A stretch of 37,889 bases of DNA from Lachnospiraceae bacterium (GTDB taxonomy: Bacteria; Bacillota; Clostridia; Lachnospirales; Lachnospiraceae). Location of the stretch: contig JAEEUS010000017.1 in the NCBI GenBank assembly GCA_016290615.1, positions 1 through 37,889 on the forward strand, written 5' to 3'. Shown here piece by piece: positions 1 to 37,889 of this stretch (positions are counted from its first letter, which is position 1; every line of letters begins with the position of its first letter). Position numbers and translations under genes: made by a program. The notes under the pieces are model-generated. The model saw nothing but the letters and a program-made list of their open reading frames with translations. It was not told where the DNA came from and did not search any database.

Positions 1-1
1 T

Positions 2-1456
2 AAGCCTGAAGAGAGGATAAAGAACTTTAACGAGTTCCATACACCCCTTGAGAGAAACGATCAGATGCTTCAGGGAGCAAGATGCATGGACTGTGGCATA
101 CCCTTCTGTCAGGCGGGAGTGATGATAGCGGGAATGGCAAGCGGATGTCCGCTGCATAACCTCGTACCCGAAACAAACGAACTCGTTTATAAGGGTAACT
201 GGGAACAGGCATATATAAGACTAAGCAAGACCCATTCATTCCCCGAGTTTACCTCAAGAGTATGTCCCGCTCTTTGTGAAGCAGCCTGCACATGCGGCCT
301 TCACAGCGCACCCGTTGCCACAAAGGATAACGAGGCTGCCATCATCGATTATGCATTTGAGCATGACCTTGTAACAGAAGAGATACCAAAGGTTCGCACC
401 GGCAAGAAGGTAGCAGTAATAGGAAGCGGCCCTTCAGGTCTTGCAACGGCGCAGCTCTTAAATAAGAGAGGCCACAGCGTGACCGTATTTGAAAGAAGCG
501 ATCGCGCAGGCGGACTTCTTAGATACGGCATACCAAACATGAAGCTTGACAAGAGATCCATCGATCGAAGGATAAGCTTAATGGAAAAAGCCGGCATAGA
601 ATTTAAATGCGGCGTAAATGTCGGAAAGGACATAAGCGCCGATGAGATACTTAAGGAATATGACAGAGTCGTTCTTTGCTGCGGCGCATCAAACCCCAGA
701 GACATTAAGGCACCCGGAAGGGATGCCAAGGGCATCTACTTTGCCGTTGACTTCTTAAAGGAAGTGAGCAAAAAGCTCATGGATAATGACTATGACAGCG
801 AAAAAGTCATAAACGCAAAAGATTTCAGCTTCGGATCTCTTGAAGGAAAGAGAGTCATAGTAATAGGCGGCGGCGATACGGGTAATGACTGTGTCGGAAC
901 AAGCATAAGACTTAAGGCCGAAGATGTTACACAGATAGAGATGATGCCTCCCGCACCCGAGTGCAGGGCAGATAACAACCCGTGGCCCGAATGGCCGAAA
1001 GTTTTAAAGACCGACTACGGCCAGGAAGAAGCTATCTACTGCTACGGAAAGGATCCTAGAATATTCAAGACTACTGTCACCGAGTTCATAAAGGATAAGA
1101 AAGGTGCTCTTAAGGGCGTTAAGACCGTAGAGCTTGAAAGAGTTCTTGACAAGGAAACCGGACGAATGAACATGGTACCCGTAAAGGGAACGGAAAAAGA
1201 GCTCAAGGCCGATCTTGTACTTATCGCAGCGGGCTTCCTTGGAAGCGAGAACTATGTGACAGAGCAGTTTAAGGTGGATGTCAACGAAAGGACAAATGTA
1301 AAGACTGAGACTGGCTCACACAAGACATCAAACGAAAAGATATTTACTGCGGGAGATATGCACAGAGGACAGTCACTTGTTGTCTGGGCCATAGCCGAGG
1401 GAAGAGAGGCCGCAAAACAGGTCGATGAATCCCTTATGGGTTATTCAAATTTCTAA
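2..1456 (+). CDS. gltD: Glutamate synthase small subunit (partial, 5' end outside window)
   Basis: NADPH-dependent FAD/Fe-S oxidoreductase subunit that feeds electrons to the glutamine-amidotransferase subunit to make glutamate from 2-oxoglutarate and glutamine. The reading frame is open from base 2, upstream of the first ATG (65), so the gene is cut by the window edge. Visible are the N-terminal cysteine cluster (ARCMDCGIPFCQ, then CP..C.AAC.CG) for 4Fe-4S clusters, an FAD-binding GSGPSGLATAQ motif, the GGLLRYGIPNMKL motif typical of GltD, a second Rossmann motif (VIGGGDTGNDC), and the C-terminal GDMHRGQSLVVWAIAEGREAA. It is followed after 128 bp by the dapL promoter and leader, and no separate terminator is seen. 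Related NADPH:ferredoxin-type subunits share the fold, but length and motifs fit GltD well. Confidence 0.95.
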   Translation, partial: KPEERIKNFNEFHTPLERNDQMLQGARCMDCGIPFCQAGVMIAGMASGCPLHNLVPETNELVYKGNWEQAYIRLSKTHSFPEFTSRVCPALCEAACTCGLHSAPVATKDNEAAIIDYAFEHDLVTEEIPKVRTGKKVAVIGSGPSGLATAQLLNKRGHSVTVFERSDRAGGLLRYGIPNMKLDKRSIDRRISLMEKAGIEFKCGVNVGKDISADEILKEYDRVVLCCGASNPRDIKAPGRDAKGIYFAVDFLKEVSKKLMDNDYDSEKVINAKDFSFGSLEGKRVIVIGGGDTGNDCVGTSIRLKAEDVTQIEMMPPAPECRADNNPWPEWPKVLKTDYGQEEAIYCYGKDPRIFKTTVTEFIKDKKGALKGVKTVELERVLDKETGRMNMVPVKGTEKELKADLVLIAAGFLGSENYVTEQFKVDVNERTNVKTETGSHKTSNEKIFTAGDMHRGQSLVVWAIAEGREAAKQVDESLMGYSNF

Positions 1457-1472
1457 ATTGCCTATAAAATAC

Positions 1473-1501
1473 TTGCATATAGGATTGTCCTGTTGTATAA
1501 C
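1473..1501 (+). promoter_or_regulatory. Promoter of dapL
   Basis: TTGCAT (1473-1478), 17-bp spacer, TATAAC (1496-1501). The predicted start site is near 1508, upstream of a leader hairpin. The -35 hexamer and spacing are the same as at the gdhA promoter (18006-18034). Confidence 0.7.
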
Positions 1502-1515
1502 CTACTTATAAAGCA

Positions 1516-1571
1516 GGACAAAGGCGTTCTGAGACAGATGTGCATGCATCTGTTTCGGGGCGCCTGTTTTT
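1516..1571 (+). promoter_or_regulatory. Long leader hairpin plus T-run upstream of dapL (attenuator-like)
   Basis: From 1522 to 1565 the sequence folds into one continuous stem of about 19 pairs, with several G-U pairs. AGGCG pairs with CGCCT at the base and CAGATG with CATCTG at the top, around a six-base loop. A T-run follows (1567-1571), then the dapL ribosome-binding site. The bases GGACAAAGGCGT at 1516-1527 recur exactly before gdhA (18042-18053). It looks like an intrinsic terminator placed between promoter and gene, so it is probably a control element. What releases it is unknown. Confidence 0.6.
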
Positions 1572-1584
1572 GATTGGAGGGAAT

Positions 1585-2805
1585 ATGTTAAAGATCAACG
1601 AAGACTATCTGAAACTGAGAGGAAGCTACCTTTTTTCAGATATAGCAAAGAAAGTAAAAGCATTTGGTGAAGCCAACCCGGATAAAAAGATAATAAGACT
1701 CGGCATAGGAGATGTGACTCTCCCGCTTGTACCCGCAGTTACCGATGCACTCCACAGTGCAGTCGACGAGATGGGAAGAAAGGATACATTCAAAGGCTAT
1801 GCCCCCGATCTTGGATATGACTTTTTAAGGGATACGATAGTTAAAAAGGTTTATGAGCCTCTCGGATGTAAGATAGAGAGCGATGAGATATTTGTAAGCG
1901 ACGGAGCAAAGTCTGATTCGGGAAACATCCAGGAGATATTTGCACACGACAACGTGATCGCAGTCTGCGACCCGGTCTATCCCGTATATGTAGATTCAAA
2001 CGTTATGGCAGGAAGAACGGGCAGCTTTGATGAACTTAAAGGTCAGTGGTCCGATGTACTTTACATGCCGTGTACAAAGGAAAACAACTTTACACCCGAG
2101 ATACCCGAGAAAGAAGCCGATGTCATCTATCTGTGCTTTCCAAACAACCCCACGGGCGAAGTCATAACAAAGGACGAGCTTCAGAAATGGGTCGATCATG
2201 CAAACCATACGGGTGCAGTGATCATCTATGATGCAGCATATGAAGCTTATATAAGCGAGGATAACATCCCTCACAGCATTTATGAGTGTGACGGAGCCCA
2301 AAGCTGTGCCATAGAACTGAGATCATTTTCAAAGAATGCGGGCTTTACGGGACTGAGACTCGGCTACACCGTAGTTCCAAAAGAACTTGTAAGAGGCGGA
2401 ACAAAGCTTAACGCTCTCTGGGCAAGAAGACACGGAACAAAGTATAACGGAGCTCCCTATATAGTACAGCGCGCGGGTCAGGCTGTTTACTCAGAAATAG
2501 GCCAGGCTCAGATAAAGGAGCAGATAGCATATTACAAGAGGAATGCGACATATATATATGAGAGTCTTAAAAATTTAGGCTTTGAAGTATACGGTGCGAT
2601 CAACTCACCCTATATATGGCTTAAGACTCCTGATCAGATGACAAGCTGGGAATTCTTTGACATGCTCCTTAACAAGGCAGCAGTCGTAGGAACACCCGGT
2701 GTGGGCTTCGGACCTCACGGCGAAGGATACTTCAGACTGACCGCTTTCGGTGACCATGAAGCTACCAAAGAAGCTGTTGAAAGGATTAACCTATTGACAA
2801 GGTAG
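1585..2805 (+). CDS. dapL: LL-diaminopimelate aminotransferase
   Basis: PLP enzyme that converts tetrahydrodipicolinate and glutamate directly to LL-diaminopimelate, for lysine and peptidoglycan synthesis. The product is 406 aa, the usual length. Start 1585 is chosen because GGAGG lies just upstream and because the N-terminus MLKINEDYLKL..YLFSDIAKKV is typical; an in-frame ATG at 1540 falls inside the leader hairpin. Visible motifs are the IRLGIGDVT substrate loop, the SDGAKSDSGN cofactor region, CFPNNPTGEV, YDAAYE, and SFSKNAGFTGLRLG with PLP lysine K250. It has its own promoter and hairpin leader like gdhA and glnA, suggesting nitrogen- or glutamate-linked control. The 3' end overlaps the promoter of nifS. 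Confidence 0.96.
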   Translation: MLKINEDYLKLRGSYLFSDIAKKVKAFGEANPDKKIIRLGIGDVTLPLVPAVTDALHSAVDEMGRKDTFKGYAPDLGYDFLRDTIVKKVYEPLGCKIESDEIFVSDGAKSDSGNIQEIFAHDNVIAVCDPVYPVYVDSNVMAGRTGSFDELKGQWSDVLYMPCTKENNFTPEIPEKEADVIYLCFPNNPTGEVITKDELQKWVDHANHTGAVIIYDAAYEAYISEDNIPHSIYECDGAQSCAIELRSFSKNAGFTGLRLGYTVVPKELVRGGTKLNALWARRHGTKYNGAPYIVQRAGQAVYSEIGQAQIKEQIAYYKRNATYIYESLKNLGFEVYGAINSPYIWLKTPDQMTSWEFFDMLLNKAAVVGTPGVGFGPHGEGYFRLTAFGDHEATKEAVERINLLTR

Positions 2806-2823
2806 GTAGATGCATGATATATT
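2794..2823 (+). promoter_or_regulatory. Promoter of nifS-iscU-lysR
   Basis: TTGACA (2794-2799) inside the last codons of dapL, 18-bp spacer, TATATT (2818-2823). It is immediately followed by an inverted repeat that could be an operator. Confidence 0.6.
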
Positions 2824-2844
2824 ACCTACCAAGATAGTAGGTAA
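2822..2844. promoter_or_regulatory. Perfect inverted repeat (candidate operator) at the nifS promoter
   Basis: TTACCTAC (2822-2829), seven-base spacer, GTAGGTAA (2837-2844). It overlaps the end of the -10 box and the expected start site, which suits a repressor. A further GGTAGGTAG copy lies in the promoter spacer (2801-2809). The bound regulator cannot be named from sequence; an Rrf2/IscR-like protein would fit the genes downstream, but that is a guess. Confidence 0.5.
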
Positions 2845-2857
2845 AGGAGCATCTGCC

Positions 2858-4051
2858 ATGGATAAATTCATATATATGGACAATGCAGCCACGACAAGGG
2901 TTGCAAAAGAAGTGCTTGATTCAATGATCCCGTACTTTACAGAATTTTACGGAAATCCTTCAAGCGCATATACATTTTCGGGAAAGATCGCCGATGAAGT
3001 CTTAAAGGCCAGAGGAGAGATCGCAGCCACAATAGGTGCAAAGGAAAGAGAGATACTCTTTACAGGCGGCGGAAGCGAATCCGACAACTGGGCTTTAAAG
3101 GGAGTCGCTGATGCACTTAAGGAAAAAGGCAATCATATCATAACAACAAAGATAGAGCATCATGCCATTCTTCATACGTGCGAGTACCTGGAAAAGCACG
3201 GATATGAAGTAACATATCTGAATGTAGATAAAAACGGACTTGTCGATCTTAATGAACTTGAAAAAGCCATAACCGATAAGACCATCCTAATCTCAGTCAT
3301 GTTTGCAAACAACGAGATAGGAACTATCGAACCTGTAAAGGAGATAGGAAGGATAGCTCATGAGCACGGTATATATTTTCATACCGATGCGGTCCAGGCT
3401 TTCGGCCATGTCCCGATAAACGTCGATGAGCTAAACATCGATCTTATGAGTGCGAGCGCACACAAGATAAACGGACCAAAAGGAATAGGATTCTTATATA
3501 TCCGCTCAGGCGTTAAGATCTCAAACCTTATTCACGGAGGAGCACAGGAGTATTCAAAGAGAGCCGGAACAACAAACGCAGCCGGCATAATCGGATTTGC
3601 AAAGGCAGCAAAGCTTGCCGCTCAAAACATGGAAGATACAATCAAATATGAGACAAGCCTGCGTGACAGACTGATAAAGAGAGTCACTCAAGAGATACCG
3701 TATTCTATTGTAAACGGTGATCTTAATAGCAGACTTTCAAACAATGCCAACTTCTGTTTCAGATTCATTGAGGGTGAATCACTTCTTATCCTTCTTGACC
3801 AGAACGGCATATGTGCTTCAAGCGGTTCTGCCTGCACATCGGGTAGTTTAGATCCTTCACATGTGCTTCTTGCGATAGGCCTTCCCCATGAGATAGCTCA
3901 CGGTTCTGTAAGGCTTACGATATCAAAGGAAACTACGATCGAGGATATCGACTATACGGTAGATACCTTAAAGAAGATCATAGACAGATTAAGGAGCATG
4001 TCACCGTTATACGAGGATTTTGTAAAGAAGAATAAGGAGGCGGCAGGATGA
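2858..4051 (+). CDS. nifS: Cysteine desulfurase (NifS/IscS type)
   Basis: PLP enzyme that takes sulfur from cysteine as a persulfide and passes it to the scaffold protein encoded next. The product is 397 aa. Start 2858 gives the family N-terminus MDKFIYMDNAATT and has AAAGGAG 8 bases upstream; the longer frame from 2810 runs through the inverted repeat and is rejected. PLP lysine K203 is in SASAHKINGPKG, and the catalytic cysteine C326 is in SSGSACTSG, whose loop is of the group I (IscS/NifS) kind. Other motifs are GGSESDNWALKG and KIEHHA. The stop overlaps the iscU start (ATGA), so the two are translationally coupled. Whether it serves general Fe-S assembly or another sulfur acceptor is not shown; the neighbours favour Fe-S clusters and cysteine turnover. 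Confidence 0.95.
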   Translation: MDKFIYMDNAATTRVAKEVLDSMIPYFTEFYGNPSSAYTFSGKIADEVLKARGEIAATIGAKEREILFTGGGSESDNWALKGVADALKEKGNHIITTKIEHHAILHTCEYLEKHGYEVTYLNVDKNGLVDLNELEKAITDKTILISVMFANNEIGTIEPVKEIGRIAHEHGIYFHTDAVQAFGHVPINVDELNIDLMSASAHKINGPKGIGFLYIRSGVKISNLIHGGAQEYSKRAGTTNAAGIIGFAKAAKLAAQNMEDTIKYETSLRDRLIKRVTQEIPYSIVNGDLNSRLSNNANFCFRFIEGESLLILLDQNGICASSGSACTSGSLDPSHVLLAIGLPHEIAHGSVRLTISKETTIEDIDYTVDTLKKIIDRLRSMSPLYEDFVKKNKEAAG

Positions 4052-4506
4052 GTCAGGTCACGGAATACAGCAGCAAGGTAATGGATCATTTCTCAAATCC
4101 GAGAAATGTGGGAGAGATAGAAAATCCGTCAGGAGTCGGGACCGTAGGAAATGCAAAGTGCGGCGACATCATGAGGATGTATCTTGATATAGATGAAGAT
4201 CATGTGGTAAGAGAAGCGAAGTTCAAGACATTCGGATGCGGTGCAGCGATTGCAACAAGCTCAATGGCAACGGAACTTGTAAAGGGCAAGACTGTAGAAG
4301 AAGCCTTAAAGGTAACAAACAAGGCCGTAATGGAAGCACTTGACGGACTTCCGCCCATAAAGGTGCACTGTTCTCTGCTTGCAGAGGAAGCGATACATGC
4401 AGCGCTCTGGGACTATGCAACAAAAAACAATATAACAATTGATGGACTAAAGCCCCCTGTAAATGATATAAATGAAACAGAGGAGTTTTATCAGACAAAG
4501 GGATAA
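4048..4506 (+). CDS. iscU: Fe-S cluster assembly scaffold (IscU/NifU N-terminal type)
   Basis: A 152-aa scaffold on which Fe-S clusters are built with sulfur from the desulfurase. The three ligand cysteines are present: C38 in NAKCGD, C64 in FGCGAAIATSS and C108 in KVHCSLLAEEAI. D40, which assists cluster release in the family, is also present. It starts at 4048, overlapping the nifS stop by four bases. The C-terminal tail (VNDINETEEFYQTKG) extends slightly beyond the core fold. lysR follows after 20 bp with its own ribosome-binding site, so the three genes are probably one transcript. Confidence 0.94.
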   Translation: MSQVTEYSSKVMDHFSNPRNVGEIENPSGVGTVGNAKCGDIMRMYLDIDEDHVVREAKFKTFGCGAAIATSSMATELVKGKTVEEALKVTNKAVMEALDGLPPIKVHCSLLAEEAIHAALWDYATKNNITIDGLKPPVNDINETEEFYQTKG

Positions 4507-4526
4507 ATCCAAACGGAGGAAAAAGT

Positions 4527-5432
4527 TTGAACATACAGCAGATAAAATACGTACTCGAAGTGGCATCAAGCTCTTCAATGAGAGATGCGGCAACAAGGCT
4601 TTTCATCTCGCAGCCTGCTCTTTCATCAAGCATCAGGGATCTTGAGGATGAGCTGGGAATACTTTTGTTTGAGAGAACAAACAAGGGTATCTCGCTTACG
4701 GATGAAGGCAGGGAGTTTGTAAACTATGCAAAGAAGGCTGTAGGCCAGTATGAGATCTTAGAGGACAGATATCTTTCAAAAAACAGCGACAAGGCTCATT
4801 TCAGCGTTTCAACTCAGCACTATAACTTTGCGATAAAGGCATTTGCCGATGTCATTAAAAAGGACTATCCCGAAAAGTTCATCTTTTCCATCCATGAAAC
4901 AAAGACAAGGCATGTTTTGGAAGATGTAAGAACTCTAAAGAGCGAAGTCGGAGTCATCTCATTTTCGGGGGCTAACGAAAGCGTTATCAAAAAGCTCTTT
5001 AAGGAATATCAGCTCGACTTTACACCTCTCATGCAAAGAGAGACATATATATACGTATGGGAAGACCATGAGTTTGCCGGAAGAAAAGAGATATCTCTCG
5101 ACGAGCTTAAAGACTATCCGTGCGTTACCTTTGACCAGAGCGATGACAGCAACTTCTATCTGACTGAGGAAGCAATGGCCGACTATGACTTTGAAAAGAT
5201 GATAAAGTCAGACGATAGAGCTACCACGATGGAGCTCATCGCAGATCTTAAAGGATACTCAATAGGAAGCGGAATGCTCTCCGGTGATGATGTCATACTT
5301 AAGGGCCTCGTATCCATAAAGCTTAAGGAAGAGGATCCTTTAATGATAGGATATATCACCAGACAGGGAAGCAGCATGAGCGAATACGGAAAGGCGTATA
5401 TAGAGGAGCTTTTAAAGTACAAGGAGCTATGA
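4527..5432 (+). CDS. LysR-family regulator, CmbR/CysB-like candidate
   Basis: A 301-aa transcription factor with an N-terminal winged helix-turn-helix (residues 1-60, MNIQQIKYVLEVASSSSMRD then SQPALSSSIRDLEDELG) and a substrate-binding domain from about residue 90. It starts with TTG at 4527, with GGAGG upstream. The N-terminus resembles the CmbR/CysB group, which uses O-acetylserine-like ligands and activates sulfur amino-acid genes. Downstream, three sulfur operons carry a box matching the CmbR pattern, so it is the best candidate for their activator (inference). The TGA stop coincides with the boundary of the IS200/IS605 element. The last codons could therefore have been altered by the insertion, although the length is normal for the family. 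Confidence 0.85.
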   Translation: MNIQQIKYVLEVASSSSMRDAATRLFISQPALSSSIRDLEDELGILLFERTNKGISLTDEGREFVNYAKKAVGQYEILEDRYLSKNSDKAHFSVSTQHYNFAIKAFADVIKKDYPEKFIFSIHETKTRHVLEDVRTLKSEVGVISFSGANESVIKKLFKEYQLDFTPLMQRETYIYVWEDHEFAGRKEISLDELKDYPCVTFDQSDDSNFYLTEEAMADYDFEKMIKSDDRATTMELIADLKGYSIGSGMLSGDDVILKGLVSIKLKEEDPLMIGYITRQGSSMSEYGKAYIEELLKYKEL

Positions 5433-5600
5433 ACTACCCACAACCGACTATGTCGGATGGGGTTTCTGTTATACCGCTTTGCGGTATGAACCTGCAGGAT
5501 CTTTACATCCTGCAGAACAGGGCATGTCCACTATGCCCCTATCCCATCGGGTTACCTTTGGGAATACTTTTCTTAAGATATTTGCTGCACCATTGATATC
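5433..5600 (-). ncRNA. Possible omega-type guide RNA region at the tnpB 3' end
   Basis: The last 130 bases of tnpB and the element end carry four hairpins in series: CCGAC/GTCGG at the end; ATACCGC/GCGGTAT (5471-5487); CTGCAGGAT/ATCCTGCAG (5492-5515); GGGCAT/ATGCCC (5520-5538). In characterised TnpB systems the guide RNA overlaps this region and ends at the right end of the element. Position and density of structure support that here. The 5' limit is a guess and no transcript evidence exists. Confidence 0.45.
5434..5468. repeat. IS right-end hairpin (tnpB side)
   Basis: Contains CCGAC-TAT-GTCGG within a larger imperfect palindrome (CTACCCACAA...ATGGGGTTTCTG). Read on the minus strand it ends in GTGGGTAGTTCA, a form I recall from IS605-type right ends. 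It shares the AGAAA-CCCC-TCCGAC core with the other end. Confidence 0.7.
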
Positions 5601-6893
5601 TGCGTTCGTGACTGTTCCATCATAGTGTCTGTACAGACCCCTCTTGATCCGTTTCCCTGAAAATCCGTGTACTGTCTCATCATCTTTTTTATATTCCGGT
5701 ATGGGATCGAGTGCTAAAAAATCTGCCTTGGACGTATAGCTTTCTTCTGTTGTCACAAATCTGATCCCGTAAGCAGCCAGTTTATATTCCAACATGCCTG
5801 CAAATATCGTCATCGGTATCTGCACGAAGTTCTGGTTATTGACATGTCCGATATCTATCTCCTGCTTTTGGAATACACTATGTCCCATTATCACTACATC
5901 CACATGATGGTCTTTTGCATACTCTGCTATCTGACGGCTTATCTTGTGAAACTGATCCTTGATGCGGCGGTTCCGTCTGCCTGTAAGTGCATTTATCCGT
6001 TTTGTCCTGTTTCTGCCGTTACATCTCATCGCAGCACTTGAAAGGTGTGCCAGTTCCTTGTTATACAACTGGTTTACAGACTTTATGATCCCACCCTTTA
6101 TGATGAACGGTCTCTCTGCGAAATTATTTACTACGGCAGCTATGTTATCAGTACCGGGATCTATCGCCATTACACGCAGGTTATCTACCGTCTCCATCTC
6201 CTTAAGCTGCTTAAGGATGATGCCATGGTCTTCAGGTGAGATACCACGATCTTTAACTTCCAGCACGACGTCTATCACAAATCTGTCTGCATCCGGTCTG
6301 ATCCTTACTTCCTTAAGTTTAATGTCTCCTTCACAAGGACCGAGATCCAGTCTGGTCTTTGTCCCAGGGAACTTAATGTATCTGCCATCTTTAACAGTAC
6401 ATATCTGATTTGTCAGGATCGCAGTCTTAAGCCCTTTTTCCTTACAGTATCCAGGCAGTCTCGGCCTTCCGGTAAAAGCAGACGGGTTCTTCTTATATGA
6501 CTTGATCGCTTCAAAGAAAGACCTATAGTCCCTCATCAACAGCTTCAGTACCTGCTGGTTGGCCTGGGCAGGGAGCGCATAGTATGCGCTGTCCTTTGAT
6601 ACTTTAAGGACACGGTCTATGGCATTATAGTTAAGCCACCTGCTGTCGCTATGATACTTGGCTGAGGCAAGGATCTCATGAACCTGCCTGTAGACCTTCA
6701 TCTGATTCTCATACAGTGGTTTCACAGCATTAAAAGATTCAACAGCTGTCGCGTACTGCCGGATCAGGAAATTTGCGCGGTTATACAGAGCAGCTGACTT
6801 TTGACAAAGGGCTGTACAATACGGATGCAGGCGGCTGTTCTTTTTTATATGATACTGTCTTGTGCGATACATGGTTGTTTTTAGTACCTCCAT
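5469..6893 (-). CDS. tnpB: TnpB-family RNA-guided nuclease-like protein (IS605 OrfB), zinc finger absent
   Basis: A 474-aa TnpB. Known members are RNA-guided DNA nucleases that help keep the element in place. RuvC-like catalytic residues are intact: D245 in MAIDPGTDN, E384 in TTEESYTSK and D432 in TNADINGAANI. The segment between E384 and D432, where most TnpBs have two CxxC pairs forming a zinc finger, contains no cysteine (ADFLALDPIPEYKK...KRIKRGLYR). This belongs to the zinc-finger-less variant I associate with Firmicutes. The first ATG is at 6893; a second at 6872 has GGAGG upstream, though 14 bases away, and could be the true start. Divergent from tnpA. Confidence 0.9.
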   Translation of the reverse strand: MEVLKTTMYRTRQYHIKKNSRLHPYCTALCQKSAALYNRANFLIRQYATAVESFNAVKPLYENQMKVYRQVHEILASAKYHSDSRWLNYNAIDRVLKVSKDSAYYALPAQANQQVLKLLMRDYRSFFEAIKSYKKNPSAFTGRPRLPGYCKEKGLKTAILTNQICTVKDGRYIKFPGTKTRLDLGPCEGDIKLKEVRIRPDADRFVIDVVLEVKDRGISPEDHGIILKQLKEMETVDNLRVMAIDPGTDNIAAVVNNFAERPFIIKGGIIKSVNQLYNKELAHLSSAAMRCNGRNRTKRINALTGRRNRRIKDQFHKISRQIAEYAKDHHVDVVIMGHSVFQKQEIDIGHVNNQNFVQIPMTIFAGMLEYKLAAYGIRFVTTEESYTSKADFLALDPIPEYKKDDETVHGFSGKRIKRGLYRHYDGTVTNADINGAANILRKVFPKVTRWDRGIVDMPCSAGCKDPAGSYRKAV

Positions 6894-6906
6894 GATTTAT
6901 ACTCTC

Positions 6907-6935
6907 ATTATAGCACATAGACAGCTAAAACACAA
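6907..6935 (-). promoter_or_regulatory. Promoter of tnpB
   Basis: On the minus strand TTGTGT, 17-bp spacer, TATAAT; the -10 box lies 13 bases before the first ATG at 6893. Such a short leader would favour either near-leaderless translation from 6893 or use of the ATG at 6872. Confidence 0.55.
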
Positions 6936-6961
6936 ACAAATGTTCGTGCGAGGTGAAATTG

Positions 6962-7453
6962 ATGGATGATTACAACAAAGGTTCCCATTCCGTATATAAG
7001 CTCACATATCATATCATATTCGTTACAAAATACCGGAAGAGAGTGATCACGGATGAGATCGGTGATTTCCTGAAGGATATGGCTGATTATCTGTGTAACC
7101 GAATGAACTGCACGCTTATATCTGCCGAGACAGATGAGGATCATATGCATCTGCTTGTATCGATGCCTCCCGATGTTGCCCCGGTAAGACTCATCAACAT
7201 GGTCAAGACGCAGCTTTCCAAGGAAGTGCGAGCCAACTATACCGAGCATGTTGAAAGATATCTGTGGAAGGATTCTTTTTGGAGTGCAAGTTATTTTTGT
7301 GCTACTACGGGATCTGTTTCTATGGATACCGTGAGATCATATATCGAAGGACAACGTACCGACGAACACAAACGAAAATATGTCAGATCAGGAAAGTACA
7401 AAAAAGCGATTCATCCCGCAGCTGACATGCGTCGGAAGGGGTTTTCTCGCTGA
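6962..7453 (+). CDS. tnpA: IS200/IS605 Y1-type transposase TnpA
   Basis: Single-strand transposase of about 163 aa that recognises hairpin ends and cuts with one tyrosine. The HUH motif is seen in DEDHMHLLVSMP and the catalytic tyrosine in RSYIEGQRT. The N-terminus VYKLTYHIIFVTKYRKRV is characteristic. ATG 6962 is chosen (GAGGTG seven bases upstream) over an in-frame GTG at 6953. The 3' end of the gene overlaps the element's end hairpin, so the last residues are dictated by the terminal palindrome. Both catalytic motifs are present and the frame is intact, so the element may still be active. Confidence 0.92.
   Translation: MDDYNKGSHSVYKLTYHIIFVTKYRKRVITDEIGDFLKDMADYLCNRMNCTLISAETDEDHMHLLVSMPPDVAPVRLINMVKTQLSKEVRANYTEHVERYLWKDSFWSASYFCATTGSVSMDTVRSYIEGQRTDEHKRKYVRSGKYKKAIHPAADMRRKGFSR
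7405..7452. repeat. IS left-end hairpin (tnpA side)
   Basis: CCCGCAGCTGAC-ATGC-GTCGGAAGGGG forms an imperfect hairpin at the 3' end of tnpA. On the minus strand it shares GAAA-ACCCC-TCCGAC with the opposite end of the element. Confidence 0.6.
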
Positions 7454-7459
7454 GGTATT

Positions 7460-7485
7460 ATAAGGATCGCTTATCACTGACGATC
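7460..7485 (+). promoter_or_regulatory. CmbR-like CYS-box A (metY unit)
   Basis: Tripartite site: [TT]ATA, nine bases, TATCA, four bases, CGATC. The first two parts form a dyad ATAAG-N5-CTTAT, i.e. the T-N11-A signature of LysR regulators. It matches, from memory, the streptococcal CYS-box TGATA-N9-TATCA-N(2-4)-TGATA. The same design with the same spacing occurs at 9945 and 13977. It ends 12 bases before the -35 box, the right place for an activator. Confidence 0.7.
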
Positions 7486-7497
7486 GAAACGATCAAA

Positions 7498-7526
7498 TTT
7501 TCAAAACTGAATATCGATGCTATGAT
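7498..7526 (+). promoter_or_regulatory. Promoter of the metY leader
   Basis: TTTTCA (7498-7503), 17-bp spacer, TATGAT (7521-7526). The weak -35 suits an activator-dependent promoter. TTATCAC of the CYS-box begins exactly 27 bases before the -35, the same as in the other two sulfur promoters. Confidence 0.65.
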
Positions 7527-7567
7527 AAGACCATCAAAGCAAGCAACTCACGAAGGAGGAAACACAG

Positions 7568-7672
7568 ATGAAAAATATGATGTGTACATGTATGAATATT
7601 CGAATGCTTAACCCCCGGGTGTGTAACACGGCTTGCTGTCCGGCTCATTTGTCGGATGAACGGATCAGATGA
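7568..7672 (+). CDS. Cys/Met-rich leader peptide A (attenuator peptide of metY)
   Basis: A 34-codon ORF with an excellent ribosome-binding site (GAAGGAGG, 8 bases upstream). It has five Cys codons (positions 6, 8, 19, 23, 24) and five Met codons, and begins MKNMMCTCMNIRM. It sits between a promoter and an intrinsic terminator (7701-7729), the classic position of an attenuator peptide. The Cys codons 6 and 8 end 20 bases before a CCCCGGG segment (7613-7619) that can pair with the terminator's 5' arm CCCGGGG (7704-7710). Two related leaders lie at 10045 and 14074, sharing the nucleotide stretch CGAATG-TTAA--CCCGG with this one in whole or part. The product itself probably has no function beyond being translated. 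Confidence 0.8.
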   Translation: MKNMMCTCMNIRMLNPRVCNTACCPAHLSDERIR

Positions 7673-7700
7673 TCTGTCATTTCAGATAGTTGATCAGCCG

Positions 7701-7729
7701 ATGCCCGGGGAACTACCCGGGCATTTTTT
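7701..7729 (+). terminator. Attenuator terminator A
   Basis: Nine-pair stem ATGCCCGGG/CCCGGGCAT with a GAACTA loop and a six-T tail. It lies between the leader peptide and metY (start 7795), so it must be bypassed for metY expression. Confidence 0.85.
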
Positions 7730-7794
7730 ACTGCCCATAACTAAAGAATAAAGATAAACGAAAATGAGATTTGATCAAAAAGGAGAATATAAAA

Positions 7795-9078
7795 ATGAGC
7801 GATTACAGATTTGAAACTTTACAGATACACGTAGGACAGGAAGATGCAGATCCTTCAACAGATTCAAGAGCGGTTCCGATATACCAGACAACATCATACG
7901 TATTCCATGACAGCAAGGATGCCGCAGACCGCTTCAGTCTTTCAGCAGGCGGAAACGTATACGGAAGAATAACAAACACAACACAGGACGTGCTTGAAAA
8001 GAGACTGGCTTCTCTTGAAGGCGGAAGCGCAGCACTCGCAGTTGCAACAGGTGCCGCAGCGATAAGCTATACGATCGAGGCACTCGCACCAAACGGCGGA
8101 CACGTTGTTGCACAGAAGACAATCTACGGCGGAAGCTTCAATCTGCTTTCTCACACACTTCCTCAATACGGAATTGAGACAACATTTGTTGATGCACATA
8201 ATTTGAGCGAAGTTGAAAATGCCATAAAGGACAACACAAGGGTCGTATATCTTGAGACACTCGGTAATCCCGGAAGCGACATCCCCGATATCGATGCCAT
8301 CGCTGAGATAGCTCATAAGAGAGGCATACCTGTAGTTGTTGACAACACGTTTGGAACACCCTATCTTATCAAGCCATTTGAACACGGTGCAGACATAGTG
8401 GTTCATTCAGCAACAAAGTTTATCGGCGGACACGGAACGACTCTCGGAGGAATAATAATAGAGTCAGGCAAGTTTGATTTTAAGGCAGGAAACAGATTCC
8501 CTCATATCACAGAGCCCAACCCCAGCTACCACGGACTGTCATTTTATGATGCACTCGGTCCTGCAGCATTCGTAACATATATCCGCACGATCCTGCTTCG
8601 TGATACGGGTGCGAGCATCTCACCGTTTAATGCATTCCTTCTTTTACAGGGAGTAGAGACACTCTCACTCAGACTAGAGCGTCATGCATACAACACAAAG
8701 AAGGTCGTTGAATATCTTTCAAACCATCCTCTTGTTGAGAAGGTAAATCACCCGGCTGTTGCAGATCATCCCGATCACGAGCTTTACAAGAGATTCTTCC
8801 CAAACGGCGGAGCATCTATATTCACATTTGATATAAAGGGTGGCCAGGAAGAGGCATGGAAGTTCATCGACAACCTAAAGATCTTCTCTCTTCTTGCAAA
8901 CGTAGCCGATGTAAAGAGCCTTGTCATCCATCCCGCATCAACCACTCATTCACAGTTATCGGGCAAGGATCTTTTGGATACAGGCATCAAGCCGAACACC
9001 ATAAGACTCTCTATCGGTACAGAACACATCGATGACATCATCGCGGACCTTGAAAACGGTTTCGCTGCAATAAGTTAA
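7795..9078 (+). CDS. metY: O-acetylhomoserine sulfhydrylase (homocysteine synthase)
   Basis: PLP enzyme that condenses O-acetylhomoserine with sulfide to make homocysteine, assimilating sulfide directly on the methionine route. The product is 427 aa, the length typical of MetY and longer than MetB-type paralogues. Start 7795 has AAGGAG upstream; an upstream TTG frame start (7771) has none. PLP lysine K208 is in [11 protein letters not shown]. Other family signatures are [35 protein letters not shown] and the [18 protein letters not shown] region. It is expressed behind leader peptide A and terminator A. The companion mccB paralogue (14269) is shorter and lacks the MetY-specific insertions. 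Confidence 0.93.
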
Positions 9079-9082
9079 CTAG

Positions 9083-9103
9083 TGGCAGGGCAATGCCCTG
9101 CCA
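9083..9103. terminator. GC-rich hairpin after metY without T-run
   Basis: TGGCAGGG-CAATG-CCCTGCCA between metY and the hydrolase gene. No T-run follows on either strand, so it is more likely a processing or stability element, or a leaky terminator, than a full terminator. Confidence 0.4.
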
Positions 9104-9125
9104 TATCTGATAAAAGAGGTAAGTT

Positions 9126-9965
9126 ATGAAAGCTGAAAACGCATTTGTTGAATTTGAAACTGAGGAAGCTGATTCGTTTCCGGAGATATTTGAACTGAAT
9201 ATAGTAAGCGGCGGATGCCATATCTACGGCTACCTGCTTGCACCCGACAAGAGAATAGAAGGTCCCTACCCCACAGTCATAATGTCTCACGGATTTCCGG
9301 GCTATACAACAAACAACGATCTGGAACTGGCTCTCATGAGAACGGGCTGCGTTGTGATACATCTTAACCACAGGGGCGCCTGGGGAAGTGACGGAGAGTA
9401 TCTGTTCACAAATCTAAAGGATGATCTTATCGCGATAGCAAAGTGGGCTCATAATCCCGCGATAGCCGATCAATACGGTATTGATACAGACAACATTTTT
9501 CTTGTCGGACATTCGATGGGAGGTCAGACCGTACTCAATGCGGCAAAGGATCTTAAATTCATCAAAGGCGTTGCAGCACTTGCTCCTTATGACATAGGAG
9601 CGGCATTCCGCTACAGGATGGAAAAGGATCTCTTTCTTATGATAGAGACAGAAGGACAGTGCCTTAAGATGAATTCTGCAAGCGAGGTCTATGAAAATGC
9701 TCTTATCAACCAGCAGACGTTAAGCATTTTAAACAGATACGAAGAGCTTTCAAAACACAACGTTTTACTGGTAGAGGCAAGCCTTGATGCGGTAGCACCG
9801 CCCGACAAGATGATAAAGCCTCTTGCCGACAAGCTTAAAAGCCTTGATACAAACCTGACATACAGATCGATCAAGAGCTCTCACAGCTTTATAGGTCAGA
9901 GAATGACTCTGACAAGGATCGTCGGAGAATGGATAGAAAGTGTAATAAGCGATACTTATCACTAA
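9126..9965 (+). CDS. Alpha/beta hydrolase of unknown substrate
   Basis: A 279-aa cytoplasmic serine hydrolase fold. Visible are an oxyanion-side HGFPGYTT motif, NHRGAWGS, the nucleophile elbow VGHSMGGQ, a likely acid in EASLDAVAPPDK and a likely histidine in KSSHSFIGQR. It follows metY by 47 bp with a moderate ribosome-binding site and is probably co-transcribed. Its 3' end overlaps the CYS-box of the metQ unit. The family includes esterases, acyltransferase-like enzymes and peptidases. A homoserine acetyltransferase role would suit the neighbour, but the sequence is not of the MetX type, so the substrate is left open. Confidence 0.85.
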   Translation: MKAENAFVEFETEEADSFPEIFELNIVSGGCHIYGYLLAPDKRIEGPYPTVIMSHGFPGYTTNNDLELALMRTGCVVIHLNHRGAWGSDGEYLFTNLKDDLIAIAKWAHNPAIADQYGIDTDNIFLVGHSMGGQTVLNAAKDLKFIKGVAALAPYDIGAAFRYRMEKDLFLMIETEGQCLKMNSASEVYENALINQQTLSILNRYEELSKHNVLLVEASLDAVAPPDKMIKPLADKLKSLDTNLTYRSIKSSHSFIGQRMTLTRIVGEWIESVISDTYH

Positions 9966-9970
9966 CGATA
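9945..9970 (+). promoter_or_regulatory. CmbR-like CYS-box B (metQ unit)
   Basis: [TA]ATA, nine bases, TATCA, four bases, CGATA, with the dyad ATAAG-N5-CTTAT. It is located in the last codons of the hydrolase gene and ends 12 bases before the -35 box, exactly as in boxes A and C. Confidence 0.7.
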
Positions 9971-9982
9971 AAACCAAACGAA

Positions 9983-10011
9983 TTTTCAAATCGTGTCACA
10001 CATGATATGCT
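9983..10011 (+). promoter_or_regulatory. Promoter of the metQ leader
   Basis: TTTTCA (9983-9988), 17-bp spacer, TATGCT (10006-10011). A palindrome TGATATG-CT-CATATCA (10003-10018) overlaps the -10 box and is absent from the other two promoters. Confidence 0.65.
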
Positions 10012-10044
10012 CATATCAGATAAAAAAACAAGGAGGAAAACATT

Positions 10045-10155
10045 ATGAAGTCAATAAAGATGTGTATGTACTGTATACGAATGTTTAACTCCCGGGAAGT
10101 ATCAAATCCCAGGGCGCATGCCTATGCCATGCCTCCTGAATACGGACGATGTTGA
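10045..10155 (+). CDS. Cys/Met-rich leader peptide B (attenuator peptide of metQ)
   Basis: A 36-codon ORF with AGGAGG upstream. Cys codons are at positions 7, 10 and 36 and Met codons at 1, 6, 8, 13 and 29; the core reads KMCMYCIRMFNSRE. Its DNA matches leader A over CGAATG-TTAAC--CCGGG. Codon 10 (Cys) ends 15 bases before CTCCCGGG (10089-10096), which is complementary over eight bases to the terminator 5' arm CCCGGGAG (10178-10185). The last codon before the stop is also Cys (CGA TGT TGA), a feature shared with leader C. Confidence 0.8.
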   Translation: MKSIKMCMYCIRMFNSREVSNPRAHAYAMPPEYGRC

Positions 10156-10177
10156 CGTAAAGAATTTGACTATTACC

Positions 10178-10210
10178 CCCGGGAGATCTGAAAGTCACCC
10201 GGGTATTTTT
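10178..10210 (+). terminator. Attenuator terminator B
   Basis: CCCGGG-A-GA pairs with TC-A-CCCGGG (one internal mismatch, eight-base loop), followed by TATTTTT. It precedes metQ (start 10257). Confidence 0.75.
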
Positions 10211-10256
10211 ATACCCAAAATACAATAATACACAGTTAAAAAGGAGAAAAACTATT

Positions 10257-11129
10257 ATGAAAAAGATAACAAAGATAATCACAGCAGCACTTGCACTCAC
10301 ACTTACATTTTCACTTACAGCTTGCGGAGGTGCAGCTAAGAAAGAGATAAAGACAGACGCAGTTACTACAGATCAGACTAAGACAGAAGCACCTGCGCAG
10401 AACACGGTTATAAAGGTTGGAGCAAACATCACACCTCACTCAGAGATACTCGAGCAGGCAAAGCCTCTTCTTGAAGCAAAGGGAATCACACTTGAGATCG
10501 TAAAGCTTGAGGATTCGATCACACCCAACACCGGTGTTATAGAAGGAAGCCTTGATGCAAACTACTTCCAGCACGTACCTTACCTTGAGCAGTTCAACAA
10601 GGAAAACGGTTCTGATCTTGTTTCAATAGGCGCCATCCACTATGAGCCCTTCGGAGTATATGCAGGCAAGACAACAGATCTTTCAGCACTGCCTGATAAA
10701 GCACTCGTAGCAGTACCCAACAACGTAACAAACGAAGCAAGAGCACTTCTGCTCCTTGCACAGGAAGGCATAATCAAGCTTAAGGACGATGCAGGCATCA
10801 ACGCAACCGTTGAGGATATCGTAGAGAATCCCAAGAACATCGAGTTTAAGGAACTTGCTCCCGAACAGCTCGTTGCAGCTCTTCCCGATGTGGATGTAGC
10901 AGTAATAAACGGCAACTATGCAATAGAGGGCGGACTTCATGTAAGCCAGGCACTCGCAGTAGAGGCTAATGACGGTCTGGCTGCAAAGACTTACGGAAAC
11001 ATCATCGCTACGAGCAAGGACAAGGAAAACGATGAGGCATTAAAGGTTCTCGTTGAGGTTCTTCAGAGTGAAGATATCAGCAAATATATCAATGATACAT
11101 ATGACGGAGCAGTAGTACCGCTCAACTGA
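10257..11129 (+). CDS. metQ: MetQ-type substrate-binding lipoprotein (NLPA family)
   Basis: Methionine (or cystine-related) binding lipoprotein of an ABC importer, 290 aa. The signal peptide ends in a lipobox LTAC with lipid-modified C23, followed by a linker rich in Thr and Lys. The mature part begins VIKVGANITPHSEILEQAKPLL and continues YFQHVPYLEQFN, the NLPA/MetQ pattern. AAGGAG precedes the start. The matching ATPase and permease (metN, metI) lie 6 kb downstream in another unit with its own copy of the same attenuator. The transporter is therefore split but apparently co-regulated. Cysteine-rich leader codons raise the possibility that the ligand includes cystine or another sulfur compound. 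Confidence 0.92.
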   Translation: MKKITKIITAALALTLTFSLTACGGAAKKEIKTDAVTTDQTKTEAPAQNTVIKVGANITPHSEILEQAKPLLEAKGITLEIVKLEDSITPNTGVIEGSLDANYFQHVPYLEQFNKENGSDLVSIGAIHYEPFGVYAGKTTDLSALPDKALVAVPNNVTNEARALLLLAQEGIIKLKDDAGINATVEDIVENPKNIEFKELAPEQLVAALPDVDVAVINGNYAIEGGLHVSQALAVEANDGLAAKTYGNIIATSKDKENDEALKVLVEVLQSEDISKYINDTYDGAVVPLN

Positions 11130-11139
11130 GGATAAAAAG

Positions 11140-12303
11140 ATGATTGGATTTGAATATTACAATCCGGCAAAGATAGTGTTCGGAGAGGACAGTGAAAAGA
11201 AACTTAAAGGCTTACTCGAAAATTTAAATGTAAGATCCCTGCTTTTGGTATACAGCGGAGACTTTATAAAGAGCCTTGGCATATATCAGGTGATAAAGGA
11301 TGCAGTGGATGAACTGGGAATAAGCTTTTTTGAAAACGGGAACGTTGTTCCAAATCCTACTATAGAGCTTGTAAGAGAGCTTGTGGATCTGGGTAAGAAT
11401 AACAATGTTGATTTTGTACTTGCTGTGGGCGGCGGCAGCTCGATCGACACAGCAAAGGCAATTGCGCTGGGTATACCTTATTCGGGTGATGTATGGGACT
11501 TCTTTGAAAAAGGAGTCTCACCCGAAAGGGTCCTACCTGTCGGTGTTATCGCAACGACTGCATCGAGCGGATCGGAAACGAGCAACTGTGCGATACTCTC
11601 AAGCAAAGAATGGAAGCTTGGATTTGAGGATGACAGGATAATACCCAAGTTTGCGATCATGAATCCAAAGTTTACGGTCAATCTTCCCCCGTATCAGACA
11701 TACGCAGGTATAGCCGATGTACTGTCACATCTTTTAGAGAGATACTTTTCGGATGAGAAATATTCGGATACAACAGACTATCTTATCGAAGGAGCCATCA
11801 GAGCACTTCTTGTAAATGCAGACAGACTGATAATCGATCCCAAGGATGTGAATGCAAGAGGAGAGATACAGTGGTTGGCAAGCGTCGCACACAATAATTT
11901 CCTCGATGCCGGCAGACGCGCCGACTGGGGAAGCCACAGGATAGAGCATGAACTTTCCGCTCAGTACAACATTACACACGGGGAGGGAATGGCAGTTGTA
12001 ACGATCGCATGGATCAGGTATGTGGCAAATGTAAAGCCCTGGAGACTCGCACTTTTGGCAAGCAGGGTATTTAATGCAGACTCATATGACTATTCCGAAC
12101 AGGAAAGAGCACTCATACTCGCAGACAAATTAACGCTCTTCTTTAAAAAGCTCGGATTAAAGACAACACTTTTAGAGCTGGGAATAGATGAAAGCGACTT
12201 TGATGTAATGGCAAAGAGAGCAACAAGAAACGGCCCGGTTGGTCATTACGAACCTCTTGATGAAGAAGCATTCAAACAGGTACTTAAACTGGCACTTAAA
12301 TAG
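11140..12303 (+). CDS. Iron-containing (group III) alcohol dehydrogenase
   Basis: A 387-aa NAD(P)-dependent dehydrogenase related to butanol dehydrogenase. The nucleotide-binding motif VGGGSSIDTAKAIA is present, with likely metal ligands in the DVLSHLLERYF and NFLDAGRR..HRIEHELSAQYNITHGEGMA region. The N-terminus FEYYNPAKIVFGED is characteristic. It starts 10 bases after metQ and so is in the same transcript behind leader B. An alcohol/aldehyde enzyme in a methionine-uptake operon is unexpected. It might act on an aldehyde from sulfur amino-acid breakdown (for example methional), but nothing in the sequence decides this. Confidence 0.88.
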   Translation: MIGFEYYNPAKIVFGEDSEKKLKGLLENLNVRSLLLVYSGDFIKSLGIYQVIKDAVDELGISFFENGNVVPNPTIELVRELVDLGKNNNVDFVLAVGGGSSIDTAKAIALGIPYSGDVWDFFEKGVSPERVLPVGVIATTASSGSETSNCAILSSKEWKLGFEDDRIIPKFAIMNPKFTVNLPPYQTYAGIADVLSHLLERYFSDEKYSDTTDYLIEGAIRALLVNADRLIIDPKDVNARGEIQWLASVAHNNFLDAGRRADWGSHRIEHELSAQYNITHGEGMAVVTIAWIRYVANVKPWRLALLASRVFNADSYDYSEQERALILADKLTLFFKKLGLKTTLLELGIDESDFDVMAKRATRNGPVGHYEPLDEEAFKQVLKLALK

Positions 12304-12327
12304 TCTATAAATGAAAGGAACAAAGAA

Positions 12328-12882
12328 ATGGCAAGGGTAAATCTTAAACAACCAAATGAACTTACAGGTGAAGCAAGAAAGGCATATGAAGAGCTTGAGG
12401 CAGCAGGCAAGGTAACAAACATGAAGCTTGTTATGCTTCAGGACTACGGAACATACAAGGCATTCATGGGCTGGTATGACTCATGGGGCAGTCTGGTAAA
12501 GGTAGTGGGAGATCGTGCCGCAACGATCTATGCACACTCTGTTTCCACAACAAACGGATGCCAGCTGTGCTCACTTTTCTTTATAAGCGATCTTAAGGAG
12601 CTTGGTCTTGACCCCAACAACTTCGAGACATCTGAAAACGAGAAACTCCTTCAGCAGCTCGGCCAGCAGATCGTAAAGGATCCCACAAAGGTTTCAGACG
12701 AACTCCTAAACGGACTGAGAAAGTTCTATACTGATGAAGAGATCATTGTAATCGTAGGATTCGGTGCACAGATGCAGGCAACAAACAACTTCAACTCAGT
12801 TCTGGGAGTAGATGTTGACAAGAGACTGCTTCCTTTGAAGGATCAGTTCAAACCCGCAACATGGAGAGATGTCCTCGCTTAA
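12328..12882 (+). CDS. Carboxymuconolactone decarboxylase/AhpD-like protein
   Basis: A 184-aa protein with the AhpD-type redox motif, seen as TTNGCQLCSLFFISDL (C-x-x-C). Members of this fold are thiol peroxidase partners or small decarboxylases. AAAGGAAC precedes the start. It is the third gene of the metQ unit, ending 10 bases before the tRNA-like sequence and its terminator. The CxxC pair suggests a thiol-redox role, plausible in a cysteine-responsive operon (inference). Confidence 0.8.
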   Translation: MARVNLKQPNELTGEARKAYEELEAAGKVTNMKLVMLQDYGTYKAFMGWYDSWGSLVKVVGDRAATIYAHSVSTTNGCQLCSLFFISDLKELGLDPNNFETSENEKLLQQLGQQIVKDPTKVSDELLNGLRKFYTDEEIIVIVGFGAQMQATNNFNSVLGVDVDKRLLPLKDQFKPATWRDVLA

Positions 12883-12892
12883 GAAAATAAAT

Positions 12893-12962
12893 GATGCTGT
12901 AGCCGCAGGAATGGCATAGGTTTCATAGACCGAAGTTGCCGGTTCGAGTCCGGTCAGCATTA
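12893..12962 (+). tRNA. tRNA-like sequence, anticodon CAT (Met-type), atypical
   Basis: A 70-base cloverleaf can be drawn: acceptor GATGCTG/CAGCATT (first pair G-U); D stem GCCG/TGGC with a six-base loop containing GG; anticodon stem TAGGT/ACCGA with one A-G mismatch and loop TTCATAG (anticodon CAT); T arm GCCGG-TTCGAGT-CCGGT. No CCA is encoded. The short D loop, missing A14 and stem mismatch are unusual. It could be a true tRNA-Met, a decayed copy, or a tRNA mimic in the 3' end of the metQ transcript. Confidence 0.5.
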
Positions 12963-12964
12963 GT

Positions 12965-13005
12965 AAAGAGCTGTAACCCATATCAGGGTTTCAGCTCTTT
13001 TATAT
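12965..13005 (+). terminator. Terminator after the metQ unit/tRNA-like sequence
   Basis: AAAGAGCTG pairs with CAGCTCTTT (12965-12973 with 12992-13000); an inner ACCC/GGGT stem caps it. TTTTATATTT follows. It may also serve the convergent minus-strand genes. Confidence 0.85.
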
Positions 13006-13090
13006 TTATAATGCATAAGTAAAAATTCATACATCACCGGTTCGCAGTTCAAGGACAACTTCAGATGCTCTATACCAGTAATGCGAACCA

Positions 13091-13336
13091 TCATTGAGGA
13101 TTTTCACTTGGTGCAAATAATTCTCTGAATTCATTTCTGCCGGGAACCCATGCTTTTTCGTAAATATGTGTAAAATGATTTTTTACGGTTTGTTCTGAAA
13201 TCCCAAACATATATGCAATTCTTCTGTTTGAAAAACCGCACACCTTCAAAAAGCCCAGTTCCAGCTCGCGTTTTGTAAGGCCGAATTTCTGAGCAATTTT
13301 GAGATATTGGTCTTTTGTGATTTCAGATTGTGTCAT
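13091..13336 (-). CDS. Small LuxR-type HTH protein
   Basis: An 81-aa protein that is almost entirely a LuxR/GerE DNA-binding domain (residues 18-75: FGLTKRELELGFLKVCGFSNRR, then FGISEQTVKNHFTHIYEKAWV). No receiver or sensor domain is present. Its start overlaps the stop of the upstream membrane gene by four bases, so the two are translationally coupled. It probably controls its own unit or a neighbour, possibly in response to the membrane protein. The target is unknown. Confidence 0.8.
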   Translation of the reverse strand: MTQSEITKDQYLKIAQKFGLTKRELELGFLKVCGFSNRRIAYMFGISEQTVKNHFTHIYEKAWVPGRNEFRELFAPSENPQ

Positions 13337-13803
13337 TCACCCATGTCCATTTCTTCATTCATCTTGCGCTCTGCATTCAGTCTGAGCGGCAGAAGCAAAA
13401 ACTCAATAATAACAGCATAGAATCCTGAAAGAAAGCACACTGCCAGGTTAGGCCCCATCATAGAAGAATCAAGTCTGCCCATTATCAGCACACCGGATAT
13501 AATGATCGCAAAGAGAGCTCCACATACGGTGAGTTTCTGTGCTGCATCCACGGCTTCAATTATGTTTTTTAGCTGTAACAGACTAAACGGCTTAATCCCG
13601 ACTGAAAATGCATTTATGAAATCTTTCCATGCTCCCATGATGGCTATTCCCGGAAATAAAATAAATGCTATTAACAATAATGAAGGCAGATCAAGAAACC
13701 AGGTGATGGCAGATAATCCCCAGTTTCCTAAAAAGATATTAATCAAAAATATCCCTAAGAACAATAAAAGCTCACCAAGTAATACTAATCTGATATTTTT
13801 CAT
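13333..13803 (-). CDS. Four-TM membrane protein resembling MotA/ExbB-type channels
   Basis: A 156-aa integral membrane protein. Hydrophobic segments lie at about residues 5-26, 32-58, 91-109 and 120-141. The segment FLDLPSLLLIAFILFPG recalls the first part of MotA. The C-terminal MGPNLAVCFLSGFYAVIIEFLLLPL recalls its third and fourth helices, including conserved prolines (P118, P139). It is much shorter than a flagellar MotA and no MotB-like gene is near. Coupling to a LuxR-type HTH gene suggests a membrane sensor and regulator pair (inference). It lies on the strand opposite the sulfur units, back to back with the mccB promoter. Confidence 0.7.
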   Translation of the reverse strand: MKNIRLVLLGELLLFLGIFLINIFLGNWGLSAITWFLDLPSLLLIAFILFPGIAIMGAWKDFINAFSVGIKPFSLLQLKNIIEAVDAAQKLTVCGALFAIIISGVLIMGRLDSSMMGPNLAVCFLSGFYAVIIEFLLLPLRLNAERKMNEEMDMGE

Positions 13804-13976
13804 GGCATTTCCTTTCTACTGTAAATTGTTATATCTACTTTGACTTTATCACGGATGTATATGATATTATATAGTACCTTTTTAGGAAAAAGAATATCAT
13901 TGCAACACTCAGTCGAACCCGCAGTTTTTGAAAAGGGACTGTTTTATTGATAGAGAACAAATGAAAAATATCGCTG

Positions 13977-14004
13977 CGATAAGAGAGGATTATCACCAGC
14001 GATC
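13977..14004 (+). promoter_or_regulatory. CmbR-like CYS-box C (mccB unit)
   Basis: CGATA, nine bases, TATCA, four bases, CGATC; inner dyad ATAA-N7-TTAT. It ends 12 bases before the -35 box as in boxes A and B. This is the best match of the three to the TGATA half-site. Confidence 0.7.
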
Positions 14005-14016
14005 AGATCGATATAA

Positions 14017-14045
14017 TTTATAAATCACTCATCCGGTGATAAGAT
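14017..14045 (+). promoter_or_regulatory. Promoter of the mccB leader
   Basis: TTTATA (14017-14022), 17-bp spacer, TAAGAT (14040-14045). TTATCAC of the CYS-box starts exactly 27 bases before the -35, as at 7498 and 9983. Confidence 0.6.
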
Positions 14046-14073
14046 ATTAACAGCAAAAGCAAGGAGTAATATC

Positions 14074-14196
14074 ATGAGAACATTTAACATGAACAACACA
14101 ACATGTATGTGCTGTCGAATCATCGTATCCCGGAGAGCCACGACGGATAGGACGCTTCGTAATGCTTGCATGCGCTCCTTTTCAGATCGATGTTGA
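14074..14196 (+). CDS. Cys/Met-rich leader peptide C (attenuator peptide of mccB)
   Basis: A 40-codon ORF with AAGGAG upstream. Cys codons are at 11, 13, 14, 32 and 40 and Met codons at 1, 6, 12 and 33; the core reads TTCMCCRIIVSRR. Codon 14 (Cys) ends 13 bases before ATCCCGG (14129-14135), which is complementary over seven bases to the terminator 5' arm CCGGGAT (14213-14219). The ORF ends CGA TGT TGA like leader B. The nucleotides around CGAAT and CCCGG align with the other two leaders, so the three are evidently related copies. Confidence 0.78.
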   Translation: MRTFNMNNTTCMCCRIIVSRRATTDRTLRNACMRSFSDRC

Positions 14197-14210
14197 TGAT
14201 TGAGTCACCG

Positions 14211-14245
14211 GCCCGGGATCATTAAGACCCCGGGCTTTATTTAAT
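14211..14245 (+). terminator. Attenuator terminator C
   Basis: GCCCGGG-A-TC pairs with GA-C-CCCGGGC (one mismatch, ATTAA loop) followed by a TTTATTT tail. It lies between leader C and mccB (start 14269). Confidence 0.75.
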
Positions 14246-14268
14246 TACATGAAAGGAAAAAAATAACA

Positions 14269-15429
14269 ATGAGCATAAAGATAAATTCATTACTTATACA
14301 CGGAGGAACAGACGGCGATGTTACAACCGGAGCCGTAAATGTTCCGATCTACCAGACAACAACATATAAACAGGACGGCCTCGGAGAAAACAGAGGCTGG
14401 GAATATTCAAGAACCGGAAACCCGACAAGAGATGCAGCGGAAAAGCTGGTAGCAGATCTTGAACAGGGTAAATACGGACTCGGATTCGCATCCGGTCTTG
14501 CAGCGATCAACACAGTACTTTCTCTTTTTGAAGCCGGAGACAGACTGGTCGTTTCAGACAACATCTACGGAGGCACATTCAGGATACTTGATAACGTATT
14601 CAACAAATTCGGTATCACATATACGATAGTCGATACTTCAGATCTTAAGAAGGTCGAAGAAGCAATAGACGATGATGTAAAGGCTGTCTATGTTGAAAGC
14701 CCCGCCAATCCTCTTCTTACCGTAACGGATATACAGGCGGTTGCAGAGATTGCTCACAAGCATGACAAGCTTTTGATCGTAGACAACACATTTTTAACAC
14801 CATACCTTCAGAGACCTCTTACACTCGGGGCAGATATAGTGATACACAGCGGCACAAAATACTTAGGCGGCCACAGCGATGTCATTTCCGGATTCGTAGT
14901 AGTTAACGATGATGCTCTGGCAGATAAGCTCTACTATCTTCAGAATGCCATCGGAGGAATACTCGCTCCCTGGGACAGCTTCCTTGTGATCAGAGGAATA
15001 AAGACTCTCGGAGTAAGAATGGACCGCCATGTTGATAATGCATCTAAGGTGGCAAAGTGGCTGACAGAAAGCGGATATGTGAGCAAGGTCTATTATCCGG
15101 GACTTGAATCTGACCCCGGATACGAAGTACAGAAGAAACAGGCAGACGGTGCAGGAGCGATGATATCATTCGTCCTTGATGAAAAATATGATTATCGAAA
15201 GTTTTTCAAGAATCTTAAACTGATCATACTTGCAGAAAGCCTAGGCGGAGTCGAGTCTCTTGTATGCCATCCCGCAAGCATGACACATGCAGCGATCCCT
15301 GCAGACATAAGAAAGGAAGTAGGTATTGTTGATGAACTGATCAGATTTTCCGTAGGCATCGAAGATGTGGATGATCTGATAAGTGATCTTGAACAGGCGA
15401 TAGTTAACTCATCAAAGGAGGAAAACTGA
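14269..15429 (+). CDS. mccB: Cystathionine gamma-lyase/synthase family enzyme (MccB-like)
   Basis: PLP enzyme of the Cys/Met metabolism family, 386 aa. With the adjacent mccA it most likely forms the reverse transsulfuration pair, which makes cysteine from homocysteine through cystathionine. PLP lysine K197 is in HSGTKYLGGHSD. Other signatures are YSRTGNPTRDAAEKL, VDNTFLTPYLQRP and ESLGGVESLVCHPASMTHA. Sequence alone cannot separate gamma-lyase from gamma-synthase; the neighbour decides the call. It is controlled through CYS-box C and leader C. mccA follows with a one-base gap. Confidence 0.88.
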   Translation: MSIKINSLLIHGGTDGDVTTGAVNVPIYQTTTYKQDGLGENRGWEYSRTGNPTRDAAEKLVADLEQGKYGLGFASGLAAINTVLSLFEAGDRLVVSDNIYGGTFRILDNVFNKFGITYTIVDTSDLKKVEEAIDDDVKAVYVESPANPLLTVTDIQAVAEIAHKHDKLLIVDNTFLTPYLQRPLTLGADIVIHSGTKYLGGHSDVISGFVVVNDDALADKLYYLQNAIGGILAPWDSFLVIRGIKTLGVRMDRHVDNASKVAKWLTESGYVSKVYYPGLESDPGYEVQKKQADGAGAMISFVLDEKYDYRKFFKNLKLIILAESLGGVESLVCHPASMTHAAIPADIRKEVGIVDELIRFSVGIEDVDDLISDLEQAIVNSSKEEN

Positions 15430-15430
15430 T

Positions 15431-16339
15431 ATGGATGTATATATGAGCATACAGGAAATGATAGGACACACTCCCATTATCAAATTAAATCACCTGGGAG
15501 TAAAGGAAAGCGTAGGACTGTATGCAAAGCTTGAACTTATGAATCCGGCCGGAAGCGTAAAGGACCGTGTCGGTGTATATATGGTAAAGGACGCGGAGGA
15601 AAGAGGACTGTTAAAGCCCGGTTCAACGATTATAGAGGCAACTGCGGGAAATACCGGCATAGGTATTGCCATCGCTGCCCTTAACAGAGGCTACAGGGTC
15701 ATCTTTACGGTACCTGAGAAGTTTTCTATAGAAAAGCAGAAGATAATGTCTGCACTGGGTGCGGAGATAGTCCATACCTCAAGAGAAGAGGGAATGCTTG
15801 GAGCAGAGAACAAGGCAAGACAGCTGCTTGAAACTATCCCCGATTCCATAACACTTGCCCAGTTCAGAAATCCCGCCAATCCTCTTGCGCACTACGAGAC
15901 CACAGGACCCGAGATCTATGATCAGATGGACGGACAGATTAACTACCTCGTTGCGGGAGCCGGAAGCGGCGGAACGTTTTCAGGCATCATGAAGCACTTA
16001 AAGGAAAAGGATACAAGCATTCAGGGAGTGCTCGCTGATCCGATCGGCTCGATCATAGGAGGCGGAGAACACGCAGACTATGACATAGAAGGCATAGGAA
16101 ATGATTTCATCGCCGATACGATGGATGTCTCATTCATCGATAAGGTAATAAAGATAAATGATGACGAAGCCTTTGAGGCATCAAGGCTGTTAGCCAAAAA
16201 GGAAGGCATACTTGCAGGCTCGTCATCAGGAGCTGCTCTTGCTGCATCGCTTAAGCTTGCCGATCAGATTGAGAGCGGAAACATTGTAGTGGTATTTCCC
16301 GACAGGGGAGACAGATACTTAAGTAAAGGACTTTTTTGA
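15431..16339 (+). CDS. mccA: Cystathionine beta-synthase/cysteine synthase-like enzyme (MccA-like)
   Basis: Fold-type II PLP enzyme, 302 aa. PLP lysine K44 is in NPAGSVKDRVG, and the phosphate-binding loop is AGAGSGGTFSG. The stretch YDIEGIGNDFIADTMD recalls B. subtilis MccA, an O-acetylserine-dependent cystathionine synthase, and the N-terminal motif MIGHTPIIKLN is shared by the family. AAGGAGG lies just before the start, in the end of mccB. O-acetylserine sulfhydrylase (CysK) is the alternative; pairing with mccB favours MccA. metN follows one base after the stop. Confidence 0.88.
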   Translation: MDVYMSIQEMIGHTPIIKLNHLGVKESVGLYAKLELMNPAGSVKDRVGVYMVKDAEERGLLKPGSTIIEATAGNTGIGIAIAALNRGYRVIFTVPEKFSIEKQKIMSALGAEIVHTSREEGMLGAENKARQLLETIPDSITLAQFRNPANPLAHYETTGPEIYDQMDGQINYLVAGAGSGGTFSGIMKHLKEKDTSIQGVLADPIGSIIGGGEHADYDIEGIGNDFIADTMDVSFIDKVIKINDDEAFEASRLLAKKEGILAGSSSGAALAASLKLADQIESGNIVVVFPDRGDRYLSKGLF

Positions 16340-16340
16340 T

Positions 16341-17345
16341 ATGGCTGAGGTTTTTAAACTTGATCATGTTTATAAGAATTTCAAAAATGACGGAAAGGAG
16401 TTTTTAGCTCTTGAAGACGTTTCTCTTTCGATCAATGAAGGAGAGATATTCGGCATCATAGGAATGAGCGGTGCCGGAAAGTCGACTCTTGTAAGGACCC
16501 TAAACCGCCTTGAGGATGTAACGGACGGAAAGGTAAGCTTCTATGACAAGAACCTTGCAGATCTTAAGGCAACCGAACTAAGACTTGTCAGGCGCCAGAT
16601 AGCGATGATATTTCAAAGCTTTAACCTTCTTGGACAGAGAAGCGTTCTAAGCAATGTGATGCAGCCTTTAAGGATAGCGGGAGTTCCCAGGTCACAAAGG
16701 AAGGAAAAGGCTCTTGAGATGCTAAGAGTCGTAGGGCTTGAGGATAAGAAGAACGAATATCCGGCAAGACTTTCGGGAGGCCAGCGCCAGAGAGTAGCCA
16801 TTGCAAGAGCTCTTGCTGCAGACCCGAAGGTACTGCTTTGTGACGAGGCAACGAGTGCACTTGACCCAAAGATGACGGGAGAGATACTCGATCTTTTAAA
16901 GACCATAAACGAGACAAGAAAGCTCACGATCGTTATCATCACTCATGAGATGAGTGTCGTCGAAAAGATATGCGACCGTGTAGCCATCATTGATAAGGGA
17001 AAGCTTGCAGAGCTTGGAGAGGTAAAGGAGATATTCAGAAATCCCCAGTCAGAGCCTGCAAGAAAACTCGTATTTCCGAGCAATCCTTTCGATCCTTCCG
17101 GGAATGATTCAAAACTCATCAGGATCGTATTTGACGGACTTGACGCAAACAGACCCTTTATTGCGGATCTGGTTGAAAAGACGGGCAGAAAGGTAAACAT
17201 ACTTAGCGCCAATACAAAGAGCGTGGGAGGCATAGGATACGGTCAGATGGTCCTTGAGCTTCCAAAGGATGAGACGCAGCAGAAAGAGATAATAAAGTTC
17301 TTTAGAGACGGAGGACTGTCTGTTCAGGAGGTGACAGCGCCATGA
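16341..17345 (+). CDS. metN: MetN, ATPase of a methionine-type ABC importer
   Basis: A 334-aa ATPase. The Walker A motif is GMSGAGKST (41-49), the signature LSGGQRQRVAIARAL, and Walker B KVLLCDEATSALDP with the catalytic Glu. A C-terminal NIL-type ligand-binding domain (about 260-334) allosterically inhibits transport in characterised MetN proteins when methionine is plentiful. Its stop overlaps the metI start by four bases. The binding protein metQ is in a separate unit (10257). Confidence 0.94.
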   Translation: MAEVFKLDHVYKNFKNDGKEFLALEDVSLSINEGEIFGIIGMSGAGKSTLVRTLNRLEDVTDGKVSFYDKNLADLKATELRLVRRQIAMIFQSFNLLGQRSVLSNVMQPLRIAGVPRSQRKEKALEMLRVVGLEDKKNEYPARLSGGQRQRVAIARALAADPKVLLCDEATSALDPKMTGEILDLLKTINETRKLTIVIITHEMSVVEKICDRVAIIDKGKLAELGEVKEIFRNPQSEPARKLVFPSNPFDPSGNDSKLIRIVFDGLDANRPFIADLVEKTGRKVNILSANTKSVGGIGYGQMVLELPKDETQQKEIIKFFRDGGLSVQEVTAP

Positions 17346-17992
17346 GTGAATATATCATCGAAGCTATAAGAAACGGAATATTTGAAACACTCACGATGAC
17401 ATTCTTTGCATCGATCCTTGCATATCTGGTAGGACTGCCTCTGGGCATAGTTTTATATGCAACGGCAAAAGATCGGATACTCTCAAACAGAGGAGTAAAC
17501 TTTAGTGTAGGGCTTATCGTTAACATATCAAGATCACTGCCCTTTCTGATCCTGCTAGTTCTTCTGATACCATTTACGCGGCTTGTTACCGGTTCTTCGA
17601 TCGGAACAACGGCAAGCATCGTCCCTCTTACAGTCGGTGCCATTCCGATCGTTGCCCGCATGGTCGAGTCGTCACTTAGCGAGGTTTCCCCCAGTATCAT
17701 AGAGGCTGCCACATCAATGGGTGCTTCTCCTTTATACATAATCACGCACTTTATTTTGCCTGAGGCAACACCCTCCCTTCTTCTGGGAGCAGCCATAAAC
17801 ATAGCCACTGTACTGGGCTATTCAGCCATGGCCGGAGTAATAGGCGGAGGCGGACTGGGTGCCATCGCACTGCAGTACGGATATTACAGATATCAGAAGG
17901 AAGTTCTGTGGACGACAGTCACCATACTTGTCATCATGGTAATGGTGATCCAGGAGAGCGGAAACGTCATCGCCAAGAAAGTCAGAAAGTAG
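17342..17992 (+). CDS. metI: MetI, permease of a methionine-type ABC importer
   Basis: A 216-aa inner-membrane permease with five or more hydrophobic segments. It carries the EAA-type coupling motif seen as IIEAATSMGASPLYIITHFILPEA, and the end AGVIGGGGLGAIALQYGYYRYQ is typical of MetI. It is the last gene of the mccB unit. No separate terminator follows; the gdhA leader hairpin lies about 55 bases downstream. Confidence 0.94.
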   Translation: MSEYIIEAIRNGIFETLTMTFFASILAYLVGLPLGIVLYATAKDRILSNRGVNFSVGLIVNISRSLPFLILLVLLIPFTRLVTGSSIGTTASIVPLTVGAIPIVARMVESSLSEVSPSIIEAATSMGASPLYIITHFILPEATPSLLLGAAINIATVLGYSAMAGVIGGGGLGAIALQYGYYRYQKEVLWTTVTILVIMVMVIQESGNVIAKKVRK

Positions 17993-18005
17993 TCTAAAAA
18001 AATAC

Positions 18006-18034
18006 TTGCATCTGACATCACCCTAATGTATAAT
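18006..18034 (+). promoter_or_regulatory. Promoter of gdhA
   Basis: TTGCAT (18006-18011), 17-bp spacer, consensus TATAAT (18029-18034). The -35 and spacer length equal those of the dapL promoter. Confidence 0.75.
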
Positions 18035-18041
18035 ACCGTTT

Positions 18042-19477
<1,436 letters not shown>

Positions 19478-19505
19478 TAACTAACCTCAGTAAATATGTT
19501 AATAT

Positions 19506-19539
19506 GATCCCGTAAGCCGAGTGCTTACGGGATTTTTTG
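19506..19539 (+). terminator. Terminator of gdhA
   Basis: ATCCCGTAAGC pairs with GCTTACGGGAT around a CGAGT loop, followed by TTTTT. A strong intrinsic terminator. Confidence 0.93.
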
Positions 19540-19615
19540 TCTTGATTATGTCTGTGGGTTTTAATACAATGATCGTATAATTAAGGCATGCTTTGTAATA
19601 TCAGGGGAAATGTTT

Positions 19616-20275
19616 ATGAAGAAACCGGTTATATTGTTATGTATTATGATATTTGCTTTATGTGCAGGATGCGGTTTATCAGGGGATGCAAGCGAATCTG
19701 CAACGCAGAGCAGTAGCGATACAGCTGTTAATGAAGAAGCTGCAACAGAAGATACTGCATCAGAAGCAGAAAGTACTTCAAAGTATAATGCATTTATAGA
19801 TGAATACGACTCTTTTGAAGTGACTTCGACAAGTATGAATAACGGTGCCTGGAATGATGCCATATCCAACACTGAGGTGGGCTCAAACAAATCACCTCAG
19901 CTTGAGTGGGATGCGGTTGATGGTGCCGCTCTTTATGTCATTATAATGGATGATACGGATGCCTGGGACATAATACACTGGAAATCCGACAACGTGACCG
20001 AGACAAGTCTTGATGAAGGCTGGGCTGACGAATCAGAATATATGGGACCGTTTCCGCCAGCGGGATCTACTCATACATATGAAGTTTATGTTGTCGCTCT
20101 TAAAGCAAAGGTTGAAAGAGTAAAGGGAGCCTTCGGAGGACAGAATGTGAGGTTTGAGGAGAACTTTAGAGCACTGGATACAGATGCTGAGGGAAACAGC
20201 GGAAACATAATCGCTGTCGGAAGACTATCAGGAACGTATACAAATCAGGAAGAAAACCAGCATGGTTATCGATAA
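19616..20275 (+). CDS. PEBP-family (YbhB/YbcL-like) lipoprotein
   Basis: A 219-aa secreted lipoprotein. The signal peptide ends in LCAGC (C19 lipidated), followed by a Ser/Thr/Glu-rich linker to about residue 60. The PEBP core then begins FEVTSTSMNNGAWND and continues KSPQLEWDAVDGAALYVIIMDDTDAWDIIHWKSDN and GPFPPAGSTHTYEVYVVAL, matching the ligand-pocket motifs (D.D, H.., GP.PP). Start 19616 is preferred to 19610 because GGGGA is better spaced. The family's role in bacteria is poorly defined. It is a single-gene unit between two terminators. Confidence 0.88.
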   Translation: MKKPVILLCIMIFALCAGCGLSGDASESATQSSSDTAVNEEAATEDTASEAESTSKYNAFIDEYDSFEVTSTSMNNGAWNDAISNTEVGSNKSPQLEWDAVDGAALYVIIMDDTDAWDIIHWKSDNVTETSLDEGWADESEYMGPFPPAGSTHTYEVYVVALKAKVERVKGAFGGQNVRFEENFRALDTDAEGNSGNIIAVGRLSGTYTNQEENQHGYR

Positions 20276-20283
20276 AACTTTTA

Positions 20284-20319
20284 TTCCCGCAGACAGAAAT
20301 GTTTACGGGAAATTTTTTT
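20284..20319 (+). terminator. Terminator after the PEBP lipoprotein gene
   Basis: TTCCCG/CGGGAA with an inner GACA/TGTT stem, followed by seven T residues (20313-20319). It lies directly before the tetR promoter. Confidence 0.8.
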
Positions 20320-20322
20320 CAC

Positions 20323-20352
20323 TTGACAAAAGAGACAATGGTGTCGCATAAT
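20323..20352 (+). promoter_or_regulatory. Promoter of the tetR unit
   Basis: TTGACA (20323-20328), 18-bp spacer, CATAAT (20347-20352). Confidence 0.75.
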
Positions 20353-20373
20353 TAAAAGCGACAAAGCTGTCTC
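20332..20373. promoter_or_regulatory. Paired TetR-type operators
   Basis: Two palindromes GACA-N4-TGTC (20334-20345 and 20360-20371) sit between -35 and -10 and just after -10. They are themselves arranged as a larger inverted repeat: AAAAGAGACA....TGTCGC mirrors GCGACA....TGTCTCTTTT, with the same half-sites and different four-base centres. This is what an autorepressing TetR regulator would need; the tetR gene follows at 20396. Confidence 0.7.
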
Positions 20374-20395
20374 TTTTTTTAAAACGGAGGAAAAT

Positions 20396-20959
20396 ATGCC
20401 GACCAAAGGTGAATCAACAAAAAAGATGATCATAGATACAGCTGCCGGTCTTTTTTCTAAGAAGGGCTTTAAGGATGTATCCATGACTGACATATGTGAA
20501 GCAACAGGCCTTTCAAGGGGCGGACTGTACAGACATTTTTCATCAACATCAGAGATCTTTATAAGGCTTATAAGTACAGAGCAGTCTTTTAATGAAAGGA
20601 TCAAAGCTAAAGAAAAGGCAGCTGATATACTAAAAGACGCGTTAAGCGAACTTGAAAAGGAGATCCTTGATCCAAAAAGATCCTTAAGCCTTGCGATCTA
20701 TGAGTTTGCAAGTATCGATGATAACCGAAAGCTCTTTACAGACCTTGAAAAGAAGGCAAGGAAAAAGTGGATGGATCTTATCTCATACGGCATTGAGACA
20801 GGCGAATTCAACCCTGTCGATCCTGAAGAGATAGCAGAACTGTTGCTGTACTACTACCAGGGCATCCGAATGTGGTCCAGGGTCACTGATATCAAAAGGA
20901 AATCTGCAAAAAACTACAGTAACCTCATTTTAAGGATGCTTACAGGAGAAGATAAATGA
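20396..20959 (+). CDS. TetR-family transcriptional regulator
   Basis: A 187-aa regulator with an N-terminal TetR helix-turn-helix (about residues 10-55: MIIDTAAGLFSKKGFKDVSM, DICEATGLSRGGLYRHFSS) and a divergent ligand domain. CGGAGG precedes the start. The promoter carries two GACA-N4-TGTC operators, so autoregulation is likely. The stop overlaps the start of the GNAT gene. Controlled genes probably include the GNAT and GH32 genes downstream; the ABC exporter after the 22921 terminator may also belong. The inducer is unknown. Confidence 0.9.
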   Translation: MPTKGESTKKMIIDTAAGLFSKKGFKDVSMTDICEATGLSRGGLYRHFSSTSEIFIRLISTEQSFNERIKAKEKAADILKDALSELEKEILDPKRSLSLAIYEFASIDDNRKLFTDLEKKARKKWMDLISYGIETGEFNPVDPEEIAELLLYYYQGIRMWSRVTDIKRKSAKNYSNLILRMLTGEDK

Positions 20960-21474
20960 ATATAAGACTTATAAGACCGAAAGAAGAACACAAGAATGAA
21001 GCACTTGCATTCAAACAGGAATTCATAGACATCGGAACACCTATAATAAACGGCAGCGAACTGCTCGATCAGACAGATTCGTATGAAGACTGGCTAAGAT
21101 CAGTAACGGATAACACGGATGAAAGAACAGTTAATCCCGACTGGGTAGTGACAGATACGTTCTTTGCCGTTGATGAAAACGAAAGGATCGTGGGAATCAT
21201 CGATCTCAGACATACGCTCAATGATTTTTTAAAGGATTTCGGAAACAGCGGCTACAGCGTACGCCCGTCTGAGAGAAGAAAAGGCTATGCGACAAATATG
21301 CTAAAAAGTCTTCTTGACGTTGCAAAAGCAGCTGGAATGAATGAGCTTCATCTGAGTGTAGAAAAGACCAATATCCCCTCGATCAAAACGATCACCAAAA
21401 ACGGCGGAGTATATGAGCGCAGCTTTGAGTTTGAAGGCGAGCTTGCGGATATATACAGGATTGAATTACAGTAA
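20956..21474 (+). CDS. GNAT-family N-acetyltransferase
   Basis: A 172-aa acetyl-CoA-dependent acyltransferase. The acetyl-CoA loop appears as SVRPSERRKGYATNMLKSLLDVAKAAGMNELHLSV, followed by NIPSIKTITKNGG. It is of the sort often annotated as 'acetyltransferase 3' with an N-terminal RLIRPKEEH. It overlaps tetR by four bases and is followed after six bases by the GH32 gene. The acceptor substrate is unknown. Confidence 0.88.
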   Translation: MNIRLIRPKEEHKNEALAFKQEFIDIGTPIINGSELLDQTDSYEDWLRSVTDNTDERTVNPDWVVTDTFFAVDENERIVGIIDLRHTLNDFLKDFGNSGYSVRPSERRKGYATNMLKSLLDVAKAAGMNELHLSVEKTNIPSIKTITKNGGVYERSFEFEGELADIYRIELQ

Positions 21475-21480
21475 AAAGAT

Positions 21481-22932
21481 ATGAACTTACATATAACAGA
21501 AAAATACATATGGTTTCCCGCAGCAAGAGACTGTGATGAAGTAAAGCTTCATATGTCCATTGACGGTAAAAAGATAAATGAGATCGATATTAAACTTAGT
21601 ACTGATCCCGATTTTTACTTTTCCATGGATGTGAGCAAATTCATGGGAAAGAGCATCACGATAAACTCTGACTGCGATGAAAGACTGCTTGAAGCAGTAA
21701 CGTGTCATGATGATATATACAAGATAGCATATCCCTACAGGCCAAAGATACACTTTACCACACGCATGGGATGGATAAACGATCCAAACGGTCTTGTGTA
21801 TAAAGACGGCATATATCACATGTTCTACCAGCTTAATCCCTACGGGACCGACTGGGGAAACATGCACTGGGGTCATGCGGTCAGCAAAGATCTTATAAGC
21901 TGGGAGCAGAAGGATATCGCACTTTTCCCCGATGAATACGGAACGGTATTTTCCGGATGCGGCTTTAGGGATGAGAAGAATGTAGCAGGCTACGGAAAGG
22001 ATGCACTTTTATTTTTCTATACCGCAGCCGGAGGATTCAATGAATGGTCCAAGGAAGCCGGATACAACAGTACACAGAGACTGGCAGTTTTAAGTGATGA
22101 TACTCTTATCAAAAAGGATATGATCCTTGACACGATAAAGGACGGGAACAGGGATCCTAAAGTCTTCTATCATGAAGAGAGCAAAGCCTACGTGATGGTG
22201 CTTTATCTTATCGACAATGAATTTGCCATCTTTCGTTCAAACGATCTTAAAAACTGGACAGAGACAGACCGCCTCTCCTTAGAGGGAATGTGGGAATGCC
22301 CTGATCTGTTTGAACTTGAAATTGAAGGAACGAATGACAAAAGATGGGTATTCTGGTCAGCTGACGGTTTTTACGTCCTGGGAGACTTTGACGGATATAG
22401 ATTTATACAAAGAAGTGAAGTACTCTCGGCATATGATACGAAATTACCCTATGCAGCACAGACATATGCGGGATGTGAAAGAAGGATATCCGTTGCATGG
22501 TATAGAACCCAAAACGACAAAGGCGGATTCAAGGGTATGATGTCCGTACCTACAAAGCTTAGTCTCATTGATACTGATAAGGGTATAAGGTTATGCTTTA
22601 AACCTGTAAAAGAGCTGTATGAGTACCTGTCTAAGCAGAGTCTTTCGTATGACGAAAGCTTTGATAAGAAGCTTGACGGCAGTCCCGTTGTGATAGATAT
22701 CAGATGGAAGGATAATGAAACTGCTCCCGTTATTATCGGAGATATAAAAATTGATACAAGACCTGAAACACTGATAGTCGATCACGGGATAATAGAGTAT
22801 TTTTCCGGTGACGGAACCGTATACGGAGCGATTGAGACTGACGAGGATATCCTGTCAAAGAACATACATATAGGATCAGGAATAGAAAGCCTCAAAATAT
22901 GCGAAATTGATAATAATGAAATGCCATCCTAA
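21481..22932 (+). CDS. GH32 beta-fructofuranosidase (sucrose-6-phosphate hydrolase type)
   Basis: A 483-aa glycoside hydrolase of family 32. The catalytic set is complete: nucleophile D101 in WINDPNG, transition-state D225 in NRDPKVFY (RDP motif) and acid/base E272 in MWECPDLFEL. Before the five-bladed propeller there are about 85 extra residues of unknown function. The C-terminal beta-sandwich is present but short. No signal peptide is seen, so it acts in the cytoplasm on imported sucrose, sucrose phosphate or short fructans. No sugar transporter or PTS gene is adjacent, and the following ABC genes are exporters by architecture. The stop codon lies inside its terminator hairpin. Confidence 0.9.
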   Translation: MNLHITEKYIWFPAARDCDEVKLHMSIDGKKINEIDIKLSTDPDFYFSMDVSKFMGKSITINSDCDERLLEAVTCHDDIYKIAYPYRPKIHFTTRMGWINDPNGLVYKDGIYHMFYQLNPYGTDWGNMHWGHAVSKDLISWEQKDIALFPDEYGTVFSGCGFRDEKNVAGYGKDALLFFYTAAGGFNEWSKEAGYNSTQRLAVLSDDTLIKKDMILDTIKDGNRDPKVFYHEESKAYVMVLYLIDNEFAIFRSNDLKNWTETDRLSLEGMWECPDLFELEIEGTNDKRWVFWSADGFYVLGDFDGYRFIQRSEVLSAYDTKLPYAAQTYAGCERRISVAWYRTQNDKGGFKGMMSVPTKLSLIDTDKGIRLCFKPVKELYEYLSKQSLSYDESFDKKLDGSPVVIDIRWKDNETAPVIIGDIKIDTRPETLIVDHGIIEYFSGDGTVYGAIETDEDILSKNIHIGSGIESLKICEIDNNEMPS

Positions 22933-22949
22933 AAAGGTGGCATTTTTTT
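22921..22949 (+). terminator. Terminator of the tetR-GNAT-GH32 unit
   Basis: ATGCCATCCT and AGGTGGCAT pair, followed by seven T residues; the GH32 stop codon lies in the loop side of the stem. Confidence 0.85.
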
Positions 22950-23020
22950 CTTGATTAAATCGATCCCCGGTGCTATAGTATTGAGAAATTATTTGTTTCA
23001 TAAAAAGGGGCGGGGTTTAT

Positions 23021-24847
23021 ATGAAAACAAAAGACAGTTCTTTCAGGCATCTTATGTATGCCATGAAACAGATATGGGAAGCGGACAGGCTCCTTCTTGT
23101 CTTTTCCATATTCAAAAACTCTATCGAGCAGATATTCTATGTTTTCTTTTTCGTTTATCTGACGAAGTACATTTTCAACTGTATTGAAAGAAATATCGAA
23201 TACAGCAGACTGTTCAGGTTCCTTGTGATCGCATGCCTGGGCCATGTTTTCGTGCATTTTACATGCGGATGGTACGAGGCGTACAGAAAGGTAAAGACAC
23301 CTGAAGTCTACAGATATATATTCCACAGGGTAATGGATCTTTCGGACTCTCTTGAATTAAAGGACTATGAAAATCCTGAATTCTACGATAAGTACACAAG
23401 AGCTTTAGACCGTGTCGTAGACTCAGCCATAGATCTTACGATCAAGTTCGGAGTCTATTTCGGAAACGTGGTATCGACTATCGCTTCTCTTGTGATCATA
23501 GTACTTGTCGATCCGGTACTTTTAGTATTCATGATAGTACCCATGATTGTGAGCCTCTATTTTGGCAACAAGAACGGCAAATGCAACTACGACAGGGAAA
23601 GCGCCATTACCAGGGATAAGAGAATAGCAGACTACGTAAAGCGTGTTTACTACGAAAAGAAATACGCTGCGGAAGTCCGTCTTTTTGACATAAATTCCAT
23701 CATGTTAGACAAACAGGAAGAAGCAGTCGACAGGATGGAGACTGTTTCCATGAAATACAGAATGAAGTCCGCTTTCTATTCATTCATCATGAAGGGAAGC
23801 TATTCGATATTTGCAGGTGTCATCGCATATTTTTACGTGGTAGTGAGAGTAAAGTTTACCGATGTGACCGATATCTCAAGCTATGTGGCTATGATAAGCG
23901 CAATGGCTTTTTCTACCAATCAGCTTAAGCAGGCTGTTGAAAACAGGATATTTTTGAGCAATGAGAGCAGACTGTTCAAAAACCTTGAGGAGTTCCTTGA
24001 AAGACCCGTAAAGGAGATCGAAAAGAAGACAGTCATCGATGATATAAAGAGCGTTGAGATAAAGAATGTTTCCTTCACCTATCCCGGTGCAAAGAGCGAA
24101 ACACTTAAAAACATCAGCTTTAAATGGAACAAGGGTGACAGGCTTGCCATCGTCGGATATAACGGTGCGGGCAAGACAACGCTCATTAAGCTTTTAATGG
24201 GTCTTTATGAGATCCAGTCCGGAGAGATACTCGTAAACGGCATCGATATAAATGAGATAGACGGTAACTCATACAGGGAAAGATTCGGCACGGTATTCCA
24301 GGATCTGCAGGTATTCGCAATGCCTCTTATCGAAAACGTGCTGATGAGAAGACCGGAGAGCGAAGATGATTACGAGCTTGCAAGAAAAGCTCTTATAAGC
24401 GCACAGTTTGATGTTGAGCATAAGGGCCTTGTAAAAGGTCTTGATACCGTTGTGAGCCGTGAATTTGACGAGGAAGGCTTTGTTCCTTCCGGAGGACAGG
24501 CTCAGAAGATCGCGATAGCAAGAGTCTTTGCCAAAGACCCCGATATGGTCATCCTTGATGAGCCCTCAAGCGCACTTGATCCTCTTGCAGAGTACAACAT
24601 GTACAACAACATGATGAAACTCTCACAGGGCAAGGGTGTCATCTTCATATCACACAGACTCTCGAGCGCGAGAATGGCTGACAAGATCTATCTGATGAAG
24701 GACGGACAGGTCGTTGAAAGCGGAACACATGAAGAACTGATAGCACTTAACGGATACTATCATGAAATGTTCACACTCCAGGCTGAAAACTATCAGGAAA
24801 GTCTGCCTGAGGAAATGCTGAAAGGAGCTGAGGCGTTTTATGGCTAA
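23021..24847 (+). CDS. ABC exporter half-transporter 1
   Basis: A 608-aa fusion of a six-helix membrane domain (about 1-330) and an ATPase. Walker A is GYNGAGKTTL near residue 379, and Walker B is MVILDEPSSALDP with the catalytic Glu. The signature is the slightly degenerate VPSGGQAQKIA, and the H-loop is FISHRLSSARMAD. It overlaps the next gene by eight bases and surely works with it as a heterodimer. Preceded by a terminator and a short gap; a G-rich ribosome-binding site precedes the ATG. The substrate (peptide, lipid or drug) cannot be told; neither protein has a peptidase domain. Confidence 0.92.
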   Translation: MKTKDSSFRHLMYAMKQIWEADRLLLVFSIFKNSIEQIFYVFFFVYLTKYIFNCIERNIEYSRLFRFLVIACLGHVFVHFTCGWYEAYRKVKTPEVYRYIFHRVMDLSDSLELKDYENPEFYDKYTRALDRVVDSAIDLTIKFGVYFGNVVSTIASLVIIVLVDPVLLVFMIVPMIVSLYFGNKNGKCNYDRESAITRDKRIADYVKRVYYEKKYAAEVRLFDINSIMLDKQEEAVDRMETVSMKYRMKSAFYSFIMKGSYSIFAGVIAYFYVVVRVKFTDVTDISSYVAMISAMAFSTNQLKQAVENRIFLSNESRLFKNLEEFLERPVKEIEKKTVIDDIKSVEIKNVSFTYPGAKSETLKNISFKWNKGDRLAIVGYNGAGKTTLIKLLMGLYEIQSGEILVNGIDINEIDGNSYRERFGTVFQDLQVFAMPLIENVLMRRPESEDDYELARKALISAQFDVEHKGLVKGLDTVVSREFDEEGFVPSGGQAQKIAIARVFAKDPDMVILDEPSSALDPLAEYNMYNNMMKLSQGKGVIFISHRLSSARMADKIYLMKDGQVVESGTHEELIALNGYYHEMFTLQAENYQESLPEEMLKGAEAFYG

Positions 24848-26654
24848 GAATAAAGAAGAAAAGATCTCGATAAGACGACTTATAAGCAACACGGCATTTA
24901 TGATAAAGTATGCGGCCAAATATGACAGACCGCTGATCGTAAAGATATTTATCATGAATGTAGTGCTTAAATCCGCCATGGCACTTAACGGTACGTTTAT
25001 CCTTAAGATGATAATCGACGGCCTTATGGGCAAATCATCATTTTCTGATATATGTATCATCCTTCTGATATCATTTGCCCTTGTTGTATGCATCGAATGG
25101 ATAAGCCAGCTTTTAGAGGAATGGGCCAAGGCAAAGATAATAAAACTTGACGGAAAGATCCAGAGAGATCTTATAGAAAAAAACTCCAGGATGGATCTGA
25201 TATATTATGACAATCCTGAATACTACGATACATATGTATTTGTCGCAAACAATGCGGACCACATGATAGAAGGAGCCGTGGTGATCTCAAGCAAGATCTT
25301 CGGCGGAGCTATAGCACTTTTAGTCTCGGCTGCCATGATCCTTACGATCAGCCCGTTTCTTGCGATCTTCCCCATCGTCGGATTTATCATCAATCTGATA
25401 ACAAGATTCAAGATGGAAGAGATCGAATATACATGGTGGCTTGAATTTAAAAAGCATTTAAGAAAAGCCGACTACTCAAAGAGAGTATTCTATCAGCCTG
25501 AGTTTGCAAAGGAATGCAAGCTCACAAACGTAAAGGAACCGTTAAGACTTCAGTTTGACGAAGCACTTGATGCGGCAAGCGCTGCAGGCAGAAAGTATAC
25601 ACCCATCCTTACATGGATATCGCTCTTAAACTGGATATCGGTATTTACGGTTCTTTCGTTTTTTGCGGTACCCGCATACCTCGGATATCTGGCACTCGTA
25701 CTCAGAAAGATAGCACTCGGTGAAGTAGCATCCGCAAACAATGCTGCAAACTATGTAAGGAGCAATCTTAACGAGATAAACTACTGCCTGGTCGATTTCC
25801 AGATAATAGGTCAGTACGCACAGAAATTCAGAAAGCTTCTTGATTATGAACCCGTCATTGAGGTTTCTGAGGGTATAACACCGGATAAGGAACCGGGAGC
25901 ACTGGTACTTTCAAATGTATGCTTTAAATATCCCAATACCGACGAATATACCTTAAAGGATATCTCGATAAGGATAGATCCCGGTGAAAAGATAGCCATC
26001 GTTGGTGAAAACGGTGCCGGAAAGACGACATTTGTCAAGCTTCTCATGCGTCTTTATGATGTAAGTGACGGAAGCATTGAATACGGCGGACATGATATAA
26101 GGGAGTATGCCATCAAGGAATACCGTAAAAAGATAAGCGCAGTCTTCCAGGACTATAACATCTATGCAGCAACTCTTGCTGAAAACGTACTGCTCAGACA
26201 GTATGACAAGAAAGAGGAAAACGATGTGATAGATGCCCTTGACAAGGCTGACTTTTCAAAGAAGCTTAAAAAGCTTAAAGATGGCATATATACCGATCTG
26301 ACCAGGGAATTTTCAGATGAGGGAACTAGCCTTTCGGGAGGAGAGAGCCAGAAGATCGCGATCTCAAGAGTATTCATAAATGACAGCGATAGAGCTATCT
26401 CGATCCTTGATGAACCCTCAAGCGCTCTTGACCCGGTTTCAGAATACAGGCTTAACAAGAATCTTATAGATCATGCGAAAAACGATACCGTCATCTTCAT
26501 ATCGCACCGTCTTTCGACAACGCGTATGGCAGACAGGATATATCTGTTTGAGAACGGTTCCATAAAGGAGCAGGGAACGCATGATGAACTGATGCAGTTA
26601 AACGGAAGATACAGAGAGATGTTTGACCGTCAGGCACATAATTACATAGTTTAA
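24840..26654 (+). CDS. ABC exporter half-transporter 2
   Basis: A 604-aa membrane-ATPase fusion partner of the preceding gene. Walker A is GENGAGKTTF near residue 389, the signature is LSGGESQKIAISRV, Walker B is ISILDEPSSALDP, and the H-loop is FISHRLSTTRMAD. Both ATPase sites look competent, unlike many heterodimeric exporters where one site is degenerate in the catalytic Glu. It ends before a bidirectional terminator. Confidence 0.92.
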   Translation: MAKNKEEKISIRRLISNTAFMIKYAAKYDRPLIVKIFIMNVVLKSAMALNGTFILKMIIDGLMGKSSFSDICIILLISFALVVCIEWISQLLEEWAKAKIIKLDGKIQRDLIEKNSRMDLIYYDNPEYYDTYVFVANNADHMIEGAVVISSKIFGGAIALLVSAAMILTISPFLAIFPIVGFIINLITRFKMEEIEYTWWLEFKKHLRKADYSKRVFYQPEFAKECKLTNVKEPLRLQFDEALDAASAAGRKYTPILTWISLLNWISVFTVLSFFAVPAYLGYLALVLRKIALGEVASANNAANYVRSNLNEINYCLVDFQIIGQYAQKFRKLLDYEPVIEVSEGITPDKEPGALVLSNVCFKYPNTDEYTLKDISIRIDPGEKIAIVGENGAGKTTFVKLLMRLYDVSDGSIEYGGHDIREYAIKEYRKKISAVFQDYNIYAATLAENVLLRQYDKKEENDVIDALDKADFSKKLKKLKDGIYTDLTREFSDEGTSLSGGESQKIAISRVFINDSDRAISILDEPSSALDPVSEYRLNKNLIDHAKNDTVIFISHRLSTTRMADRIYLFENGSIKEQGTHDELMQLNGRYREMFDRQAHNYIV

Positions 26655-26681
26655 AGAGCTCTTTTATCATACAGAAATAAG

Positions 26682-26705
26682 AAAAGTCCCGATCGGGGCT
26701 TTTTC
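26682..26705. terminator. Bidirectional terminator between ABC genes and the GGDEF gene
   Basis: AAAAGTCC-CGATC-GGGGCTTTT with A and T tracts on both sides, placed between convergent genes. It works in either direction. Confidence 0.85.
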
Positions 26706-28606
26706 TAATTCAGGCCTTTTATCCTTGCCTTGTCCTTGTACATCGCATCATCCGCACGCTTTTCTATATCCGCAACGGATAGATCAGTACCTTTTTCATA
26801 TATCGCTATGCCGCAGGCAACTGATACAAAGTCATTTGCAAGAGGCAGAGTGTTTGAATAGGGGCTTAAGCTGTCTGAGAGCTTTTTAACAAGCTCATCT
26901 CTTATCGCATAATCATCACCGGTCAAAACCGCTACGAATTCGTCGCCGCCTATCCTGTAGACCGGAGAGTGCTTGAATACGTTGCATATGAGACGACATG
27001 CTCTTATAAGATAATCATCACCCGCATCATGACCGTATGAATCGTTCACAAGCTTTAAGTTATTTACATCAAACATCGCTATGGCAAATTCACATCCGGA
27101 TTCCGAATTGATCTCTGCCTGCAAGAACTTCTCCTTGTCATCGTATGCGATACGGTTGTTTACGTTTGTAAGAGGATCCCTTCTCATTACTTCGATGAGT
27201 CTCTTATTAATAAGATCAAGACTGAGCGCATGTCTGAACTTGTCAAATACAAGGCTCATGCGGCTCTGGTATGTCTGCAGGAAGTGATTCTGTACCTTAT
27301 CCATGCAGTCTCTGAAGATGATATAGCCGTATGCCTCATCCGCTTCGTGAAGGGGTAAGAATATATACAGGTGGTTCTTGCCGTCAGGATCATATCCCGG
27401 AACAAGATCCTTTGATGCAAACTGATCATCATCAAAAGCCACTCCGTCCTCTGTCGAATAAAGGACATCGAGAAGCTTGCTGTATCCGTCCTTTTTAAGC
27501 TTTATATTCGTATCATAGATCGACAGACCGAAATTTGGCTCAAGCAGTACATGGAATGAATCGCCTTCAAAGTTATGATCAAGTGTTAAAAGCTTGTGAA
27601 GGCTTTCCATGAACTCATGGAATGTAAGACATGATAAAACCGTCGAATCTATGATGCTTAGTTTCCTGTTAAAGTATGTCGTTGTAGAACGCTTTGCAAA
27701 GGCCTCGCGTCCGAAGCGTCTTCTTACCGAATCGCTGTTTCTCAGCTCATAGCAGCCGCAGCTCTCTCCCGGGATGAATTCACACGGGATGACCACGGAT
27801 TCAGCCGTCTTTTTTCCTGCGATGATATCAAGCCAGAGAGCCCCGCATGCCTCACCCATCTGTGTAAAGCACTGATCAACGCTTGCTATCGACGGATCAA
27901 ATATCTGACCGGCATCTAAGTAATCATAACCCGTAACGAGTGTATCTTTCGGTACATCATATCCGTTTTCAAATAAGGATGTGCATGTCTGCATCGCAAG
28001 TCCGTCGTTTGCGCATATGAACACATCGGGTAATGCCTTGCCTTCTTCACAGTATCTGTTTATGTAGCGGCTTGCCGCTGCGTTTTCCCATTTGGTATAG
28101 TAAACATCCTTAAGATGTTCGCTAATGCCATTCTCTTCAAGATAGTCTCTAACTGCCTTAAGTCTTAGCTCTGAGTCAAGCGAATCCTTTGATCCTGCTA
28201 TAAATACGATGCTTCCTACCTCATGCTCCTTATAGAGATGCTCGCACATCATCCTGGTAGCATAGTAGTTGTCGCTTCCTATGTAGCTCACACCGTCGCG
28301 CTTTGCTCCCTGAAGGATTACGGGAACGTTCGCCTTATTGGCACGCTCTATCAGCTTGTCTATCTCTTCATTAAAGCCAAGACCGCTGCAGAAGACGACA
28401 ACGCCGTCAAAATCGTTAAGATCGGGCAGAGTAAATATGTTGAGCTCTCCCTTTTTAACGGGAGCCGTATCAATATATGTCGGATAACACGTAAAAAGGA
28501 ACAGATCGACACGCTCATCCTTAAGGGATGCTATCATCCCCGTAAGAAACTGCGTAAGTATCTCTCCGCTCCATCCTGTTGTAAAAATCGCGATCTTCTT
28601 TTTCAT
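26705..28606 (-). CDS. LacI-type ligand-binding domain fused to a GGDEF diguanylate cyclase
   Basis: A 633-aa cytoplasmic protein. Residues 1 to about 290 form a LacI/RbsB-type periplasmic-binding fold without any DNA-binding helix-turn-helix; motifs include KIAIFTTGWSGEI, PDVFICANDGLAMQ and VTGYDYLDAGQI. The middle region (about 300-460) has no clear family and may be GAF/PAS-like. The C-terminal GGDEF domain has an intact active site, RIGGDEFVAV (553-557), and the DPLTNVNNR start motif. It should make cyclic di-GMP in response to an intracellular sugar or similar ligand (inference). No signal peptide or membrane helix is seen. GAAGGA precedes the start. Confidence 0.88.
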   Translation of the reverse strand: MKKKIAIFTTGWSGEILTQFLTGMIASLKDERVDLFLFTCYPTYIDTAPVKKGELNIFTLPDLNDFDGVVVFCSGLGFNEEIDKLIERANKANVPVILQGAKRDGVSYIGSDNYYATRMMCEHLYKEHEVGSIVFIAGSKDSLDSELRLKAVRDYLEENGISEHLKDVYYTKWENAAASRYINRYCEEGKALPDVFICANDGLAMQTCTSLFENGYDVPKDTLVTGYDYLDAGQIFDPSIASVDQCFTQMGEACGALWLDIIAGKKTAESVVIPCEFIPGESCGCYELRNSDSVRRRFGREAFAKRSTTTYFNRKLSIIDSTVLSCLTFHEFMESLHKLLTLDHNFEGDSFHVLLEPNFGLSIYDTNIKLKKDGYSKLLDVLYSTEDGVAFDDDQFASKDLVPGYDPDGKNHLYIFLPLHEADEAYGYIIFRDCMDKVQNHFLQTYQSRMSLVFDKFRHALSLDLINKRLIEVMRRDPLTNVNNRIAYDDKEKFLQAEINSESGCEFAIAMFDVNNLKLVNDSYGHDAGDDYLIRACRLICNVFKHSPVYRIGGDEFVAVLTGDDYAIRDELVKKLSDSLSPYSNTLPLANDFVSVACGIAIYEKGTDLSVADIEKRADDAMYKDKARIKGLN

Positions 28607-28630
28607 TATTCCTTCAATCCCCGTATTTTA

Positions 28631-28659
28631 ATGATAAATTAAATATCGCAAAGATACAA
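28631..28659 (-). promoter_or_regulatory. Promoter of the GGDEF gene
   Basis: On the minus strand TTGTAT, 17-bp spacer, TATCAT, about 25 bases before the start codon. It lies back to back with the aromatic operon promoter. Confidence 0.55.
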
Positions 28660-28671
28660 TAAAAAAATGTG

Positions 28672-28700
28672 TTGACAATGTTTTTTTGGCATGTTATGTT
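28672..28700 (+). promoter_or_regulatory. Promoter of the aroF-trp operon
   Basis: TTGACA (28672-28677), 17-bp spacer, TATGTT (28695-28700). The start site near 28707 gives a leader of about 240 bases. Confidence 0.8.
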
Positions 28701-28713
28701 TTTTAGCAGATAA

Positions 28714-28916
28714 TTTATCACAGTCAGGTACAAGTATGATAAACACAAGCGCCATGACAAATGCATATTCTGTATTCTTCAGCCTGTTTTCTTTTGCAGG
28801 CTTTTTTGCGTGGTGGTTTATTATGCAGACAAAGAAATACTGTGATAAAGAATAGAAACCAAACCTAAGCAAAAACAAGAATGCGAATCGGCTCTATCCT
28901 TTATCGGATAGGGCCG
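28714..28916 (+). promoter_or_regulatory. Alternative RNA pairings of the aromatic attenuator
   Basis: TTTATCACAGT (28714-28724) is a perfect 11-base complement of ACTGTGATAAA (28839-28849), closing a loop around the leader ORF. GATAAAGAATAG (28844-28855, including the stop codon) pairs with CTATCCTTTATC (28894-28905) in the terminator with a single mismatch, a good antiterminator. A ribosome that finishes the peptide would cover 28844-28855 and let the terminator form; one stalled on the Trp codons (28811-28816) would not. Confidence 0.7.
28736..28855 (+). CDS. Aromatic-rich leader peptide of the aroF-trp operon
   Basis: A 39-codon ORF between the promoter and an intrinsic terminator. It contains seven Phe (14, 15, 18, 20, 23, 24, 28), two adjacent Trp (26, 27) and two Tyr (11, 35) codons; the core is AYSVFFSLFSFAGFFAWWF. 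An AGG six bases before the ATG is the likely ribosome-binding site; a second in-frame ATG at codon 7 is possible. The content reads like PheL and TrpL combined, matching an operon that serves both branches. Within the ORF AGCCTG/CAGGCT plus T6 (28781-28807) forms a pause- or terminator-like hairpin just before the Trp codons. Confidence 0.82.
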   Translation: MINTSAMTNAYSVFFSLFSFAGFFAWWFIMQTKKYCDKE

Positions 28917-28922
28917 TTTTTT
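28889..28922 (+). terminator. Attenuator terminator of the aroF-trp operon
   Basis: CGGCTCTATCC pairs with GGATAGGGCCG (one G-U) around TTTATC, followed by six T residues. It lies just before the aroF ribosome-binding site. Confidence 0.9.
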
Positions 28923-28947
28923 GTTGCATCAACGGGAGGAAAGATAT

Positions 28948-29976
28948 ATGAGCATGGAGTTCGAAAAAAAGCTTGCACTGCCTATGGAGGTCAAGGAGAT
29001 GTATCCGATGACCGGAAGGATGGGAGAGATCATAGAAGATAAGAGAGCACAGATCCAGGCTATCTTTGAAGGAAGAAATGACCGTCTCCTTCTTATCATA
29101 GGACCCTGCAGCGCAGATAACGAGGACAGCGTCATAGATTACATCTCAAGACTTTGTCCCCTGCAGGAAAAGGTTGAGGACAAGATACTCATCGTTCCCA
29201 GGATATATACCAACAAGCCAAGGACAACCGGAGAAGGATACAAAGGAATGCTCCATCAGCCCGACCCCAACGGCAAGTCGGATCTGTTCAAGGGAATAGC
29301 CGCTACAAGACATATGCATCTAAGAGCTGTGAGCGAAACAGGCTTTGCCTGTGCGGATGAGATGCTCTATCCGGAAAACTACCAGTACCTCGATGATCTT
29401 TTGGGATATGTGGCAGTCGGAGCTCGTTCCGTTGAAGACCAGCAGCACAGACTGGTTGCCAGCGGAGTGGACATGCCGGTCGGCATGAAGAATCCTACCA
29501 GTGGAGACTACACGGTAATGATGAATGCGATCCTTGCAGCCCAGCATCCTCACACATTCATATACAGAGGATGGGAAGTTCACTCAATGGGTAATGCTCA
29601 TGCACATGCTATTCTTAGGGGATCAACAAACAAGCACGGACAGCCCCAGCAGAACTACCATTACGAGGATCTTATAAGACTGTGTGACTGTTACGATGAA
29701 AGGGAGCTTAAAAACCCCGCAGTGATAATCGACTGCAACCATTCAAACTCGGGAAAGAATCCTTTCGAACAGCCAAGGATAATAAAGGATGTTCTAAACA
29801 GCGCAAAGCACAGCGACAGGATAACAAAGATATTAAAAGGCTTCATGGTAGAGAGCTACATAGAGGACGGATGCCAGGAGATAGGCGGAGGCGTCTACGG
29901 CAAATCGATAACGGATGCATGCCTCGGATGGGAAAAGACCGAAGAACTGATACTTAACATCGCTGATTACATTTAG
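28948..29976 (+). CDS. aroF: DAHP synthase (class I, AroF/AroG/AroH type)
   Basis: First enzyme of the shikimate pathway: condenses phosphoenolpyruvate with erythrose-4-phosphate. The product is 342 aa. Start 28948 has GGGAGGA seven bases upstream and follows the terminator; the longer frame from 28921 overlaps the terminator tail. Motifs seen: LLLIIGPCSADN, PRIYTNKPRTTGEGYKGM, GARSVEDQQHR, GMKNPTSGDYTVMMNA and IIDCNHSNSGKNP (metal and phosphate ligands). Which aromatic amino acid inhibits it cannot be told from sequence, so the symbol is by convention. Being first in the trp operon, it couples pathway entry to the Trp/Phe branches under one attenuator. Confidence 0.93.
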   Translation: MSMEFEKKLALPMEVKEMYPMTGRMGEIIEDKRAQIQAIFEGRNDRLLLIIGPCSADNEDSVIDYISRLCPLQEKVEDKILIVPRIYTNKPRTTGEGYKGMLHQPDPNGKSDLFKGIAATRHMHLRAVSETGFACADEMLYPENYQYLDDLLGYVAVGARSVEDQQHRLVASGVDMPVGMKNPTSGDYTVMMNAILAAQHPHTFIYRGWEVHSMGNAHAHAILRGSTNKHGQPQQNYHYEDLIRLCDCYDERELKNPAVIIDCNHSNSGKNPFEQPRIIKDVLNSAKHSDRITKILKGFMVESYIEDGCQEIGGGVYGKSITDACLGWEKTEELILNIADYI

Positions 29977-29987
29977 GGAGAAAAGAT

Positions 29988-31457
29988 ATGAATCTGACAC
30001 CGAAGATAGAAAAGATAAAGGAAATATCAAAAACGGGTGACTATACTGTGATCCCTGTGAGCACCCAGATACTCTCGGACTTCACCACACCGATCGAGGC
30101 TTTAAGGATACTTAAGAACGCATCTGATCATGTATATATGCTGGAATCCGCAAAGGCAGACGAGACATGGGGAAGATACACGTTCTTAGGATTCGAGCCA
30201 AAGATGCTGATCACCTGCAAGGACGGCATCATGAAGGCAGGAGATAAGACGATAGAGACAAACGATCCCTCAGGCGAGATAAGAAAGATCATGGCTGAAT
30301 ATAAAAGCCCAAGGGTTGAGGAGCTTCCCTTCTTTACCGGCGGGCTTGTGGGATATTTCTCCTTCGAGTATTTCGGATATAGCGAGCCTACGATAAGATG
30401 CAGCCTTGATGATACCGATGAGTTTCAGGATGTCGATCTGATGCTGTTTGACAAGGTCATAGCCTTTGACAACCTTAGCCAGAAGATATATCTGATAGCA
30501 AACATCAAGCTTAATGACATAGATAACGAATATAAGAGAGCAGAAAGCGAACTTAAAAGGATAGCCGATCTTTTAAAGAACGGCAAGAAGGCAGAGGAAC
30601 CCGTAAGCAGACTTAAGGGCGAGATAAAGCCGCTGTTTGACAAGGAAAGGTTCTGCCAAATGGTTGAGGATGCAAAGAACTATATAAGGGAAGGAGATAT
30701 CTTCCAGATAGTCCTCTCAAACCGATTAAGCGCTCCTTTTGAGGGAAGCCTTCTTGATACATACAGGATGCTTAGAACGATAAACCCATCTCCTTACATG
30801 TTCTACTTTTCGGGAACAGATGTTGAGGTAGCAGGAGCAAGTCCCGAGACACTCGTTAAGCTAAAGGACGGGATCCTTCATACCTTCCCTCTTGCGGGAA
30901 CAAGAAAAAGAGGCCAGACCCCTAAAGAGGATGAGGAGCTTGAAGCAGAGCTTTTAAAGGATGAAAAGGAACTTGCAGAGCACAACATGTTAGTAGACCT
31001 CGGAAGAAACGATCTTGGAAGGATAAGCGAGTTTGGAAGCGTCGAGGTTGAGAAATTAAGAAGCATCGAGAGATTCTCTCATGTAATGCATATAGGCTCA
31101 ACTGTAAGAGGTAAGATAAGAAGCGACAAGGATGCTCTTTCAGCAATAGAAGCTGTAATGCCTGCTGGAACCTTATCGGGTGCACCCAAGATCAGAGCCT
31201 GCGAGCTCATAGGAAAGCTTGAGGGCAACAAGAGAGGTATCTACGGCGGAGCGATCGGATATATAGACTTTAACGGAAACATGGATACCTGCATAGCGAT
31301 AAGACTCGTTTACAAGAAAGGCAAAACGGTATTTGTAAGAAGCGGAGCAGGAATCGTAGCCGATTCGGTTCCCGAGCTTGAATTCGAGGAATGCATGAAC
31401 AAGGCAAGAGCGTCACTTAGAGCTCTTGAAAACAGTTCACAGGGGGATGAGTTATGA
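29988..31457 (+). CDS. trpE: Anthranilate synthase component I
   Basis: Chorismate-binding subunit, 489 aa, that makes anthranilate using ammonia from the TrpG partner. The N-terminal regulatory part includes VYMLESAKADETWGRYTF (the LES-type tryptophan-binding motif). The C-terminal catalytic part includes DIFQIVLSNRL, SPETLVKL, PLAGTRKRG, VDLGRNDLGRI and GTLSGAPKIRACELI. GGGAG precedes the start, 11 bases after aroF. The stop overlaps the start of the TrpG-PheA fusion by four bases, so the subunits are made in step. Confidence 0.96.
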   Translation: MNLTPKIEKIKEISKTGDYTVIPVSTQILSDFTTPIEALRILKNASDHVYMLESAKADETWGRYTFLGFEPKMLITCKDGIMKAGDKTIETNDPSGEIRKIMAEYKSPRVEELPFFTGGLVGYFSFEYFGYSEPTIRCSLDDTDEFQDVDLMLFDKVIAFDNLSQKIYLIANIKLNDIDNEYKRAESELKRIADLLKNGKKAEEPVSRLKGEIKPLFDKERFCQMVEDAKNYIREGDIFQIVLSNRLSAPFEGSLLDTYRMLRTINPSPYMFYFSGTDVEVAGASPETLVKLKDGILHTFPLAGTRKRGQTPKEDEELEAELLKDEKELAEHNMLVDLGRNDLGRISEFGSVEVEKLRSIERFSHVMHIGSTVRGKIRSDKDALSAIEAVMPAGTLSGAPKIRACELIGKLEGNKRGIYGGAIGYIDFNGNMDTCIAIRLVYKKGKTVFVRSGAGIVADSVPELEFEECMNKARASLRALENSSQGDEL

Positions 31458-32878
31458 TACTTCTTATAGATAATTACGACAGCTTTTCATACAATCTCTA
31501 CCAGTACCTTGGAGAGATAACAAAGGATATAAAGGTAATAAGAAACGATGAGCTCACAGTAAATGAGATCAGGGATCTTAAACCGGAAAGGATAATCATA
31601 AGTCCCGGACCGGGAAGACCCGAGGATGCAGGCGTCATCATAGATGTTGTAAAGAGCCTTGGTAGTTCGATCCCGATCCTTGGCGTATGCCTCGGTCACC
31701 AGGCCATATGCGCAGCCTTCGGAGCAGACATCATTCATGCAAAGAAGCTCATGCACGGCAAGCAGTCAAAGGTAGCTCTTGACTGCACTTGTCCTCTCTT
31801 TAAGGGGCTCGGGTGCGAGACAACGGTCGCAAGATACCATTCACTGGCAGCAGATGAAAATACGATGCCTGATGAATTAAAGGTAACGGCAACCGCAGAT
31901 GACGGACAGATAATGGCGATCATGCATAAGACCTATCCGATATACGGAGTTCAGTTTCATCCCGAATCGATAATGACACCCGAAGGCATGAAGATGTTAA
32001 TTAACTTCATAAACAGCGATGATATAAAGACTGAGACCATACCTGAGAAGGATGAGCTTACAGTCGCATACTCGGGGATAAGAGGAGCATTTGCAAACAT
32101 CGCAGCTGCAAGACTCTTTCCGGATGCAAAGCTTGTTTCATACAAGAACTTTAAGGAAGCATACAATGCGGTAGTAAACGGTGAATGCGATCACGCAGTC
32201 CTTCCTACGGAAAACAGCTATGCAGGAGAGGTAGGTCAGGTACTCGATCTCATGTATGAGGGAGACCTTCTTATCGACGGAGTCTACCCCTTAAGGATAA
32301 GCCAGAATCTTTTAGGAATAAAAGGAAGCAGAATAGAGGATATCAAAAAGGTTATGAGTCATCCTCATGCGCTTGAGCAGTGTGATGAATTTATCACAGC
32401 TCATCACCTTGAAAGGATTGAGGCGGTAAACACAGCGATAGCCGCCAAGCAGGTCGCAGATCTAAACGACAAGAGTGTTGCAGCGATCGCAAGCAGGGAT
32501 ACCGCAAAGCTCTACGGACTTGAGATACTTAAAAAGAATATAAATGAAGATACGGACAACACGACAAAGTTCGCAGTGTTATCCAAAAACAGAAACGTAA
32601 AGAAAAACGACACATCACTGATTCTGATGTTTGCCGTTAAAAACGAAGCGGGAATGCTTGCAAAGGCAATAGATGTAATAGGAAGACACGGCTTTTCAAT
32701 GAACGCTCTAAGGAGCAGACATCTAAAGAGCCTTTCATGGCAGTATTACTTCTACGCAGAGATCGAGGGTGATCCCGAATCTGACGAGATAAGCAGGATG
32801 CTTAATGAGATGAGTCAGTACTGTGTCTCACTTAAACAGCTTGGAACCACAGGTGAAAATTCAAACGAACTGATATAA
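31454..32878 (+). CDS. trpG-pheA: TrpG-PheA fusion: anthranilate synthase amidotransferase plus prephenate dehydratase with ACT domain
   Basis: A 474-aa two-enzyme fusion. Residues 1-188 are the TrpG glutaminase: [29 protein letters not shown] with nucleophile C79, and QFHPES with H169 and E171. After a short linker (188-202) comes prephenate dehydratase (about 203-380): [41 protein letters not shown] and the TTKF motif (370-373, usually TTRF). An ACT domain follows (about 388-465) in which the Phe-binding GALV and ESRP motifs are changed (AGMLAKA; RSRH at 420-423). One protein thus serves both Trp and Phe branches. The frame is continuous with no sign of a sequencing frameshift, and both halves look full length. 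Whether the dehydratase is active and Phe-inhibited is open. Confidence 0.92.
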
Positions 32879-32897
32879 AAAACGGAGGGAAAAAACA

Positions 32898-33914
32898 ATG
32901 ATTAAAGAAGCTATCGTAAAGATCGTAAACAAAGAGGACTTAACCTATGATGAAGCCTACACCGTGATGAACGAGATAATGAGCGGTGAGACAAGTCCCA
33001 CACAGAATGCCGCATTCCTTGCAGCACTTTCAACAAAGAGTGCAAGAGCTGAGACCACTGATGAGATCGCAGGCTGTGCAGCAGCCATGAGATCACATGC
33101 AACAAAGGTTGAGACAGGAATGGATGTTTTGGAGATCGTTGGAACCGGCGGAGACAATGCAGGAAGCTTTAACATCTCCACAACAACAAGCATCGTTGCT
33201 GCAGCAGGCGGCGTTAAGGTGGCAAAGCACGGAAACAGAGCAGCATCTTCTCTTTGCGGAACTGCTGACTGTTTAGAGGCTCTCGGTGTAAACATCGACC
33301 AGAGCCCCGAAAAGTGTATAGAGCTTTTAAACGAGGCAGGCATGTGCTTCTTCTTTGCTCAGAAATACCACACATCAATGAAGTATGTCGGAGCTATCAG
33401 AAAGGAACTCGGATTCAGGACAGTATTTAACATCCTTGGACCCCTTACAAACCCCGCTTCACCTACAATGCAGCTTCTTGGTGTATACGATGACTATCTT
33501 GTAGAGCCCCTTGCTCAGGTTTTAGTAAGCCTTGGCGTAAAGAGAGGAATGGTAGTATACGGAATGGACAAGCTTGATGAGATAAGCCTTTCATCACCTA
33601 CAAAGATCTGCGAGATAAATGACGGATGGTACAGAACAAGCATCATAAAGCCCGAGGACTTCGGTTTTGAGACCTGTTCTAAGGATGATCTTAAGGGCGG
33701 AACTCCTGCTGAGAACGCTCAGATCACAAGAGATATATTAAACGGAGCAAAGGGTCATAAGAGAAACGCGGTGCTCATGAATGCAGGTGCAGCCCTCTAT
33801 ATCGGAGGAAAGGCTGAGAGCATGAAGGAAGGCGTTAAGCTTGCAGCCGAGATAATAGATTCAGGCAAGGCTGCAAAGACTCTTGAAAAGATCATTGAGG
33901 TTTCCAACAGATAG
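32898..33914 (+). CDS. trpD: Anthranilate phosphoribosyltransferase
   Basis: A 338-aa enzyme that transfers phosphoribose from PRPP to anthranilate. The PRPP-binding loop is [20 protein letters not shown], with [21 protein letters not shown] and the [11 protein letters not shown] motif. GGAGGG lies nine bases before the start, 19 bases after the fusion gene. It is a stand-alone enzyme, not fused to TrpG as in some bacteria. Confidence 0.97.
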
Positions 33915-33922
33915 GAGTTTGT

Positions 33923-34705
33923 ATGACTATTCTAGATGAGATCGCTGCATATGCAAGGATCAGAGTTAACGAAGCAAAGACAAAAGCATCAACAGAACAA
34001 CTGAAAGAAAAAGCTTACGCAATGCCAAAGGGAGACTTTGAGTTTGAAAAGGCACTTAAAAAAGAAGGTCTTTCATTTATCTGCGAATGCAAGAAGGCTT
34101 CTCCTTCAAAGGGTATAATAGCTGAGAACTTCCCTTACCTTGATATAGCAAAGCAGTATGAAGAGGCCGGAGCCGACTGCATATCGGTCCTTACAGAGCC
34201 CAGGTGGTTTTTAGGTAGCCTTGATTATCTTAAGGAGATCGCAGCAAACGTAAGCATCCCCGTTTTAAGGAAGGACTTTACGATCGATGAATATATGATC
34301 TATGAAGCAAAGATAAACGGTGCCAGTGCAGTGCTTTTGATCGTTTCACTGCTTTCAGAAGATCAGATAAGAGATTATCTTAAGATCTGCGATGATCTGG
34401 GAATCAGTGCCATAGTCGAGACTCATGACGAGGATGAAGCAAAGACTGCGATAAACGCAGGAGCACGTATCATAGGAGTAAACAACAGAAACTTAAAAGA
34501 CTTTTCAGTTGATAACTCCCTTGCGGCCGGCTTAAGGAAAAACGTACCGGATGATATAATCTTTGTTTCGGAGAGCGGAATAAAGGACGGAAACGATACA
34601 AGGCTTGCATATGAATCGGGTGCGGATGCTGTTCTTGTCGGAGAGACTCTGATGCGTGCTGATGACAAGAATGCGATGCTTAAGTCACTTAAGGAGATGC
34701 GCTGA
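33923..34705 (+). CDS. trpC: Indole-3-glycerol-phosphate synthase
   Basis: A 260-aa TIM-barrel enzyme that closes the indole ring. Visible are ICECKKASPSKGII (catalytic Lys), VLRKDFTIDEYMIYEAK (catalytic Lys), GVNNRNLKDF, and VSESGIKDG near the end. Eight bases after trpD; its stop shares one base with the trpF start (TGATG). Separate from trpF, unlike the E. coli fusion. Confidence 0.96.
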   Translation: MTILDEIAAYARIRVNEAKTKASTEQLKEKAYAMPKGDFEFEKALKKEGLSFICECKKASPSKGIIAENFPYLDIAKQYEEAGADCISVLTEPRWFLGSLDYLKEIAANVSIPVLRKDFTIDEYMIYEAKINGASAVLLIVSLLSEDQIRDYLKICDDLGISAIVETHDEDEAKTAINAGARIIGVNNRNLKDFSVDNSLAAGLRKNVPDDIIFVSESGIKDGNDTRLAYESGADAVLVGETLMRADDKNAMLKSLKEMR

Positions 34706-35316
34706 TGACAAAGATCAAATTCTGCGGACTCATGAGTGAGAATGATATAGCCTACGCAAACGAGATAAAACCCGACTACATCGGATTCGTATTTGCAAAA
34801 AAAAGTAAAAGATACATTGAACCTGATCATGCAAAGCATTTAAAATCTCTTTTGGATGATAAGATATTAGCCGTCGGTGTATTTGTTGATGAGGATATTG
34901 ATACCGTAGCCAAGTATCTTAACGAAGGCATAATAGATATCGCCCAGCTTCACGGCAGTGAAGATGACGGATATATTGAAAGGCTAAAAAATCTAACAAA
35001 TAAACCTGTCATAAAAGCATTTAAGATACGCTCAAAGGATGATGCAATAAATGCACAGCATTCAAAGGCAGACCACATACTGCTTGATGCGGGTGCGGGT
35101 GACGGGTTAACATTTGACTGGTCATATCTAAAGGATATAAAAAGAGATTACTTTTTGGCCGGCGGGCTTGATGTAACAAATGTAGCCAGAGCGATCAAAC
35201 TTGATCCCTATGCCGTTGATGTGAGCTCAGGCATAGAGACAGACGGCAAAAAGGATAAGGAAAAGATGAAAGCGTTTGCAGCAAACGTAAGAAACGGGAG
35301 GAAGACAAATGTCTGA
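34705..35316 (+). CDS. trpF: Phosphoribosylanthranilate isomerase
   Basis: A 203-aa TIM-barrel isomerase. The N-terminal [13 protein letters not shown] holds the catalytic Cys (C7), and the [16 protein letters not shown]-like region ([10 protein letters not shown]) holds the catalytic Asp. The phosphate-binding end [24 protein letters not shown] is typical. Overlaps trpC by one base and trpB by eight. Base composition is a little more AT-rich than the neighbours. Confidence 0.94.
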
Positions 35317-36502
35317 TCAAAAAGGAAGATTCGGTATTCACGGAGGACAGTACATACCTGAAACACTCATGAATGCCGTAATAGAACTTGAAGAGGCCTA
35401 TAACAGATATAAGGATGACCCTGAGTTTAACAAAGAACTCAGCGACCTTTTTAATGATTATGCTGGCCGCCCCTCAAGACTCTACTATGCAAAGAAGATG
35501 ACCGAAGATCTTGGCGGAGCAAAGATCTATCTAAAGAGAGAGGATCTTAATCATACCGGTGCCCACAAGATAAATAACGTTTTAGGTCAGGCTCTTCTTG
35601 CAAAGAAGATGGGCAAGACAAGGCTCATAGCAGAGACAGGTGCGGGCCAGCACGGAGTTGCAACTGCAACTGCTGCGGCACTCATGGGCATGGAATGCGT
35701 TGTATTCATGGGTGAAGAGGATACAAAGAGACAGGCATTAAACGTATACAGGATGAGACTTCTCGGAGCAGAAGTAATACCTGTAACGAGCGGTACAGCA
35801 ACCCTAAAGGATGCCGTATCGGAAGCCATGAGAGAATGGACAAGAAGGATAAGCGATACACATTACTGCTTGGGTTCTGTAATGGGACCCCATCCCTTCC
35901 CTACGATAGTAAGAGACTTCCAGGCAGTCATCTCCAAGGAGATCAAGAGCCAGATACTTGAAAAGGAAGGAAGACTTCCCGATGTCGTTATGGCATGCGT
36001 AGGCGGCGGATCAAATGCGATCGGAACCTTCTATAACTTCATCGAGGATAAGGATGTGAGACTGATAGGCTGTGAGGCAGCAGGAAGAGGTGTCGATACA
36101 TTCGAGACAGCAGCTACCATAGCAACAGGAAAGCTCGGAATCTTCCACGGAATGAAGTCATACTTCTGTCAGGACAAGTTCGGACAGATCGCTCCCGTAT
36201 ACTCAATAAGCGCAGGACTCGATTATCCCGGTATCGGACCGGAACATGCCTACCTTCATGATTCAAAGAGAGCAGAATATGTTCCAGTAACAGACGAGGA
36301 AGCCGTATGCGCATTTGAATATCTTGCAAAGACGGAAGGCATAATCCCTGCGATAGAATCAGCCCATGCCATAGCTCATGCGATAAAGATCGCACCGACT
36401 ATGGACAAGGATAAGATAATAGTCATAACCGTTTCGGGAAGAGGCGACAAGGACTGTGCAGCCATCGCCCGCTACAGAGGGGAGGAAGGAATCCATGAGT
36501 AA
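35309..36502 (+). CDS. trpB: Tryptophan synthase beta chain
   Basis: A 397-aa PLP enzyme that joins indole with serine. PLP lysine K87 is in [10 protein letters not shown], and the catalytic Glu is in [16 protein letters not shown]. The glycine loop is [12 protein letters not shown], and the monovalent-cation and COMM-domain region [16 protein letters not shown] is present. It is of the standard TrpB1 type. The start overlaps trpF by eight bases and the end overlaps trpA by eight, so translation is coupled throughout. Confidence 0.97.
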
Positions 36503-37265
36503 TATATACAAGGCATTTGAAAACAAAAAGGCATTCATACCTTTCATAACATGCGGAGATCCCGATCTTGAGACGACCGAAAAATGCGTAAGGGAGATGG
36601 TCAAAAACGGAGCATCGCTTATAGAGCTCGGTATCCCCTTTTCTGATCCCACAGCAGAAGGCCCCGTTATCCAGCAGGCAAATGTAAGAGCACTAAGCGG
36701 CGGTGTCACAACAGACAAGATATTTGATCTTGTTAAGAAGCTTAGAACTGATATAGATATACCAATGGTATTCATGACCTATGCAAACGTAGTATTCTCT
36801 TACGGCGCTGAGAGGTTTATGGAAAACTGCAAGAACACCGGCATAGACGGTATCATCCTTCCCGATCTTCCATACGAGGAAAAGGGCGAGTTTTCGGACA
36901 TTTGCCATAAATACGGAATAGATCTCATATCACTTATCGCACCTACAAGCGATGACAGGATAGCGATGATAGCTAAAGAGGCTGAAGGATTTCTTTACAT
37001 CGTATCAAGTCTTGGTGTAACCGGAACAAGAAGCGAGATAACAACAGACCTTGATTCCATCGTTGAAGTGGTAAGAGCAAACACCGACATTAAGTGCGCG
37101 ATAGGCTTTGGAATATCCACACCCGAACAGGCTAAAAAGATGGCAGATATATCTGACGGAGCCATCGTCGGATCAGCCATCATAAAGATCATAGAAAAGT
37201 ATGGAAAAGATGCCCCTGAAAAGGTCGGAGAATACGTAAAGAGCATCACTGATGCCCTAAAATAA
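36495..37265 (+). CDS. trpA: Tryptophan synthase alpha chain
   Basis: A 256-aa TIM-barrel subunit that splits indole-3-glycerol phosphate. The catalytic Glu and Asp are in [19 protein letters not shown], and the phosphate-binding [12 protein letters not shown] and [12 protein letters not shown] are present. Start 36495 has GGAGGAAGGA upstream and gives the usual [23 protein letters not shown]; the frame is open from 36456 but the extra residues overlap trpB without support. Last gene of the operon; no T-rich terminator directly follows. Confidence 0.96.
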
Positions 37266-37268
37266 TCC

Positions 37269-37297
37269 TTTACAGTAGATGCCTGATACTATACAAT
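37269..37297 (+). promoter_or_regulatory. Promoter of glnA
   Basis: TTTACA (37269-37274), 17-bp spacer, TACAAT (37292-37297). It starts four bases after the trpA stop. Confidence 0.6.
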
Positions 37298-37316
37298 TAA
37301 TTCGGAAATAAAATAT

Positions 37317-37365
37317 AGGCGTCAGGTACTTGCAAAGGGGCAGGGCTACCGACGCTTATTTTAAG
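37317..37365 (+). promoter_or_regulatory. Leader hairpin upstream of glnA with an AAAGGG hexaloop
   Basis: AGGCGTC pairs with GACGCTT, then GGTA with TACC, then CTTGC with GCAGG, capped by the six-base loop AAAGGG (37334-37339). A TTATTTT tail follows. The basal AGGCGTC matches the dapL and gdhA leaders. A hexaloop with A first and G fourth is the hallmark of RNA hairpins bound by ANTAR-domain antiterminators, but those act as pairs and only one is evident here. Confidence 0.5.
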
Positions 37366-37394
37366 TTGTGCATATGAATTTAGATGGAGGGAAT

Positions 37395-37889
37395 ATGAAT
37401 ACAAAGAAAGATATCATGAAGATCATCGAAGAGGAAGATGTTGAGTTTATCAGACTCCAGTTTACCGATGTCTGGGGAAACCTAAAGAACATCGCCGTAA
37501 CACCCGGTCAGATGAAGAAGGTTGTCGACAACATGTACTCTTTTGAGAGTTCGGCACTGTTCAATGATGTATATGAATATAATGAAGAAATATTCCTTCA
37601 TCCTGATCTTGATACATTTGTTATCCTGCCCTGGAGACCCCAGCAGGCAAAGGTAGGCAAGCTTACCTGTGATATCTGCTACGCTGACGGAACACTCTGC
37701 GACAAGAGCCCCAGGACGATACTTAAAAACGTAATAGCAAAGGCCGCACAGAAGGGATATACGGTAAAGGTAAGTCCCGAGTGCGAGTTCTTCCTTTTCC
37801 ATACGGATGAAAACGGAAATCCCACGACAATGACACACGAAAAGGCAGGCTACCTCGATGTAGGCCCTGTGGATTTTGGCGAGAACGCA
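37395..37889 (+). CDS. glnA: Glutamine synthetase (partial, 3' end outside window)
   Basis: The first 165 codons of a type I glutamine synthetase, which makes glutamine from glutamate, ammonia and ATP. The N-terminus reads MNTKKDIMKIIEEEDVEFIR, then LQFTDVWGNLKNIAV, and later SPECEFFLFHTDENG with the first metal-binding Glu residues. GGAGGG lies just before the ATG. It is controlled by its own promoter and hairpin leader, related to those of dapL and gdhA. Confidence 0.95.
   Translation, partial: MNTKKDIMKIIEEEDVEFIRLQFTDVWGNLKNIAVTPGQMKKVVDNMYSFESSALFNDVYEYNEEIFLHPDLDTFVILPWRPQQAKVGKLTCDICYADGTLCDKSPRTILKNVIAKAAQKGYTVKVSPECEFFLFHTDENGNPTTMTHEKAGYLDVGPVDFGENA

Follow-up and report, generated by a model that had tools for sequence, protein, structure and literature searches.

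Three Leader ORFs Precede Sulfur Genes

The window analysed here, a stretch of 37,889 nucleotides from a Lachnospiraceae bacterium, carries sulfur genes at separate loci, each behind a short cysteine-rich ORF, and raises the question of how such ORFs might control them in a phylum in which sulfur amino acid control is usually credited to T-boxes and riboswitches. A sequence-only reading of this DNA had proposed that three related leader peptides attenuate a dispersed sulfur regulon. At the sequence level, this proposal is supported by homology, frame conservation, the antiterminator and the downstream genes, and we consider it very probable that each leader acts as a ribosome-mediated attenuator of transcription, reading the supply of charged tRNA-Cys. 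The genes named in that reading (metY, metQ and mccBA-metNI) were supported by TIGRFAM, Pfam and NCBIfam matches, some of them below cut-off.

7568-7672, + strand: leader peptide 1 (metY leader), MKNMMCTCMNIRMLNPRVCNTACCPAHLSDERIR; from the sequence and an R1 match, with an identical peptide in G008 and a homologous one in G014
7771-9078, + strand: metY, O-acetylhomoserine sulfhydrylase (TIGR01326, 607.6 bits, cut-off 495.1)
10045-10155, + strand: leader peptide 2 (metQ leader), MKSIKMCMYCIRMFNSREVSNPRAHAYAMPPEYGRC; from the sequence, comparison with near relatives and an R1 match
10257-11129, + strand: metQ, NlpA-type methionine-binding lipoprotein (PF03180, 272.7 bits)
14074-14196, + strand: leader peptide 3 (mccB leader), MRTFNMNNTTCMCCRIIVSRRATTDRTLRNACMRSFSDRC; from the sequence, comparison with near relatives and an R1 match
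14269-15429, + strand: mccB-like cystathionine gamma-lyase/synthase (PF01053; best NCBIfam PRK07671, 549.5 bits, below its cut-off of 594)
15431-16339, + strand: mccA/cysK-like PLP enzyme (PF00291; TIGR01136, 343.9 bits, cut-off 344.15)
16341-17345, + strand: metN-like ABC ATPase (best NCBIfam TIGR02314, below its cut-off; ABC_tran and NIL domains)
17342-17992, + strand: metI (NF008049, 227.3 bits, cut-off 212)

Leader 3 precedes a CGL-cysK-metNI operon, the first gene of which encodes a Cys/Met PLP enzyme nearest to a cystathionine gamma-lyase model. A tRNA-Met gene adjoins this leader, and was rejected as a general leader companion, recurring only in G014 among 100 loci scanned. A tRNA-Ala gene was seen near one other leader (L172) among these loci.

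The leader ORFs comprise 34, 36 and 40 codons, respectively, and each follows a Shine-Dalgarno (SD) sequence of the AGGAGG/AGGAG type. As the earlier reading had described, their Cys codons number 5, 3 and 5 and their Met codons, with the start included, 5, 5 and 4; the cores are MMCTCM, MCMYC and CMCC, and each ORF is followed by an intrinsic terminator, a CCCGGG-loop-CCCGGG hairpin with a T run. When chance expectation was taken from the codon usage of 24 window genes, the Cys counts had P values of 2.7e-5, 6.4e-3 and 6.2e-5, and the Met counts stood out more weakly (P = 9e-3, 1.1e-2 and 7.3e-2). Among the nucleotide blocks said to be common to the leaders, CGAAT and CCCGG were found in all three, always 13 nt apart, whereas TGTATGT occurs in leaders 2 and 3 only (TGTATGA in leader 1). 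The pattern TGTATGN{5,11}CGAATN{5,12}CCCGG gave three matches in the organism's own genome and none in the reversed control; in the other 97 genomes it gave four, one of them (G008) a true leader, against three in the reversed control. By itself the pattern is a weak discriminator. A covariance model, R1, trained on relatives only, with the window leaders kept out of training, scored leaders 1, 2 and 3 at 43.1, 32.0 and 31.9 bits, and over the whole genome (E ≤ 0.01) it returned these three only, in a search whose filters may lose weak matches.

Elements Upstream of the Leaders

Alignment of the three regions revealed an operator-like palindrome 5' of each leader, and a consensus scan gave a candidate promoter for leader 1, in a scan whose site count was no higher than in shuffles.

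7460-7484, + strand: operator-like palindrome 5' of leader 1, ATAAG-N5-CTTATCAC..CGAT
9945-9969, + strand: operator-like palindrome 5' of leader 2
13979-14003, + strand: operator-like palindrome 5' of leader 3
7498-7526, + strand: candidate leader 1 promoter, -35 TTTTCA and extended -10 TATGAT

Similar palindromes lie 5' of 17 of the 80 related metY loci, as compared with 0/80 in a control CDS stretch; the search pattern requires A or G before ATAA and therefore missed the leader 1 palindrome itself. As a guess, the promoter-proximal palindrome could be a second control layer, perhaps bound by a LysR-type factor.

The Leaders Belong to an Order-Wide Family

The three window leaders had been taken for a three-copy family. 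They are indeed related, but the family is not confined to them, and the window copies are outlying members of a family that spans the order. Of 80 related metY loci, 37 carry a member of the family and the other 43 lack the full leader. Members turned up in 54 of 397 genomes of Lachnospiraceae, a few of these being chance matches. The family also occurs in two further families of Lachnospirales, and its carriers span dozens of related genera, the cultured Lachnospiraceae bacterium YSD2013 and YSB2008 (L115, L144) among them. In the scan of the order, all ten loci had a leader, eight before metY, one before a MetQ-like and one before a permease-like gene. The downstream genes serve mostly the synthesis and uptake of sulfur amino acids: of 65 inspected matches from the family scan, 51 precede metY, mccB, metN, cysK or genes for MetQ/amino-acid binding proteins or amino-acid permeases (assigned by BLAST to window proteins in 46 cases, by Pfam in 1 and by resemblance in 4). 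Behind some other matches lie genes for which no link to sulfur is apparent (cyclase, M20 peptidase, LysR, GST-like, PFL-like), and four low-scoring matches (L225, L226, L231, L232) lack a convincing leader. Some relatives (L101, L103, L089) keep a uORF with Cys and R-M before metY, with the terminator and the antiterminator helix P1 (see below) absent. Apart from the leader itself, a nucleotide search with leader 1 against 299 genomes of the family yielded ten short matches, including one to the operator part (G098).

No Rfam family matched at the leader loci scanned, namely the window itself, 20 from among the 80 metY loci and a further 19 leader loci, and the same loci contained no SAM riboswitch (RF00162) or T-box (RF00230) at the gathering threshold; a riboswitch or T-box was thus rejected as the controlling element there. 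Elsewhere the genome has one SAM riboswitch, 5' of a metK-like gene, and three T-box matches, one above cut-off. Six of the leader peptides had no NCBIfam match, and in Pfam the only matches were two weak ones for leader 2, below cut-off, which we took as chance. Our literature searches gave no account of this leader family.

Frame and Control Codons

An unbiased set comprises 31 of the 80 metY loci, chosen by a terminator and its upstream complement with no codon criterion. In all 31 leaders an SD-started ORF reads through the core, always in one frame, as compared with 1/31 and 0/31 for the other frames; across the family the ORF length ranges from 22 to about 50 codons. Among the last five core codons Cys accounts for 47.5%, against 2 of 410 upstream. 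The two codons before a CGA codon include TGT 44 times and TGC once, reversing the preference of the 24 window genes (TGC 65, TGT 33). CGA, a rare codon, is followed by ATG in one fixed register in 31/31 leaders, and this CGA-AUG is kept better than any one Cys codon.

The Proposed Antiterminator and Switch Point

Just 3' of the Cys codons, relatives carry the segment CUCCCGGGCA, which is predicted to pair with the 5' arm of the terminator (helix P1). Corresponding strands were located in the window, where a simple terminator scan with a loop limit of 8 had picked up only terminator 1 of the three.

7700-7730, + strand: intrinsic terminator 1 (terminator scan)
10178-10210, + strand: intrinsic terminator 2 (sequence)
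14211-14242, + strand: intrinsic terminator 3 (sequence)
7613-7622, + strand: antiterminator 5' strand of leader 1, CCCCGGGTGT, 10/10 pairs (G-U included) with 7701-7710
10091-10098, + strand: antiterminator 5' strand of leader 2, CTCCCGGG, 8/8 pairs with 10178-10185
14127-14133, + strand: antiterminator 5' strand of leader 3, ATCCCGG, pairing with CCGGGAT at 14213-14219 (7/8 pairs when scored with one extra base)
7601-7606, + strand: CGA-ATG module of leader 1 (CGAAT 13 nt 5' of CCCGG)
10080-10085, + strand: CGA-ATG module of leader 2
14116-14121, + strand: leader 3 counterpart of the module, CGA-ATC instead of CGA-ATG (sequence)

Alignment A2 holds 45 of 60 leaders, leaving out six window or ortholog leaders, the duplicate L156, four leaders with no usual P1 (L101, L103, L117, L151) and L095, L164, L165 and L167. 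P1 is fully paired in 45/45. Together with two inner helices, P2 and P3, picked by eye on this alignment, pairing reaches 91.4%, as compared with 31-52% in slid controls, and the covariation score is 0.142 against 0.057-0.078 in slid and 0.110 in shuffled controls (reached by 0/500). Double-changed cells were nearly as many in slid controls (14-18) as in the true register (20), and the one helix that RNAalifold predicted unaided was P1, for which the covariation term was small (-0.34). The putative antiterminator is supported by conservation and some covariation.

We then folded the leaders (n = 52 and 51) with a masked ribosome of an assumed 12-nt footprint; the 52 include the G014 mccB leader with a misplaced arm. 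The probability of P1 was 0.96 with the codon before CGA in the A site, 0.77 with CGA and 0.44 with the next AUG, and 0 beyond that AUG by construction of the mask. At equilibrium the terminator arm was paired downstream with a probability of 0.18 for the stalled ribosome and 0.79 for the ribosome at the stop codon. In this model, the position of the stall decides the RNA structure, and the switch from antitermination to termination falls just 3' of the Cys codons. A protector hairpin causing termination without translation is common, although not universal, in ribosome-mediated attenuators. The folding model contained none: without any ribosome P1 had a mean probability of 0.90 over 51 leaders, so that a failure of initiation would give read-through.

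The distance from CGA-AUG to P1 is fixed, whereas the gap from the Cys codons to CGA varies among the window leaders (0, 3 and 9 nt), which a pure Cys-codon model leaves unaccounted for. A 6-bp partner of CGAAUG lies between the P1 arms in 24 of 51 leaders (shuffled hexamers: mean 9.5, the observed number reached by 1/200); since the partner is found in these 24 only, a role as a helix strand could be a partial account at most.

Proposed Mechanism and Alternatives

The ORF, its frame and codons, the mutually exclusive structures, their spacing and the downstream genes, all read from the sequence, are the features of an attenuator, from which we infer the stalling, tRNA-Cys as the signal, and the read-through. 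RNA polymerase would make a leader whose Cys codons have Met beside them and run up to the near-fixed CGA-AUG or finish a few codons short of it. Under a shortage of Cys-tRNA, the ribosome would stall with a Cys codon in its A site and its footprint ending 5' of CUCCCGGGCA; this segment would be free to form P1, assisted by P2 and P3, no terminator would form, and the sulfur genes would be transcribed. When Cys-tRNA is ample, the ribosome would advance over the antiterminator strands and stop at least 9 nt before the terminator arm, whereupon the terminator would form and transcription would end.

Co-sensing of Met is plausible. In such a bivalent attenuator, Met codons before or among the Cys codons would also stall the ribosome 5' of the switch point, a possibility that we rate at somewhat less than even. 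Met sensing looked refuted from two near relatives; near relatives swap the core Met and keep Cys (metQ CMYC/CRCC, mccB CMCC/CTCC), and the G014 mccB leader has no Met in its core. The wider leader set, however, showed Met enrichment: 30 of the 31 unbiased leaders have Met ahead of the Cys run (adjoining a Cys codon in 23, with one W/Y/F between in 7), as compared with 14 of 286 residues elsewhere, and Met accounts for 28.1% of the last five codons against 24/410 (5.9%) in the N-terminal part. Some cores alternate, e.g., MCMCMC (L190, L197 and also L195), the Met position moves as the Cys run lengthens or shortens, masked folding leaves P1 free for stalls at these positions, and genes of Met synthesis and uptake are among the targets. 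The Met after CGA, on the other hand, sits where a stall half-blocks P1 (0.44).

The near-invariance of C-R-M, and the fixed distance of the CGA codon and RM from P1, would also suit an arrest by the nascent M-C-C-R-M chain, possibly liganded by free cysteine or a metal, acting on the same RNA switch. We regard this as improbable, as weaker members (L101, L103, L117, L209, L212, L214, L219, L229 and the window mccB leader) have C/L/S/W/Q for R or T/I/K for M, one Cys is replaced by W, Y or F in several leaders, M-N-I is inserted in the window metY core, and a stall at AUG would cover half of P1. That the conserved RNA binds a protein or ligand and the ORF is incidental is very improbable: CGAAUG is conserved as nucleotides and has the 6-bp partner noted above, but the frame is kept in 31/31 leaders despite varied sequence and start distance, the loci scanned had no Rfam match, and such an element would have no need of Cys codons.

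Relation to Known Systems and Significance

Attenuators of amino-acid operons of the trp/his/thr/ilv type have an SD-started leader ORF with clustered control codons, an intrinsic terminator and a mutually exclusive antiterminator, all of which the present leaders share. They differ in their Cys (and Met) codons, Lachnospirales-type hosts, near-fixed CGA-AUG and want of a protector hairpin that wins without translation, and in forming one family at many dispersed sulfur loci. The polycysteine uORFs of mycobacteria, reportedly described by Canestrari et al. in 2020 (cited in PMC13236596) and leaderless by title, are likewise short ORFs with Cys codons ahead of sulfur genes; the leaders here have an SD and a 5' UTR rather than a leaderless start. 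S-box and T-box elements also control transcription of Firmicutes sulfur genes, but did not match at the leader loci scanned.

Cys leaders of Actinobacteria have a Cys run near the stop codon of a short ORF that lies ahead of sulfur genes, with no terminator hairpin found (PMC1262725), in contrast to the SD, intrinsic terminator and antiterminator here. uORFC-8-2 of Rhodobacterales, for which attenuation was proposed, is described as having tandem Cys codons, usually at positions 14-15, and a terminator-like U run before cysS (PMC8632094). It is set apart, by description rather than by sequences, by its phylum, its restriction to cysS and dominant UGC; the window leaders also differ by position, preceding genes other than cysS in another taxon. 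The His leader before hisZ/hisS in Firmicutes (PMC2965389) and the Leu-rich leader of S. aureus (PMC5794164) are classical leader peptides for another amino acid and other genes.

Our best reading of the sequence evidence is ribosome-mediated attenuation by charged tRNA-Cys, a known kind of control; the Cys-codon family itself, found in none of Rfam, Pfam, NCBIfam and the literature searched, is apparently new. More tentatively, one family may read both Cys and Met through interleaved codons, with the near-invariant rare CGA pacing the ribosome at the switch point, as an order-wide sulfur-starvation switch for synthesis and uptake genes. With this family, a sulfur amino acid would join those served by classical leader-peptide attenuators, in a phylum of T-boxes and riboswitches. 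For this regulon, an R1-type model offers a searchable handle in bacteria of the gut and rumen, and codon swaps could directly test both the CGA-AUG module and dual sensing of Cys and Met.

Cys/Met-rich leaders ahead of sulfur genes

Three short ORFs were found upstream of metY, metQ and a four-gene operon comprising a cystathionine gamma-lyase/synthase gene, a cysK-like gene, metN and metI:

7568-7672, leader 1, ahead of metY
10045-10155, leader 2, ahead of metQ
14074-14196, leader 3, ahead of the mccB operon

Each leader has a strong Shine-Dalgarno (SD) sequence and a Cys/Met-rich core, followed by CGAAT, 8 nt and CCCGG, with a CCCGGG-loop-CCCGGG terminator further 3'. The window sequence thus bears out the sequence-only reading, which had placed three SD-preceded leader ORFs with Cys/Met cores and terminators ahead of sulfur genes. 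A covariance model of the leader (R1), trained on relatives only, recovered these three leaders from the organism's own genome (2.9 Mb, 165 contigs) and listed no fourth site. An IS200-type transposase (PF01797, 6953-7453) adjoins leader 1 on the upstream side; the upstream flank of the metY leader in the near relative G008 differs from this side.

Conservation of the leader

Within the genus (20 genomes, including the organism's own), the metY leader was present in G008, with an identical peptide, and in G014; the metQ leader recurred in G008 and the mccB leader in G014. The Cys codons of the core were kept, and the Met codons were partly altered. In G008, neither the terminator nor the beginning of metQ is present on the contig that carries the metQ leader, reflecting either a deletion or an assembly fault.

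A MetY search yielded 80 loci of 80-99% identity, most titled Lachnospiraceae, some of which (e.g. L086, L088, L112) match loci of f8, another family of the order. A leader, mostly reading M-C-C-R-M-x-x-S-R-A, preceded metY in 37 of them. As a guard against circularity, we also selected loci requiring only a terminator with a strong upstream complement of its 5' arm. This unbiased selection gave 31 of the 80 loci; the other six of the 37 leader loci (L095, L096, L107, L113, L146 and L147) dropped out, either by failing the terminator test or because a stronger terminator farther upstream was chosen. All 31 carried CGA-ATG in one register ahead of the complement, at least one Cys codon within the four preceding codons, and an SD-started ORF in the leader frame (1/31 and 0/31 in the other two frames). 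Before metY at L125 lies a different uORF, also rich in Cys (NWCMCCCMMCLC), which is followed by a terminator and lacks both the CGA-AUG core and the antiterminator helix P1 described below. Related uORFs bearing a GRM motif occur at L017, L018, L215, L216 and L228; those at L017 and L018 end in GRMCSRSRC and GRMCRCCCC immediately 5' of metY, with no terminator, and are perhaps a translational version of leader control.

The exact pattern CGAATG-N5-CTCCCGGGCA was found in 16 of 397 family genomes (reversed control, 0). R1 matched in 54 of the 397, own included, and in 50 of 334 genera (E<=0.01); a few of these matches are due to chance. Across the order, R1 matched 19 of 295 genomes at E<=0.001, 12 of them in two other families, f8 and f17, and all ten loci inspected carry the leader.

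The family scan gave 72 rows, of which 65 were inspected for the downstream gene; the other seven comprised the window's own three leaders, two loci examined separately and two opposite-strand rows. Downstream of the 65 lay 27 metY-type genes, 5 mccB, 1 cysK, 2 metN and 11 MetQ-like matches, of which 2 were plain MetQ and 9 were longer chains. Judged by resemblance, 3 more genes encode binding proteins and 1 a permease; Pfam identified 1 other permease. The remaining 14 were others or unclear, and four of these matches look like chance. The long chains (L182, L185, L187, L190, L192, L195, L197, L202, L209) seem to join an amino-acid SBP_bac_3 and a MetQ/NlpA domain in one protein, as Pfam gave for L182, the sole chain run. 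An unexpected target, glutathione S-transferase-like proteins, follows Cys/Met leaders at L217 (Pfam GST_C_2) and, by resemblance, at L205 and L220.

Codons of the core

Cys is the core residue. Met stood ahead of the Cys run in 30 of the 31 unbiased leaders (23 directly, 7 separated from it by one W, Y or F), and made up 28% of the last five codons versus 5.9% upstream (56 leaders). Its position shifts with the length of the Cys run, unlike a fixed RNA element, which would stay put. CGA is a rare codon, accounting for 5 of the 368 Arg codons across 24 genes of the window, yet all 31 unbiased leaders contain it; in weaker family members it is replaced by TGC, CTT, AGC or TGG, or the codon that follows is altered. 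CGA is possibly a pacing codon. A pairing partner of CGAAUG was found in 24 of 51 leaders (9.5 expected).

Antiterminator pairing

The segment after the core, mostly CUCCCGGGCA, is complementary to UGCCCGGGAG, the terminator 5' arm. This helix, P1, had all ten pairs in 51 of 60 leaders. P1 was absent or altered at L101, L103, L117 and L151, and L167 had 9/10 pairs; the G008 metQ leader, its terminator missing, falls outside the 51, and for the G014 mccB leader a spurious site was scored, P1 forming on refolding. In the window, P1 had 8/8 pairs for metQ and 7/8 for mccB. Compensatory variants occurred at L086 and L099 (CU/AG for CA/UG), L096 (GAAC/GUUC) and L093. Two inner helices, P2 and P3 (AUGGC/GCCAU and GGGGCG/CGCCUC), account for the M-A-G-A-F and R-L stretches of the peptide.

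In 45 aligned leaders, P1, P2 and P3 were paired at 91.4%, against 31-52% when slid by 1-3 columns, percentages that lean high because the 3' arm was chosen via complementarity and P2 and P3 by eye. Double-changed cells numbered 20, against 7.3 shuffled and 14-18 slid; as the slid values are near the observed one, the weight rests on the fraction of paired positions together with the covariation score. RNAalifold, unaided, recovered P1 and neither P2 nor P3.

An operator-like palindrome and neighboring RNA genes

The three leader promoters share the palindrome ATAAG-N5/6-TTATCAC-N3-CGAT:

7460-7484, palindrome at the leader 1 promoter
9945-9969, palindrome at the leader 2 promoter
13979-14003, palindrome at the leader 3 promoter

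In two genomes of the genus, G016 and G009, no leader precedes metY, though the palindrome is kept there. Similar GATAAG-N4/6-TTATC sites lay 5' of 17 of the 80 related metY loci, at 14 of 43 loci without a leader and 3 of 37 with one, whereas none of 80 control stretches contained such a site. Since the palindrome is commoner at leaderless loci, control at the DNA level and control by the leader appear to be alternatives in part.

A tRNA-Met(CAU) gene (12892-12963) lies 5' of the mccB leader, its covariance score of 45.2 bits being the third lowest of the genome's 64, and G014 has a tRNA-Met in the matching place (L054:122-191). Elsewhere in the genome, about 19 tRNA genes, many low-scoring, are densely packed within about 1.8 kb (G000:C9:11007-12809) in a phage-like style. 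The single SAM riboswitch match (G000:C39:1690-1787) lies 5' of a metK-like gene, named by eye.

Known systems and predicted mechanism

Cys leaders are reportedly known in mycobacteria. No Cys or Met leader attenuator of Lachnospiraceae or other Firmicutes was recognised among the best-ranked matches in the open-licence literature, and Rfam, Pfam and NCBIfam held no entry of weight for the leader family. Systems already described include Cys leaders in Actinobacteria (PMC1262725), the uORFC-8-2 motif ahead of cysS in Rhodobacterales (PMC8632094), and Firmicutes His (PMC2965389) and Leu (PMC5794164) leaders.

Masked folding, in which the ribosome was assumed to cover 12 nt beyond the A-site codon (n=52), gave a mean P1 probability of 0.96 with the A site at the codon preceding CGA or earlier, 0.77 at CGA, 0.44 at AUG and, by construction, 0 past AUG. 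In equilibrium folding with the terminator included (n=51), its 5' arm paired downstream at 0.18 with the ribosome stalled before CGA versus 0.79 with it at the stop, which lay at least 9 nt 5' of the terminator arm in 53/53 leaders measured. Without a ribosome, P1 still formed (0.90, n=51); translation is therefore what would permit termination. Judged by testable sequence features, the leader family is a putative ribosome-mediated attenuator without the protector hairpin that commonly causes termination when the leader is not translated. In this model, a translating ribosome at the leader stop would allow the terminator to form, and the absence of a ribosome would leave P1 in place.
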